Assembly (NCBI RefSeq): GCF_010727945.1 | Contig: NZ_AP022569.1 | Coordinates: 3,100,001-3,164,000 of the forward strand | Length of the DNA stretch: 64,000 bases | From: Mycobacterium cookii | Lineage (GTDB): Bacteria; Actinomycetota; Actinomycetes; Mycobacteriales; Mycobacteriaceae | Reading direction: 5' to 3' | Shown here: piece after piece, positions 1 to 64,000 of the stretch | How the letters are laid out: each line of letters begins with the position of its first letter | Numbering within the stretch: the first letter of the stretch is position 1 | Notes under the pieces: model-generated | What the model was told of the DNA's origin: nothing | The model's database searches: none | The model's input: the letters and a program-made list of their open reading frames with translations, nothing else | Position numbers and translations under genes: made by a program

Positions 1-10
1 CCATCTCGGC

Positions 11-27
11 GGAGAATGCTATTCTCC
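11..27. promoter_or_regulatory. Palindromic operator-like site upstream of the first operon
   Basis: A perfect inverted repeat, GGAGAAT-GCT-ATTCTCC (7-bp arms, 3-bp centre), lies 16 bp before the first possible start of the kinase gene. Its right half contains TATTCT, a plausible -10 hexamer, so a protein bound here would block RNA polymerase. Palindromes of this size are typical TetR-family operators, and a TetR regulator is encoded in the same operon. That pairing is inference. Confidence 0.5.
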
Positions 28-43
28 CGACAGAGAGTGGGGT

Positions 44-1075
44 GTGCCAATGGCGGCGACTCAGTTGGATCCGGCAGTACTCGGACGTTGGCTCGATGAA
101 CACGACGCTCCCGGCGACGGCGAGCTACCGGTCCTCGAGCAGTTGTCCGGCGGCTCGCAAAACACTCTCTACCTGATTCACCGCGGCGGCCACCGGATGG
201 TGTTGCGCATGCCCGGCGCCCGCGCCGACGCGGCCCGCATCGACGGGCTGCTCCGCGAGATCCGACTGGTCCGCGCGTTACGCGGTACCGACGTGCCCCA
301 TGCCGAGCTGATCGCCGCCAACGACGCCGGCGATCTGCTCGGCATGCCGTTCTACGTGATGCAGGCCATCGACGGCTGGAGTCCGATGGACGGCGGCTGG
401 GAGGCGCCGTTCGACGACGACCTGACCGCGCGGCGCGGCCTGGCGTTCGAGCTCGTCGAGGGCGCGGCCAAGCTGGGCCGGGTCGACTGGCGCGCGCAGC
501 GATTGGACGGCTTCGGCCGACCCGACGGGTTTCATGAACGCCAAGTTGACCGGTGGCTGGCCTTCCTGGACAGCTACAAGGTGCGCGACCTGCCCGGGAT
601 CGACGACGCCGCCGACTGGTTACGCCGCAACAGGCCCGCACACTATCGGCCCGGCATCATGCACGGCGACTACCAGTTCGCCAACGTGATGTTCGCGCAC
701 GGTGCACCGGCCCGGCTCGCCGCGATCGTCGACTGGGAGATGACCACCGTCGGCGATCCGCTGCTCGATCTGGCTTGGTGTCTGCTGGGCTACGACGGCG
801 AAAACCCACGCGAGGACGGGTTTTATCTCGACATGAAAGGCATGCCGACCCGCAGCGAACTACTCGAGCGCTACGAGAAAGTCAGCGGCCTCTCCACCGA
901 GAACATCGACTACTACCTGGTGTTGGCGAACTGGAAACTCGGCATCGTGCTCGAGAAGACCTACGCCGCCGGGGTGCGCAGCGGAAAGGTCGACCCCAAG
1001 ATCCAGGGCGCCTTCGGAGCGATGGTTCCACAGCTGATCGCGACGGCGGCGGGTTTGGCTGGGTCGCTGAAATGA
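44..1075 (+). CDS. APH/choline-kinase-fold phosphotransferase, possible 4-hydroxyacyl-CoA kinase
   Basis: A 343-residue aminoglycoside-phosphotransferase-fold protein. The catalytic-loop motif HGDYQFANVMF and the metal-binding IVDWEMTTVGDP are both present, so it should be an active kinase. The family is often misnamed as acyl-CoA dehydrogenase (fadE36-like) because it sits beside such enzymes. In Pseudomonas levulinate catabolism (LvaA/LvaC) and in human ACAD10/11, this kinase fold works with an acyl-CoA dehydrogenase to remove a 4-hydroxyl via a phosphate. Substrate here is unknown, but an acyl-CoA dehydrogenase is two genes downstream. The start is GTG at 44 or ATG at 50. The stop overlaps the next start (ATGA), so translation is coupled. 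Confidence 0.85.
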   Translation: MPMAATQLDPAVLGRWLDEHDAPGDGELPVLEQLSGGSQNTLYLIHRGGHRMVLRMPGARADAARIDGLLREIRLVRALRGTDVPHAELIAANDAGDLLGMPFYVMQAIDGWSPMDGGWEAPFDDDLTARRGLAFELVEGAAKLGRVDWRAQRLDGFGRPDGFHERQVDRWLAFLDSYKVRDLPGIDDAADWLRRNRPAHYRPGIMHGDYQFANVMFAHGAPARLAAIVDWEMTTVGDPLLDLAWCLLGYDGENPREDGFYLDMKGMPTRSELLERYEKVSGLSTENIDYYLVLANWKLGIVLEKTYAAGVRSGKVDPKIQGAFGAMVPQLIATAAGLAGSLK

Positions 1076-1836
1076 GTTATGCCGAGCAGCTTTTCGACCT
1101 GACCGGTCACGTCGTGCTGATCACCGGTGGCAGCCGCGGGCTGGGCAAGGAGATGGCGTACGGTGTGGCGCGGTGCGGCGCCGACGTGGTGATCGCCAGC
1201 CGCAAGATGGAGAACTGCGTCGCCATCGCCGAGGACATCGAGCGCGAAACGGGCCGCACGGCAATGCCGTATCAGGTGCACGTCGGCCGATGGGATCAAC
1301 TCGACGGGCTTGTCGACGCGACCTACGAGCGGTTCGGCAAGATCGACACGCTGATCAACAACGCCGGCATGTCGCCGTTATACGACAAACTGACCGACGT
1401 CACCGAGAAGCTGTTCGACGCCGTGGTCAACCTCAACCTCAAAGGCCCATTTCGGTTGTCCGCGTTGGTCGGCGAGCGGATGGTCGCGGCCGGCCGCGGG
1501 TCGATCATCAACGTCAGCACCGCCGGATCGCTGCGGCCGTCGCCCGACATCATTCCGTATGCGTCGTCGAAAGCCGGGCTCAACGCGATGACGGAAGGCT
1601 TTGCGCGAGCTCTCGGGCCGACGGTCCGGGTCAACACGCTGATGGCCGGGCCGTTCCTCACCGACGTCAGCAAGTCGTGGGGTATCGACCAGGCCGCGCA
1701 CAACCCGTTCGGCAGCCTGTCGCTGCAGCGGGCCGGTGACCCCCGTGAAATCGTCGGCGCCGCATTGTTTTTGGCGTCCGACGCGTCCAGCTTCACCACC
1801 GGCTCGATTGTGCGGGCCGACGGTGGGATTCCTTAA
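1072..1836 (+). CDS. Short-chain dehydrogenase/reductase
   Basis: A 254-residue classical SDR. It has the Rossmann motif TGGSRGLG near residues 16-23, the NNAG motif, and the catalytic Ser plus YASSK (Tyr-x-x-x-Lys). The C-terminal RADGG segment is typical of the FabG-like branch. The ATG at 1072 overlaps the kinase stop in an ATGA arrangement. It probably oxidises or reduces a hydroxy/keto-acyl intermediate in the same catabolic route. The substrate cannot be told from the sequence. Confidence 0.9.
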   Translation: MSYAEQLFDLTGHVVLITGGSRGLGKEMAYGVARCGADVVIASRKMENCVAIAEDIERETGRTAMPYQVHVGRWDQLDGLVDATYERFGKIDTLINNAGMSPLYDKLTDVTEKLFDAVVNLNLKGPFRLSALVGERMVAAGRGSIINVSTAGSLRPSPDIIPYASSKAGLNAMTEGFARALGPTVRVNTLMAGPFLTDVSKSWGIDQAAHNPFGSLSLQRAGDPREIVGAALFLASDASSFTTGSIVRADGGIP

Positions 1837-1856
1837 TCAAGCAAGGAGTATTCGAT

Positions 1857-3140
1857 ATGGCGTGGGACTTCTCTACCGAACCCGAATTCGAGAAGAAGCT
1901 GCAATGGATCCGCGAGTTCGTCCGCGAAGAGGTCGAGCCGCTGGAGGTATTGTTCCCGGGCTGCGAGTTCCTGCCACTCAACGACGAGCGGCGCAAGATC
2001 GTCGACCCGCTCAAACAGCAGGTCCGGAACCAAGGCCTGTGGGCGCCGCACCTCGGCCCTGAACTCGGCGGCCAGGGTTTCGGCGCGGTCAAGCTGACGC
2101 TGATCAACGAAATTCTGGGTCGCAGCCCGTGGGCGCCGATCGTCTTCGGCACCCAGGCACCGGACACCGGAAACGCCGAGATCATCGCCCGCTTCGGCAC
2201 CCAGGACCAGAAGGACCGCTACCTGGCCGGCTTGCTGTCGGGCGAGATCTTCTCCTGCTTCTCGATGACCGAGCCGCAGGGCGGCGCCGATCCGCGGGTC
2301 TTCACCACCCGTGCTGTGAAGGACGGTGACGACTGGGTGATCACCGGACGAAAGTACTTCTCCAGCAACGCATCCGTCGCATCGTTCTTCATCGTCGTCG
2401 CGATCACCAACCCGGACGTAGCCGTGCATCACGGCGCGTCGACGTTCCTGATCCCGGCGGACACCCCGGGTCTCAAGGTCGAGGCAAACCACCACCTGGT
2501 CGGCGCGGACCCGCACGAGCCGGGACATTCGCTGGTGCACTACAACGACGTGCGAGTCTCGTCGGACGCCTTGCTCGGCGAGCCCGGGCAGGGCTTCCTG
2601 ATCCTGCAGACACGGTTGGCGGGCGGCCGACTGCATCACGCGATGCGGTCGATCGGCATGGCGCAGCGCGCCGTCGAGATGATGTCCAAGCGCGCGAAAA
2701 GCCGTTTCACTCAAGGATCGCTGCTCGCCGACAAGCAGTTGGTGCAGGAGTTCATCGCCGACTCGTACACCGAGTTGACACCGTTCCGGCTCACCGTGCT
2801 GCATGCCGCGTGGCTGATCGACAGCGGGGATGAGCACGCCGCCCGCGCCGAAATCGCCACTTGCAAGATCCTGGCATCGCAGGTGCTGAAATCGATTGCG
2901 CTGCGGGCTATTCAGGTGCACGGTGCGATCGGGCTCACCGATCAGCTGCCACTGGTCAACGTCTTGCTCGGCGGGATCGCGCTGGGCCTGGCCGACGGAC
3001 CGACCGAAGCACACAAGGTCAACCTGGCCCGAATGCTGCTCAAGGGCTACCAGGCCGAAGAAGGCGACTGGCCCAGCGAGATGCTCGACCTCCGCCGCGA
3101 GGCCGCCCGCGCCAAATACGGTGAGCTCGTTGGCCAATAG
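1857..3140 (+). CDS. Acyl-CoA dehydrogenase family protein (FadE-type)
   Basis: A 427-residue flavoprotein of the acyl-CoA dehydrogenase family. N-terminal helical domain, a middle beta domain with FSMTEPQGGADP and WVITGRKYFSSN (FAD/substrate contacts), and a C-terminal helical domain with ADGPTEAHK, where the Glu occupies the position of the catalytic base in many members. The start follows AAGGAG about 8 nt upstream (aagcaaggagtattcgat). The pairing with an APH-type kinase resembles the LvaA/LvaC and ACAD10/11 systems, in which the dehydrogenase fold eliminates a phosphorylated 4-hydroxyl. That role is inferred from context. Confidence 0.88.
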   Translation: MAWDFSTEPEFEKKLQWIREFVREEVEPLEVLFPGCEFLPLNDERRKIVDPLKQQVRNQGLWAPHLGPELGGQGFGAVKLTLINEILGRSPWAPIVFGTQAPDTGNAEIIARFGTQDQKDRYLAGLLSGEIFSCFSMTEPQGGADPRVFTTRAVKDGDDWVITGRKYFSSNASVASFFIVVAITNPDVAVHHGASTFLIPADTPGLKVEANHHLVGADPHEPGHSLVHYNDVRVSSDALLGEPGQGFLILQTRLAGGRLHHAMRSIGMAQRAVEMMSKRAKSRFTQGSLLADKQLVQEFIADSYTELTPFRLTVLHAAWLIDSGDEHAARAEIATCKILASQVLKSIALRAIQVHGAIGLTDQLPLVNVLLGGIALGLADGPTEAHKVNLARMLLKGYQAEEGDWPSEMLDLRREAARAKYGELVGQ

Positions 3141-3744
3141 CCGCGTCACTGCGGCCGTCGAGCGCGCCCTCGACGAGCGCCAGCGCGAGGCCACCGAAGA
3201 AGTCGAACGGATTCTCGCAGCGGCCGTTCGGGTGATGGAACGGGTGGCGCCGGAACCGCCTCGGGTCAGCGACATCGTGGCCGAGGCCGGTTCGTCGAAC
3301 AAGGCGTTCTACCGGTACTTCGCCGGCAAGGACGACGTCATACTGGCGGTGATGGAACGCGGCGTGGCGATCGTGGTCTCCTACCTGCAACACCAGATGA
3401 CGAAAGAACACACCCCACAAGGTCAGGTGCGACGCTGGATCGAGGGTGCCCTGGCGCAGGTCGCCGACCCCCACCTGATCAGCATGAGTCGGGCTGCCGC
3501 AGGCCAGGTTTCGGCCGCACCGGACTGGCGGGCCGCCGACGACGAAATCATGCGGCCGATGCGCGATCTGCTGCTCGAACCGGTTGCCGCGTTGGGCAGC
3601 AAAGACATTCACCGCGATGCCGACGCCGTATTCCAGTGCACGGTGGCGGCCATGCGCCGCTACCTGGATTCGGCGCAGCGGCCCAGCCCCGACGACGTCG
3701 AGCATCTGGTGCAATTCTGCCTACGAGGATTGGGGATCAGTTGA
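3121..3744 (+). CDS. TetR family transcriptional regulator
   Basis: A 207-residue TetR-like repressor. The N-terminal helix-turn-helix region is visible (VSDIVAEAGSSNKAFYRYF, about residues 50-68), followed by KDDVILAVMERG, the usual start of helix 4. The C-terminal ligand domain is not conserved enough to name an inducer. I chose GTG at 3121, which overlaps the end of the dehydrogenase gene by 20 nt, because the HTH then sits at the usual distance from the N-terminus. It is embedded in the operon and may autoregulate it through the palindrome at 11-27. Confidence 0.85.
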   Translation: MSSLANSRVTAAVERALDERQREATEEVERILAAAVRVMERVAPEPPRVSDIVAEAGSSNKAFYRYFAGKDDVILAVMERGVAIVVSYLQHQMTKEHTPQGQVRRWIEGALAQVADPHLISMSRAAAGQVSAAPDWRAADDEIMRPMRDLLLEPVAALGSKDIHRDADAVFQCTVAAMRRYLDSAQRPSPDDVEHLVQFCLRGLGIS

Positions 3745-4721
3745 TGCGTGCCGTGGTCTGCCGGTCGTACGGCCCGCCGGAGGATCTGGTGGTCGACGAC
3801 GATGTGGCCGACCCGACCCCGGGGCCGGGTCAGCTGGTGGTTCGGGTGCATGCGGCCGCGGTGAATTTCCCGGATGTGCTGCTGATCGCCGGCAAGTACC
3901 AGATCAAGATCCCGGTGCCGTTCACACCGGGCAGCGAACTCGCCGGGGAGGTGCTCGATGTCGGCGAGGGCGTGTCTTTTGTTCCCGGCCAGCGTGTTTC
4001 GGGCACCACATTTGTCGGGGCATTCGCCGAGCAGGCGCTGATACATGCCACGGCGGTGACCGAGATTCCCGAGGGTGCGGACTACGCGTCGGCTGCGGCG
4101 TTCGGCGTCACCTATCGCACCGCCTACCACGCGCTGCGGTCGGTCGCCGGCGTGGCGCCCGGCGACTGGGTGGTCGTCCTGGGCGCCGCGGGCGGCGTGG
4201 GCTTGGCCGCCGTGGATCTGGCCGTCGCCATGAAGGCCCGCGTGTTGGCCGCGGCGTCGAGTCCGGAGAAGCTCGAGCTGTGCCGACAGCGCGGCGCCGA
4301 GGCCACGATCGACTACGACCGGGAAGACTTGAAGAGCCGTATCCGTGAACTCACCGGCGACGCCGCCAAGGTGGTGCTCGATCCTGTCGGCGGGAGCTAC
4401 GCAGAACCGGCGCTGCGAGGTCTCGCGCGGGGCGGTACCTTCGTCACGCTCGGCTACGCCGCGGGCGCCATCCCGTCGATCCCGCTGAACCTGGTGCTAC
4501 TCAAGGGAATAACGGTCCGAGGCATGGAGATTCGCACCTTCGCCGAGGACCGGCCGGAGGATTCCGAGCGCGACATGCGCGAGCTGACACAGCTGTTCGC
4601 CGACGGCGTCGTCCGGCCCTACATCGGCGCCAGGTTTCCGCTGGCCGAGGCCGCTGCGGCGTTGCGGTTTGTTGCCGATCGCAAGGCGATCGGCAAGGTG
4701 GTCATCGACGTCACCGGTTGA
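3744..4721 (+). CDS. NADPH:quinone oxidoreductase family protein (zinc-free MDR)
   Basis: A 325-residue medium-chain dehydrogenase/reductase of the quinone oxidoreductase type. It has the GroES-like N-terminal domain (VNFPDVLLIAGKYQ) and a nucleotide-binding motif VLGAAGGVGLAAVDLA near residues 143-158, and lacks the cysteine cluster that binds structural zinc. ATG at 3744 shares its A with the TetR stop. It ends the operon that starts at position 44. A likely role is reduction of an enoyl or quinone intermediate. Confidence 0.88.
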   Translation: MRAVVCRSYGPPEDLVVDDDVADPTPGPGQLVVRVHAAAVNFPDVLLIAGKYQIKIPVPFTPGSELAGEVLDVGEGVSFVPGQRVSGTTFVGAFAEQALIHATAVTEIPEGADYASAAAFGVTYRTAYHALRSVAGVAPGDWVVVLGAAGGVGLAAVDLAVAMKARVLAAASSPEKLELCRQRGAEATIDYDREDLKSRIRELTGDAAKVVLDPVGGSYAEPALRGLARGGTFVTLGYAAGAIPSIPLNLVLLKGITVRGMEIRTFAEDRPEDSERDMRELTQLFADGVVRPYIGARFPLAEAAAALRFVADRKAIGKVVIDVTG

Positions 4722-4768
4722 CGGCTCCCCGGGGCGCGGCACATGTTTTGCCCGCCTCTGAGCGACAA

Positions 4769-6589
4769 CTAGGGCGTGACGATGTCGAACGCAGGATCGG
4801 GTTTGTCGAGCACGCCCAGAAACTGCTGCAGAACCGCCTGGTCGCCGGCGACCTCCAGACCTGGTGAGCCGACGTCACCCATCGCCGCCACCAGCAGTCG
4901 AAATGCGTTGTCCAGCTTGATGGTCACCGCCGCCGTCGAAGCATCGGCGGGGATCTTGCGGTGCACCAGGACCCCGTTGCGCAGGGCGAGGCGGTAGTTG
5001 CTCCCGGCGATCGTGACGTCGAGCGCGATGTCCAGGTCCCATGCCCGCGGTCCGTTGACGCTGATGGCCAGGCCGTCGAAAATCTGCTCGGGCGTCAGCT
5101 GAGACAAGAGCGTCGGCGACGACGTCTGCGCCGCGGTACCGAAGTTCCCGTCGCGCAATTCGGTGGCGCCGGACAGGAAGAAGTTGCGCCACGTCGCGTT
5201 CTCCGCGCCGAACGCCAGCTGTTCCAGGGTGGCCGCCAGCAGCGCGCGGGCCCCGGAATGGGTTTGGTCGGCAAACACCGCGTGATCGAGTAGCGTTGCG
5301 GCCCAACGGAGATCACCGGCATCGAGAGCGTGCTGGGCGAGTTCGACAACGCGGTCGATACCACCGATCGCCTCGACGTACCGGCCGGCGAGCGCTTCCG
5401 GCGGGTGCGGCCACAACCGGGCCGGGTTGCCGTCGAACCAGCCCATGTAGCGCTGGTAGATGGCCTTCACATTGTGGCTGACCGACCCGTAGTAGCCGTG
5501 GGTGTGCCACGCCCGCTCCAGTGCCGGCGGCATCTGCATCATCTCGGCGATCTCGGCGCCGGTGTGCCCCTGGTTGAGCAGCCGCAGCGTCTGGTCGTGC
5601 AGGTATGCATACAAATCCCGTTGTAGCGAAAGGAATTCGACGACGCGCTGGCGGCCCCACGTCGGCCAGTGGTGCGAAGCGAACACCACGTCGGCGCGGT
5701 CGGCGAACGTGTCGATCGCCTCGGTCAGATATCCCGACCAGGCGTGCGGGTCGCGGACCAGCGCGCCGCGTAGCGTCAGCAGGTTGTGCAGATTGTGGGT
5801 GGCGTTCTCGGCCATGCACAAGGCGCGGAATTGCGGGAAAAAGAAATGCATCTCGGCGGGCGCCTCGGTGCCCGGCGCCATCTGGAACTCGATCTCGACT
5901 CCGTCGATGGTGTGCGTTTCGCCGGTGCTGCGAATGTCCACCGTGGGAACGATCAGTGCGACCTCGCCGGTCGACGGTACTTGGCCGAGACCGCAGCCGA
6001 CATGACCCTCTGGCCCGCGTGCGAGCAGGGTGCCGTACATGTAGGTGGCGCGGCGGGTCATCGCCGGTCCGGCATAGACGTTCTCCTGCACGGCGTGCTC
6101 GGTGAACCCTTCGGGCGCCAGCACGGCGACCCTGCCGGCATCGACGTCGGCCTGCGACGTGACACCGAGGACGCCGCCGAAATGGTCCACGTGGCTGTGG
6201 GTGTAGATGACCGCGACGACGGGACGCTCGTCCCGGTGTGCGCGATACAGCTGCAGCGCCGCAGCCGCCACCTCGGTGGAGACCAGCGGGTCGATGACGA
6301 TCACGCCGGTGTCGCCCTCGACGAAGCTGATGTTGGACAGATCCAGCCCGCGCACCTGGTAGATGCCGGGCGTGACTTCATACAGACCCTGCTTGGCGGT
6401 CAGCTGGCACTGGCGCCACAGGCTGGGATGTACCGATGGCGGCGCATCGCCGGCCAGGAACGCATAGGCGTCGTTGTCCCAGACCACCCGCCCGTCGGCG
6501 GCCCTGACGATGCACGGCGTCAGCGCGGCGATGAAGCCCCGGTCGGCATCGGCGAAGTCGGCGGTGTCGTCGAACGGCAGCGATTCCAC
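4769..6589 (-). CDS. Alkyl/aryl-sulfatase-like metallo-beta-lactamase hydrolase (Rv3762c-like)
   Basis: A 606-residue protein of the SdsA1/BDS1 alkylsulfatase type. The metallo-beta-lactamase core has [10 protein letters not shown] (His131, His133, Asp135, His136) for a binuclear zinc site. It is followed by the family's helical dimerisation region (from about residue 350) and a C-terminal SCP2-like lipid-binding domain (about 480-606). The family hydrolyses sulfate esters of long alkyl chains. It lies next to lpqH and tcrXY as Rv3762c does in M. tuberculosis. No signal peptide is apparent. Confidence 0.88.
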
Positions 6590-6792
6590 CGCCTCATCAT
6601 TTCAGCAGCGCCCGGGCGGGACTGGGCATTCACAAAGCCGACCGGCAAACCTTCGCTGAAGCACGGTCAGGCCGTCTCAACAGGGAGCTTAATTTTTGCC
6701 GAATTCACTATCGACGCTCTCAGCAAAGCTGCATACTGCCGAAACGGTCCGTCAACGGCGACGGATCGCCACAACAACGCAAGGAGAACCGG

Positions 6793-7257
6793 GTGAAACG
6801 TTCAGTAACGGTCGCTGCAGCAGCGACGGCGATCGTCGTCGTGGGTCTGTCCGGATGTTCGAGTAAGTCGTCGACGAGCAGTTCGTCGAACGGGACCTCC
6901 GCGGCCGCGAGCGCCAATTCAACCGCGAAGGTGACCATCGACGGCAAGGACCAGAATGTGCAAGGCGCCGTCGCATGCACCTCCGCCGCCGGCAACGTCA
7001 ACATCGCCGTCGGTGGTGCTACGACCGGCATCGGCGTCGTGCTGACCGACGCCAGTCCGCCTTCGGTGAAGTCGGTCGGTCTGGGCAGCGTCAACGGCGT
7101 GACCCTCGGCTACACGCCCGGCACCGGCCAGGGCAACGCCACCGCGACCAAAGATGGCAACAAGTACAAGATCAGCGGGACCGCAACCGGGGTGGACATG
7201 GCCAACCCGATGCAGCCCGTCAACAAATCCTTCGAAATCGATGTGACCTGCCCCTGA
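6793..7257 (+). CDS. lpqH: 19-kDa lipoprotein antigen family protein LpqH
   Basis: A 154-residue lipoprotein. A short basic N-terminus and hydrophobic stretch lead to the lipobox LSGC with the acylated Cys at residue 22. A Ser/Thr/Ala-rich linker follows (about 24-46), of the kind that is O-glycosylated in mycobacteria, then a beta-rich globular domain ending in a Cys. It starts at GTG with AAGGAG 7 nt upstream. LpqH is a surface-exposed TLR2 agonist in M. tuberculosis. The synteny with tcrY/tcrX (Rv3763-Rv3765c order) supports orthology rather than one of the paralogues such as lppE. Confidence 0.92.
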
Positions 7258-7327
7258 CGGTGGGCATGACGAGGTAGTCACACCGCACGACAGCGACGAC
7301 CCGGCGTCGCTCTCGCGCGGTGGACCC

Positions 7328-8800
7328 TCAACCGTCGACAGCGAGCGGCAACCGGACGGTGAAGTCCGTGTGCCCCGGCGTGCTGTCCAGCGTGATCGTG
7401 CCGTCGTGGGCTTTGACCACGGCCGAGACGATCGCCAGCCCTAGCCCGGTGCTACCGCCTTTGCGGGACCGGGAGGTGTCGCCACGGGCGAACCGCTCGA
7501 AAACCTCCGACTGCAACTGCGCGGGAATTCCCGGCCCGTTGTCGACCACACTCAACGCGGCATGCGTCCCGTCGGATTCCAGCCGCGTGGTCACCACGGT
7601 CCCCGCGCCGGTGTGCACGCGGGCGTTGGCCAACAAATTCGTCACCACCTGATGCAGTCGGGCCGCGTCGCCGTACACCATCACCGGTTCTTCCGGTAAG
7701 TCGAGCTCCCACTGGTGATCCGGACCGGCGACGTGTGCGTCGCTGACCGCGTCGACGGCGACCCTCGACAGGTCCACCGCTTCGCGCTCCAGCGGCCGTC
7801 CGGAGTCCAACCGGGCAAGCAGCAGCAGATCTTCGACGAGGTGCGTCATCCGCTCGGTCTCCGAGCGCACCCGGTACATCGCATGCTCGACGGCCTCGGT
7901 GTCGTCGCCCATCCGCTGCGCCAACTCGGTGTAGCCGCGGATGGCCGCCAACGGGGTGCGCAACTCGTGGCTGGCGTCGGCAACGAATTGACGCACCCGG
8001 GTCTCGCTGGCCTGGCGAGTCGACAGGGCGGCCGCGATGTGGTCCAGCATCCGGTTGAGCGCCGACCCGAGTTGCCCGACTTCGGTGCGCGGGTTGGCAT
8101 CTGACTCGAGCACCCGCACCGGCAGCGCGACTTCGCCGCGGTCCAGCGGCAGATCGACGACCTCGCTCGCCGTTTGGGCCACCCGCCGCAGCGGCGCCAG
8201 CGCTCGACGGATGATCACGATGCCGGCTGTGGTGGCCGCCGCGAGGGCAATGGCGGTGACGACCGCGAAGATCATCAGGACCCGGATCATCGTCGCGTCC
8301 ACGGTCGACATCGGCAGTCCGGTGATCACGACGTCGCCGCTGCCGCGCCGGGCCGGTGCGGCGACCAGGCGGTAACGGCCCAGGCCGTCGAGATCCCGGG
8401 TCACCGGCCTGCGGTCGACGGGCACCGCTGCCAGCTCGGCCTTGGCTGCGTCGCTCAACGCGGCGCGGCCGCCCGCGGTGGTCAGGTAGCCCGCTTCGGT
8501 GCCCCGGTCCTGGCCGCGCACGGCGCCGACCATGCCCACCGGCTGGGCGGGAGCGTCCAGGAAGACCGGCCCCGGACCCGGCCGCGGGAAAGTGCGCGAA
8601 TGGTGCCAGTGCGCCGTCGGCGGTTCGCTGAATATCCGCACCGACCGCTGCGAGGCGTCGTGCACGTTGACGTCCAACTGCCCCACCAGATATCGGTACA
8701 ACGCAAGCTCGGTGACCGCGCCGATGCCGACACACACGATGGCCAGCACGATGACCTGTCCGACCAGCAGCCGAAGCCGCAGCGACCAAGTCCGGCCCAT
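7328..8800 (-). CDS. tcrY: Sensor histidine kinase TcrY
   Basis: A 490-residue membrane sensor kinase. TM1 is at about residues 10-33, an extracytoplasmic Pro-rich sensor region extends to about 165, and TM2 is at about 170-195. HAMP and the HisKA domain follow, with ADASHELRTPLAAI and the phospho-accepting His278, then HATPase_c with the N box TNLLANARVH and G boxes (DNGPGIP, GSTGLGLAIV). It starts 1 nt beyond the tcrX stop, so the pair is one operon. In M. tuberculosis TcrX/TcrY has been linked to iron-limited growth. No signal can be read from the sequence. Confidence 0.92.
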   Translation of the reverse strand: MGRTWSLRLRLLVGQVIVLAIVCVGIGAVTELALYRYLVGQLDVNVHDASQRSVRIFSEPPTAHWHHSRTFPRPGPGPVFLDAPAQPVGMVGAVRGQDRGTEAGYLTTAGGRAALSDAAKAELAAVPVDRRPVTRDLDGLGRYRLVAAPARRGSGDVVITGLPMSTVDATMIRVLMIFAVVTAIALAAATTAGIVIIRRALAPLRRVAQTASEVVDLPLDRGEVALPVRVLESDANPRTEVGQLGSALNRMLDHIAAALSTRQASETRVRQFVADASHELRTPLAAIRGYTELAQRMGDDTEAVEHAMYRVRSETERMTHLVEDLLLLARLDSGRPLEREAVDLSRVAVDAVSDAHVAGPDHQWELDLPEEPVMVYGDAARLHQVVTNLLANARVHTGAGTVVTTRLESDGTHAALSVVDNGPGIPAQLQSEVFERFARGDTSRSRKGGSTGLGLAIVSAVVKAHDGTITLDSTPGHTDFTVRLPLAVDG

Positions 8801-8801
8801 G

Positions 8802-9542
8802 CTAGCGAGCCGGTTTGAGAACGTAACCGGCGCCGCGCAGGGTATGGATCATGGGCTCACGCCCGCTGTCGATCTTCTTTCGCAGATACGAGATGTACAG
8901 CTCGACGATGTTGGAACGGCCGCCGAAGTCGTAACTCCATACCCGGTCCAGGATCTGGGCCTTGCTCAGCACCCGCTTGGCGTTGCGCATCATGAAGCGC
9001 AGGAGCTCGAATTCGGTGGACGTCAACGAGATCGGCTCCCCGGCACGGGTCACGTCGTGGCTGTCTTCGTTGAGCACCAGATCGCCGACGACGAGTTGCG
9101 CGCCGCTGTCCTCGGTCGTCACCCCGGTGCGTCGCAGCAGTGCGCGCAACCGCAGCACTACCTCCTCGAGACTGAACGGCTTGGTGACGTAGTCATCACC
9201 GCCGGCGGTCAGACCGGCAATGCGGTCTTCGACCGCGTCCTTGGCCGTCAGCAGCAGTACCGGCAACTGCGGGGTCTCTTCGCGCAGTTTCCGCAGTACC
9301 TCGAGTCCGCTCATGTCCGGCAGCATCACGTCGAGAACGACGACGTCCGGCCGTTGCGACCTGGCCGACTCCAGCGCCGATGCGCCGTCGCCGGCGGTGG
9401 CGATGTTCCAGCCCTCGTAGCGCAACGCCATCGAGACCATCTCGGCAAGGACGGCTTCGTCGTCGACCACCAAAACGTTGATCGGATTCCCGTCGGCACG
9501 GCGCATGACAACACGTTCGACGGGTGCGTGGGGTTGGCTCAC
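8802..9542 (-). CDS. tcrX: OmpR/PhoB-family response regulator TcrX
   Basis: A 246-residue response regulator. The receiver domain has the acidic pair VVDDE, phospho-acceptor Asp71 in VVLDVMLPD, and the conserved Lys in DDYVTKPFS. The C-terminal winged-helix Trans_reg_C domain has LTSTEFELLRF, SYLRKKID and HTLRGAGYVL. The sequence matches my memory of M. tuberculosis TcrX closely, including an N-terminal VERVxMRRADG segment, which supports a start at or upstream of Met13. It partners with the immediately downstream tcrY. Confidence 0.93.
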   Translation of the reverse strand: MSQPHAPVERVVMRRADGNPINVLVVDDEAVLAEMVSMALRYEGWNIATAGDGASALESARSQRPDVVVLDVMLPDMSGLEVLRKLREETPQLPVLLLTAKDAVEDRIAGLTAGGDDYVTKPFSLEEVVLRLRALLRRTGVTTEDSGAQLVVGDLVLNEDSHDVTRAGEPISLTSTEFELLRFMMRNAKRVLSKAQILDRVWSYDFGGRSNIVELYISYLRKKIDSGREPMIHTLRGAGYVLKPAR

Positions 9543-9627
9543 AGCTTCAAGTATGCGCAGCGTGATGAGGCGTTGCTATGGCAAACCTATGCGCCCGCTG
9601 TGAGCCGACCCCGCCGCAGATCAGCGG

Positions 9628-9783
9628 TTAGAACCAGACTTTTCGGCCGCCGACCGGACGTCCCACGGCGCCGAGGACGAACAAGACGACTCCGATGACG
9701 ACCAGAATCCACCCGAGGGTGATCAGAAGCGGCACCGGCAGCACATAACCAAGGACGAGCAGGATAATTCCGAGAACAATCAT
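9628..9783 (-). CDS. Small membrane protein, DUF6131-like, copy 2
   Basis: A 51-residue protein: two hydrophobic segments (about residues 2-20 and 21-38) with a Pro-containing turn, then a conserved GAVGRPVGGRKVWF tail. It is a tandem paralogue of the gene at 9832-9987, with the same length and same C-terminal GAVGRPVGGR. Such two-helix proteins are frequent in actinobacteria and have no known function. It is 48 nt downstream of the first copy, on the same strand. Confidence 0.8.
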   Translation of the reverse strand: MIVLGIILLVLGYVLPVPLLITLGWILVVIGVVLFVLGAVGRPVGGRKVWF

Positions 9784-9831
9784 GACGACTCCATTCCAGA
9801 TTTTCGTTGTGAGGATTTCGCGATGTTCGCG

Positions 9832-9987
9832 TTAGTACCAGTAGCGCCTGCCGCCCACCGGGCGGCCGACGGCGCCGAGAACCCACAGCACCGCACCGAT
9901 AACCAGCAAGATGATGCCGATCGTCTGCAGCACAGCGACTTTGAGGACATATCCCAATATGAGCAAGATGATGCCTAAGCCGATCAT
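9832..9987 (-). CDS. Small membrane protein, DUF6131-like, copy 1
   Basis: A 51-residue two-helix membrane protein ending GAVGRPVGGRRYWY. Its ATG overlaps the stop of the upstream 89-residue gene (ATGA), so it is translated as part of that operon. Both copies start M-I-x-L-G-I-I-L-L and share the C-terminal RPVGGR motif, while the mid-helix residues differ. This indicates an old tandem duplication under constraint. The function is unknown. Confidence 0.8.
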   Translation of the reverse strand: MIGLGIILLILGYVLKVAVLQTIGIILLVIGAVLWVLGAVGRPVGGRRYWY

Positions 9988-10253
9988 GACGCCTTCACTC
10001 CAATCAGCTGGTCGACGTCCAACGCGGGCATCGAGCTGGGTTGCGGTAAATGGCAGTCGGCCACCTTCGGATTCACTCCGGCGTAATTCAGGGGACCTGC
10101 CAGAACAGTTACTGCGATAGTGCTTAGAGAGGCACAATTCTGATCGGTATTCTTCAGATAATCCCGTTGGAATGCGGCTATTACTCCGATCACCAACCAG
10201 ACCACCGCGATTGCGCTGATCAAACCTCCGCCACGCATCCTGACCTCCATCAA
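9984..10253 (-). CDS. Small hypothetical membrane or secreted protein
   Basis: An 89-residue protein. A short basic N-terminus (MRGGG from the ATG at 10238 is an equally good start) is followed by one hydrophobic segment LISAIAVVWLVIGVIAAF, then a hydrophilic part with two Cys. The rest reads like an exported domain anchored by the N-terminal helix. It is first in a three-gene operon with the two DUF6131-like genes. I do not recognise the family. Confidence 0.65.
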   Translation of the reverse strand: MMEVRMRGGGLISAIAVVWLVIGVIAAFQRDYLKNTDQNCASLSTIAVTVLAGPLNYAGVNPKVADCHLPQPSSMPALDVDQLIGVKAS

Positions 10254-10469
10254 TGTCGGGCAAAGCCGTAGAGCCTAGCTAAGGTACCCACGGCGGTCGG
10301 GGTCCAAACATTTGGACACAACATCTGAAATACCGACAGAGGAGTCCGCGGAGCGGCCGACTTTGTTCAGCGGATTTGCCAAATTGGTTGTGCCAGATCG
10401 GTACTCAGGTACTAAAAATTTTGGCCGGTGTCGAACGGAGCCCTCGACTGGGCTCGCCGTGTCAGCAAA

Positions 10470-11402
10470 TCAGGATCGCCGCGCCGACACGAAATCCACC
10501 GGCGGCAGTTCGACGTCACTCGGGACTGCGCGCCCGTACCGGGTCAGCAGATCGGCCATCCCGATCGCCGACGCGTCCCAGCCGTGTTCGCCCAGCCACG
10601 CGGTCAGATCGGTGCGCTCCTCGGGGTACCACAGCTCTTCCATGTCGGGGATCTCCGCGTCGAGTACCTGCGCGGCAGCGGCATGGAACCGTTGCGACAG
10701 CTCACGCCGACTGGAAAGCAGTCCCGGGTCGACCGCATTCTTGTCGGGCAGATTGGTGGCCAGCCAGGTGCCGGAAGGGCTCAACGAATCAATCCGCTCG
10801 AACAGCAGATCTTGCGCGGCCGCGGGCAGATACCGCAGAAGTCCTTCAGCCGACCACATCGTCGGCTTGGATGCGTCAAAACCCGCTTCCCGCAATGCCG
10901 TTGGCCAATCGTGGCGCAGGTCCGCGGCGACGTTGACCAGCTTCGCCCGTGGCTGTGCTCCGCTGCCCTGCAGCGTCACCGACTTGAAATTCAGCACTTT
11001 CGCCTGATCGACCTCATACACCGTGGTCCCGTCGGGCCACGGCAGCCGCCAGGTCCGGGCATCCAGCCCGGCCGCCAGTATCACCACCTGCCGGACGCCG
11101 GCTGCGACCGCGTCGAGGAAGATCTGGTCGTACCAGGCGGTCCGCACCGCCATGAAGTCGACCATCACGCGCCGGTACGCCTGCGCGTCCGGAGCGATGT
11201 CGGCCAGCTTCGACGCCAGCCCGGGATCCGACGTCAGGCTCCACACGCCGTTGCCGACGGCATCGAGGAACACCCGCGCGAACGGATCGCGGATCAGCGG
11301 GTCAGCGCTCTCGGTCTCAGCCGCGCGGGCCGCGGCCACCCCCAGCGCCGTCGAGCCCACGCTCTCGGTGATTTCCCAGGAGTCATTGTCGGTCCGCGGC
11401 AT
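10470..11402 (-). CDS. SAM-dependent methyltransferase, TIGR00027/LCM-like (Rv3767c-like)
   Basis: A 310-residue methyltransferase of the mycobacterial family related to leucine carboxyl methyltransferases. It begins with the typical [22 protein letters not shown] and has the SAM-binding motif [15 protein letters not shown] followed by YEVDQAKVL (acidic residue contacting SAM). M. tuberculosis has many paralogues with unknown substrates. Its position beyond tcrX matches Rv3767c. The start is preceded by GGAGGAGA (cctctcctccgg in reverse), which fixes ATG at 11402. Confidence 0.88.
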
Positions 11403-11468
11403 CGTCTCTCCTCCGGTCGGCAGCCAGCATCGGACAGTACGCCCGCCCGCTGTGAAGACACTGGCCGG

Positions 11469-11891
11469 TCATTGCGAGATCGGTCGATTCGCTTGCAGCC
11501 ATTGGTCTGCGCGACGTTTGGAAGCGCGCGACAACCATCCGTCTTGGATGAGTTCGGCCAGCTCGGTTCGGCTCACCTCGGCAAGATGGCAGGCCCGGAT
11601 CAACACCGACGGATGGTCGTCGAACCGGGCGGTGGTGAAAAACGGCGATCGAGGGTCCTGCACGAGCGCCAGCTTCTCGCTTTCGGATTCGACCCAGATC
11701 ATGATCACGTCGGCGAACCGCTCGCCGGTCTCGGGGTCGGCGGCGTCAGGTTGCGGGGTGCGGAAGAAAACGAACGATTTGCCGCCGACCTGATAGACGG
11801 CGTTGCCCTTGGGTCCCTCGATGCGCTTGGTGTGCGGCATCGCGGCGGCGATCTGGTGGACGTCGCTCAGTCGGGCTGGTCGATCTGCCAT
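11469..11891 (-). CDS. MmcQ/YjbR family protein
   Basis: A 140-residue protein with the YjbR-like layout: an N-terminal helix (LSDVHQIAAAMP), a beta-sheet (GNAVYQVGGKSFVFFRTP, VIMIWVES) and a C-terminal helical part (HPSVLIRACHLAEVSRTELAELI). The family has a double-wing DNA-binding-like fold, but most members have no established function. It is 4 nt downstream of the NTF2-like gene, so the two are cotranscribed. Confidence 0.75.
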   Translation of the reverse strand: MADRPARLSDVHQIAAAMPHTKRIEGPKGNAVYQVGGKSFVFFRTPQPDAADPETGERFADVIMIWVESESEKLALVQDPRSPFFTTARFDDHPSVLIRACHLAEVSRTELAELIQDGWLSRASKRRADQWLQANRPISQ

Positions 11892-11895
11892 TTAT

Positions 11896-12279
11896 CTACT
11901 GCTGCAACAATTCCGCCATCGGTGCCATGATCGCTTGCAACCCTTTGAACGGCCGCAGCATCACCTTGAAGGACACGATCTGATCGTCGTCGTTCCAGTG
12001 GATCATGTCGATCCCGTTGACGTAGACGCCGTTGACGGTGGCTGCGAACTCCAGTATTGCCGAGCGCTCGGAATACCATTGCTCGACGTAGTGAAAGTCT
12101 GTGTTGCCGAACACTTTTGCGGCCGCCTTGAGATACTTCGCGGTCAACGCTTTGCCTTGTTGCGGCCTGAAGACGGCCGGGGAGTAGAAGACGGCGTCGT
12201 CAGCGAGTAGAGTGTCAAGGCCGTCGGTGCGGCCGGTCTCGATGACCGAAATCCAGCGGTCGATCAGGGGTGGCGTCAT
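11896..12279 (-). CDS. Nuclear transport factor 2-like (SnoaL-like) protein
   Basis: A 127-residue protein of the cone-shaped alpha+beta barrel NTF2/SnoaL superfamily: N-terminal helix LIDRWISVIETG, then LLADDAVFYSPAVFRPQQG, a typical start of the pocket, followed by FHYVEQWYS and IDMIHWNDDDQIVSFKVMLRP. The superfamily includes small enzymes and ligand-binding proteins, and no catalytic set is diagnostic here. ATG at 12279 is 43 nt from the divergent kinase gene, so one short region must drive both. Confidence 0.78.
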   Translation of the reverse strand: MTPPLIDRWISVIETGRTDGLDTLLADDAVFYSPAVFRPQQGKALTAKYLKAAAKVFGNTDFHYVEQWYSERSAILEFAATVNGVYVNGIDMIHWNDDDQIVSFKVMLRPFKGLQAIMAPMAELLQQ

Positions 12280-12322
12280 ACCACGATCCTTGCAGATCCG
12301 GCCCTGCGGTAGCTTCACCTTC

Positions 12323-13348
12323 GTGGAGGAGCTCACCGCCCCGGACGGCCTGGCCGAGTGGATGTCACAGCAGGGGCTGGGCGACGGCCCGCTGGAGAAC
12401 GTGTCGAAGCTCGCCGGCGGCACGCAGAACATCATGTTGCGGTTCACCCGATCAGGCCGACCGTATGTGTTTCGACGCGGGCCCAAGCATCTGCGACCGC
12501 GCACCAACACGGTGATCATGCGAGAGACCGAGATGCTCGCCGCGTTGGCCGGCACCGACGTCCCGCACCCGCATCTGATCGCCAGCTGCGCCGATCCCGC
12601 CGTACTCGGCGACGCGGTCTTCTATCTCATGGAGCCAATCGACGGGTTCAACGCCGGCGCGGAGTTGCCCGCGTTGCATGCCGGCGACGCGTCGGTGCGG
12701 TTCGGGATGGGGCTGTCGATGGCCGACGCCCTGGCGAAGCTCGCCGCGGTCGACTACAAGGCCGTCGGCCTGAAGGACTTCGGGAAACCTGAAGGGTTTC
12801 TGGAACGCCAAGTGCCACGGTGGCTTTCGGAGCTGGAATCCTATAAGGAGTTCGAAAACTATTCCGGTCCCGACATTCCCGGTGTCGATGACGTCGCCGC
12901 CTGGCTGGACGAAGGCCGGCCGTCATCGTGGACGCCGGGCATCATGCACGGCGACTACCACGCGGCGAACGTGATGTTCTCCCGCACTGGTCCTGAGGTC
13001 GTCGCGATCGTCGACTGGGAGATGTGCACCATCGGCGACCCGTTGCTCGATCTGGGCTGGATGCTGGCCACCTGGGGACAGTCACCGGCGTTCGGCGGCA
13101 ACCTGTTCGAGCTGGGCGGGATGGCCGGCACCGACGACCTGGTGCAGCAGTACGCGCAAAACACCACCCGCGACCTGTCCAACATCACCTGGTACACCGT
13201 GCTCGCATGCTTCAAGCTCGGCATCGTGCTGGAGGGCACGCTGGCCCGCGCCAGTGCCGGCAAGGCCCCGATGGAAGTCGGCGAACTACTGCACGCCGCG
13301 ACCGTCGGCCTGTTCGAGCAGGCGCAGACCTTGATGGCCACCGCATGA
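12323..13348 (+). CDS. APH-fold phosphotransferase, second kinase of the acyl-CoA dehydrogenase-linked type
   Basis: A 341-residue kinase paralogous to the one at 44-1075. It has HGDYHAANVMF and IVDWEMCTIGDPLLDLGW, the nucleotide-binding VSKLAGGTQNIMLRF and the MEPIDGF hinge. GTG at 12323 is chosen because upstream codons would run into the divergent gene. The stop overlaps the next ATG (ATGA), so it is coupled to an acyl-CoA dehydrogenase directly, the same partnership as LvaA/LvaC and the human ACAD10/11 fusions. The acyl substrate is unknown. Confidence 0.85.
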   Translation: MEELTAPDGLAEWMSQQGLGDGPLENVSKLAGGTQNIMLRFTRSGRPYVFRRGPKHLRPRTNTVIMRETEMLAALAGTDVPHPHLIASCADPAVLGDAVFYLMEPIDGFNAGAELPALHAGDASVRFGMGLSMADALAKLAAVDYKAVGLKDFGKPEGFLERQVPRWLSELESYKEFENYSGPDIPGVDDVAAWLDEGRPSSWTPGIMHGDYHAANVMFSRTGPEVVAIVDWEMCTIGDPLLDLGWMLATWGQSPAFGGNLFELGGMAGTDDLVQQYAQNTTRDLSNITWYTVLACFKLGIVLEGTLARASAGKAPMEVGELLHAATVGLFEQAQTLMATA

Positions 13349-14520
13349 TCGACTTCGATATCCCCGCGGACCTCGCGGCGCTGCGCGACGAAATCCGGGC
13401 GTTCGTCAACGACAAGGTCGTTCCGTACGAAAGCGATCCCCGGCTCACCCGGCACGGCCCCGACGACGGGCTTCGCGCCGAGCTGGTCGAGCTGGCCCGC
13501 GAAGCGGGTTTACTGACCTTCCAGGCGCCCAAGCGATTTGGCGGCCGCGAGCCTTCGCACCGTGAACAGGCGGTGTTGTTCGAGGCGGCCGGCTGGTCGA
13601 CGCTGGGACCGGTCGCGCTCAACTGCGCCGCGCCCGACGAGGGCAACATGTTTCTGCTCGGCAAGGTCGCCAACACCGAGCAGGTCGAGCAGTTCCTGCT
13701 GCCGGTGATCGACGGACATCAGCGCTCGGTGTTCGCGATGACCGAACCCGGCGGCGCCGGTTCGGATCCCAACCAGCTGAACACGACCGCGGAGTTCGAC
13801 GGCACCGATTACGTGATCAACGGGCACAAGTGGTTGATCACCGGGGCACACGGCGCCAGGACGTGGATCATCATGGCCCGCATCGCACCCAACCCGCACG
13901 GCGGTGACGGGCCGACGCTGTTCCTCTGCGAGGGCGACACTGCGGGAATCGAACTCGAGCGCGTGATGAACACCATGGACCGCAACTACGTCGAAGGGCA
14001 CGGCGTCGTGCGCTTGACCGACCTGCGGCTACCGGCGTCGGCGGTGCTCGGCGAGGTGGGTCAGGCGTTGCGCTACGCGCAATTGCGGTTGGCGCCGGCG
14101 CGGCTGACGCACTGCATGCGCTGGCTGGGCGCCGCCTCACGGGCGCAGTCGATCGCGATCAAGCATGCCCGCGAGCGCACCGCATTCGGCAAGCCGATCG
14201 GCGAGCATCAGGGCGTGAGCTTCATGATCGCCGACAACGAAATCGCCTTGCAGCAATGCCGACTGGCGATCTGGTGGGCGTGCTGGACATTGGACATGGG
14301 CGATCGGGGTACCGGTCGGCACGAGAGCTCGATGGTCAAGGCCTACGTGTCCGAGGAGCTGTTCAAGGTCGCCGACCGCTGCGTTCAAATCCTCGGCGGC
14401 ATAGGCATTTCCGACGAGACACCGGTCGGGATGATCTTCTCCGACATGCGGGCGTTCCGGCTCTACGACGGCCCGACCGAGGTGCACAAGTACGCGATAG
14501 CGCGGCAGGTGCTGCGCTAG
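13345..14520 (+). CDS. Acyl-CoA dehydrogenase family protein paired with kinase
   Basis: A 391-residue acyl-CoA dehydrogenase. It has FAMTEPGGAGSDP (flavin contact), VINGHKWLITGA, RTAFGKPIGEHQGVSFMIAD and the C-terminal YDGPTEVHKYAIARQVL carrying the likely catalytic Glu. This sequence is closer to the ACAD10/11 branch than to straight-chain FadE enzymes, judging by the pairing and the xDGPTEVH motif. Its last 4 nt overlap the convergent STAS gene. Confidence 0.9.
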   Translation: MIDFDIPADLAALRDEIRAFVNDKVVPYESDPRLTRHGPDDGLRAELVELAREAGLLTFQAPKRFGGREPSHREQAVLFEAAGWSTLGPVALNCAAPDEGNMFLLGKVANTEQVEQFLLPVIDGHQRSVFAMTEPGGAGSDPNQLNTTAEFDGTDYVINGHKWLITGAHGARTWIIMARIAPNPHGGDGPTLFLCEGDTAGIELERVMNTMDRNYVEGHGVVRLTDLRLPASAVLGEVGQALRYAQLRLAPARLTHCMRWLGAASRAQSIAIKHARERTAFGKPIGEHQGVSFMIADNEIALQQCRLAIWWACWTLDMGDRGTGRHESSMVKAYVSEELFKVADRCVQILGGIGISDETPVGMIFSDMRAFRLYDGPTEVHKYAIARQVLR

Positions 14521-14960
14521 TCGCGAGCGGTTGACTCCGTCGCAGACAGCGCCTCGTCCAGCGTCGGGTACAACGAGATGATTTCGTCCAAGCCGGTCAT
14601 CTGGATCGGTCGGGCCGTCGCCGAACTGTTCGCGACAATTGCGACCCGAACAGCGTCGCGGTTCTCGTCTTGGGTGGCCACCAGGATTCGCAGGCCCACC
14701 GATGCCATGAACGTCACGTCGGACAGGTCGATGACGAGAACTGGCGGCTGTTCTTCGAGCGCTGTCGTGATCGCCGCTTCGAACGCGGGGGCGGTGCTGA
14801 GATCGACTTCGCCGCCGATGCTCACCACAGCGGTCCGTCCTTGATGAGCGACGGATGTGGTGATTGGATCCGCAGCTGACAACGGCCGCCCTTCGTCTTG
14901 AGTGCTACTGTCCCTGGCGGGCCCGGTGCCGACCCTTTCCGCCGTCGGAAACTGGCACAA
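14517..14960 (-). CDS. STAS-domain protein, anti-sigma-factor antagonist-like
   Basis: Up to 147 residues. The STAS domain covers about residues 35-140 (VVSIGGEVDLSTAPAFEAAI, VLVIDLSDVTFMASVGLRIL). The usual DS[S/T]GL phosphorylation loop reads ASVGL: the Asp is replaced and one Ser remains, so phosphorylation may be altered. The start is uncertain; TTG at 14882 (LSAADP) would give about 121 residues. It is divergent from a SpoIIE-type phosphatase/kinase protein, which suggests the two form a partner-switching module. Confidence 0.8.
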   Translation of the reverse strand: MCQFPTAERVGTGPARDSSTQDEGRPLSAADPITTSVAHQGRTAVVSIGGEVDLSTAPAFEAAITTALEEQPPVLVIDLSDVTFMASVGLRILVATQDENRDAVRVAIVANSSATARPIQMTGLDEIISLYPTLDEALSATESTARD

Positions 14961-15082
14961 ATACTACTTCAACGCTGGGCGTCTGGAGGCTCGGATAGTC
15001 TGTTGCGCGGGACTTATGCCCGCCGCGGAAAGCCGGGAGGTTCAGTGTCGGATCAGACGACAGACTTCTCTGTCGCGGACGC

Positions 15083-17326
15083 ATGCCCGGGCCCACTCTG
15101 ATGACCGCCCCCACGACGGACACCGGAATGAGCCACGACTTCTATGCGGACTACGCCGCGGCGCTGCGGCGCTACCTCGAGTCGCGCCGCGAGGAGGACC
15201 TGGCCGTGGGCCCCGAGCTCGGGCGCCGCGCCTTGCACAGCGAGATCAGCATGCTGGTGATTATCGAGAAGCATTTCCAGCTGATCGAGGAGCGGGACGG
15301 GCAGCCGGGCTTCGACGGCGCGGCGGCGATGGCATTTCTGCTGCATACCCTGGCTCCTCTTGATGTCGCGTCGCGTGGGTTCCTTGATCGCACAAAGCGT
15401 TACGAGGAACAGCTCGCCCGCGCCGACGACCTCGCCGATCGCGATGCATTCCGCAACGCCGTGGTGAATTCGCTGCAGGAGGGCTTTTTCGTCTCCGACA
15501 AGGGCGGCGTGATCACCGAACTCAACGAGGCGTTCACCAAACTCACCGGCTATCCCGCACACGGTCTGCCCTACCGCTGGCCGTATCCGTGGCTGGTCGA
15601 CGAAAAGGCGGCGTCGCAACAACAGTCCAGGCTCGACCAGGAGCACCAGGTCCAGTACGAGACCCCGATCCGGCATCGTGACGGCCGCCTGGTGTGGGTT
15701 GCCGCGAACATCAACCGGGTCAACGCCGATCCCGCTGCCGGCGATGTGTACGTAGGCACGATTCGCGACATCACCGCGGAACGGGCCTTCGCCGCGCGGG
15801 AAAGTGCGGTGCTACGGCTGGCGACGGCGGTCAGTGTGGCCAAGAGCCTGTCCGAAGTACTCGAGATCACTCTCGACGAGTGTCGGCTCGCCCTCGACGT
15901 CCACCGGGTGGTGGCCGCGGTGTGGCCGACCAGCGGCGCCGAGCCGGCCATTCAGGTTGCGGGACAACGGGCCGAGTCGAAATGGCGTCAACTCGATCCG
16001 GTCCTCCGGGAGATCTTTCAGCAGGCGCGACGTCAACTGCCGTTGACCGTTCAGCCGGTCGAATATCCGGACGCCCCAGGCCAATCCAGCGGTATCGTCG
16101 CCGTGCTCACCGGTAGCGGAGATGTCGCGCTCTGGCTTGAGCTTCGGGTCCCCCGCCGGGTCAGCGCCGAGGACCGGCTGCTGGTGACCGTACTGGTCGG
16201 CCACCTCGGCCTGGCGATCCAGCACGTGCGGCAATTCGAGGCCGCCCGGGAGACTTCGCTGACCCTGCAGCACGCGATGCTGGCTCCCACCGAATTGCCG
16301 ACCGGCTTCGCGGTGCGCTACGAGCCTGCTGTTCCGCCGCTGGAAATCGGCGGCGACTGGTACGACGTCCTGCGCGTCGGCGATCGCCGGATCGGCATCA
16401 TCGTCGGAGACTGTGTCGGGCGCGGCCTCGCCGCCGCCGCGGTGATGGGTCAACTGCGCAGTTCCGCGCGGGCACTGCTGCTCACCGGGGCCGAGCCCGC
16501 GATGCTGCTCGAAGAGCTCGACGCGGTAGCCGAGCTGATCCCGGATGCGTTCTGCACCACGGTGTTTCTGGCCGTCCTCGACACCGAATCCGGCGAGTTC
16601 TCCTACAGCTGCGCCGGCCACCTGCCCGCTGTTCTGGCGACGCCGCAATCCGCGCCGGTGCTGCTGTCCGATGCTCGGTCGACGCCGTTAGCGGTGCACC
16701 GCAAAGCTTCTCGCCCGCAGTCGTCGGTGATGCTGCCACCCGGTTCGACGCTGATGCTCTACACCGACGGGCTGGTGGAACGCCGCGACGTGGCGCTCGA
16801 CAGCGGCATCGCCCGGTTGAGCGCGACGGTCGCCGACGGCATGAACTTGACCGTGGACGAGGTCGCCGATGCGGCGCTGAGTGACATGGCGCCCCCTGGT
16901 GGATACGACGACGACATCGCGATCGTCGTCTACCGGCGACCGTATCCTCGGCTGTTGATCGACGGCGTCGCGACGGCAGAACAACTCAGCGATATCCGGC
17001 ACGAGCTCGCGGCGTGGATGCATGCCGCGGCGATACCCGACGAACGAATCGCCGACATCGTGCTCGCTGTCAACGAGGCATGCGCCAACAGCATCGAGCA
17101 CGGTTACCGCGGAAGCGAATCCGGCCGGGTTCGGGTCGAAGGCGAAAATGACGGCGCACGAGTGCATCTCAGAGTCATCGACAACGGCTCATGGAAGGCC
17201 GCGCCGGCCGACCCGGGTGTGCGCGGACGGGGACTGCTGCTGATTCGCGCAGTGAGCGACTGGCTCGAGATGGAATGCACGCCGTCGGGCACCACCGTGG
17301 ACATGAACTTCAATCTGTCGGCCTGA
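15083..17326 (+). CDS. PAS-GAF-SpoIIE phosphatase-HATPase signalling protein
   Basis: About 747 residues (start at 15083, 15101 or 15128). Order: an N-terminal RsbU-like helical region (about 20-110), PAS (about 130-250, NSLQEGFFVSDKGGVITELN), a GAF-like region (about 255-390), the PP2C/SpoIIE phosphatase domain (about 400-610) with metal ligands in IGGDWYD, GDCVGRG and DDDIAIVVY, and a C-terminal anti-sigma-type HATPase (about 625-745; NEACANSIEHGY, RGRGLLLI). One polypeptide thus combines the phosphatase and kinase activities that act on STAS proteins in partner switching. The divergent STAS gene is the obvious partner. It is soluble, with no membrane segment. Confidence 0.88.
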   Translation: MPGPTLMTAPTTDTGMSHDFYADYAAALRRYLESRREEDLAVGPELGRRALHSEISMLVIIEKHFQLIEERDGQPGFDGAAAMAFLLHTLAPLDVASRGFLDRTKRYEEQLARADDLADRDAFRNAVVNSLQEGFFVSDKGGVITELNEAFTKLTGYPAHGLPYRWPYPWLVDEKAASQQQSRLDQEHQVQYETPIRHRDGRLVWVAANINRVNADPAAGDVYVGTIRDITAERAFAARESAVLRLATAVSVAKSLSEVLEITLDECRLALDVHRVVAAVWPTSGAEPAIQVAGQRAESKWRQLDPVLREIFQQARRQLPLTVQPVEYPDAPGQSSGIVAVLTGSGDVALWLELRVPRRVSAEDRLLVTVLVGHLGLAIQHVRQFEAARETSLTLQHAMLAPTELPTGFAVRYEPAVPPLEIGGDWYDVLRVGDRRIGIIVGDCVGRGLAAAAVMGQLRSSARALLLTGAEPAMLLEELDAVAELIPDAFCTTVFLAVLDTESGEFSYSCAGHLPAVLATPQSAPVLLSDARSTPLAVHRKASRPQSSVMLPPGSTLMLYTDGLVERRDVALDSGIARLSATVADGMNLTVDEVADAALSDMAPPGGYDDDIAIVVYRRPYPRLLIDGVATAEQLSDIRHELAAWMHAAAIPDERIADIVLAVNEACANSIEHGYRGSESGRVRVEGENDGARVHLRVIDNGSWKAAPADPGVRGRGLLLIRAVSDWLEMECTPSGTTVDMNFNLSA

Positions 17327-18769
17327 TCACGGCAGCACGGTGTGCATCAACATCACGTCGTATGCCGACCACAGCGACAGGTTGAAGTACAGGTCCTTGC
17401 CGGACGACCAGGGATGGATCATCGGGGCGTAGATGCCACCGGGCATCTGGAACGACGACACCAGCGGTTGCTCAGGACTCCACGGCCCCTCCGGTGACGG
17501 CGCGGTGCGCGCGATGACGTCGTTGTTGCCACCGTTGGTGTAGAGCACCAGGTACTGCTTGAGGTAGTCGTTGTACTGCGCTGACATTTCGCCGACCGGA
17601 CCCGGGAAGATCGGCGTCGCCGCGCCCGGATCCACTGGGACCCAACCTTTCCCGTCCCCGTTCCAGTACTGATACTTGGTGAGGTCGGGTATGGCGTTCG
17701 GTGGGACACGCGACAGGAACGCCGGTCCGCCGCGGCCGGACGGAGTTCCGAACGAGTAGAGGTACCCGTCCTTGCCCCGCATGAACGCACCCATCTGGAA
17801 GTTCTGGTTGCCCGGGAAGAACCGCCCGCCGGGCACGGTGTCCGCGGCGGCCAGGCGGATGGTGCCCGGGAAAACGCCCCACGTCTGGCCGTTGTCGTTG
17901 GAGCGCGCGATGCCCGAGTAGTTCGTCGACCATTCGCCGTCGCGGCCCCAGTTCTTGATCGACATGAAGTTCATGTACTGGGTTCGCCCGACGGAAATGG
18001 CCGCGGTCGGAATGATTCCGGTCTCGTGACCGGCCTTGTGAATGCTGTTGAGCACCTGCTTGGAAAGTCCCGGCGCCCACACCGCCGAGCCGGAGTAGGG
18101 GTTGTTCGGCACCCCGTCCGCGACGTGGATCCCGTGCGCCAGATCCCGGTCCTGGCTGCGGAAAAGCGTGTTGTACCGCCATTGCTGGCCATGGACTTTG
18201 CAGTACCCGAAAGTGTCTCCGAAAGCCATCAGAACCTGCGGGTTCCCGGGATCACCGTTGTCCCAGGGGATTCCGAGGTCGGTGCCGGAGATGCCAAACC
18301 GTTCCAGGGTTCTGTTCGGGCTGGTCGGTCCGGTGACGAAGTCGACGAGGGAGGTCGGTGCGCCGGCGATCCCGGCCGGTGGAGGTGGCGGCGTCGCGGC
18401 GCCCTCCGGCGCGATCTGATTGGCGTTCGGGGGCACCTGGTTTGCGGCGCCTGGCGGACCGGGCGCCGGGGTCACTGCCGCCTGCAGCTGTGCCGGTCTC
18501 TGTTGGGGTATCGCCTTCAACAGCGACGAGATCAGCGGCCCCAGTTTCGGCAGCGGGGCATTGTCATTGGTACCCCGTGGTCGGCGCCCTGTCGGCGGCG
18601 CGACCGGCCCAGGCGATGGGATCGCCGGCATTCCGGCAGGGGGCTCGACGTTGGCTTCCGGGGATGAGCACGCCACTGCGGCTGCAGGCGGCGCGGAGCC
18701 GATCGGCACGATGATTCCGAGAACGGTCGCCGAAGCGACCGCTGTCGACACGATTCGACGAATCGCCAA
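17327..18769 (-). CDS. Secreted DUF4185 protein
   Basis: A 480-residue protein. It has an N-terminal signal peptide (cleavage near AAAVACSS), a Pro-rich low-complexity linker (about 38-140) and a C-terminal DUF4185 domain (about 150-480) with repeated beta-propeller-like strands (AFGDTFGY, NPYSGSAVWAPG, GIARSNDNGQTWGVFPG). DUF4185 proteins resemble glycosidase-like propellers, and some mycobacterial members are reported to act on arabinofuranose polymers. I do not assign an activity. Its stop abuts the stop of the signalling gene. Confidence 0.8.
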   Translation of the reverse strand: MAIRRIVSTAVASATVLGIIVPIGSAPPAAAVACSSPEANVEPPAGMPAIPSPGPVAPPTGRRPRGTNDNAPLPKLGPLISSLLKAIPQQRPAQLQAAVTPAPGPPGAANQVPPNANQIAPEGAATPPPPPAGIAGAPTSLVDFVTGPTSPNRTLERFGISGTDLGIPWDNGDPGNPQVLMAFGDTFGYCKVHGQQWRYNTLFRSQDRDLAHGIHVADGVPNNPYSGSAVWAPGLSKQVLNSIHKAGHETGIIPTAAISVGRTQYMNFMSIKNWGRDGEWSTNYSGIARSNDNGQTWGVFPGTIRLAAADTVPGGRFFPGNQNFQMGAFMRGKDGYLYSFGTPSGRGGPAFLSRVPPNAIPDLTKYQYWNGDGKGWVPVDPGAATPIFPGPVGEMSAQYNDYLKQYLVLYTNGGNNDVIARTAPSPEGPWSPEQPLVSSFQMPGGIYAPMIHPWSSGKDLYFNLSLWSAYDVMLMHTVLP

Positions 18770-18883
18770 CGAAAGCCACCTTTCGCCCGGGCGAGCCGTC
18801 CATTGACGTCCGCGGTTGGCCCATGTGACGATAGTGGCGAATGGGGTTGGTGGGACTAGTGAGTTATTGATAGGTACTCATCC

Positions 18884-19057
18884 GTGACCGTGTCGCAATC
18901 GACAGGCCCGCCGACGTGGTTGATCGGCGAGGCGCTGGCCCACGGCCGGCTACAGGAGCCGGATGGCCGAGTCGCGATGTGGCAGCTGCAGGCTGAATCC
19001 GAGGGCAAGATTCGGGCCGACGAACAGGACCATGCGGCCCATCTGGTTGCGCACTGA
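18884..19057 (+). CDS. Small hypothetical protein
   Basis: A 57-residue reading frame from GTG at 18884, with actinobacterial codon use and third-position GC. It begins with Ser/Thr-Gln, then PPTWLIGEALAHGRLQEPDGRVAMWQ and a charged C-terminus (DEQDHAAHLVAH). There is no membrane segment and I do not recognise a family. It fills the gap between two divergent secreted-protein genes. Short length makes the call uncertain. Confidence 0.45.
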   Translation: MTVSQSTGPPTWLIGEALAHGRLQEPDGRVAMWQLQAESEGKIRADEQDHAAHLVAH

Positions 19058-19075
19058 GGCGAAAACCGCGCCGGC

Positions 19076-19414
19076 TCAGTAGTTATTGCAGGTCGCGGCG
19101 ACCTGCTGGATCAGCCCGAAGTACTGCTGCGCGCCGGGCGAGCTCTGCATCTGCTGGGCCATCGTCATGCGTCGATTCGGCGGCGAGCCGAGGAACTGCC
19201 GCAACGCGGACTGCGCAATCGGCGACGCGTTGAATTGCCCGGCTGCGGCCGGATCTTGGGCGTTGAGCGCCGCCATAACCTGCGGGTAACTGCAGGTGGT
19301 GTTGATGATCGGACCCAGATCGGGATCCGCGGACGCCGTTCCGGCGCCGAGCGTGCATGAGAGTGCGAGACCGCCAACCGCGAGTGCGCTCTTGGCCGAC
19401 AACGAAGTGAGCAT
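19076..19414 (-). CDS. Haemophore-related secreted protein
   Basis: A 112-residue protein with a signal peptide (cleavage near TASADPDLG). The mature part is about 85 residues, has two Cys (CSYP near residue 43 and CNNY at the end) and the helical pattern QVMAALNAQDPAAAGQFN...LRQFLGSPPNRRMTMAQQM. This matches the mycobacterial haemophore/MHB family related to Rv0203, small secreted haem-binding proteins. ATG at 19414 is chosen because GGAAGGA lies 8 nt upstream; the in-frame ATG at 19441 has none. Confidence 0.75.
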   Translation of the reverse strand: MLTSLSAKSALAVGGLALSCTLGAGTASADPDLGPIINTTCSYPQVMAALNAQDPAAAGQFNASPIAQSALRQFLGSPPNRRMTMAQQMQSSPGAQQYFGLIQQVAATCNNY

Positions 19415-19443
19415 GTGTCGATTCCTTCCACTGATCGGCATGG

Positions 19444-20577
19444 CTAACCCGCAGCGCCGCTCGGGGCCTGCCCTATACCGCTGTAGCCGCCGGCACCGCC
19501 CAAGCCGCCGGCCCCGCCGTTGCCACCGGCACCGCCGGCGCCACCGGTACCGCCATAACCGATCAACAACGAACCATCACCCCCCGCACCGCCGTTGCCA
19601 CCGGCATAGCCGCCAGCACCTCCGGCATAGCCCGCACCGCCGGTCCCGCCATCGCCGCCGTTGCCAAGTGCGCTGACGTTGGTGGGGTTTTGGCCGATGC
19701 TGCCGCCGGCGCCGCCATTTCCGGCGGCTATACCGGCCCCGCCGGCCCCGCCGGCGCCACCGATGCCGCCGTTGCCCATGACCTCGCCGCCGGCGCCGCC
19801 GCTTCCACCGTCGGCGCCGAGCCCGCCGTCACCTCCAACACCGCCGTTGCCGATTCCCAGGGCATCCCCGCCGTTACCACCGACCATGCCGGGGGTCGCG
19901 GTGGCGTCATAGCCGGCCCCACCGTCACCAGCCAAGAGCCCGCCATCCTGGCCGGTGGGGTCTGCCAACGTCCCGGGGGCGCCGTCACAAATCACGCCAC
20001 AGATGTTGCTCGGTGTCTGGAAAAAACTATTGATCTCGTTGTCGACAACTTGGCCAGCTGGACTGCTGATCCAGTTTTCGATGAACGTGTGCACCGGCTG
20101 ATAGAAGGCCTGCTGGAAGGTCTCCGCGAGAGCGGTGTTGTCGGTTGTCCCATTGCCAATCAAGCCCAGCTCGGCCAGCAGACCGCTCAAGTCGAAACTG
20201 CCGGCGGGGTTGGCGGCAGCCGCGGCCGCGCTGCCGGTGTCGACACCCACACTCCCGATACCTGCAGCGGCGGCGGGATCAAGACCGGCAACGCTGTCCG
20301 ACACGGCGGTCACATCCATGACAGCGGTGGGATCAAGACTCGCCGACGCGTCGACTATGCCCGTCAGAGTCTCCTGCAGCGGATTGATGAGCGGATCGAT
20401 GACCAGGTCAACGATGTCGGCGTGGGCCGGCGGCGCGGCAACTACCGGGGCGATCGCGGCCGCCAGAAAGGCCCCGGCGGTCGTGGACAGACCGACTGCG
20501 GACAGACCGATCGCCGTATGACGGCATCGCCTGACGTTACGTGAGCGTGTTCGCCGTTTTGCGTGCCGACCTGCCAC
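19444..20577 (-). CDS. Secreted PGRS-like Gly-rich protein without PE domain
   Basis: A 377-residue protein from GTG. Arg-rich N-terminus, hydrophobic signal segment (about 22-52, ending PAHAD), a unique helical part (about 55-200, IVDLVIDPLINPLQETL), then a PGRS-type region (about 210-377) of GGxGG repeats (GGAGGAGG, GGNGGDGG, about 40% Gly). A PE domain is absent, so it is not a PE_PGRS protein in the strict sense. PGRS repeats form polyglycine-type stacks at the cell surface. Codon use in the repeat is biased and repetitive, which makes length variation between strains likely. Confidence 0.8.
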   Translation of the reverse strand: MAGRHAKRRTRSRNVRRCRHTAIGLSAVGLSTTAGAFLAAAIAPVVAAPPAHADIVDLVIDPLINPLQETLTGIVDASASLDPTAVMDVTAVSDSVAGLDPAAAAGIGSVGVDTGSAAAAAANPAGSFDLSGLLAELGLIGNGTTDNTALAETFQQAFYQPVHTFIENWISSPAGQVVDNEINSFFQTPSNICGVICDGAPGTLADPTGQDGGLLAGDGGAGYDATATPGMVGGNGGDALGIGNGGVGGDGGLGADGGSGGAGGEVMGNGGIGGAGGAGGAGIAAGNGGAGGSIGQNPTNVSALGNGGDGGTGGAGYAGGAGGYAGGNGGAGGDGSLLIGYGGTGGAGGAGGNGGAGGLGGAGGYSGIGQAPSGAAG

Positions 20578-20700
20578 CGTCCAGCCTTCTGCTCGAAGTC
20601 GACGCCGACATCGGCGCCCCGCCCCCGACTACGCAAGCTAATCGACGCATGTCTAATAACAAAATCGGTTGGCGAGATTTTCGGTAACTTCTCAGGTTTT

Positions 20701-23700
20701 TCAGTGGCCGTCGCCGAACTGCCGGTGAGCACCAGCAAACCGACTAGGCACCCTGACCTGCCGGCGATGGCCGTTTCCGGGGAGCTGGAGCGGCTGTGTG
20801 TCGTCGTCGCGGGGTGCGGTCGTGTCCTGGACCGAGGATCCGCCTCCTACTTCCCGCTGACTCGACAGCAAGGCGCGGACCACCGGACGCGGCCCCTCGG
20901 ATCGAAGCATGTAACTCGCCGGTCGTGGACGAACTATCAGCGGCCACCAGAACCAACGTCCGAGCAGCGCGGCGATGGTCGGCGTCATGAACGAGCGCAC
21001 AACCAATGTGTCGAACAACAGGCCGAGGCCGATCGTGGTGCCGACCTGACCGATAATTCGAAGATCGCTCGCCGCCATTGAGGCCATGGTGAAAGCGAAC
21101 ACCAGCCCCGCATTTGTCACTACCTTCCCGGTGCCGCCCATTGCGCGGATGATACCGGTATTTATACCCGCGGCTATCTCCTCTTTCATGCGAGATACCA
21201 AAAGCAAATTGTAGTCCGACCCGACTGCCAAAAGGACGATCACGGACATCGGAAGCACCATCCAGTGCAATTTCATGCCAAGAATGTATTGCCAGATCAG
21301 CACCGAAAGCCCAAACGAAGCGCCCAATGAAAGCGCGACCGTGCCCACGATAACCAGAGCGGCCACAAAACTTCGCGTGATGACGAGCATTATGATGAAA
21401 ATAAGGCAGAGCGCACCGACGAGTGCGATCCGTAGATCGTATCGGGAGCCGTCACGGAAGTCTTTGAAAGTCGACGCGGTGCCGGAGATATAAATCCCGG
21501 AGTCCGCCAGGGGCGTCGTCTTGAGCGCCTCCGCCGCCGCCGTTTTTATCTGATTGATCCGCGCTATGCCCTCGGGAGTCGCGGGATCGCCCCGATGCGA
21601 AATGATGAATCGAGCCGCTTTCCCGTCCGGAGACAGGAAGGAATTCATCGCGTGCTGGAAGTCCGGATTCTGGAAAATCTCCGGGGGTAGGTAGAAGGAA
21701 TCATCGTTCTTGGCGGCATCGAAAGCCTGCCCCATGGCGTTGGCATCCTCGTTCGATTTGTCCATCTCGCCGAAGGACCCAGCCATGCTGCTATGCATCG
21801 TCAGCAGCATGCTCCTGATGGATTCCATGTTGGCGATCATCATTGGCAACTGCTGAAGTAGCTGCGGCAGCAGCGCGTCCATCTTGTCCAGATCCTTCAT
21901 GAGGTCCAGCAACTTATCGCCAAGCTCATCGATCCCGCTGACGACGTCAAATATCGACCTGATCGACCAGCATATCGGTATATCGTAACAGTGTTTTTCC
22001 CAGTAGAAATAACTCCGAATTGGTCTCCAGAAGTCCTCGAAATCGGACACGTAATCTCTTAAATCATCGACAACGACGGTCAACTCTTTTGTCTCGGCGA
22101 ATGTCTGGTGAGTAATCTCGGTCATCTTCTTCTGAATTTCATACATGCGCTTCATCAACACGATTTGTCTAGCCAGCATATCCGCCTGCTTGAGCAGGTC
22201 GTTTATGCTGGCTTTCATATACTTCATGTCTTGCATTTGGCCTGCGTTTTGCATGCTGATCAGGAAAGGTATCGAAGTGTGCTCAATCGGCGTCCCCTCG
22301 GGGCGGGTTATACCCTGCACTCGAGAAATCCCTTTGACTTTGAAAATGGCTTTGGCTAGTTTGTGCAGCACGAGAAAATCTGCCGGATTGCGCATATCGT
22401 GATCGGATTCGATCATCAAAATCTCTGGCATCATTCGCGCCTGAGAGAAATGCCGATCAGCGGCCGCATATCCCAAATTGGCGGGAATGTCTTGGGGTAC
22501 ATAGAGCCGGTCGTTGTAGCTCGTTTTGTAGCCCGGTAGCGTGACCAGACCGATCAACGCGATTGTCAATGTCGCGACGAGGATAGGCGCGGGCCAGCGG
22601 ACAATCGCCGTGCCGACCCGTCGCCATCGATAGGCCGCGATGCTGCGTTTGGGATCGAATAACCCGAAACGACCGCCGACGGTCAGAACAGCGGGAACCA
22701 GCGTGACCGCGACCGCGACAGCGACGAGCATGCCTACCGCGCACGGCACACCTATGGTCTGGAACATGGGCATGCGGGTAAAGCTCAGACACAACATTGC
22801 GCCGGCGATCGTCAAACCGGAACCCAAGACAACGGGAGTGACCCCGCGGAAAGTCGTGTAATAGGCCGTTTCTGGATCCTGGCCAGCCTGACGGGCCTCT
22901 TGATACCGGCCGAAAAAGAATATCCCATAATCAGTCCCGGCCGCCATCGCGAGCGCCACCAGCAGATTAATGGCAAACATTGACAGTACGACGATATCCT
23001 TATCGCCGAGAAAAGCGACGATACCCCGAGCCGAAAATAACTCGATCGCGACCGTGATCAACAAAATTATCACGGTGGTAATCGAACGATAGACGAGGAG
23101 CAGTACCGCGAAAATAATCACCGCGCCTATGACGGTCATTTTCAGAATGGATCTGTCGCTAGCACCCTGCATATCCGTAACGAGCGACGACGGCCCGGTG
23201 ACGTACACCTTGACGCCGGGCGGCGGCGTCATCGGCTCTACTATGTTCCTGACCGCCGCGACGGATTCCTGCCCTAAAGTTGTGCCCTGGTTACCGGCTA
23301 GGTACAACTGCGCGTAAACAGCCTTGCCATCGGGGCTTTGCGCGCCGGTCGCGGTGAGTCGATCTCCCCAAAGATCCTGCACGTGCTCGATATGCCGGGG
23401 GTCGGCTCTCAGCTTGCGGACCAAATCGTCGTAATAAGTGTGGGCATCGTCTCCGAGCTTTTGCTGTCCCTCCAGGACGATCATTGCGAAACTGTCCGAA
23501 TCGGATTCTTTGAAGACCTTCCCCATCCGGGTCATGGCCTGTACCGATGGCGCGTCTCGGGGACTCAGCGGTACCGAATGCTCTCGGCCGACCTGCTCCA
23601 GCCATGGGACTGCCAGAGTCACAACCAAAGTCACCGCCACCCAGGCCAAGATGATCAGCAGCGAAAGCTTGCGGATCGTCCGCGCGATGAATGGAACTCG

Positions 23701-23718
23701 AGGGTGTTCGCTGCTCAC
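20701..23718 (-). CDS. mmpL4b: MmpL family transporter, MmpL4b-like
   Basis: A 1005-residue RND-superfamily lipid exporter: TM1, a large periplasmic domain, TM2-6 with AGTDYGIFF, a second periplasmic loop with a long helical part and two Cys ([10 protein letters not shown]), and TM7-12 with GSDYNLLL. The two Asp-Tyr pairs are the proton-relay residues of MmpL proteins. The tail (about 950-1005) is hydrophilic. It lies 12 nt after the paralogous mmpL, giving mmpS-mmpL-mmpL, the order of GPL export genes (mmpS4-mmpL4a-mmpL4b). The 4a/4b assignment rests on order only. Confidence 0.85.
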
Positions 23719-23730
23719 TGAATCCGCCGA

Positions 23731-26613
23731 TTACCGCTGCTGTGTCAGCAGTAAGGCACGTACCACCGGCCGGGGTCCTGTCGGCCGAAGTAATGAACTG
23801 GCGGGGCGGGGCCGCACCTGCAGCGGCCACCAGAACCAGCGCCCCAGCAGCGCAGCGATGGATGGCGTCATGAACGCGCGCACCACCAGCGTGTCGAATA
23901 GCAGACCCAGACCGATCGTCGTCCCTATCTGACCGATAGTGCGCAGATCGCTGACCACCATGGATCCCATCGTGAACGCGAACACCAGCCCCGCGTTCGT
24001 CACGACCTTGCCCGTACCACCCATTGCACGAATGATGCCGGTGTTGATGCCGGCGCCTATTTCTTCTTTCATCCGGGCGACCAATAGCAAGTTATAGTCC
24101 GACCCCACCGCCAAAAGCATGATCACGGACATGACGAGCACCGCCCAGTGAATTTGGATGCCGGCCAGATACTGCCAGACGAACACGGACAGCCCGAAAG
24201 ACGCGCCCAGCGAGACCAATACGGTGCCCACGATAACTAGCGCGGCAACAAAACTTCGCGTGATGATCAGCATGACGGTGAAAATCAGGCAGAGCGCGGC
24301 GATTCCCGCGATCACAAGGTCATATGTAGAACCCTGCACCACGTCCTTCACCGCCGCCGCGGTGCCGGCGAGGTAGATCTTGGAGTCTTCCAGCGGAGTT
24401 CCCTTGAGCGCCTCCTCGGCCGCGCTTTGTATCGGTTCGACCCGCGAGATGCCCTCGGGCGAGGCGGGATCGCCCTTTTGGGAAATGAGCATTCGGACTG
24501 CCTTCCCATCCGGCGAGAGGAATATGTTCATGACCCGTTTGAAGTCTTTGGTCTTGAACACGTCCGGCGGCAGGTAGAAGGAATCGTCGTTTTTCGCTGC
24601 GTCGAATGCCTTTCCCATGGCGGTCGTGTTGCCGCCATTGTCGTCCATTTGGTCGAAGACCCCGGACATGGTGCTGTGCATGGTCAGCATCATGGTCCGC
24701 ATGCCCTGCATGATCGAGATCATCTCCGGGAACTGCGCGATCAGCTGCGGCATAACTATATCTAATTGATCGAGATTTGCGACCAGGTCCTGAAGCCTAT
24801 CGGTAACCTCGTCGACACCGTCGAGCGTATCGAAGACGCTTCTTATCGAGTAGCAGATAGGGATGTCGTGACAATGCTTTTCCCAGTAGAAGTAACTGCG
24901 GATCGGCCTCCAGAAATCCTCGAAATCCGAAATGTGATCCCGCAGCTCATTGGTGACTTCTTGCATTTCATGCGTTTCGCCGACCATGTGATGAGTCGTC
25001 GCGACCAACTGTTGCATCAGGCCAGACATACGCTGCATGATGTTGATCGTTTCCGTCATAATCTCGGCCTGCTTGAGCATGTCGTTCATGCGTTGTTTCT
25101 GAAAGTGCATGGATTGCTGCATACCGGCGTTTTGCATGCTTAGCATCCACGGAATTGTCGTGTGCGCGATCGGGGTTCCCTCGGGACGAGTTACGGCCTG
25201 CACCTTGGAAATGCCCGGAACAGCGAGGACGGCCTTGGCCAATTTGTCCAATACCAGAAAGTCTGCCGGATTGCGCAGATCGTGATTGGCCTCGACCAAC
25301 AAAATCTCGGGAGTCATCATTGCCGACTGAGGAAAATGTCGCGCTGCGGCCTCGAACCCTTCATTGGCTGGGATGTTCTTGGGGAGGAATTTTTGGTCGT
25401 TGTAGCTCGGTTTGTATCCCGGTAACGTCAACAGCCCAACCAACGCGACCGCTAATGTGGCAACAAGAATCGGCGCGGGCCACCGAACGGTCGCCGTGCC
25501 TATCCGGCGCCATCCGCGAACCTTGATTCTCCGCTTTGGCTCGAATAGATGGAAACGGCTTCCGACAGTAAGAACTGCCGGAATCAACGTAAGCGCCACC
25601 GCGACCGCGACTGTTATGCCCACCGCGCAAGGGACGCCTAGAGCCTGAAAAAAGGGCAGCCGAGTAAAGGTCAGGCAGAAACAGGCCCCGGCGATCGTCA
25701 AACCAGAGGCCAAGACAACCCTGGCGACTCCGTGGTAAGCCGCGAAATACGCCGCCTCCCGACTATCGCCGGCCTGACGCGCCTCTTGGTACCGCCCGAT
25801 GAAAAATATCCCGTAGTCGGTTCCAGCCGCCAGGCACACCGACACCAGCAGATTAACGGCGAAGGTGGTAAGTCCAATAACGTCGTGATAGCCAAGGAAT
25901 GCGACTATTCCTCGGGCCACCTGCAATTCCATCCCGACTACCAGCAATAAGAGAATTACGGTCACAATCGAGCGGTAGACAAAAAACAACGTAATGAAGA
26001 TTACCGCGAGGCTTACCGCCGTAATTGTGAGGATCGTCCGGTCGCCGCTGTTGCCTATATCCGCAGCGATGGCCGACGGACCGGTGACATACGCTTTGAC
26101 GCCCGGTGGCGCCGGCGTCTGTTCGACGATGTGCTGAATGGCTGCGATCGATTCGGCAGCCAAGCTTGAGCCCTGCATGCCGGCGAGATTCAATTGCACA
26201 TATGCGGCCTTACCATCGGCGCTTTGCGCGGCGCCGGCCGTGAGTGGATCGCCCCAGAAGTTCTGGATGTGCCGCACATGCTGCGTGTCTTCGTTAAACT
26301 GACGAATCAAATGGTCGTAGTATTTGTGGGCATCGGCGCCGAGGGGTTGCTGACCTTCCAAGACGATCATCGCGATACCGCCGCCGGAACTGGCTTCCTT
26401 GAAGTCCTCGTTCATACGCGTTACGGCCTTGAACGTCGGTGAATCGGTGGAATTCAGCGGTATTGAATGCTCTTTCTCGACCTGTTCCAGCGGGGGGACG
26501 CCGACCCCCAACCCCACCATCACCGCCAACCAGCCCAAAATGATGGGGACCGAAAATCGACGAATCGTCCGGGCTAAGAATGGCGCGCTGTCGCGCAGCT
26601 GATGGTTACTCAT
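23731..26613 (-). CDS. mmpL4a: MmpL family transporter, MmpL4a-like
   Basis: A 960-residue MmpL transporter with the same architecture as its downstream neighbour: AGTDYGIFF and [15 protein letters not shown] carry the Asp-Tyr proton-relay pairs, and the second periplasmic loop has the [11 protein letters not shown]ys pair. By eye the two share well over half of their residues, so they are tandem paralogues. Its ATG overlaps the mmpS stop by 8 nt. In M. smegmatis and M. abscessus both MmpL4a and MmpL4b are needed for GPL on the surface. A similar role here is inferred from the adjoining NRPS/PKS locus. Confidence 0.87.
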
Positions 26614-27235
26614 CGGCCTTCAGCAGACAGGAGGCGAAGGCGCTCGGGCCATGCGTAATTTTCTCGGTTTTGACCACACCGTCCACCATGATGCGGCAGC
26701 CGATGCTGTCGCTATCGCCCTGCGCAGCGATATCTCCGGCGGACGTTTGCGGGGTCATCGCGAACTCCAATGACCACGGCAGACGGACTCCGTCAGCATG
26801 CGCGGGGTCACCATTGGCGTCGAAATAGCTGATGTCGCCGACGGTCCCCGGGGGTCCGAAGATCTCGTATCTCAGGTGTTTGGGGTTGAAGGGCTTGGCC
26901 TCGACTTTGGTGTCGCCATACGAGAGAAGTTTCTCGGAGCCGAAGATGCCGTGCAGCCGCGCCACCGTCAATCCTCCGGCGCCGACAACCACCAGGATGA
27001 CCAGCGGGATCCACAGCCGCCGCATGGCCTTAACAATCGCATATCCCGGAAGCCGACGACTCTTTCGAGATTTAGCCTGGGGTCGAGGTGCTGGCGAAGG
27101 TTGCCAAGTAGCCGGCAGAGGGGCGACTTCGCGGCCAAGGCGTCGGCCGACGTCTCGGAGGTCCTCTGCAGCGACATCGGACCAGGCTTCCGCGACGTCG
27201 ACGTCGCGCACACCGGGTTCGATCACCGCGCCCAA
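26606..27235 (-). CDS. mmpS4: MmpS family protein, MmpS4-like
   Basis: A membrane-anchored accessory protein of MmpL. The core begins at MRRLWIPLV, with one TM helix (about residues 73-93 of the long form), then a periplasmic beta domain with [29 protein letters not shown] and a Cys pair ([15 protein letters not shown]). From ATG at 27028 it would be 140 residues, the usual MmpS length. The open frame continues up to TTG at 27235, adding 69 hydrophilic residues, and that start lies only 4 nt after a short mbtH-like relic frame. I keep the long form because the extension reads as coding, but the start is unresolved. Confidence 0.82.
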
Positions 27236-27239
27236 CCTT

Positions 27240-27287
27240 TCACCCGTCGACCCAAACCAAAATCGCCGCCAACGGATTGATGCTCAT
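27240..27287 (-). pseudogene. mbtH 5' relic (15 codons) upstream of mmpS
   Basis: Read on the minus strand, ATG at 27287 starts MSINP followed by ten residues and TGA. Its first codons share 16 consecutive bases (TGAGCATCAATCCGTT) with the start of the intact mbtH at 63630, and the last residues (LVWVDG) align with FVLVND of MbtH after a short deletion. The preceding 52 nt are also homologous to the mbtH upstream region. It ends 4 nt before the TTG start of mmpS, so it may act as a short leader frame. Confidence 0.7.
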
Positions 27288-27339
27288 CGGTTCTGCAGAC
27301 CGCACAGTTCGACACGAGTCGAACAGCTCCAAACCATAC
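27288..27339 (-). promoter_or_regulatory. mbtH-type upstream block in front of mmpS
   Basis: On the minus strand this begins GTATGGTTTGGA, continues with TGTTCGACTCGTGTCGAAC and ends CGGTCTG-CAGAACCG. It aligns with 63578-63629 (before mbtH) and 51280-51331 (before pks), with two compensating 1-nt indels against mbtH. The GTATGGT-to-start distance is 52 nt in all three. It most likely carries the promoter or operator of mmpS-mmpL-mmpL. Confidence 0.6.
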
Positions 27340-27485
27340 CCACGGCCAACAATATTGATCCAGTCTTTCAGTAAAATCAGCTGCCGGACCGGTCAGATCG
27401 TCCGAACGTCTGGCGCAGCTCGGCAGGTTTCCACGGCCCGTGAGGCGCGGGCTTACTGTACACATGTGCGGTAGGGTGTCGCGCT

Positions 27486-29069
27486 ATGGCGGCTCTTGAC
27501 GACACGGAGCGGGCGCTACCTCCCTGGACGACGCACAGCGCGGGATGCGCGACGCCGACCTCCGCCGAGCCGACTCGGCTGTCGTCTCGTCAATTCATCA
27601 GCGTCCTTATCGCCCTCGGCGGCATTCAGCTGATGGCGTCGATGGATGGCCCCGTCGTGGTCTTCGCGCTTCCGAAGATCCAAAACGAGCTCGGCCTGTC
27701 GGACGCCGCGCGCAGCTGGGTGATCACCGCTTATGCGCTGACCTTTGGCGGCCTGATCCTGCTGGGCGGCCGTCTCGGTGACGCCATCGGTCGCAAGCGC
27801 ACCTTGATCGCCGGGGTCGCGCTGTTCACCTCCGCGTCGACGATCTGCGGCGTCGCCTGGGATGGCGGCGCTCTCGTTGTGGCCCGGCTGCTGCACGGCG
27901 CGGCGGCGGCGATCGTCGTTCCGACCTGTGTGGCACTGGTAGCCACCACGTTCCCGAAGGGACCGGCACGCAACACGGCGACCGGGGTGTTCGGCGCGAT
28001 GGGCGCGATCGGCGCGGTGGTGGGCCTGGTGGTGGGCGGGGCGCTCACCGGGGTGTCCTGGCGACTGGCGTTTCTGGTGAACGTGCCGCTCGGGCTGCTG
28101 GTGATCTACCTGGTCCGCACCATGCTGCCGGAAACCCTGCGAAAGCCAACCAGGCTCGACGCCCGTGGCGCGCTGCTGGCGACGTTGATCTGTACCGCTA
28201 CGGTCTTCGGCTTGTCGATGGGGCCGGAGAGGGGCTGGCTGTCGGCCGCGACGATCGGTCCGGGCCTGGTCGCCATCACCGCTTTCGTGGTGTTTCTCGT
28301 GTTGGAACGCACGGCTCAGGACCCCATCGTGCCGTTCAGCCTGTTCTCCGACCGCAACCGGCTGGCTATGTTCGCCGCCATGTTCTTCTCCAGGGGGATC
28401 GGCTTCACCGTGACCGTGCTGCTCGCCATGTATGTGCAGAACATCATGGGCTACAGTCCGCTGCGCGCAGCTGTTGGTTTCATCCCGTTCGCTGTCGCGA
28501 TGGCCATCGCGACAGCTGTGTCGTCGCGGCTGGTGATGCGGTTCTCGCCGCGGGCGATGGTGATTGCCGGGAGCATCCTGCTGCTCGGCTCGACACTGTA
28601 CGTCTCGACGCTCAACGCCGGCGTCCCGTACTTCCCGAACCTGGTGTTGCCTCTGGTCGTCGGCGCTATCGGTCTCGGCGTGATCAACGTGCCGCTCGGG
28701 CTATCGTTGTACGCCAGCGTCGGTATCGACCGCATCGGGCCCGCCTCGGCGATCGCGGTGATGCTGCAGAGCCTCGGCGGGCCGTTCGTGCTGGTCGTCA
28801 TCGAGGTGGTCATCACGTCGCGCACGCTGCAATTGGGCGGCACCGGCGGGCCCGTGAAGGCAATGAACGCTGCCCAGTTGCATGCGCTGGAGCATGGCTA
28901 CACCTACGGCCTGCAGTGGCTGGCCGGGGTGGTCATCCTGCTCTGCGGGGTGGGGCTGCTGATCGGCTACACCGCACAGCAGGTGGCGCACGCACAGAAA
29001 GTCAAGGGCGCCATCGACGCTGCGGAGGATTCGTCAGTCGATCTGCCCAGTCAGATCGAACTCAGCTAG
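27486..29069 (+). CDS. MFS transporter, DHA2 (14-TM) family
   Basis: A 527-residue major facilitator. About 14 hydrophobic helices and motif A GGRLGDAIGRKR between TM2 and TM3 identify the drug:H+ antiporter-2 family (EmrB/QacA-like). The N-terminal 35 residues are hydrophilic. It is divergent from mmpS across 250 nt and convergent with the acyltransferase gene, overlapping it by 36 nt. Substrate unknown; it could export a lipid, a drug or a precursor of the neighbouring pathway. Confidence 0.87.
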   Translation: MAALDDTERALPPWTTHSAGCATPTSAEPTRLSSRQFISVLIALGGIQLMASMDGPVVVFALPKIQNELGLSDAARSWVITAYALTFGGLILLGGRLGDAIGRKRTLIAGVALFTSASTICGVAWDGGALVVARLLHGAAAAIVVPTCVALVATTFPKGPARNTATGVFGAMGAIGAVVGLVVGGALTGVSWRLAFLVNVPLGLLVIYLVRTMLPETLRKPTRLDARGALLATLICTATVFGLSMGPERGWLSAATIGPGLVAITAFVVFLVLERTAQDPIVPFSLFSDRNRLAMFAAMFFSRGIGFTVTVLLAMYVQNIMGYSPLRAAVGFIPFAVAMAIATAVSSRLVMRFSPRAMVIAGSILLLGSTLYVSTLNAGVPYFPNLVLPLVVGAIGLGVINVPLGLSLYASVGIDRIGPASAIAVMLQSLGGPFVLVVIEVVITSRTLQLGGTGGPVKAMNAAQLHALEHGYTYGLQWLAGVVILLCGVGLLIGYTAQQVAHAQKVKGAIDAAEDSSVDLPSQIELS

Positions 29070-30437
29070 CACTCGCGCAGCCAGCTCCCGCAAAGCGGAT
29101 TTCGTGTTCTCGGCGCCCGGTCGGTAAGCAAGGACGTGGATGACCATCCTGCCAGGGATGCGAAAAGACAGTAGGTGCATTTGCCCGCCGATTCGCTCAA
29201 GCCGCTGTCGAGTCACGTGTTGCCTCATCCCCCGCGCGTAGGCGAATTCGGCGTCGGTGCCATCGAGACGGTTCACCATGGCGCCCACGTCGCCGAGGTT
29301 CGAACAAACCACCGGGCGATCCGGGTCGGCGAACGACCGATCGACCGCCCATTTCCAGATCCGTTTCGGCATGAACGGGGTCAGCGATTCGAGATGCGAT
29401 GACACATGCGGGGTTTCCCGCCAGTTGTTCAGCGCCTGCTTGATGGCAGCACGGGCATCACGCAGGTCCGCCGTTACCCGCGTTGGATCTACATGTATAC
29501 GAGCAAGGGAGGCCGCGACCGCACGCGTGTCGCCTTCGGTGCGGTCGCTCATAACGAGTTGCACTGTGACGGCGCCGTCATCGTCATGTCGGTGGCCCAT
29601 GCGCTCGCCGAGTTTGGCCGCCAACCCGGCGACCAGCGTGTTACTCGTTCCGCCAAGAGATTCCGCACGTGCATCAAACACGTCGACGTCGATGGCGATC
29701 GTGATACCCGGCACGACGACGGGCTCATCGCCGTCGCCTGCTCGGACTGCCACAGGCGGCGACACTCGTGATCGGGGAATATCGGGCCGGCGAAAACTCA
29801 ACTGTTTCGGCGCCGCGGCGAGTGCCCGGCCAACCCCGGGTACGTCCCGGGCTGTTTGGCGGGCATCCTCGACCACTGCGCGCAGTCGAGTGCGGGAGCG
29901 CGGCGGCAAATAGCCAAGATCGCGCGTGTTCCCCGAAAGCGCATCAACCAGAGCGATTGCAAGCCCCATGCCGTCGAGCAGGTAGTGGGAAGCCACCAGG
30001 CTGACCGCGGTCGAGCCGTCGGTCAGGGGAAGGACGCCGAGATGCCAGCCGGGGCCTTGTTCCGGATCAGCGGACAGTTGCGACCGTTCATCAGCCCAGT
30101 CGCTGAGTTCAGTGCGTGGACGCGCGCACTCAGCGATATCGATCTCCGACGGCCCACGATCCAACACCCAACGGTGCCGGGCGAACGGCAGCGGCGAACG
30201 CTCGATGCGCCGCCCCAACAATCCCCGACCGAGGTTGTAGTGAAAACGCCTCAGCCCATCGAAGTCGAGCGCGTGCTCGTACACCCACACGACCTGCATG
30301 ACATCCTTCTGGCCGGCGGCGCGATGCCCCGCAAAGAAGGCTTGGTCCACCAACGCGAGCCGATCGTCCTGCCGCGCATGGCCGTTGGATGCGCGGCTGT
30401 TAGCGGATGCAGTTGTACGTGGTATCCGGATTGGCAC
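29034..30437 (-). CDS. Condensation-fold O-acyltransferase (WS/DGAT or Pap-like)
   Basis: A 467-residue protein of the CoA-dependent acyltransferase/condensation superfamily. The active-site motif reads SHYLLDG (the second His and Asp-Gly of HHxxxDG kept, the first His replaced by Ser, as in some Pap proteins). A C-terminal CSNLGDVGAMVNRLDG segment resembles the DFGWG-like structural region. It probably esterifies a hydroxyl of a lipid or sugar with an acyl chain. GTG at 30437 is the first start; later starts are possible. The gene is divergent from the sulfotransferase and overlaps the MFS gene tail to tail. Confidence 0.7.
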   Translation of the reverse strand: MPIRIPRTTASANSRASNGHARQDDRLALVDQAFFAGHRAAGQKDVMQVVWVYEHALDFDGLRRFHYNLGRGLLGRRIERSPLPFARHRWVLDRGPSEIDIAECARPRTELSDWADERSQLSADPEQGPGWHLGVLPLTDGSTAVSLVASHYLLDGMGLAIALVDALSGNTRDLGYLPPRSRTRLRAVVEDARQTARDVPGVGRALAAAPKQLSFRRPDIPRSRVSPPVAVRAGDGDEPVVVPGITIAIDVDVFDARAESLGGTSNTLVAGLAAKLGERMGHRHDDDGAVTVQLVMSDRTEGDTRAVAASLARIHVDPTRVTADLRDARAAIKQALNNWRETPHVSSHLESLTPFMPKRIWKWAVDRSFADPDRPVVCSNLGDVGAMVNRLDGTDAEFAYARGMRQHVTRQRLERIGGQMHLLSFRIPGRMVIHVLAYRPGAENTKSALRELAARVLAEFDLTGQID

Positions 30438-30531
30438 TGATCAGCCTCCGACGACGTGGATCGATTAGCCCGTGACGAGGTGGCCGTTGGTAAGGCCGGA
30501 CCAATTGATCACATGTAGAGTAGCCGACGCC

Positions 30532-31512
30532 ATGACCGCCATCCGCCCTTCTGCCCAGAAGCCCGTCGCTCTGTTCGTGCTGGGCTTTGGCCGGTCGGGA
30601 ACGTCGGCGCTTACGCGGGTTCTCTCGCTGAGCGGTGCTGCACTCCCAGCCGGGCTGTTGGGCGCCACTGGGGCGAATCCGCGCGGCTATTGGGAGCCGC
30701 GCGCGGCCATCCACATCAACCAAGCGATCCTCCACCGCCACGGCAGCTCCGGATACGACGTGACACTGCGGATGCACGAGGTAGATGCGTCCGACGCCAA
30801 AGAGAACGCCGCCGACATTGCCAAGATTCAGGCGTATCTGACCACGTTGCCGCCGGCGCCGCTCGTTGTCATCAAAGAAGTGAAGTTGACGCCGGTATCT
30901 GGCCTTTGGTTCGAGGCGGCGCGTCGGGCCGGATTCGACATCGCGTCCGTTATTGCTGTGCGCCACCCGCAAGAGGTCATCGGGTCACTGGCAAAACGCA
31001 CTCGCCGTCAGCCTTACCTTCAAGCCTCGCCGGAGCTCGCCTGTGCCGGGTGGTTGAAGTACACGCTGCTGGCCGAGAGAAACTCGCGCGGCGTGCCGCG
31101 CGTCTTTGTTGACTACGCCAACCTGCTTGAGGACTGGCGCCGGGAAGTGAAGCGGGTTTCTGAGGCGCTCGACATCGATCTCAGCATCCGGGATGAGAGC
31201 GCAATCGATGGGTTTCTCACGCCGGCGCTTCGGCACCACCGGCACGGCGGTCCGGTGCCGGAGCCCTTCGGCACGGACTGGATGTCGGTGGTCTACGAAG
31301 CGCTGCGCGCCGCTGCGCGAGACGAGCCGTGGAACGAGTCGGCGCTGGATCGCGTTTTCGAGGCGTATCGGGCGAGTGAACGTGGCTTCCGGACCGCGTT
31401 GAAGGATTCCCAGCGCTACCTCAATCTTGACCGGTTCTTGCTGGCGCCCCTCGTGAAGCTGGCCCTCGAGGGCCTCGCCATGGTTCACCGGCGCCGCGGG
31501 ACTTGGGCCTAA
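30532..31512 (+). CDS. Sulfotransferase family protein
   Basis: A 326-residue protein with a PAPS-binding 5'-phosphosulfate loop, FGRSGTSALTRVL, at about residues 16-28, and a 3'-phosphate region near VIAVRHPQEVIGSL. The remainder (YANLLEDWRREVKRVSEALDI) follows the bacterial sulfotransferase pattern. It should transfer sulfate from PAPS to a hydroxyl. The 16-nt gap to the glycosyltransferase suggests one operon and a sulfated glycan as product. Sulfated GPLs are known from some rapidly growing mycobacteria. I chose ATG at 30532 over the earlier frame start because the loop then lies near the N-terminus. Confidence 0.8.
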   Translation: MTAIRPSAQKPVALFVLGFGRSGTSALTRVLSLSGAALPAGLLGATGANPRGYWEPRAAIHINQAILHRHGSSGYDVTLRMHEVDASDAKENAADIAKIQAYLTTLPPAPLVVIKEVKLTPVSGLWFEAARRAGFDIASVIAVRHPQEVIGSLAKRTRRQPYLQASPELACAGWLKYTLLAERNSRGVPRVFVDYANLLEDWRREVKRVSEALDIDLSIRDESAIDGFLTPALRHHRHGGPVPEPFGTDWMSVVYEALRAAARDEPWNESALDRVFEAYRASERGFRTALKDSQRYLNLDRFLLAPLVKLALEGLAMVHRRRGTWA

Positions 31513-31528
31513 GGGCCGGGGCCACGCG

Positions 31529-32797
31529 ATGAAATTTGTGTTGGCGTTCTACGGAACCCGCGGCGACGTCGAGCCCGGTGTCGCTGTCGGCCGTGAGCTG
31601 CTGCGGCGAGGGCACGACGTGCGCATCGCCGTCCCGCCCGACCTGGTCGGCTTCGCCGAAGCAGCCGGGCTGGCCGCAGCCGCCTACGGACCGGACATCC
31701 AGGAATGGCTGGAAGCAACGCGCAACTTCTGGGCGTATTTCTTCCGCAACTTCTGGCGGCTCCGGGATGTCAGGCAGTTTCTGCGGGAAGCCAGGGAACC
31801 CGGCACCCAGCGCTGGGCGGAGATGAGCACGATGCTGACAGCGCTGGCGGACGAGGCCGACCTGCTGCTCACCGGCATGAGCTACCAAGAACTCGCCGCC
31901 AACGTCGCCGAGTATCGCCACGTTCCATTGGCCACGCTGCTCTGGTTCCCGATACGGGTCAACGGCCACGTCATCCCGACGCTGCCAGCTCCGTTGCTCC
32001 GCTCGGCGATGAAGGTCTACGAGTGGCTGGTTTGGCGTGGCGTTAAAAAAGTCGAGGACGCACAGCGTCGTGAACTGGGCCTACCCAAGGCCACCGGGCC
32101 CGCGCCGCGGCGAATCGCCGAACGCAGATCGTTGGAAGTTCAGGCGTACGACGAGGTGTGCTTTCCCGGGCTGGCAGCCGAATGGGCCGAGTGGGATGGC
32201 CAGCGGCCATTCGTCGGCACGCTGACGATGGAGTCGCCGACGGACGCCGATGACGACGTTGCGTCGTGGATTGCCGCGGGAACACCGCCGATCTGTTTTG
32301 GGTTCGGCAGCATTCCGGTCGCATCTCCGGCCGCCATGATCGCCATGATCGCCGGGGCCTGCGAGACGTTGGGCGAGCGCGCGTTGGTGTGCGCCGGCGC
32401 AACCGACTTGAGCGACGTCCCCCATTTCGACCACGTCAAGGTCGTAGCGACGATGAATTACGCGACGGTCTTTCCGGCCTGCCGTGCGGTCGTGCACCAC
32501 GGTGGCGCGGGCACCACGGCAGCGGGCCTGCGCGCTGGCGTACCCACGTTGATCCTCTGGATGGCGGACGTTCAGGTCGTATGGGGAGCTGCGGTCAAAC
32601 GGCTGAAAGTAGGCACCAGCCGGCGCTTTTCGTCCGCCACCGAGAAATCGCTCGTCTCGGACCTTCGCACCATCCTGGGCTCGCAATACGCCACTCGAGC
32701 CCGCGAGGTCGCCGCCCGGATGGCCAAACCCACCGAAAGCGTTACGGCCGCCGCTGATCGTGTGGAAGATTTCGCCCGATTGCGCCGAGTTGGCTGA
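31529..32797 (+). CDS. GPL-type glycosyltransferase, GT1 family (paralogue 1)
   Basis: A 422-residue UDP/dTDP-sugar glycosyltransferase of the GT-B type found in GPL loci (Gtf/RtfA-like). N-terminal acceptor domain begins MKFVLAFYGTRGDVEP. The C-terminal donor domain has ICFGFGSIPV and VVHHGGAGTTAAGLRAG, the diphosphate/sugar-binding motif. Donor-side loop: LWMADVQVVWGAAVKRLKVG. These enzymes put 6-deoxytalose, rhamnose or further sugars on the lipopeptide. It follows the sulfotransferase at 16 nt. The sugar cannot be read from the sequence. Confidence 0.88.
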   Translation: MKFVLAFYGTRGDVEPGVAVGRELLRRGHDVRIAVPPDLVGFAEAAGLAAAAYGPDIQEWLEATRNFWAYFFRNFWRLRDVRQFLREAREPGTQRWAEMSTMLTALADEADLLLTGMSYQELAANVAEYRHVPLATLLWFPIRVNGHVIPTLPAPLLRSAMKVYEWLVWRGVKKVEDAQRRELGLPKATGPAPRRIAERRSLEVQAYDEVCFPGLAAEWAEWDGQRPFVGTLTMESPTDADDDVASWIAAGTPPICFGFGSIPVASPAAMIAMIAGACETLGERALVCAGATDLSDVPHFDHVKVVATMNYATVFPACRAVVHHGGAGTTAAGLRAGVPTLILWMADVQVVWGAAVKRLKVGTSRRFSSATEKSLVSDLRTILGSQYATRAREVAARMAKPTESVTAAADRVEDFARLRRVG

Positions 32798-32812
32798 GTG
32801 AGGACGGCGGAT

Positions 32813-32864
32813 GACTGTCGGGTTCCTGTTCAACACCCGTCTAACTGACCGTAGTATCTGACTC
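32813..32864 (+). promoter_or_regulatory. Upstream region of drrA, divergent member of the mbtH-type block
   Basis: TGTTCAACACCCGTCTAACTG lies at 32827-32847, 38 nt before the GTG of drrA. The same element (TGTTCnACnCnnGTCnAACTG) lies 38 nt before the ATG of the relic upstream of mmpS. The GTATGGT part is not conserved. A TAGTAT hexamer ending 7 nt before GTG could be a -10 for a leaderless transcript. The relation to the other three sites is tentative. Confidence 0.4.
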
Positions 32865-33800
32865 GTGATCGAGCTGGATGGCGTGGCCAAGACGTTCGAC
32901 GGGAATGTACACGCACTGCAGGACGTGACGTTTTCCGTTCCCACGGGTTCGATCTGCGCTCTGCTCGGGCATAACGGCGCCGGTAAGACGACCACGATCA
33001 AGATCTTGTCCACGTTGCTGTGCCCCACCTCCGGCCAGGCAATTGTGGCTGGGTACGACGTCGTCCGACACCCCGCCGAGGTGCGCGCGAGCATCGGCAC
33101 CACCGGACAGCTCGCTGCGCTCGATTGGCAGCTCACCGGGCGGGAGAACCTGGTGCTCTTTGGCCGATTGCGGGGGTTGAGGCGCAAAGATGCGCGACTC
33201 CGCGCCGACGCGCTGATCGATCAGTTCGACATGTCGCACGCCGCTGATCGGCGGGTGGGCACCTATTCAGTCGGCATGCGGCGCCGCATCGATATCGCTG
33301 CGAGCCTGGTGGTTCCACCGAAAGTCCTCTTTCTCGACGAGCCCACAACCGGGTTGGACCCGCGTAGCCGCCGCGACTTGTGGGATCTGGTGTCGTCGTT
33401 GTCAGCCCAGGGCGTCACGGTCCTGCTCACGACGCAGTATCTCGAGGAAGCCGACGTGCTCAGCGATTCGATCGTCGTCATCAACGAAGGTCGCGTTATC
33501 GCCAGCGGGACCGCCGAAGACCTCAAGGGACGCGTGAGATTCAGCTACTGCGCGGTGAGTCCTGCCAACCCCGCCGATCTGGGCAGGATCTTCGATGTGG
33601 TCGCCGATCTCGAGGGTGCCCAAGTCGATCGCGATGCGAACACAGTCTCGGTGCTGGCGTCCGCCGGAAACGGCGTTGCGACGCTCGGTGAGGTGTTTCG
33701 CCGAGTCGACCAGCTCGGCGTTGAGCTAGCCGACATCTCGCTGCGCAAGCCGTCTCTGGACGAGGCATTTCTGCACCTGACGGGGAGTGTCACCGCGTGA
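32865..33800 (+). CDS. drrA: ABC transporter ATP-binding protein, DrrA-like
   Basis: A 311-residue ATPase: Walker A GHNGAGKTTT, Q-loop region, a degenerate signature YSVGMRRRIDIA, Walker B VLFLDEPTTGLDP and switch His replaced in TTQYLEEAD. This is typical of the DrrA/daunorubicin-resistance class, including the C-terminal extension of about 80 residues. Starts at GTG. It forms an operon with two permeases by 4-nt overlaps. Relatives export PDIM or GPL-type lipids in mycobacteria. Confidence 0.88.
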   Translation: MIELDGVAKTFDGNVHALQDVTFSVPTGSICALLGHNGAGKTTTIKILSTLLCPTSGQAIVAGYDVVRHPAEVRASIGTTGQLAALDWQLTGRENLVLFGRLRGLRRKDARLRADALIDQFDMSHAADRRVGTYSVGMRRRIDIAASLVVPPKVLFLDEPTTGLDPRSRRDLWDLVSSLSAQGVTVLLTTQYLEEADVLSDSIVVINEGRVIASGTAEDLKGRVRFSYCAVSPANPADLGRIFDVVADLEGAQVDRDANTVSVLASAGNGVATLGEVFRRVDQLGVELADISLRKPSLDEAFLHLTGSVTA

Positions 33801-34561
33801 CGGCGGTTACTGCCCTGACTGAGCGCATGGTGCTCGGCGCGCTACACGACGATCTACCGCTCGCGATACTGGCGCCCGCCGGTTACTTCGTCGTCTTCAA
33901 CTTCGCGCTGCGCAATGTGATCGACACCGGCCAGATGAGCTATTCCCAGTACGTTCTACCAGTCATCATCGTTCAGACGGTACTGCTCGGCGCGCTGACG
34001 ACAATGGACCGGGCCGCCCGAGATCAGGTGTCCGACTTCGGGGTTCGGCTCCGCACACTCCCCATATCCGCGGTGGTACCGCTGACGGCTCGGATGTTGT
34101 ACTGCCTGTTCCGTGGTGCCGTCGCCCTGCTCGCTGCGATCGCAATCGGCTACCTATTCGGCTTCCGAATCATCGGCGGATTCATCTACGCGGTGGCTTT
34201 CGCCGTTCTCGTCCTGACGTTGACGTTGGCCCTTTCGCTCGGTGCCGATGCAGCCGGGGCTCGGATCGCCGGGGCTGGGATCGCGGGGGCCGAGATCGGG
34301 AGCAGCGGGGCAGCCAGTCAATTGCTGGTAGTTCCCCAACTGCTGTTGGTCATGCTGTCCACCGGGATGGCGCCGGCCGACGCGTTCCCCGACTGGCTGC
34401 TCCCATTCGTGCGCTACCAGCCTGTCTCACAGGTAACGGAAACCATGCGTGGGCTCGCCAGCGGCCATGTCAGCAATCTGGCGACCAGCTTGGCATGGTG
34501 CCTTGGGCTGCTGGTGGTGTTCGGCGCATTCGCAGTGCGGATGCAGCGGCGGACGCAATGA
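33797..34561 (+). CDS. drrB: ABC transporter permease, DrrB-like
   Basis: A 254-residue ABC-2 type permease with about six membrane segments (for example VVPLTARMLYCLF, AVAFAVLVLTLTLALSLG, LAWCLGLLVVFGAFAV) and the family's PDWLLPFVRYQPVSQVTETMRGL loop. GTG at 33797 overlaps the drrA stop by 4 nt. A short internal run AGARIAGAGIAGAEIG (about residues 153-168) looks like local expansion of a GGGxTxG-like repeat. Confidence 0.85.
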   Translation: MTAVTALTERMVLGALHDDLPLAILAPAGYFVVFNFALRNVIDTGQMSYSQYVLPVIIVQTVLLGALTTMDRAARDQVSDFGVRLRTLPISAVVPLTARMLYCLFRGAVALLAAIAIGYLFGFRIIGGFIYAVAFAVLVLTLTLALSLGADAAGARIAGAGIAGAEIGSSGAASQLLVVPQLLLVMLSTGMAPADAFPDWLLPFVRYQPVSQVTETMRGLASGHVSNLATSLAWCLGLLVVFGAFAVRMQRRTQ

Positions 34562-35349
34562 TCGCGAACACACCGGTGCGGAACTCACTGGCCGGCGAAA
34601 GTCTGCTATTCGCCGGCCGGCTATTCACCGGTTGGCGGCGCGCGCCGACGGTGCCGATCCAGGCTCTGCTGTTCCCGACCTTTTTCCTGATTACCTACAA
34701 ACTGGTGGTCGGCAAATCGATAGTGAGAATCACCGGCACGGACAGTCTCTACGGCTTGGTTCCGATGTGCGCGGTGGCCGGTGCGATGTTCGGGGCGCTT
34801 GGAGCCGGCCTGACGATCATCGCCGAACGCGATAGCGGTCTGCTCAGTCAGCTGTGGATGTTGCCCGTCAACCGGGCCAGCGCCTTGATCGGCAGGCTGG
34901 TCGCCGAGGCTGCGCGTACGTTGGCGGGAACCGTGCTGATCACAGTGGTAGGCGTTGCGCTCGGACTTCGATTCGAAGGCGGCTGGCTCGCCATGATCCC
35001 GTTCGTACTGGTTCCGGTTCTGGTAGTTCTCATCTTCTCCACGGCAGTAATAGCGATCGCGGTGCGTTCGAAGAGCAGCGCCCTACTCGCCTGGCTAACG
35101 ATGCCGTCAATCACCTTGGTGTTCGCCAGCTCTGGTGTCACTCCCGTTCAAATGTTGCCATCGTGGATCCGGCCACTGATACCGCTGCAGCCGATGGCGC
35201 CGGCAATTGAGTCCATGCGGGCACTGGCTCAAGGTGCTCCAGCGGCGTGGCCGCTGCTGATGAGTCTTGTGTGGGCTCTAGGCTTGGGCGCTGTGGTCGG
35301 GCCACTGGCCGTGCGCGGTTATCGCGCCGCAGCCGAATCCGGGGGCTGA
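34558..35349 (+). CDS. drrC: ABC transporter permease, DrrC-like
   Basis: A 263-residue ABC-2 type permease. Six membrane segments are apparent, and PSWIRPLIPLQPMAPAIESMRALAQG is the characteristic loop shared with DrrB. ATG at 34558 overlaps the drrB stop (ATGA). With drrA and drrB it makes a complete heteromeric exporter. Context suggests it moves the glycolipid or a precursor of the surrounding pathway. Confidence 0.85.
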   Translation: MIANTPVRNSLAGESLLFAGRLFTGWRRAPTVPIQALLFPTFFLITYKLVVGKSIVRITGTDSLYGLVPMCAVAGAMFGALGAGLTIIAERDSGLLSQLWMLPVNRASALIGRLVAEAARTLAGTVLITVVGVALGLRFEGGWLAMIPFVLVPVLVVLIFSTAVIAIAVRSKSSALLAWLTMPSITLVFASSGVTPVQMLPSWIRPLIPLQPMAPAIESMRALAQGAPAAWPLLMSLVWALGLGAVVGPLAVRGYRAAAESGG

Positions 35350-35377
35350 AACCGGGCCAACGAAAGTTGGCCGGCGA

Positions 35378-36172
35378 TCAACGACAACCCGACTCCGGCA
35401 ATGCGATCCCGGAAGGCAGAGCATCGCCGTTAAGCCAGTTTTCGACGATGCGCGAGAACAGGTCTGGATAACGCAGGGGCCAGTCGTGGCGCATACCGAG
35501 TGCGATCCGATCGACTCCGTTGGGCATTTTCTGCGCTAGCGCTGCGGCCCAGCGGCGGACCAAACGCGCCTCCTTGGCGCCGGTGAGAAACAATGTGGGC
35601 GAATCCGATTTGTCGAGACTCTCGGGAACAGTGAAGCCCGAGGATGCCACGACGATGCTGGCGAACTGCGCGTCCTTGATGAGACGCAGATCCTCGCGAT
35701 ATTCGTCGACCTTGGCCGCCGCTATCGGCACATGGCGAGCTTTCCGATAGCGGCGGATCACCCAACGATAAATTGTGGTGCGAGAAATCGTCCCCAGCAC
35801 GAGCTGCGTCAACCGTACACACCGCGTCGTATTGATTACGGTCCCGCACAGAACCGCCCGATCAACGAGTTTTGGCTCGGTCGCCAGCAACTGCACCCCC
35901 ACCTGGGCCCCGAGGGAGAAGCCCACCACGTGCGCCCGACCGCGGGCCGCCCGCGAGCGGATGAGCTCGGCCACCGCATCGGCAGACCGGCTCATCTCGA
36001 ATGGACCGTGCTGAAAGCTCTTGCCGTACTGGGGAAGATCGGGAACCAGACAGTGGTATCGCTGCATTCGTTCGACCACGGGCTCCCAGGACCAGCCGCT
36101 CATCTTCCCGCCGTGAATGAAGACGATAGCGGGCGCCCCGACCGGACCGTATTCGCGCACGAACAGATCCAT
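35378..36172 (-). CDS. Alpha/beta hydrolase
   Basis: A 264-residue alpha/beta hydrolase. It has the oxyanion HGG (IVFIHGGKMSGWSWEP), the nucleophile elbow VVGFSLGAQ and the C-terminal catalytic His in GMRHDWPLRYPDLF. It may be a thioesterase or deacylase acting on the pathway, but no feature decides. It is convergent with drrC with 28 nt between stops. Confidence 0.82.
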   Translation of the reverse strand: MDLFVREYGPVGAPAIVFIHGGKMSGWSWEPVVERMQRYHCLVPDLPQYGKSFQHGPFEMSRSADAVAELIRSRAARGRAHVVGFSLGAQVGVQLLATEPKLVDRAVLCGTVINTTRCVRLTQLVLGTISRTTIYRWVIRRYRKARHVPIAAAKVDEYREDLRLIKDAQFASIVVASSGFTVPESLDKSDSPTLFLTGAKEARLVRRWAAALAQKMPNGVDRIALGMRHDWPLRYPDLFSRIVENWLNGDALPSGIALPESGCR

Positions 36173-36396
36173 GCGAGCGATCCTATCTGCTCACGACGAA
36201 CACTCCCGAAAAGAACCAGGCGCGCCGCGTCAGCGAAGGCGGCGGGGACGCGAACTGACCAGGTGCGGTTGGTGTGAACAAGCCGCCGGTCAGTCTCACT
36301 GGGCGGTAATGGATTTGGCTTCGAGATGTCGGAATTGCCAAGAACACCAACTACATTCGCGCCAATCCGACACGCAGCAGCAGATGATCGGTCGGA

Positions 36397-38067
36397 TCAG
36401 GTGGCGAAATGCGCCTGGTTGACATGCGCGGCCACCCGCAAGGCGTTAGCCGCCACCGTCAAACTCGGGTTCAAGCCGGCGCTGGACGGAAAGAACGAGG
36501 TGTCCACCACGTAGAGGTTGTCCACTTCGTGGGCCCGATTTTGGGGATCCAGCACACTGGTTTTGGGATCCGTACCGAAGCGGCAGGTGCCGCAGACGTG
36601 GCCAAGGTTCGCATTGCCTTTACCGCTGCCAAGGGTGATTTTGCGAAACGGATCCAACACTTCTTTCAGCTGCCGTAAAAACGCCGCACGCCGCTCGATC
36701 TCACTGGCATGCAAGCGATATTGAATTCGCAGCCGCTGGCGGCCGTCCAAGCTCGGACTGGCGCTCGGCAGGACGCGGTTGTCCAGATAGGGGAGGTCTT
36801 CGGTCATCGCGGCCAGTACCAGCCCGCCGGTGAAGAACCGCTCATATATCCGGCGCACCGCTGGACTCATGAGGCGCAGCGCCTTCCCCCGCCCGCCGGG
36901 GCGGTTGGTCAGCCACTCCATAGGCGGTATCGCACCGAACGACTGCACGGTGCCGTATTTCTGACCGTCCCTGAAATAGAAGTCGTTCAGCCCGATCTCC
37001 TTATTCGCGGCCGTGATTCTGGAGTCCGGTTGCGGCCAGATCTCGATCGTGTCGAGCAGGTGCCGCATGAAGTTGCGCCCAACCCAGTCCGAGCGATTGG
37101 CCAGTCCGCGCGGCCAATCGCCCGAGCGGGAATTGAGCAGAAGCACCGGGGTGGCCAGCGCGCCGGCGGCCAGCACCACCACCTTGGCCTTCAGGGTCAC
37201 GATGACGGAGTGCTGCTCGCAGATGACCTCGCGGACTTGGGTGCGGCCTGCGTCCAGGCGCACGACCTGACAATCCGCCAACAGGTCGGCGCCGTGCTCG
37301 GCAATGGCCGGCAGCACGCCGTTGCGGGCGGCGTCGTTCTTGCACGATTGGGGGCAGAGATAGGTCTGACAGGTGGTACACCCGTCGGCGTAATCACAGG
37401 CCATCGGCAGGTGATATGGGTGCAATCCACGACCCGTCAGATAGTCGACCAGCGGCTGGTTGTCCTTCGAAAATGGCGGTGCCGCGGGCAGATTCACGTC
37501 GGCGGCTTCCGGCCGCAGCGGATCGGGCTGACCTCGGACTCTCAACAGCTTCTCGGCCTCCGCGTACCAAGGCCGCATCTCGTCATAGCTGATCGGCCAG
37601 GCCTCCGGCACGGTGGACTCGCCGGGGTCGCGAAAGTTCTGCCGAGGAGTGAAATCGGCTGCGAAGAATCGCTCGCAGACCATGCCGTAGAGGGCCGACG
37701 ACCCGCCGGTGCCGCTGCCGATGAACGGCACAAATCGTTTCGGGAAGCGCCCGCTGATGTCTTCGATCTCGTCGGTTGAACGCCCGGCCCGGGCCAACGC
37801 GTCGTAGTAGGCCTCCGCGGAACGGGCCGACAGGGGCTCGGCCAGTTCGGGCATCGCAGCGCGAATCGTCCCTGGGGCACCGGGCAGCGTCGAGCGTCCC
37901 TTCTCGACGAACAGCACCCTGCGGCCCGACCGAGCCAGCGAATAGCCCAGCATCCCGCCGCCCATGCCGGTGCCCACCACGATCACGTCCCACACAACGT
38001 GTTCCGCCTCGCGCGCGGTCAGTTCGCTGCCAGCCAAAATCGAGCTCCTCGGCGGATGATGGCCCAA
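36397..38067 (-). CDS. GMC-type FAD-dependent oxidoreductase
   Basis: A 556-residue flavoprotein: N-terminal FAD-binding GTGMGGGMLGY (about residues 31-41) followed by VLFVEKG, a substrate domain with a Cys-rich stretch (CDYADGCTTCQTYLCPQSC, residues about 224-242), and the C-terminal GMC signature LYVVDTSFFPSSAGLNPSLT. The five Cys between 224 and 242 resemble a metal or Fe-S site seen in some GMC relatives. It oxidises an alcohol on an unknown substrate; a sugar or lipid of the surrounding pathway is likely. Confidence 0.82.
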   Translation of the reverse strand: MGHHPPRSSILAGSELTAREAEHVVWDVIVVGTGMGGGMLGYSLARSGRRVLFVEKGRSTLPGAPGTIRAAMPELAEPLSARSAEAYYDALARAGRSTDEIEDISGRFPKRFVPFIGSGTGGSSALYGMVCERFFAADFTPRQNFRDPGESTVPEAWPISYDEMRPWYAEAEKLLRVRGQPDPLRPEAADVNLPAAPPFSKDNQPLVDYLTGRGLHPYHLPMACDYADGCTTCQTYLCPQSCKNDAARNGVLPAIAEHGADLLADCQVVRLDAGRTQVREVICEQHSVIVTLKAKVVVLAAGALATPVLLLNSRSGDWPRGLANRSDWVGRNFMRHLLDTIEIWPQPDSRITAANKEIGLNDFYFRDGQKYGTVQSFGAIPPMEWLTNRPGGRGKALRLMSPAVRRIYERFFTGGLVLAAMTEDLPYLDNRVLPSASPSLDGRQRLRIQYRLHASEIERRAAFLRQLKEVLDPFRKITLGSGKGNANLGHVCGTCRFGTDPKTSVLDPQNRAHEVDNLYVVDTSFFPSSAGLNPSLTVAANALRVAAHVNQAHFAT

Positions 38068-38160
38068 AGCTTTGCCCGGTTCGGGCGAATCACGAACGTA
38101 CCATCGGCAGCGCGGGTCTATTGTACGGGTGTTGCATTAGAGATAGGAGCAGTTTTGGCC

Positions 38161-38982
38161 GTGACCGATCGCGACGCCCCATCGCTGTACCTCGACCGGA
38201 TCCGACGCGAACTCACCAGGTATGGGATGCGTGAGCGCATGCCCGCTGAGTGGTCACTGCGGCGACGCCTCCTCGTGAAAACCTATGGCACCGTTGCGCC
38301 TATCGTCATGCGTATCAACCCGTTCGGTGAGCGCAAACGCGACCTGGGCCTGGACTGGCCTGCGGAAGCCGAGACGATGATTGGCATGCAGCGACTCACC
38401 AGTCTGCAGCATTGCGTGGAAACGGTACTGGCCGACGACATCCCGGGTGACCTGGTCGAATGTGGAGTGTGGCGCGGAGGGGCTGCAATCCTGATGCGCG
38501 CGGTCCTGTCAGCCTACGAGGATAAGACGCGATGCGTGTGGCTAGCTGATTCGTTCGAGGGCGTGCCACTCCCGGACCCCGCAAACGAAAGCCCTGGCCT
38601 GCTCGCCAAAATCAATAAACTGCTGGTGCCGGAGATCTATGCGGGCATACTGGCGGTCCCGGAAACGGAAGTCAGGGCAAACTTCGAGCGTTATGGGCTG
38701 CTAGACGACCAGGTCCGCTTTCTTCCCGGCTGGTTCAAAGACACGCTGCCCAATGCCCCGATTGATCGCATTGCCGTGTTGAGGCTTGATGGCGACCTCT
38801 ACGACTCCACGATGGAATCGCTCGACGCGCTCTACCCGCGACTGTCCCCCAGGGGCTTCTGCATCATTGATGACTACGCGCTTCCGGGGTGTCGGCAAGC
38901 TGTCACGGACTACCGCGCAAAACACGATGTATCCGCGGAGATCGTTGACATAGACGGGCTTGGTGCCCTCTGGCGCAAGTAA
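38161..38982 (+). CDS. TylF/MycF-type sugar O-methyltransferase
   Basis: A 273-residue macrocin-O-methyltransferase-family enzyme. It has the family's opening LYLDRIRRELT, the SAM site DLVECGVWRGGAAILMR, WLADSFEGVPLP, and the metal-binding LRLDGDLYDSTMESLDALYPRL with IIDDY. GPL loci encode such enzymes for methylating rhamnose or fucose. GTG at 38161 has AGGAG about 10 nt upstream; TTG at 38155 is an alternative. It is divergent from the GMC oxidoreductase. Confidence 0.85.
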   Translation: MTDRDAPSLYLDRIRRELTRYGMRERMPAEWSLRRRLLVKTYGTVAPIVMRINPFGERKRDLGLDWPAEAETMIGMQRLTSLQHCVETVLADDIPGDLVECGVWRGGAAILMRAVLSAYEDKTRCVWLADSFEGVPLPDPANESPGLLAKINKLLVPEIYAGILAVPETEVRANFERYGLLDDQVRFLPGWFKDTLPNAPIDRIAVLRLDGDLYDSTMESLDALYPRLSPRGFCIIDDYALPGCRQAVTDYRAKHDVSAEIVDIDGLGALWRK

Positions 38983-39201
38983 TGCAACCATCGGATCTTG
39001 TTGAAGCCTCGCCCGCATCACTGCTGCTCGCCGTTGCCGGCCCAACCTCCGTTGACGACGATGTCCGGTCTCGCAGCCAAACTTCCCGATTCCAGATCAT
39101 ATTAGACGGATGTTGGATTAAACTTCCGCCAAGTTAGCCGGGTGGCGGGGCCCGGTTGCACGTCCAAACACGCTCGGGGGACTGGAGGGTTAGGTTCCGC
39201 G

Positions 39202-40584
39202 ATGCGTATAGGCGCGTTCGGGCGCAGCGACGCTGAGATCGACCTCTTGGTGCGCGGCATGCGATCGGGGATCGCAGTGGTCGGCTTCGGCTACATCGGC
39301 ACGGTGATCGGTGCGGTGCTGGCAGACCGTGGCTGGCCTGTGACGGGGATCGATGTACGCCAGAGCGTCGTCGACGAAATCAACCTCGGCAAGAGCACCG
39401 TGGCTGAGCCCGGGCTCAGCGAGCTGGTGGCCAATAACGTGCGCGTCGGCCGGCTTCGCGCCACGACAGATTTCAGTGCCATCGCGGACAACGACTTCGT
39501 CATCGTCAACGTCGGTACGCCACTCGGCCCGGACTACGAGCCGATCGTCGACGACATCAAGGCTGCCGCGCGGGCACTGGGTGAACACCTGCAGCCCGGC
39601 CACATAGTCATCCTCAAGAGCACGGTGCCGCCGGACACCACCGAAAACCTTGTTCTGCCGATTCTGGAAGAGACTTCAGGGCTACGGGCCGGGGTGGACT
39701 TCGGGTTGGCTTTTTGCCCCGAGCGACTCGCCGAAGGCCAAGCCATTCAGGAGCTGTTGTCCATCCCCGTCGTGGTGGGTGCCGTCGATGAGCGCAGCGC
39801 TCGCGCCTGCGCGACGCTGTGGCGGCACGCCCTCGGGGTGGAATCGGTGATCGTCGAGAATCCGCGGACCGCCGAGATGGTCAAGCTGGCGGACAACCTC
39901 TGGGTGGACCTCAACGTCGCGCTGGCCAACGAGCTGGCCAAAGTGTGCGACCGGCTCGGGATGGATGCCCTTCAGGTCATCGAGGCCGCGAACACGATGC
40001 CGAAGGGCGGCCACCCGGTGAACATCTTGCGACCGAGTATGGGCGTCGGCGGCTACTGCTTGACGAAGGATCCCTGGTTCGTCAATCACCTCGGAGAATC
40101 CCTCGGGTTGGATCTGGCAATTCCGCGAACCTCGCGGAATGTCAACGACACGATGCCGGCCTACACCTACGGCCTGCTCAAGCAGCTTCTCGCCGATCAG
40201 GGCAAGGCAATCGAGACCAGCCGAATTGCGGTGCTGGGCATCGCATTCAAAAACAACACCGGTGACTGCCGACTCACGCCGACAAAATATGTCGTCGCGC
40301 TGCTCGAGGAGTCTGGCTGCGAACTCTCGATCCACGATCCGTGGGTGGGCGTCGAAGACGCCGTCACGGTGACGAATGTCCCCCTGACCGCCGACATCGA
40401 AACAGCCGCCGAGGGTGCCGACGCCTTGGTGGTCCTTGCGGGCCATCGGCAATTCCACCAAACCCCGCTCTCGCGGCTCGCGGAGCTGGTGTCAGCCGGG
40501 TGCGTATTCCTCGACGGACGCAACAGCTTTGACCCAGCGGCAGTGCGCGCCGCCGGTTTTGTATACAAGGGAATCGGCCGGTAA
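39202..40584 (+). CDS. UDP-sugar 6-dehydrogenase, UDP-ManNAc/GlcNAc dehydrogenase-like
   Basis: A 460-residue nucleotide-sugar dehydrogenase: Rossmann motif VVGFGYIGTVIG, FCPERLAEG, and the catalytic Cys286 in GVGGYCLTKDPWF. The -DPWF ending after the Cys resembles WecC/UDP-HexNAc dehydrogenases more than UDP-glucose dehydrogenase (GGSCFPKD). It forms a uronic acid by two NAD+-dependent oxidations. ATG at 39202 follows GGAGGG; ATG at 39259 (MRSGIAVVG) is closer to the usual N-terminus. The next genes are an epimerase and a glycosyltransferase, a complete synthesis-and-transfer unit. Confidence 0.85.
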   Translation: MRIGAFGRSDAEIDLLVRGMRSGIAVVGFGYIGTVIGAVLADRGWPVTGIDVRQSVVDEINLGKSTVAEPGLSELVANNVRVGRLRATTDFSAIADNDFVIVNVGTPLGPDYEPIVDDIKAAARALGEHLQPGHIVILKSTVPPDTTENLVLPILEETSGLRAGVDFGLAFCPERLAEGQAIQELLSIPVVVGAVDERSARACATLWRHALGVESVIVENPRTAEMVKLADNLWVDLNVALANELAKVCDRLGMDALQVIEAANTMPKGGHPVNILRPSMGVGGYCLTKDPWFVNHLGESLGLDLAIPRTSRNVNDTMPAYTYGLLKQLLADQGKAIETSRIAVLGIAFKNNTGDCRLTPTKYVVALLEESGCELSIHDPWVGVEDAVTVTNVPLTADIETAAEGADALVVLAGHRQFHQTPLSRLAELVSAGCVFLDGRNSFDPAAVRAAGFVYKGIGR

Positions 40585-40627
40585 CCGGTCGACTGGCGAC
40601 GTAAACCCAAGAAATGGAAGAGCTTTC

Positions 40628-41620
40628 ATGACAAATGTCGTCGTGACGGGCGGTTACGGCTTCATCGGATCACACTTGGTCTCCGCATTGCTGAACCGCG
40701 GAGATTCCGTTACGGTGTTCGATTTCGCAAAGAACGCCCGCGACACCAGCATTGACTTTGACCGTCACCCGAACTTCCGGTTCGTGCAAGGCGACGTCAC
40801 TGATGTGACCGCACTCGAAGAAGCATTGATTCCCGGCGTCGACACGGTTTTCCATCTAGCCGCGGTCGTCGGCGTCAAGAACTATCTCAACGATCCGCTC
40901 CGGGTGCTCGACGTCAACGTGACAGGGACTCGCAACGTGCTCGAGCTGAGCCGTAGGCACGGGACGCGGGTGGTATTTGCCAGCACCTCTGAAGTTTTCG
41001 GCAAGAATCCCAACCCGCCTTTCGCCGAGGACGACGATCGCGTAGTCGGTTCAACCAGGACAGCGCGCTGGAGCTACAGCACCAGCAAGGCAATGGCCGA
41101 ACACCTCGTCTTTGCGATGCACGACGCGTATGGATTGCCGGTGACGGTCGTTCGTTATTTCAATGTGTATGGGCCGCGGCAGAATCCGATATTCGTGATC
41201 TCGCAAAGTATTCACCGGATTCTCAACGGCCACCGGCCGTTGCTCTACGACTCGGGCGACCAGTCGCGGTGCTTCACCTACGTCGACGACGCCGTCGCCG
41301 GCACCTTGCTCGCGTCCGAAAGCAGCATAGCGATCGGTGAAGCCTTCAACATCGGCAGCATGACCGAGACGACTATGCGTGATGCCGTCGAGCTGGCAAT
41401 CAAGATCGCTGGTGTCGATTCGGTGCATGAGGCCGAAACCGTTGACACCGCAGCACTTTACGGGGGGCGTTACGAGGACATCCCGCGCCGTATCCCCGAC
41501 TCGACCAAGGCGCAACGCGAGCTGGGGTGGCAGCTTCGGGTGGATGTCGAGGAAGGGATTCGCCGCACCATCGAGTGGGCGCGCGCCAACCCGTGGTACC
41601 TCAAAGGGCCGAAGGAGTGA
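40628..41620 (+). CDS. NAD-dependent nucleotide-sugar epimerase/dehydratase
   Basis: A 330-residue extended SDR. It has TGGYGFIGSHLV, the YSTSK catalytic Tyr-Lys, ASTSEVFGKNP and VRYFNVYGPRQNP. This is the pattern of UDP-glucuronate/UDP-glucose 4-epimerases and decarboxylases. GGAAGAG precedes ATG at 40628. Following the dehydrogenase at 43 nt, it probably converts the uronic acid product to its epimer or decarboxylated form. Confidence 0.87.
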   Translation: MTNVVVTGGYGFIGSHLVSALLNRGDSVTVFDFAKNARDTSIDFDRHPNFRFVQGDVTDVTALEEALIPGVDTVFHLAAVVGVKNYLNDPLRVLDVNVTGTRNVLELSRRHGTRVVFASTSEVFGKNPNPPFAEDDDRVVGSTRTARWSYSTSKAMAEHLVFAMHDAYGLPVTVVRYFNVYGPRQNPIFVISQSIHRILNGHRPLLYDSGDQSRCFTYVDDAVAGTLLASESSIAIGEAFNIGSMTETTMRDAVELAIKIAGVDSVHEAETVDTAALYGGRYEDIPRRIPDSTKAQRELGWQLRVDVEEGIRRTIEWARANPWYLKGPKE

Positions 41621-41627
41621 CGACACG

Positions 41628-42893
41628 ATGAAATTCGTGCTGGCCGCCTACGGAACTCGTGGCGATGTCGAGCCTTCCGTCGTTGTCGGCCAGGAGCTGG
41701 TGCGCCGAGGGCATGACGTGCGCATTGCCGTCCCACCCGATCACATCGGCTTCGCCGAGGCGGCTGGGCTTGCGGCCGTCGCCTACGGACCGGATTCGCA
41801 GGCGATCCTGGACAAGGAGCTCGGAACGAACCTTTTCAAGGATTTCCCGCGACACGTCAAGGATCTGCCCAGGTTGTGGCGCGAAAACTGGGAGCTTTCG
41901 ACCCAGTGCTGGTCACAGATGAGCAAGACGCTGATGTCGGAGGCGGATGGGGCGGATCTGCTATTCACCGGCCTGGTTTTCGAGGACGGCGCAGCCAACA
42001 TCGCGGAGTATTACGGCATTCCAATGGCCACGCTGCACTACTTCCCGATGCGGCCCAACGGCCAGCTCCTGCCGTATCTGCCGGCGCCGGTGGGCCGCTC
42101 GCTGATGATCGCCTACTGGTGGCTCGCCCTGGGCTTGCTAGGCAGATTCGAGAAGGCGCAGCGACGTGAGTTGGGCCTGCCAAAGGCCGCGGGCCCTGCG
42201 GCGTTGAGAGTCACCGAACGCGGAGCGCTCGAGATCCAGGCGTACGACGAGGTGTGCTTTCCGGGACTGGCAGCGGAATGGGCGAAGTGGGGCGCCCAGC
42301 GGCCTTTTGTCGGCACGCTGACGATGGAGTTACCGACGGAGGCTGACGAGGAGGTCGCATCGTGGATTGCCGGGGGGACGCCGCCGATTTGCTTCGGATT
42401 TGGCAGCATGGAGATCGACGCTGCGTCCGACACGATCGCCATGATCAGTGCGGCTTGCGCGCAGCTGGGTGAGCGGGCGTTGATCTGCGCCGGCTTGAGC
42501 GACTTCAGCAATATCCCCTACGGCGATCACGTCAAGGTGGTTGGCCTGATAAATTACGCGGCGATCTTTCCTGCCTGCCGCGCGGTCGTGCACCATGGTG
42601 GCGCGGGCACCACTGCTGCGGGGCTGCGTGCCGGTGTCCCCTCGTTGGTCCTCTGGGCTACGCCTGATCGCCAAATGCGGGGAGCTTTCATCAAACGAAT
42701 GAAAGTGGGTACCATGAGGCGCTTTTCGAGCACCACTCAAGAATCCCTGGTCGCGGACCTGCGACAGATCCTGGCCCCGGAATACGTCGCACGAGCCCGC
42801 GAGGCAGCCACCCAGATGACCAAACCAGCCGAAAGTATCTCGGCCACCGCCGATCTCGTGGAAAGCCACGCCCGCCTGCGGTGTGTTGGCTAA
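41628..42893 (+). CDS. GPL-type glycosyltransferase, GT1 family (paralogue 2)
   Basis: A 421-residue paralogue of the enzymes at 31529 and 49930, beginning MKFVLAAYGTRGDVEP. The donor motif VVHHGGAGTTAAGLRAG is intact. The adjacent loop reads LWATPDRQMRGAFIKRMKVG, where the sister enzymes have WGAAVKRL or YGAAVKRL. It starts 7 nt after the epimerase and ends the three-gene unit, so the uronic-acid-derived sugar is its likely donor (inference). Confidence 0.88.
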   Translation: MKFVLAAYGTRGDVEPSVVVGQELVRRGHDVRIAVPPDHIGFAEAAGLAAVAYGPDSQAILDKELGTNLFKDFPRHVKDLPRLWRENWELSTQCWSQMSKTLMSEADGADLLFTGLVFEDGAANIAEYYGIPMATLHYFPMRPNGQLLPYLPAPVGRSLMIAYWWLALGLLGRFEKAQRRELGLPKAAGPAALRVTERGALEIQAYDEVCFPGLAAEWAKWGAQRPFVGTLTMELPTEADEEVASWIAGGTPPICFGFGSMEIDAASDTIAMISAACAQLGERALICAGLSDFSNIPYGDHVKVVGLINYAAIFPACRAVVHHGGAGTTAAGLRAGVPSLVLWATPDRQMRGAFIKRMKVGTMRRFSSTTQESLVADLRQILAPEYVARAREAATQMTKPAESISATADLVESHARLRCVG

Positions 42894-42927
42894 TCAGCAG
42901 CTTCGCGCCGTCAGGATCGGGAACCGG

Positions 42928-44115
42928 TTATCCAGGCTGACGGTTCCCCGCTGAACCGATGCTTCGGCGCATAAGACGAGATTTGAGAGCGATCGCCGGC
43001 TTCTCAACCAGAAACCAGCTCAGCGCTGCTAGCGGCAAGGTGCCGGCAGCTGAAACGAGCGCGAATACAAAAGGATTCAAAATGCGAAGCCCACAGATGA
43101 CCAGGAACTGCTGCACCGGCCACGCATAGATGTACACGCCGTAGGACAGATCCGTCCGTAGCCTCAAGCGCTTGTTGTGAATGAGGGCACCTGAAACGAT
43201 GATGGCGTAGGCCAACGGAACGGCCGCGACCATGCGGTAATTCGGTAGAAAGCTGGCCGCCAGAACGATAACCACGCTCAGCGCGACGAGTGACCATCGA
43301 GCGGGAATCGCGTTCCGAAACTTATAAAGCAATGCTCCAGCCAGAAACATGACAAGGAAACGCGCGGCGATCGCCTGCACGAGCAACGCCGCGGTCGCAG
43401 GGTCTTCGATGCGGCGTTGCGCCTCGATCACGTCAGCGAAGACCCCCCACGGCGGCAGCAGCAGCGACCACAACACCGCCATTGCCAATGCCGTAGGGAT
43501 GAACCACCGGCGACGCAGCAGCCCGGCTAGACCAAGGCCCGCAATAGCGATGTAGCACAACACCTCCCATGAGAGGGTCCAGACAGGGCCATCCCAAATC
43601 CCCGGCACCGGGACCCCGCTCGGTGTTCCGCCGATGTCTTGTTTTAACAGCAAGATTGCGCTGTTTTCGAAGACATACTCGACTGTGGCACGGGAAAACA
43701 GCAGCTTCACGGCTGAGCCGCCCTGTATCGCAACGCTGATCGGAGCCATGACGACCGCGGTGATGATCAGGCAGATCCACAACCCAGGGAGAATTCGTAG
43801 ACCTCGGGCGAGGAAGTAGTCGCGGACCCGGGGGTGTCTGAACCAACTCCACGTGATGAGAAATCCTGAGACTGCGAAGAAGCCATCTACCCATGCGTCT
43901 CTAAGTAGCTGGTGAGCCGGCGCGAACGACACCTGGCGGCCCGCGACCGGCCAAGAGTGCCAGAGGATGACACCCATCGCCAGCGTTAACCGCCAGGCGT
44001 TGAGCGCGTTGCTTCGGGGATCGAATTCCTCGCCGAGGCTCGTACCTCTCGCCGCAGGCTTCGGCCGGTGATCGTTAGCATTTTCGACGCGAGCGATTTT
44101 TGGGTCCGTGGTCAT
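42928..44115 (-). CDS. Membrane acyltransferase 3 family protein
   Basis: A 395-residue integral membrane O-acyltransferase of the OafA/NodX type. About ten TM helices; ALNAWRLTLAMGVILWHSW near the N-terminus carries the family's conserved His. No SGNH domain follows. It probably O-acetylates a sugar of the glycolipid. It is 20 nt downstream of the epimerase gene on the same strand and belongs to the minus-strand operon from 47461. Confidence 0.83.
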   Translation of the reverse strand: MTTDPKIARVENANDHRPKPAARGTSLGEEFDPRSNALNAWRLTLAMGVILWHSWPVAGRQVSFAPAHQLLRDAWVDGFFAVSGFLITWSWFRHPRVRDYFLARGLRILPGLWICLIITAVVMAPISVAIQGGSAVKLLFSRATVEYVFENSAILLLKQDIGGTPSGVPVPGIWDGPVWTLSWEVLCYIAIAGLGLAGLLRRRWFIPTALAMAVLWSLLLPPWGVFADVIEAQRRIEDPATAALLVQAIAARFLVMFLAGALLYKFRNAIPARWSLVALSVVIVLAASFLPNYRMVAAVPLAYAIIVSGALIHNKRLRLRTDLSYGVYIYAWPVQQFLVICGLRILNPFVFALVSAAGTLPLAALSWFLVEKPAIALKSRLMRRSIGSAGNRQPG

Positions 44116-44135
44116 TGCAGGGGACCTCTAGACCT

Positions 44136-45239
44136 TCACCGGGAGAACTGCATTTTCTCGCTAATGCTCGACACAATTTCGGACCGTCCGCCGATCCAAT
44201 CTAAGAGAGCACGCAGGCCATCTTCGAGCGTCCACTTCGGGTGCCAGCCGAGTTCCTTTGTTGCCGGACCGATGTCGCATCGTGCGGCACGCACGTCACC
44301 GTCGCGGAATTTCCCCACGACGATGGGTTCCGGCGCACCACAAATGGCGGCGATCTGTTGAGCCAGCTCGTGGATGGTCGTCGGGATACCGGACCCGATG
44401 TCGACGCAGCGTGGCTGCGCTGCAGGCCTTTCTATCGCAGCGAACAGCGCCTCGACGACGTCGTCGATATAGACGAAATCGCGCACGATCCGTCCGTCTT
44501 CATAGACTTCCAACGCGTGCTGCTCGCCTGCCAACCGCGCGAAAAGAGCGACTATTCCGGTGTACGAATTCGTCAGCGACTGGCCAGGCCCGTAGACATT
44601 CTGCAGCCGCAACACACTGAGGTTGGTGTCGTGCGCGGCCGTCCAGGCGGCCAAGATGTGCTCTTGGGCGAGTTTGGTCGCTGCGTAGATATTGGTCGGC
44701 CGAGGCTCCGTTCGACCGGCACAGCTCGCGAGCGGAACTGCCGAATCCTCCGTGAGCCCTTGCGGATCCCAGATCCCAGCCACAAGCTGCGCATGGCTGC
44801 GGGGCTGCGGATAGAAGATCTGAGAGCCGCACTGCCAAGCACCTTCGCCGTACACAGCTCTCGACGATGCCAAGACGAGTTGGTCGGGCACGTGTCCTGC
44901 GCGGCTCAGCGCATCAAGGAGTTGAGTCGTTCCCACCACGTTCACCGAACCATGCCGCGTCGCCTCCGAAAGCGACTGCGCCGTTCCGGTTTCGGCTGCC
45001 AAATGGACGATCTGTAAAGGTTGAAACAACCGAAGCACAGCGTCCAAATCAGGCCCATGCGTGACGTCACCGGTGAACAACCGCACCGATGGCGGCAGCT
45101 CGATCGCCGGATGATCGCCGTGCACTTGCGGGTGCAGCAAATCCATCACGGCGACGTCGTAACCTACATTGACGAGACGGCGCGCAAGGGCCGACCCGAT
45201 GAACCCTGCCCCGCCAGTGATGAGCACGGATGTTGACAT
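44136..45239 (-). CDS. NAD-dependent nucleotide-sugar epimerase/dehydratase
   Basis: A 367-residue extended SDR: TGGAGFIGSALA, ASSRAVYGEG and the catalytic NIYAATKLAQE (Tyr-x-x-x-Lys). The RDFVYIDDVVEAL segment is typical of dTDP/GDP-sugar epimerases and reductases. ATG at 45239 is fixed by GGAGG 9 nt upstream. It lies between two acyltransferase genes on the same strand. The sugar product (for example a 6-deoxyhexose) cannot be named. Confidence 0.85.
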   Translation of the reverse strand: MSTSVLITGGAGFIGSALARRLVNVGYDVAVMDLLHPQVHGDHPAIELPPSVRLFTGDVTHGPDLDAVLRLFQPLQIVHLAAETGTAQSLSEATRHGSVNVVGTTQLLDALSRAGHVPDQLVLASSRAVYGEGAWQCGSQIFYPQPRSHAQLVAGIWDPQGLTEDSAVPLASCAGRTEPRPTNIYAATKLAQEHILAAWTAAHDTNLSVLRLQNVYGPGQSLTNSYTGIVALFARLAGEQHALEVYEDGRIVRDFVYIDDVVEALFAAIERPAAQPRCVDIGSGIPTTIHELAQQIAAICGAPEPIVVGKFRDGDVRAARCDIGPATKELGWHPKWTLEDGLRALLDWIGGRSEIVSSISEKMQFSR

Positions 45240-45265
45240 GCCTGAATGCCTCCGGTTCCTCTGGG

Positions 45266-47461
45266 TCAACCGCGGGCCAGCGCGCGGTCGGCCAGCGCCC
45301 CGATGACCGGTGCCAGCAGCCGGGCGTACTCGGTCGTCAGGTGCCCGTTGTCTTGGTAGACGAGAGTGTTTCCGACGATGACCGGGCAGCGGTTGGTGGT
45401 GCAGAACAGCCCGGTGAGGTCGGCGTATTGTCCGCCGCCGGCTTTGGTAGCCGCGGACTCGGCCGCGATGCCGCGCTCGTTTACCGCGGTCGACCTTGGC
45501 GGCGAGCAGGCCGTCACGTCATCGAGGTGCCCGGACAGACAGATCGGCACCACTGAGTGTGGATCCGGGGTCGGCCCGAGCACCAGAACCTCGGCGCCGG
45601 CACTGCGAACCTGGTGCACGAGGCGGGTCAGACTCTCGATCCACGCCGAGTCGTAGGAGGTGAAAGGCTCCGGAAAGCCATTCTCGGTACCGTACGCCCG
45701 CGCCATGGTGATCGCGACCAGCCGCGGGTGCTCGGCGCGCAACCGGGCCATGACGTGACCACGCCACTGCTCGCACTCGGTGTACTCCCGGTGAAGTGTG
45801 TCGCTGTCAATCGGCAAGTCCATCAACGGACAGCCCGCTTTGGTCAGCATCTCGAGCCGCCAGTGTCGCTTCTCGGCGAGCTTGTGGAACGCCGGATTCC
45901 ACATCGCGGCATGGGAGTCGCCGACCACCGCCACCGTCGTCGTCGTCGTCGAAGCAATATCGCCCGTCGCGCAATCAGACGCTGTGACTTGCCACGCATT
46001 ACGCATACAGCCGCCGACGAACATGGTGTTAAGTTCGGCCGCCGCGTCGGCAAGCGGCGGATTCAGGTTCGACGGAACGACTTTCAGGTCGGCGGACGCC
46101 GCGACCGCGGCCTGCACCTGAGCGGTCACGTGCTGCAGCGCCGCGTCGTAGGCGCCCATCGTGGACCCGGCAGGGGTCGGCGCCTCGGCCACGGTCGGGG
46201 CTGCCGTGGGCGCGCCGCGGCCGACGGGGTTAGGCACCACGACCAGCAGCGCCAGCCCGACGCCGACCGCGGCCGCGGTGGCGACACCGCCCAACGCCAG
46301 ACTGCGCCCGGGAGAGCGGCGAATCGGATCGGCGAAACGCAACGGGTTCTCGATGTAACGCAGGGTGAGTACTGCCAGCCCGCCAGAGATCATGGCCGCG
46401 GCCAGCCTGGCGGCCAGCCCCAACGGGTGGCCGATCAATAGTGGGGCGAGCACCAGCACCGGCCAGTGCCACAGGTACCACGAGTAGGAGATCCGGCCGA
46501 TCGCGCGCATCGGCGACACCCCCAGGAGGCGGCCGCATCCGTGGACAGGTGCGGCGCAGCCGGCGCCGATCACCAGCGCCGCGCCAACGGTCGGCAACAG
46601 CGCAGCGAAACCCGGATACAGTGTGTCCGTGCTGAAGCGGTTGCAGGCCAGCAGGATCAAAGCCAGCCCGGTCCATCCCGCGATCGCGCCCGTCCGTGGC
46701 GGGAGTCGTCGCCACTGGTCGGCCGTCAGGACCACCAGGCCGCCGATGGCCAACTGCCAAGCCCGGGTGGGCAGCGAAAAGAACGCAATAAATGGCCCCC
46801 AGTAAGACGCCACCAGCGACAGCGTCAAGGACATAGCCGCGACCAGCGCAAGGACCACCACATATGGGCGCTGTGAGGAGGTCGCCTCGGCCCGCGTGCG
46901 TCGACGCACCCGCCGGATCAACCACGCCGTCCCGAGGATCAACGCCGGCCACACGAAGTAGAACTGCTCCTCGACGCCCAACGACCAGTAGTGCTGGAAC
47001 GGGGACAGCGGCATAGAGGGGGCTGAATAGTCGACGCCCTGTAGCAGGAACCGGTAGTTGCTGACATACAACGCGCTGGTGATGCCGTCTCCGAAGGCGG
47101 TGCGGGCCCGCAGCGGTGGTAACAGGAGAGCCGAGGCGATCAAGGTGATGACTCCGACCGCGGCCGATGCCGGCAGCAGTCGGCGGGCCCGCGCGCCATA
47201 GAAGCGGCGCAGGCCGACGGTTCCCGTGGTGTTCGCTTCGCGCCACAGCAGTCCGGTGATCAGGAATCCCGAGATGACGAAGAACACGTCCACGCCGACG
47301 TATCCCCCACCCAGGCCCGGCACCGCGGCGTGGAAGAGGACAACGGCCAACACCGCGACAGCGCGCAAGCCCTCAATGTCCGGCCGAAACCCGGATTGCG
47401 CTAAGCGCCGACTTTGCGCCCGCTCGGTCGGGCTGAAGCTTCCGGTCTGGTGCAAGGTCAC
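45266..47461 (-). CDS. AT3-SGNH O-acetyltransferase (tandem paralogue 1)
   Basis: A 731-residue two-domain enzyme. N-terminal acyltransferase-3 membrane domain (about 20-400) with FRPDIEGLRAVAVLAVVLFHA, and a periplasmic SGNH hydrolase-like domain (about 450-731) with VVGDSHAAMWNPAF (Ser-His block I) and the C-terminal catalytic DNGHLT. Such fusions acetylate surface glycans. It heads a minus-strand operon of three genes and is about three-quarters identical by eye to its neighbour at 47536. One of these may correspond functionally to the GPL acetyltransferase of M. smegmatis. Confidence 0.85.
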   Translation of the reverse strand: MTLHQTGSFSPTERAQSRRLAQSGFRPDIEGLRAVAVLAVVLFHAAVPGLGGGYVGVDVFFVISGFLITGLLWREANTTGTVGLRRFYGARARRLLPASAAVGVITLIASALLLPPLRARTAFGDGITSALYVSNYRFLLQGVDYSAPSMPLSPFQHYWSLGVEEQFYFVWPALILGTAWLIRRVRRRTRAEATSSQRPYVVVLALVAAMSLTLSLVASYWGPFIAFFSLPTRAWQLAIGGLVVLTADQWRRLPPRTGAIAGWTGLALILLACNRFSTDTLYPGFAALLPTVGAALVIGAGCAAPVHGCGRLLGVSPMRAIGRISYSWYLWHWPVLVLAPLLIGHPLGLAARLAAAMISGGLAVLTLRYIENPLRFADPIRRSPGRSLALGGVATAAAVGVGLALLVVVPNPVGRGAPTAAPTVAEAPTPAGSTMGAYDAALQHVTAQVQAAVAASADLKVVPSNLNPPLADAAAELNTMFVGGCMRNAWQVTASDCATGDIASTTTTTVAVVGDSHAAMWNPAFHKLAEKRHWRLEMLTKAGCPLMDLPIDSDTLHREYTECEQWRGHVMARLRAEHPRLVAITMARAYGTENGFPEPFTSYDSAWIESLTRLVHQVRSAGAEVLVLGPTPDPHSVVPICLSGHLDDVTACSPPRSTAVNERGIAAESAATKAGGGQYADLTGLFCTTNRCPVIVGNTLVYQDNGHLTTEYARLLAPVIGALADRALARG

Positions 47462-47497
47462 TCACTAACTGATGGGATGCGTGGCGCGAGTCGACGC

Positions 47498-47506
47498 ATT
47501 ATCACA
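47498..47506 (-). promoter_or_regulatory. Extended -10 (TGTGATAAT) of the acyltransferase 1 operon
   Basis: On the minus strand TGTGATAAT lies 37 nt before the start codon at 47461. The same nonamer lies 36 nt before the paralogue at 49728, and the surrounding bases (TTGaACAgnnGTGTGATAAT) are shared. An extended TGn-10 with GATAAT is a strong candidate for a mycobacterial SigA promoter. Confidence 0.6.
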
Positions 47507-47535
47507 CGCCTGTTCAATAGGTGTCTCGCAACTCG

Positions 47536-49728
47536 TCATCCGTGGGCGAGCGCGCGGTCCGCCAGTGCCCCCATGACCGGTGCCAGCAGTCGGGAGTATT
47601 CGAACGTCAGGTGACTCGAGTCGACATAGATCAAGGTGTTGCCGACGATCACCGGGCAGCGGTCGGCGGTGCAGAACAGGTCGGTGACGTCCGCATACTG
47701 CCCACCGCCGGCTTTGGCCGCGGCGGACTCCGCCGCAATGCCGGACTCGTTCACCGCCTTCGACCTGCGCGGCAAGCAGGCCGTCACGTCATCGAGGTGC
47801 GCGGACAGGCACGTCGGCACATCAAAGTGCGGATCCGGCACCGGACCGAGCACCAGCACCTTGGCGCCGATGCTGCGCAGCTGCTGCACGATTCGGGTCA
47901 GGCCATCGATCCACGTCGGGTCGTATGCGTTGAAACCCGTCATCGATTCGTCGGCGCCGTAGCCCCGAAACGCGCTCACGACGACCAGCCTCGGGTGCTC
48001 GGCGCGCAGCCGGGTCATGATCTCAGCGCGCCACTGCTCACAGTGCTCGAGGAGCTCAACCAAGGGGCGGAAGGAGTTGGTGACGCGCAGGTCCATCAGC
48101 GGGCAGGCCGCCTTGGCCAGAGTCTCCAGCCGCCAATGCCGGTCTGCCGCGGCTTGCTTGAACGCCGGATTCCAGATCGCGGCATGTGAATCGCCGACCA
48201 CGGCCACCGTCGTCGTCGACTCGGTATCACCCGTCGCGCACTCCGGCTGGCCGCCTTGCGTGGGCGTGCGAAGGCAGCCGCTGCCCATGTAGGCCTTCTG
48301 TTCGGCTTCCACGTCGGCAAACGACGGGTCCAGATTCGACGGCACGGCTTTGATGTCGACCGACGCCGCAACCGCCGCCTGCACCTGAGCAACCGCGCGC
48401 TGTGCCGCGGCGTCGTAAGCGGCCAGTCCAGCGCCGGCAGGCACCGGGGCTGTGGTGACCTTCAGCGCCGCCGCCGGCGTCCCGCGCCCGATCGGCGTAG
48501 GCACCACGTGCAGCAGCGCCAAGCCCACACACACCGCGACCGCGGTGGCGGCACCGCCCAACGCAAGACTACGGCCGGGAGAACGACGAATCGGTGCGGC
48601 GAACCGCAAGGGGTTCTCGATGAAACGCAGGGTGAGCAGCGCCAGCCCACCGGCGAGCAAGGCGGCCGCGACCCTGGCGGCCAGCCCCAGCGGGTGGCCC
48701 AGCAGCGCCGGTACGAGCAGCAGAACAGGCCAGTGCCAGAGATACCACGAGTAAGAAATCCGGCCGATCGCGCGCATCGGCGACAACCCGAGCACGCGCC
48801 CACAGCCCCCCTCCGGCGAGGCACAGCCCGCGGCGATCACCAGCGCCGCGCCGACAGTGGGCAAGAGCGCAGCGATACCCGGGTACAACGTGGCGCTGCT
48901 CAACCCGCCGCAAGCCAGCAGGATCAGCGCCAGCCCCGCCCATCCGGTGATCGCGCCCGCTCGGGGCGAGAGTCGCTGCCATCGGCCCACCGTGAGGGCC
49001 ACCAGCCCGCCAATAGCCAGCTGCCAGGCTCGGGTGGGCAGCGAAAAAAACGCCACCGGGGGTGCCAGTGGCGTGGCCGCCAAGGACAGCGCGAACGAGA
49101 CAACCGCAGTCAGGGCAAGCACCACCAGATACGGGCGCTGTGACGAAGTCGCCTCGGCACGGGTGCGCCGACGCACCCGCCGGATCAACCACGCCGTCCC
49201 GATGATCAACGCGGGCCATACCAGGTAGAACTGCTCCTCAACGCCCAGCGACCAATAATGCTGAAAAGGCGACAGCGCCTTGTGGCTGGCGAAGTAGTCG
49301 ACGCCTCGCATGATGAACCAGTAATTGCCGACGTACAGCGCACTGGTGATGCCATCCCAAATGACACTTTTGACCTGCAGCGCCGGCAACAAGACGACCG
49401 AGGCGCCCATGGTGACGACGCCGACGGTGGCCGATGCCGGCAGCAGTCGACGGGCCCGGGCCCCGTAGAAACTACGCAACCGGACGGTGCCGGTGGTGTT
49501 CGCTTCGCGCCACAGCAACCCGGTGATCAAAAAGCCCGAGATGACGAAGAACACGTCCACGCCGACGTATCCCCCACCCACACCCGGAACCTCGGCGTGG
49601 AACAGGACAACGGCCAACACCGCGACCGCGCGCAGACCCTCGATGTCCGGGCGAAACCGCTTCTGTTCCGAGCGCCGGCCCCGCAAATCTTGAGCAGGGC
49701 TGATGCTGTCGGCCTGGCGCACGGTCAC
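47536..49728 (-). CDS. AT3-SGNH O-acetyltransferase (tandem paralogue 2)
   Basis: A 730-residue sister of the preceding gene with identical domain order: FRPDIEGLRAVAVLAVVLFHAEVP at the N-terminus, GDSHAAIWNPAF in the SGNH domain, and the catalytic DSSHLT instead of DNGHLT. The most diverged parts are the periplasmic linker (about 400-470) and the substrate-facing SGNH loops, which suggests different acceptor hydroxyls. It has its own promoter copy at 49764. The gene is monocistronic, 74 nt before the start of the downstream operon. Confidence 0.85.
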   Translation of the reverse strand: MTVRQADSISPAQDLRGRRSEQKRFRPDIEGLRAVAVLAVVLFHAEVPGVGGGYVGVDVFFVISGFLITGLLWREANTTGTVRLRSFYGARARRLLPASATVGVVTMGASVVLLPALQVKSVIWDGITSALYVGNYWFIMRGVDYFASHKALSPFQHYWSLGVEEQFYLVWPALIIGTAWLIRRVRRRTRAEATSSQRPYLVVLALTAVVSFALSLAATPLAPPVAFFSLPTRAWQLAIGGLVALTVGRWQRLSPRAGAITGWAGLALILLACGGLSSATLYPGIAALLPTVGAALVIAAGCASPEGGCGRVLGLSPMRAIGRISYSWYLWHWPVLLLVPALLGHPLGLAARVAAALLAGGLALLTLRFIENPLRFAAPIRRSPGRSLALGGAATAVAVCVGLALLHVVPTPIGRGTPAAALKVTTAPVPAGAGLAAYDAAAQRAVAQVQAAVAASVDIKAVPSNLDPSFADVEAEQKAYMGSGCLRTPTQGGQPECATGDTESTTTVAVVGDSHAAIWNPAFKQAAADRHWRLETLAKAACPLMDLRVTNSFRPLVELLEHCEQWRAEIMTRLRAEHPRLVVVSAFRGYGADESMTGFNAYDPTWIDGLTRIVQQLRSIGAKVLVLGPVPDPHFDVPTCLSAHLDDVTACLPRRSKAVNESGIAAESAAAKAGGGQYADVTDLFCTADRCPVIVGNTLIYVDSSHLTFEYSRLLAPVMGALADRALAHG

Positions 49729-49763
49729 CTACTCAGGAAGAGGACGCGGTTTCGGATCGAGGG

Positions 49764-49772
49764 ATTATCACA
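49764..49772 (-). promoter_or_regulatory. Extended -10 (TGTGATAAT) of the acyltransferase 2 gene
   Basis: Minus-strand TGTGATAAT, 36 nt from the start codon at 49728 and in the same context (TTGtACAgctGTGTGATAAT) as the site at 47498. The duplicated promoter shows that the tandem duplication included the upstream region. Confidence 0.6.
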
Positions 49773-49929
49773 CAGCTGTACAACAGGTTGGTATGTTCTC
49801 GGCTCGGGAGCTTGTAGCCCTTGGTCTGTCAACGAGCGGACGAAAGGCGGTCCGAAGGTTGTCCTTTTCGAGGCCGGGAACTTGGACGTCGCCCGTGGCT
49901 GTGCTGCCAACGCAGGGGCGGGCGAGGCG

Positions 49930-51216
49930 ATGAAATTCGTGCTGGCCAGTTGGGGCAGCCGCGGCGACGTCGAGCCCAACCTCGCCGTCGGCCGCGAGTT
50001 GGTTCGGCGCGGTCACGACGTGTGCATGGCCGTCCCGCCCGACCTGGTCGATTTCACGGAGGCAGCGGGGGTCCCGGCAGTCGGCTTCGGACCGGAAGCG
50101 CGGTCGATTCTGGACTCGCATCGGGAGTTCTGGACGTGTTTCTTCAGCCACCCCTGGAGGGTTCGGAAGCTGGTCAGGTCGCGACTCGACATCGCGGCAC
50201 CGCTGCTTCGGGGATGGCAGGAGATGAGCACCACGCTGATGTCGCTGGCAGACGGGGCCGACCTGCTTTTCACCGGCATCAATTTCGAGGACGCCGCCGC
50301 CAATGTTGCCGAGCACTACGACATTCCGCTGGCGACGTTGCACTATTTCCCGTTGCGGCCCAACGGCCAGACCCTGCGATTTCTGCCGGCGCCGTTGGCC
50401 CGCGCGGCAGTGGCAGCGTTCTGGTGGGTGACCTGGCGCGGAATGAAGAAGGCGGAGGACGCCCAGCGCCGTGAACTCGGCCTGCCGAAAGCAACCGGCT
50501 CCGCGCCGCGGCGGATCACCGAACGCGGGTCGCTGGAAATCCAGGCCTACGACGAGGCGTGCTTTCCCGGGCTGGCGGCCGAGTGGGCGAAGTGGGACTG
50601 TCAACGACCGTTCGTGGGCACGCTGACGCTCGAGTTGGCGACGGCTGCCGACGACGAAGTCGCGTCGTGGATCGCCGCGGGCACGCCGCCGATCTACTTC
50701 GGGTTCGGCAGCATTCCGGTCGAATCTCCGAGCGACACCATTGCGATGATCGCCGCGGCCTGTGCGCGGTTGGGTGAGCGGGCGCTGATCGGTGCAGCCG
50801 GCACCGACTTCGGTAACGTCCCCCACTTCGAGCACGTAAAAGTGGTCGGCACGATGAATTACGCCACCGTCTTCCCCGCCTGTCGTGCGGTCGTCCACCA
50901 CGGCGGCTCGAGCACGACGCCCATCGCGATGCGCGCCGGCGTCCCCCAGCTGATCCTGTTCTGGGACATGGTTCACGCGGTTTACGGAGCTGCTGTCAAA
51001 CGGTTGAAGGTGGGTAGCGCCCGGCGCTTTTCGACCGCGACCGAGGAGGCGTTGGTCCACGACTTGCGCCTGATCCTCGGGCCGGACTACGTGTCCCGGG
51101 CTCGCGAGCTCGCCACCCGGATCACCGAGCCCGCCAAAAGCGCTGCCGCCGCCGCTGACCGGCTGGAGGATTTCGCCCGTCTCGCCCGTACCGGTCGTAC
51201 GGAACGGAGCGTGTGA
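49930..51216 (+). CDS. GPL-type glycosyltransferase, GT1 family (paralogue 3, altered donor motif)
   Basis: A 428-residue glycosyltransferase, MKFVLASWGSRGDVEP. The whole frame matches paralogues 1 and 2, including ELGLPKATGSAPRRI and IYFGFGSIPV, but the donor-phosphate motif reads VVHHGGSSTTPIAMRAG instead of VVHHGGAGTTAAGLRAG, and the following loop is LFWDMVHAVYGAAVKRL. It therefore probably uses a different donor or is catalytically changed. ATG at 49930 matches the other paralogues. It stands alone, upstream of the mbtH relic and pks. Confidence 0.87.
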   Translation: MKFVLASWGSRGDVEPNLAVGRELVRRGHDVCMAVPPDLVDFTEAAGVPAVGFGPEARSILDSHREFWTCFFSHPWRVRKLVRSRLDIAAPLLRGWQEMSTTLMSLADGADLLFTGINFEDAAANVAEHYDIPLATLHYFPLRPNGQTLRFLPAPLARAAVAAFWWVTWRGMKKAEDAQRRELGLPKATGSAPRRITERGSLEIQAYDEACFPGLAAEWAKWDCQRPFVGTLTLELATAADDEVASWIAAGTPPIYFGFGSIPVESPSDTIAMIAAACARLGERALIGAAGTDFGNVPHFEHVKVVGTMNYATVFPACRAVVHHGGSSTTPIAMRAGVPQLILFWDMVHAVYGAAVKRLKVGSARRFSTATEEALVHDLRLILGPDYVSRARELATRITEPAKSAAAAADRLEDFARLARTGRTERSV

Positions 51217-51279
51217 GCCGGGTCACATCCAGCTTTCGGATTCTTTTGCCGAAACTCTGGATCGGTTTCAGGGCCTCAA

Positions 51280-51331
51280 GTATGGTTTGGAACTTGTTCT
51301 ACTCATGTCAGATAGTCGGTGTGATGGCGCG
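51280..51331 (+). promoter_or_regulatory. mbtH-type upstream block in front of the relic and pks
   Basis: GTATGGTTTGGAACTTGTTC followed by TACTCATGTC. It matches the region before mbtH (63578) at about 70% without net indels, and shares GTATGGTTTGGA with the block before mmpS. It lies about 260 nt before the pks start and is the best candidate for the pks promoter. The 132 nt between the relic and pks show no gene. Confidence 0.6.
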
Positions 51332-51454
51332 GTGGGGACAGCCCGTCCGATGCCGACAGCGGCAATGATCTGCCTTCTTCTCAACGACGAGGAGCAACAC
51401 CGCTCGTGACCGGCCTTCGCCGACGTAGCAACCGACTGGCGGGTGCTTTTCCGT
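51332..51454 (+). pseudogene. mbtH pseudogene with in-frame stop, upstream of pks
   Basis: The frame from GTG at 51332 aligns codon by codon with mbtH at 63630. Codons 18-23 read NDEEQH in both. Codon 26, the Trp (TGG) in mbtH, is TGA here (51407-51409). After the stop, PAFADVATDWRV parallels [12 protein letters not shown]. Codons 2-15 have diverged and homology ends near codon 41. An ATG at 51305 is also aligned with the ATG at 63603. It cannot give an MbtH protein. Confidence 0.85.
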
Positions 51455-51586
51455 AAAGCAGCCGGCGCGTAAGCCGCACCGCAAATTCGACGGGTCCGGT
51501 CACCCAGTGCTGCGCAGCATGCAGCAGCCCCGGCCACCACGCCTACCAGGCCGATTGAATAACCCCAGCTCAGAGAGGACGCCCAC

Positions 51587-62578
<10,992 letters not shown>

Positions 62579-62643
62579 TCGACGGAAAAGGACTGTACTG
62601 CAACGCTTTCCATGCTCACAGATTAGATTGAGGCGACAAGAAA

Positions 62644-63495
62644 ATGGCTAACGGCAGCGAACCCGCGGTTGCAATGTCGGCACACCTGGCCGACGACCTG
62701 TTGTCCACGACCGCCGGAGGATGGCGCAACTTCTATAACTTGCTGAGCCGCCGCCTGGAAGCGGTCGGGGTGGCCGACTCGTCGTTTTTCTTGAACTACG
62801 GCTACGTTCCGACGGATTCCGACAACGAGTCCGCGTTCGTCATTCGCGACGGCACCTTCAACGCCAACTCGGTGCGGCTGGTGTTCGAGGTCATCGGTTC
62901 GCTTGACCTGAACAATCGCACGGTCGTCGAAATAGGCTGTGGCCGTGGGGGTAACTCCAGGACCGTCGCGGAGAAATTCAGCGCTCACGTCATCGGCATC
63001 GACATGTCCTCGGAAGCGATCGCATTCTGCGAAAAAACGCATGTCGGCAGTTCGATCGACTTCAAGGTAGGCGACGCGCTGAACATTCCGCTCGGCGATG
63101 CGGTATGCGACGCCGTCTTGAACATCGAGTCCTCACATTCATATGGAAACCTGCCGAAATTCCTGGGTGAAGTTCGCCGGATATGCCGCACCGAGGCATG
63201 GTTCCTGCACACCGACTTCCTGAGCCCCGAGGACTGGGACTACGTACGGATGCGCCTGAAGGCGCTGGGCTTCGCCGTCGAAGACGACCGCGACATCACC
63301 GCCAACGTGTTGGCCTCGCGTGATCAAGCGAGCAATAACTGGGAGCAGGTCTACGGCGACGGAAATCCCCGAGTGGCGAACTTCCTCGCCCTACCGGGGT
63401 CGGCAATCTACGAGCAAATGCGGGCGGGCTTGCTGGAGTACCGCATCCTACGGTCTCAGCTTCGCGCCCCGACGACATCCGCTTCGACCGGTTAG
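62644..63495 (+). CDS. SAM-dependent methyltransferase, possible fatty-acyl O-methyltransferase (Fmt-like)
   Basis: A 283-residue class I methyltransferase with SAM motif [12 protein letters not shown] and acidic [11 protein letters not shown]. The FFLNYGYVP stretch resembles the Rv2952/phthiotriol methyltransferase group, which acts on long-chain lipid hydroxyls. It is 65 nt after pks and next to mbtH, so methylation of the chain hydroxyl made by module 1 is the likely job, as Fmt does in M. smegmatis GPL. A GAGG sequence precedes ATG at 62644 by about 9 nt. Confidence 0.82.
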
Positions 63496-63577
63496 CCGGG
63501 ATCTCATACCCGGCGCCCCAAATATCCAGCGGCACAGACTTCTACTCCAAACATTTAGACAACCGTAAGAGGCTCCA

Positions 63578-63629
63578 GTATGGTCAAGAACTTGTTGTAC
63601 CCATGTCGATTAGACGGTCTGGAGACACG
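63578..63629 (+). promoter_or_regulatory. mbtH-mps1 upstream block
   Basis: GTATGGT at 63578 is followed by GAACTTGTTGTACCCATGTC and CGGTCTGGAG. The distance from GTATGGT to GTG at 63630 is 52 nt, identical to the copies at 27339 and 51280. GGAG at 63621 serves as ribosome binding site. This is the probable promoter region of the mbtH-NRPS operon. Confidence 0.6.
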
Positions 63630-63878
63630 GTGAGCATCAATCCGTTCGACGACGGCGACGGCAGCTTTTTCGTCTTGGTCAACGACGAGGAACAGCACAG
63701 CCTGTGGCCGGCGTTCGCGGAGGTTCCGGCTGGCTGGCGGGTGGTGTACGGCGAGGGGGATCGCGCAGCGTGTCTGGACTACATCGAACAGAACTGGACC
63801 GATATCCGGCCGAAAAGCCTGCGCGAGGGGTTGGCATCGAGACAGGGGGTTTCGATAGGTACACCGAATGGCTCTTAA
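63630..63878 (+). CDS. mbtH: MbtH-like protein of the GPL NRPS
   Basis: An 82-residue MbtH-like protein. It has the family core [24 protein letters not shown] and the three family Trp ([23 protein letters not shown]). MbtH proteins bind NRPS adenylation domains and activate them. GTG at 63630 is preferred over ATG at 63603 because GGAG lies just upstream and MSINPF is the usual N-terminus. The stop overlaps the next ATG by 11 nt. Confidence 0.93.
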
Positions 63879-64000
63879 CAAGAGTGCACTCCCGCTGACG
63901 CGTGGACAGCTCGACATCTGGCTTGCGCAGGAAACCGGCCACTCCAGCATCGATTGGCAGCTGGGCGTGCTGGTGCGATTCGACGGCGAGATCCAGCCCG
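63868..64000 (+). CDS. mps1: NRPS, N-terminal fragment (cut by window end), Mps1-like
   Basis: Forty-four residues are visible. [17 protein letters not shown] is the first core of an NRPS condensation domain. A chain-initiating condensation domain would attach the fatty acyl chain from the PKS to the first amino acid. Position after mbtH and pks and the MmpS/MmpL genes identify it as the peptide synthetase of the glycopeptidolipid. The amino-acid sequence cannot be predicted from this fragment. Confidence 0.85.

Follow-up and report, generated by a model that had tools for sequence, protein, structure and literature searches.

A copy of the mbtH 5' region before mmpS in a glycopeptidolipid-type locus of Mycobacterium cookii, and its reading as a captured promoter

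A long glycopeptidolipid (GPL) locus raises the question of how its genes for peptide synthetase, polyketide synthase and exporter are switched on jointly. We take it up here with a stretch of 64,000 nt from the genome of Mycobacterium cookii (the window). A sequence-only reading of this window had claimed that a third, inverted copy of the mbtH 5' region stands in front of mmpS, and that the transporter genes appear to be run from this borrowed promoter, the rest of mbtH having been deleted.

The gene set of the window, compared with Ripoll 2007 (PMC1885439), points to a locus of GPL type. The minus strand carries mmpS-mmpL-mmpL (20701-27226, from open reading frames with Pfam and NCBIfam), and an MFS gene in the opposite direction is followed by sugar and tailoring genes; next come a glycosyltransferase gene (end at 51216), pks, a methyltransferase gene and mbtH. 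Gene names rest on Pfam and NCBIfam matches, except that of pks, which comes from the sequence-only reading and a locus comparison with PMC1885439. In the window 36 kb separate mmpS from mbtH, an interval that contains tailoring genes and pks; in seven relatives (L014, L019, L021, L022, L024, L025 and L031) the two genes are neighbours in divergent orientation, with 0.5 to 0.9 kb between them. The genes that concern us are:

20701..23718, minus strand: second mmpL (Pfam MMPL, 5.7e-229)
23731..26613, minus strand: first mmpL (Pfam MMPL, 5.3e-221)
26606..27226, minus strand: mmpS (Pfam PF05423, 2.8e-54), GTG start preferred over TTG 27235
27486-29069, opposite direction to mmpS-mmpL-mmpL: MFS gene
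51587..62578, plus strand: pks (3663-aa open reading frame; orthologues by tblastn)
62644-63495, between pks and mbtH: methyltransferase gene
63630..63878, plus strand: mbtH (82 aa, GTG start; Pfam MbtH, 2.1e-29)

Three copies of the mbtH 5' region in one locus

We built a sequence-only model, R1, from 11 true mbtH upstream regions, including that of the window and leaving out the pks and mmpS copies, and searched the whole M. cookii genome (5,318,517 bases) with it. Significant matches were found at three places, before mbtH, pks and mmpS, and all of them belong to genes of this one locus; the next best was a single match of 13.5 bits (E 0.32). The elements at these places, with G229 denoting a second species discussed below, are:

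27236..27241, minus strand: GAAAGG, likely ribosome-binding site of mmpS, 9 nt before GTG 27226
27240..27287, minus strand: mbtH start codon and decayed first codons, a 15-codon relic frame with its stop
27288..27339, minus strand: mbtH-type 5' block before mmpS, predicted promoter and 5' leader (R1 34.1 bits, E 1.3e-7; 47/52 bases identical in G229)
27333..27338, minus strand: TATGGT, candidate -10 element (TANNNT)
27339..27383, minus strand: upstream sequence, more weakly similar to the corresponding mbtH regions (45-nt matrix, rank 7 of 127,910)
51280..51331, plus strand: second copy of the block, before pks (R1 40.6 bits, E 1.2e-9)
51332..51460, plus strand: decayed remains of mbtH coding sequence, lying between block and pks (tblastn with mbtH: residues 15-43, 52% identity)
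63578..63629, plus strand: block before intact mbtH (R1 58.1 bits; itself among the 11 sequences building R1)

The mmpS site was also recovered by nhmmer in about 408 kb (28.0 bits, E 5.8e-7). A matrix of the 45 nt before TATGGT, made from 84 distinct mbtH copies with the window's own included and mmpS and pks copies excluded, was scored at all 127,910 window positions and ranked the pks copy first, the mbtH copy second and the mmpS copy seventh. The borrowed-promoter reading would have been refuted had the same upstream sequence proved common at unrelated genes; it is not refuted on this score, since R1 matches significantly at no more than three genes, all of this locus.

Individual motifs agreed with the model. 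GTATGGTTTGGA occurs exactly at 27328-27339 (minus strand) and 51280-51291 (plus strand), and at 63578 (plus strand) with three mismatches; at that level the 12-mer by itself carries no information (22 matches against 22.3 expected). ATGAGCATCAATCCGTT is exact at 27271-27287 (minus strand) and differs by one mismatch, GTG for ATG, at 63630; with up to three mismatches it has three matches in the window against 0.13 expected, a count reached by 0 of 100 shuffles. In the whole genome RTGAGCATCAATCCGTT was found with no mismatch at these two places only, nowhere with one mismatch and at three places with two, and its reversed control gave no match in the whole genome. Consistent with the sequence-only reading, GTATGGT lies 52 nt from the start codon in each copy (27339 to 27287, 51280 to 51332 and 63578 to 63630), and at mmpS the start codon and following codons are in register with mbtH, with 16 consecutive identical bases across the start. 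The relic frame has 15 codons and a TGA, from which it is 4 nt to TTG 27235 and 13 nt to GTG 27226. This supports the view that the stretch before mmpS is a copy of the mbtH 5' region from which the rest of mbtH has gone. Within the leader of this copy, 27307-27324 (minus strand) forms a perfect inverted repeat, GTTCGAC-TCGT-GTCGAAC, which is imperfect in G229.

One detail of the sequence-only reading is probably wrong, the choice of TTG 27235 as the mmpS start. The aligned GTG of L010, L011 and L012 is preceded, at a distance of four codons, by an in-frame stop, and the interval holds no other start codon; we rejected the TTG on account of these stops. Together with the GAAAGG 9 nt before GTG 27226, they indicate that mmpS probably starts at that GTG; the position of this likely ribosome-binding site is taken by GGAAGG in G229 and by GAAAGG in L015, L017 and L020. 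An alignment of 11 MmpS proteins is no evidence on the start codon, because each start had been chosen by hand beforehand.

Distribution across the genus and source of the mmpS copy

Searching 248 genomes of the genus (the window's included) with R1 gave 130 matches in 84 genomes; the other 164 had no R1 match under stricter filters, with which weak matches are lost. Downstream of the 130 matches we found 91 intact mbtH genes (5 classed by coordinates alone), 20 NRPS genes, 11 pks genes (10 close and 1, in G264, further off), 5 mmpS genes and 1 MFS remnant, so that 128 of 130 stand before one of these genes. Two weak matches were unexplained (G183:3742877, 18.5 bits; G273:C22, 20.1 bits). Sixteen of the NRPS cases were assigned by sequence pattern and four by reading the start of the downstream gene among the six rows of the class 'other'; all nine that were scanned have Pfam condensation domains. 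In these 20 cases (L130, L136, L139, L141, L146, L150, L151, L154, L161, L162, L164, L166, L167, L179, L181, L185, L186, L194, L196 and L208) the mbtH gene after the block is degraded, and the NRPS gene comes next with no intact mbtH before it. The promoter was apparently retained here after mbtH loss. MbtH-like proteins can replace each other, according to PMC4570654 (citing others), and a copy of mbtH could therefore decay with its promoter kept; where another MbtH serves, the gene before an NRPS gene would decay and the promoter stay.

Among 80 named mmpS loci the model placed the block directly before mmpS in nine (E up to 0.022), including two M. interjectum strains, M. bohemicum (weak, E 0.02), M. 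helveticum and M. terramassiliense. It detected none directly before mmpS in the other 71, at least five of which, M. paraense included, have a diverged block that is visible by eye and falls below the model threshold. In 33 of the 80, the opposite strand has a match with E <=1e-5 between 0.4 and 1.5 kb upstream, which is the site of the divergent mbtH in the seven genomes compared. No mbtH codons accompany the block before mmpS in two M. interjectum strains, M. bohemicum and others. Local alignment of a 125-nt probe to the mmpS upstream regions of 29 relatives gave five scores at least 3 above shuffles, all of them from gapped alignments placed elsewhere or within mmpS, and this search missed a diverged block that was visible by eye.

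Weak block matches were also seen before the MFS gene in G058, where it is a remnant, and in G051 (L069 7671-7714, minus strand; L077 4294-4342, plus strand); in both genomes the MFS gene has the same direction as mmpS. Weak matches before a glycosyltransferase gene (G017, 13.8 bits; G051, 6.3 bits) appeared in one search only.

From which mbtH did the mmpS copy come? The second species, G229, has a syntenic locus with the same order for the genes compared, and carries all three copies (R1: mbtH 50.1, mmpS 46.0 and pks 45.0 bits). Upstream of the block, the mmpS copy of the window is 32% identical to the present mbtH and 51% to the pks-side copy, and that of G229 is 59% identical to its pks-side copy. 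Within the block the window mmpS copy is about equally close to both (71% to its own mbtH, 73% to the pks-side copy), and its coding part matches the present mbtH at 23 of 32 positions and the decayed pks-side relic at 16 of 32. Compared with an mbtH 5' region of G188, the mmpS copies are 54-63% identical upstream, more than with the window's present mbtH, and 78-86% in the block.

We built a tree from 105 columns and 92 rows, in which 32 of 89 inner branches are unresolved; the rows were those of the 130 matches that scored 28 bits or more and had an available sequence (mmpS at any score), plus four mmpS copies added by hand. The mmpS copies of the window and G229 pair (support 99/90), away from their own mbtH. 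A tree holding them with their own mbtH was rejected (p-AU 0.026, groups named after the tree was seen), and one holding them with their pks copies was not (p 0.46, groups likewise post hoc). Origin from the window's present mbtH is disfavoured by the 32% upstream identity and this post hoc test and favoured by the coding part; the source was probably an older mbtH 5' region. A single origin of the ten pks blocks was rejected (p 0.004, groups also named after the tree was seen), and the eight of them that belong to the M. interjectum group fall with G024-type mbtH copies (100/99). In G024 and G049, mbtH follows the glycosyltransferase that precedes pks in the window, so mbtH may originally have stood where the pks-side relic now lies.

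We could not demonstrate two separate gains of the block by mmpS: one origin for mmpS copies with and without mbtH codons was not rejected (p 0.29, groups post hoc). The block could therefore have another history, as an old mmpS promoter whose sequence was later exchanged with mbtH.

Conservation before mmpS and its explanations

Between the window and G229 the mmpS block is identical at 47 of 52 bases. The relic and leader agree at 47 of 61, the mmpS gene at 421 of 631 columns and the sequence upstream of the block at 34 of 60 nt (or 49 of 100 columns, 19 of them gaps), and the block is the best-conserved 52-column window around mmpS, in steps of 10. TATGGT is among the conserved bases. The mbtH ribosome-binding site CTGGAGA, by comparison, reads CTGCAGA before mmpS in both species, and the mbtH frame, of 15 codons in the window, is broken after 5 in G229. 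Before mmpS, then, the block is conserved across the two species and the mbtH remnant is not. For the proteins of the locus (20701-27226 compared with L201/L202), MmpS, at 56%, is the most diverged between window and G229, both MmpL are 72% identical and most others 64-89%.

We consider it likely that the stretch before mmpS is a SigA-type promoter captured from mbtH, which would co-express the exporter with the assembly line. The mbtH 5' region, comprising an upstream element, TATGGT, a leader of about 40 nt, the start codon and some codons, would have been joined to the front of mmpS by duplication and rearrangement inside a GPL-type locus, with loss of the remaining mbtH. Transcription by RNA polymerase carrying the housekeeping sigma factor would begin immediately after TATGGT, and translation of mmpS-mmpL-mmpL would use the ribosome-binding site of mmpS itself and GTG 27226. 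The exporter, polyketide synthase and peptide synthetase would then stand under one promoter type and be co-expressed. The analysis shows the homology, its genome-wide specificity and the conservation of the block without that of the mbtH frame; promoter activity, the start site, common regulation and the rearrangement itself are inferred, and that mmpS would be run from the block is drawn from conservation. Of the borrowed promoter first proposed, the copy and the loss of the rest of mbtH stand, and its capture by mmpS is largely supported; the block is retained in G229, and the present mbtH is probably not its source.

TANNNT is the -10 motif preferred by SigA in M. smegmatis, according to PMC6448022. 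Of 86 intact mbtH copies, 85 have it at about this position, a count that is not independent, because the anchor was chosen by that pattern. A strict sigma-70 scan found no promoter at the mmpS block, and a terminator scan was unproductive. The former result counts against the promoter reading, as do the 71 of 80 named mmpS loci in which the model detected no block directly before mmpS and the score of the mmpS copy, the lowest of the three in the window. Downstream, conservation reaches into the leader; upstream it takes in a TT..AA element 28-42 nt from TATGGT, and this conserved part may hold a regulator site.

The 15 mbtH codons could instead form a working leader ORF whose end is coupled to mmpS translation, given that the relic stops so close to both candidate mmpS starts. 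The pks side offers a parallel. Eight of the ten genomes with the block directly before pks (G017, G174, G058, G241, G051, G205, G270 and G137; loci L072, L073/L074, L078, L120, L122, L125, L132 and L142) have a remnant with a TTG start and exactly 30 codons, whose TGA overlaps the pks ATG (AAATGACC), and in most of the eight it resembles the first 22-25 residues of MbtH; the window and G229 lack this 30-codon frame. The constant frame and length are no more than suggestive, and a translationally coupled leader ORF is possible there. The variable sites of the pks leaders are spread evenly over the codon positions (16, 16 and 13), so that the leader peptide shows no constraint and a conserved peptide is not supported; nor are open frames improbable alone (chance of no stop 0.37; of no indel 0.0001 to 0.05, with rates assumed). 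At mmpS we found no open frame and binding site conserved between window and G229. Because the frame has 15 codons in one species and 5 in the other, and the binding site is altered in both, translation of this remnant is not what is kept, and a conserved peptide is not supported here either. For mmpS we therefore regard the leader ORF as improbable.

Still less probable is that a motif for a regulator or sigma factor arose in common upstream of co-regulated genes, with no promoter captured. Such a motif would explain why the block stands before several different pathway genes, and why M. interjectum-group mmpS copies have it without mbtH codons. For the window copy it is disfavoured by the mbtH coding bases shared at the same distance, start region included (16 in the window and about 14 in G229), which convergence would not be expected to produce. 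We give equally little weight to a non-functional scar of rearrangement, with mmpS transcribed from elsewhere; the relic coding part is decaying and most named relatives have no model-detected block before mmpS, but the block is the best-conserved stretch around a gene whose proteins are 57% identical between the two species.

Known systems and the biology of the locus

Placement of a promoter with a truncated old reading frame before another gene, by duplication of a 5' end, is known as promoter capture. The present case differs from promoter capture in general in that a single donor, mbtH, stands before several genes of the same pathway and does so in many species. In the open-licence literature on GPL, mbtH and mmpS we found no description of mbtH-derived promoters or leader ORFs. 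The 91 of 130 block matches before intact mbtH resemble the promoter of the mbtH operon (mbtH-mps1-mps2-gap) of the GPL locus described in Ripoll 2007 (PMC1885439); the copies before mmpS, pks and NRPS genes without intact mbtH differ from it.

A regulator of the GPL locus, GplR1 (MAB_1638), has been described in M. abscessus, with one operator in the regulatory region of an mbtH homologue; it has only two sites in the GPL locus, and the authors judged direct control of the whole locus unlikely (PMC12455991). The operator, a 23-nt TCTGG-N13-CCAGA inverted repeat, shows no clear enrichment in the window, with 36 matches at up to two mismatches against 26.4 expected, and 4 of 100 shuffles score as high. 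One match with two mismatches lies just before the pks-side block (51256-51278). There were no matches with up to two mismatches at 27240-27400, and a GplR1-type operator at the mmpS block is thus not supported.

We are evenly divided on a broader proposal, in which the lipopeptide clusters of mycobacteria reuse the mbtH 5' region as a control cassette. This region would have been placed before exporter, pks and NRPS genes, before pks more than once, would outlive mbtH itself, would join the genes of the locus in one regulon and, before pks, would have yielded a coupled leader ORF from about 22 mbtH codons. For GPL regulation the interest is that the same donor, mbtH, recurs across the pathway. 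The 5' block common to mbtH, pks and mmpS is a defined cis element to test, and the R1 profile finds it in 84 of 248 genomes of the genus. Since the mbtH start region recurs in front of several partner genes in related species, the pathway may have a common on-switch.
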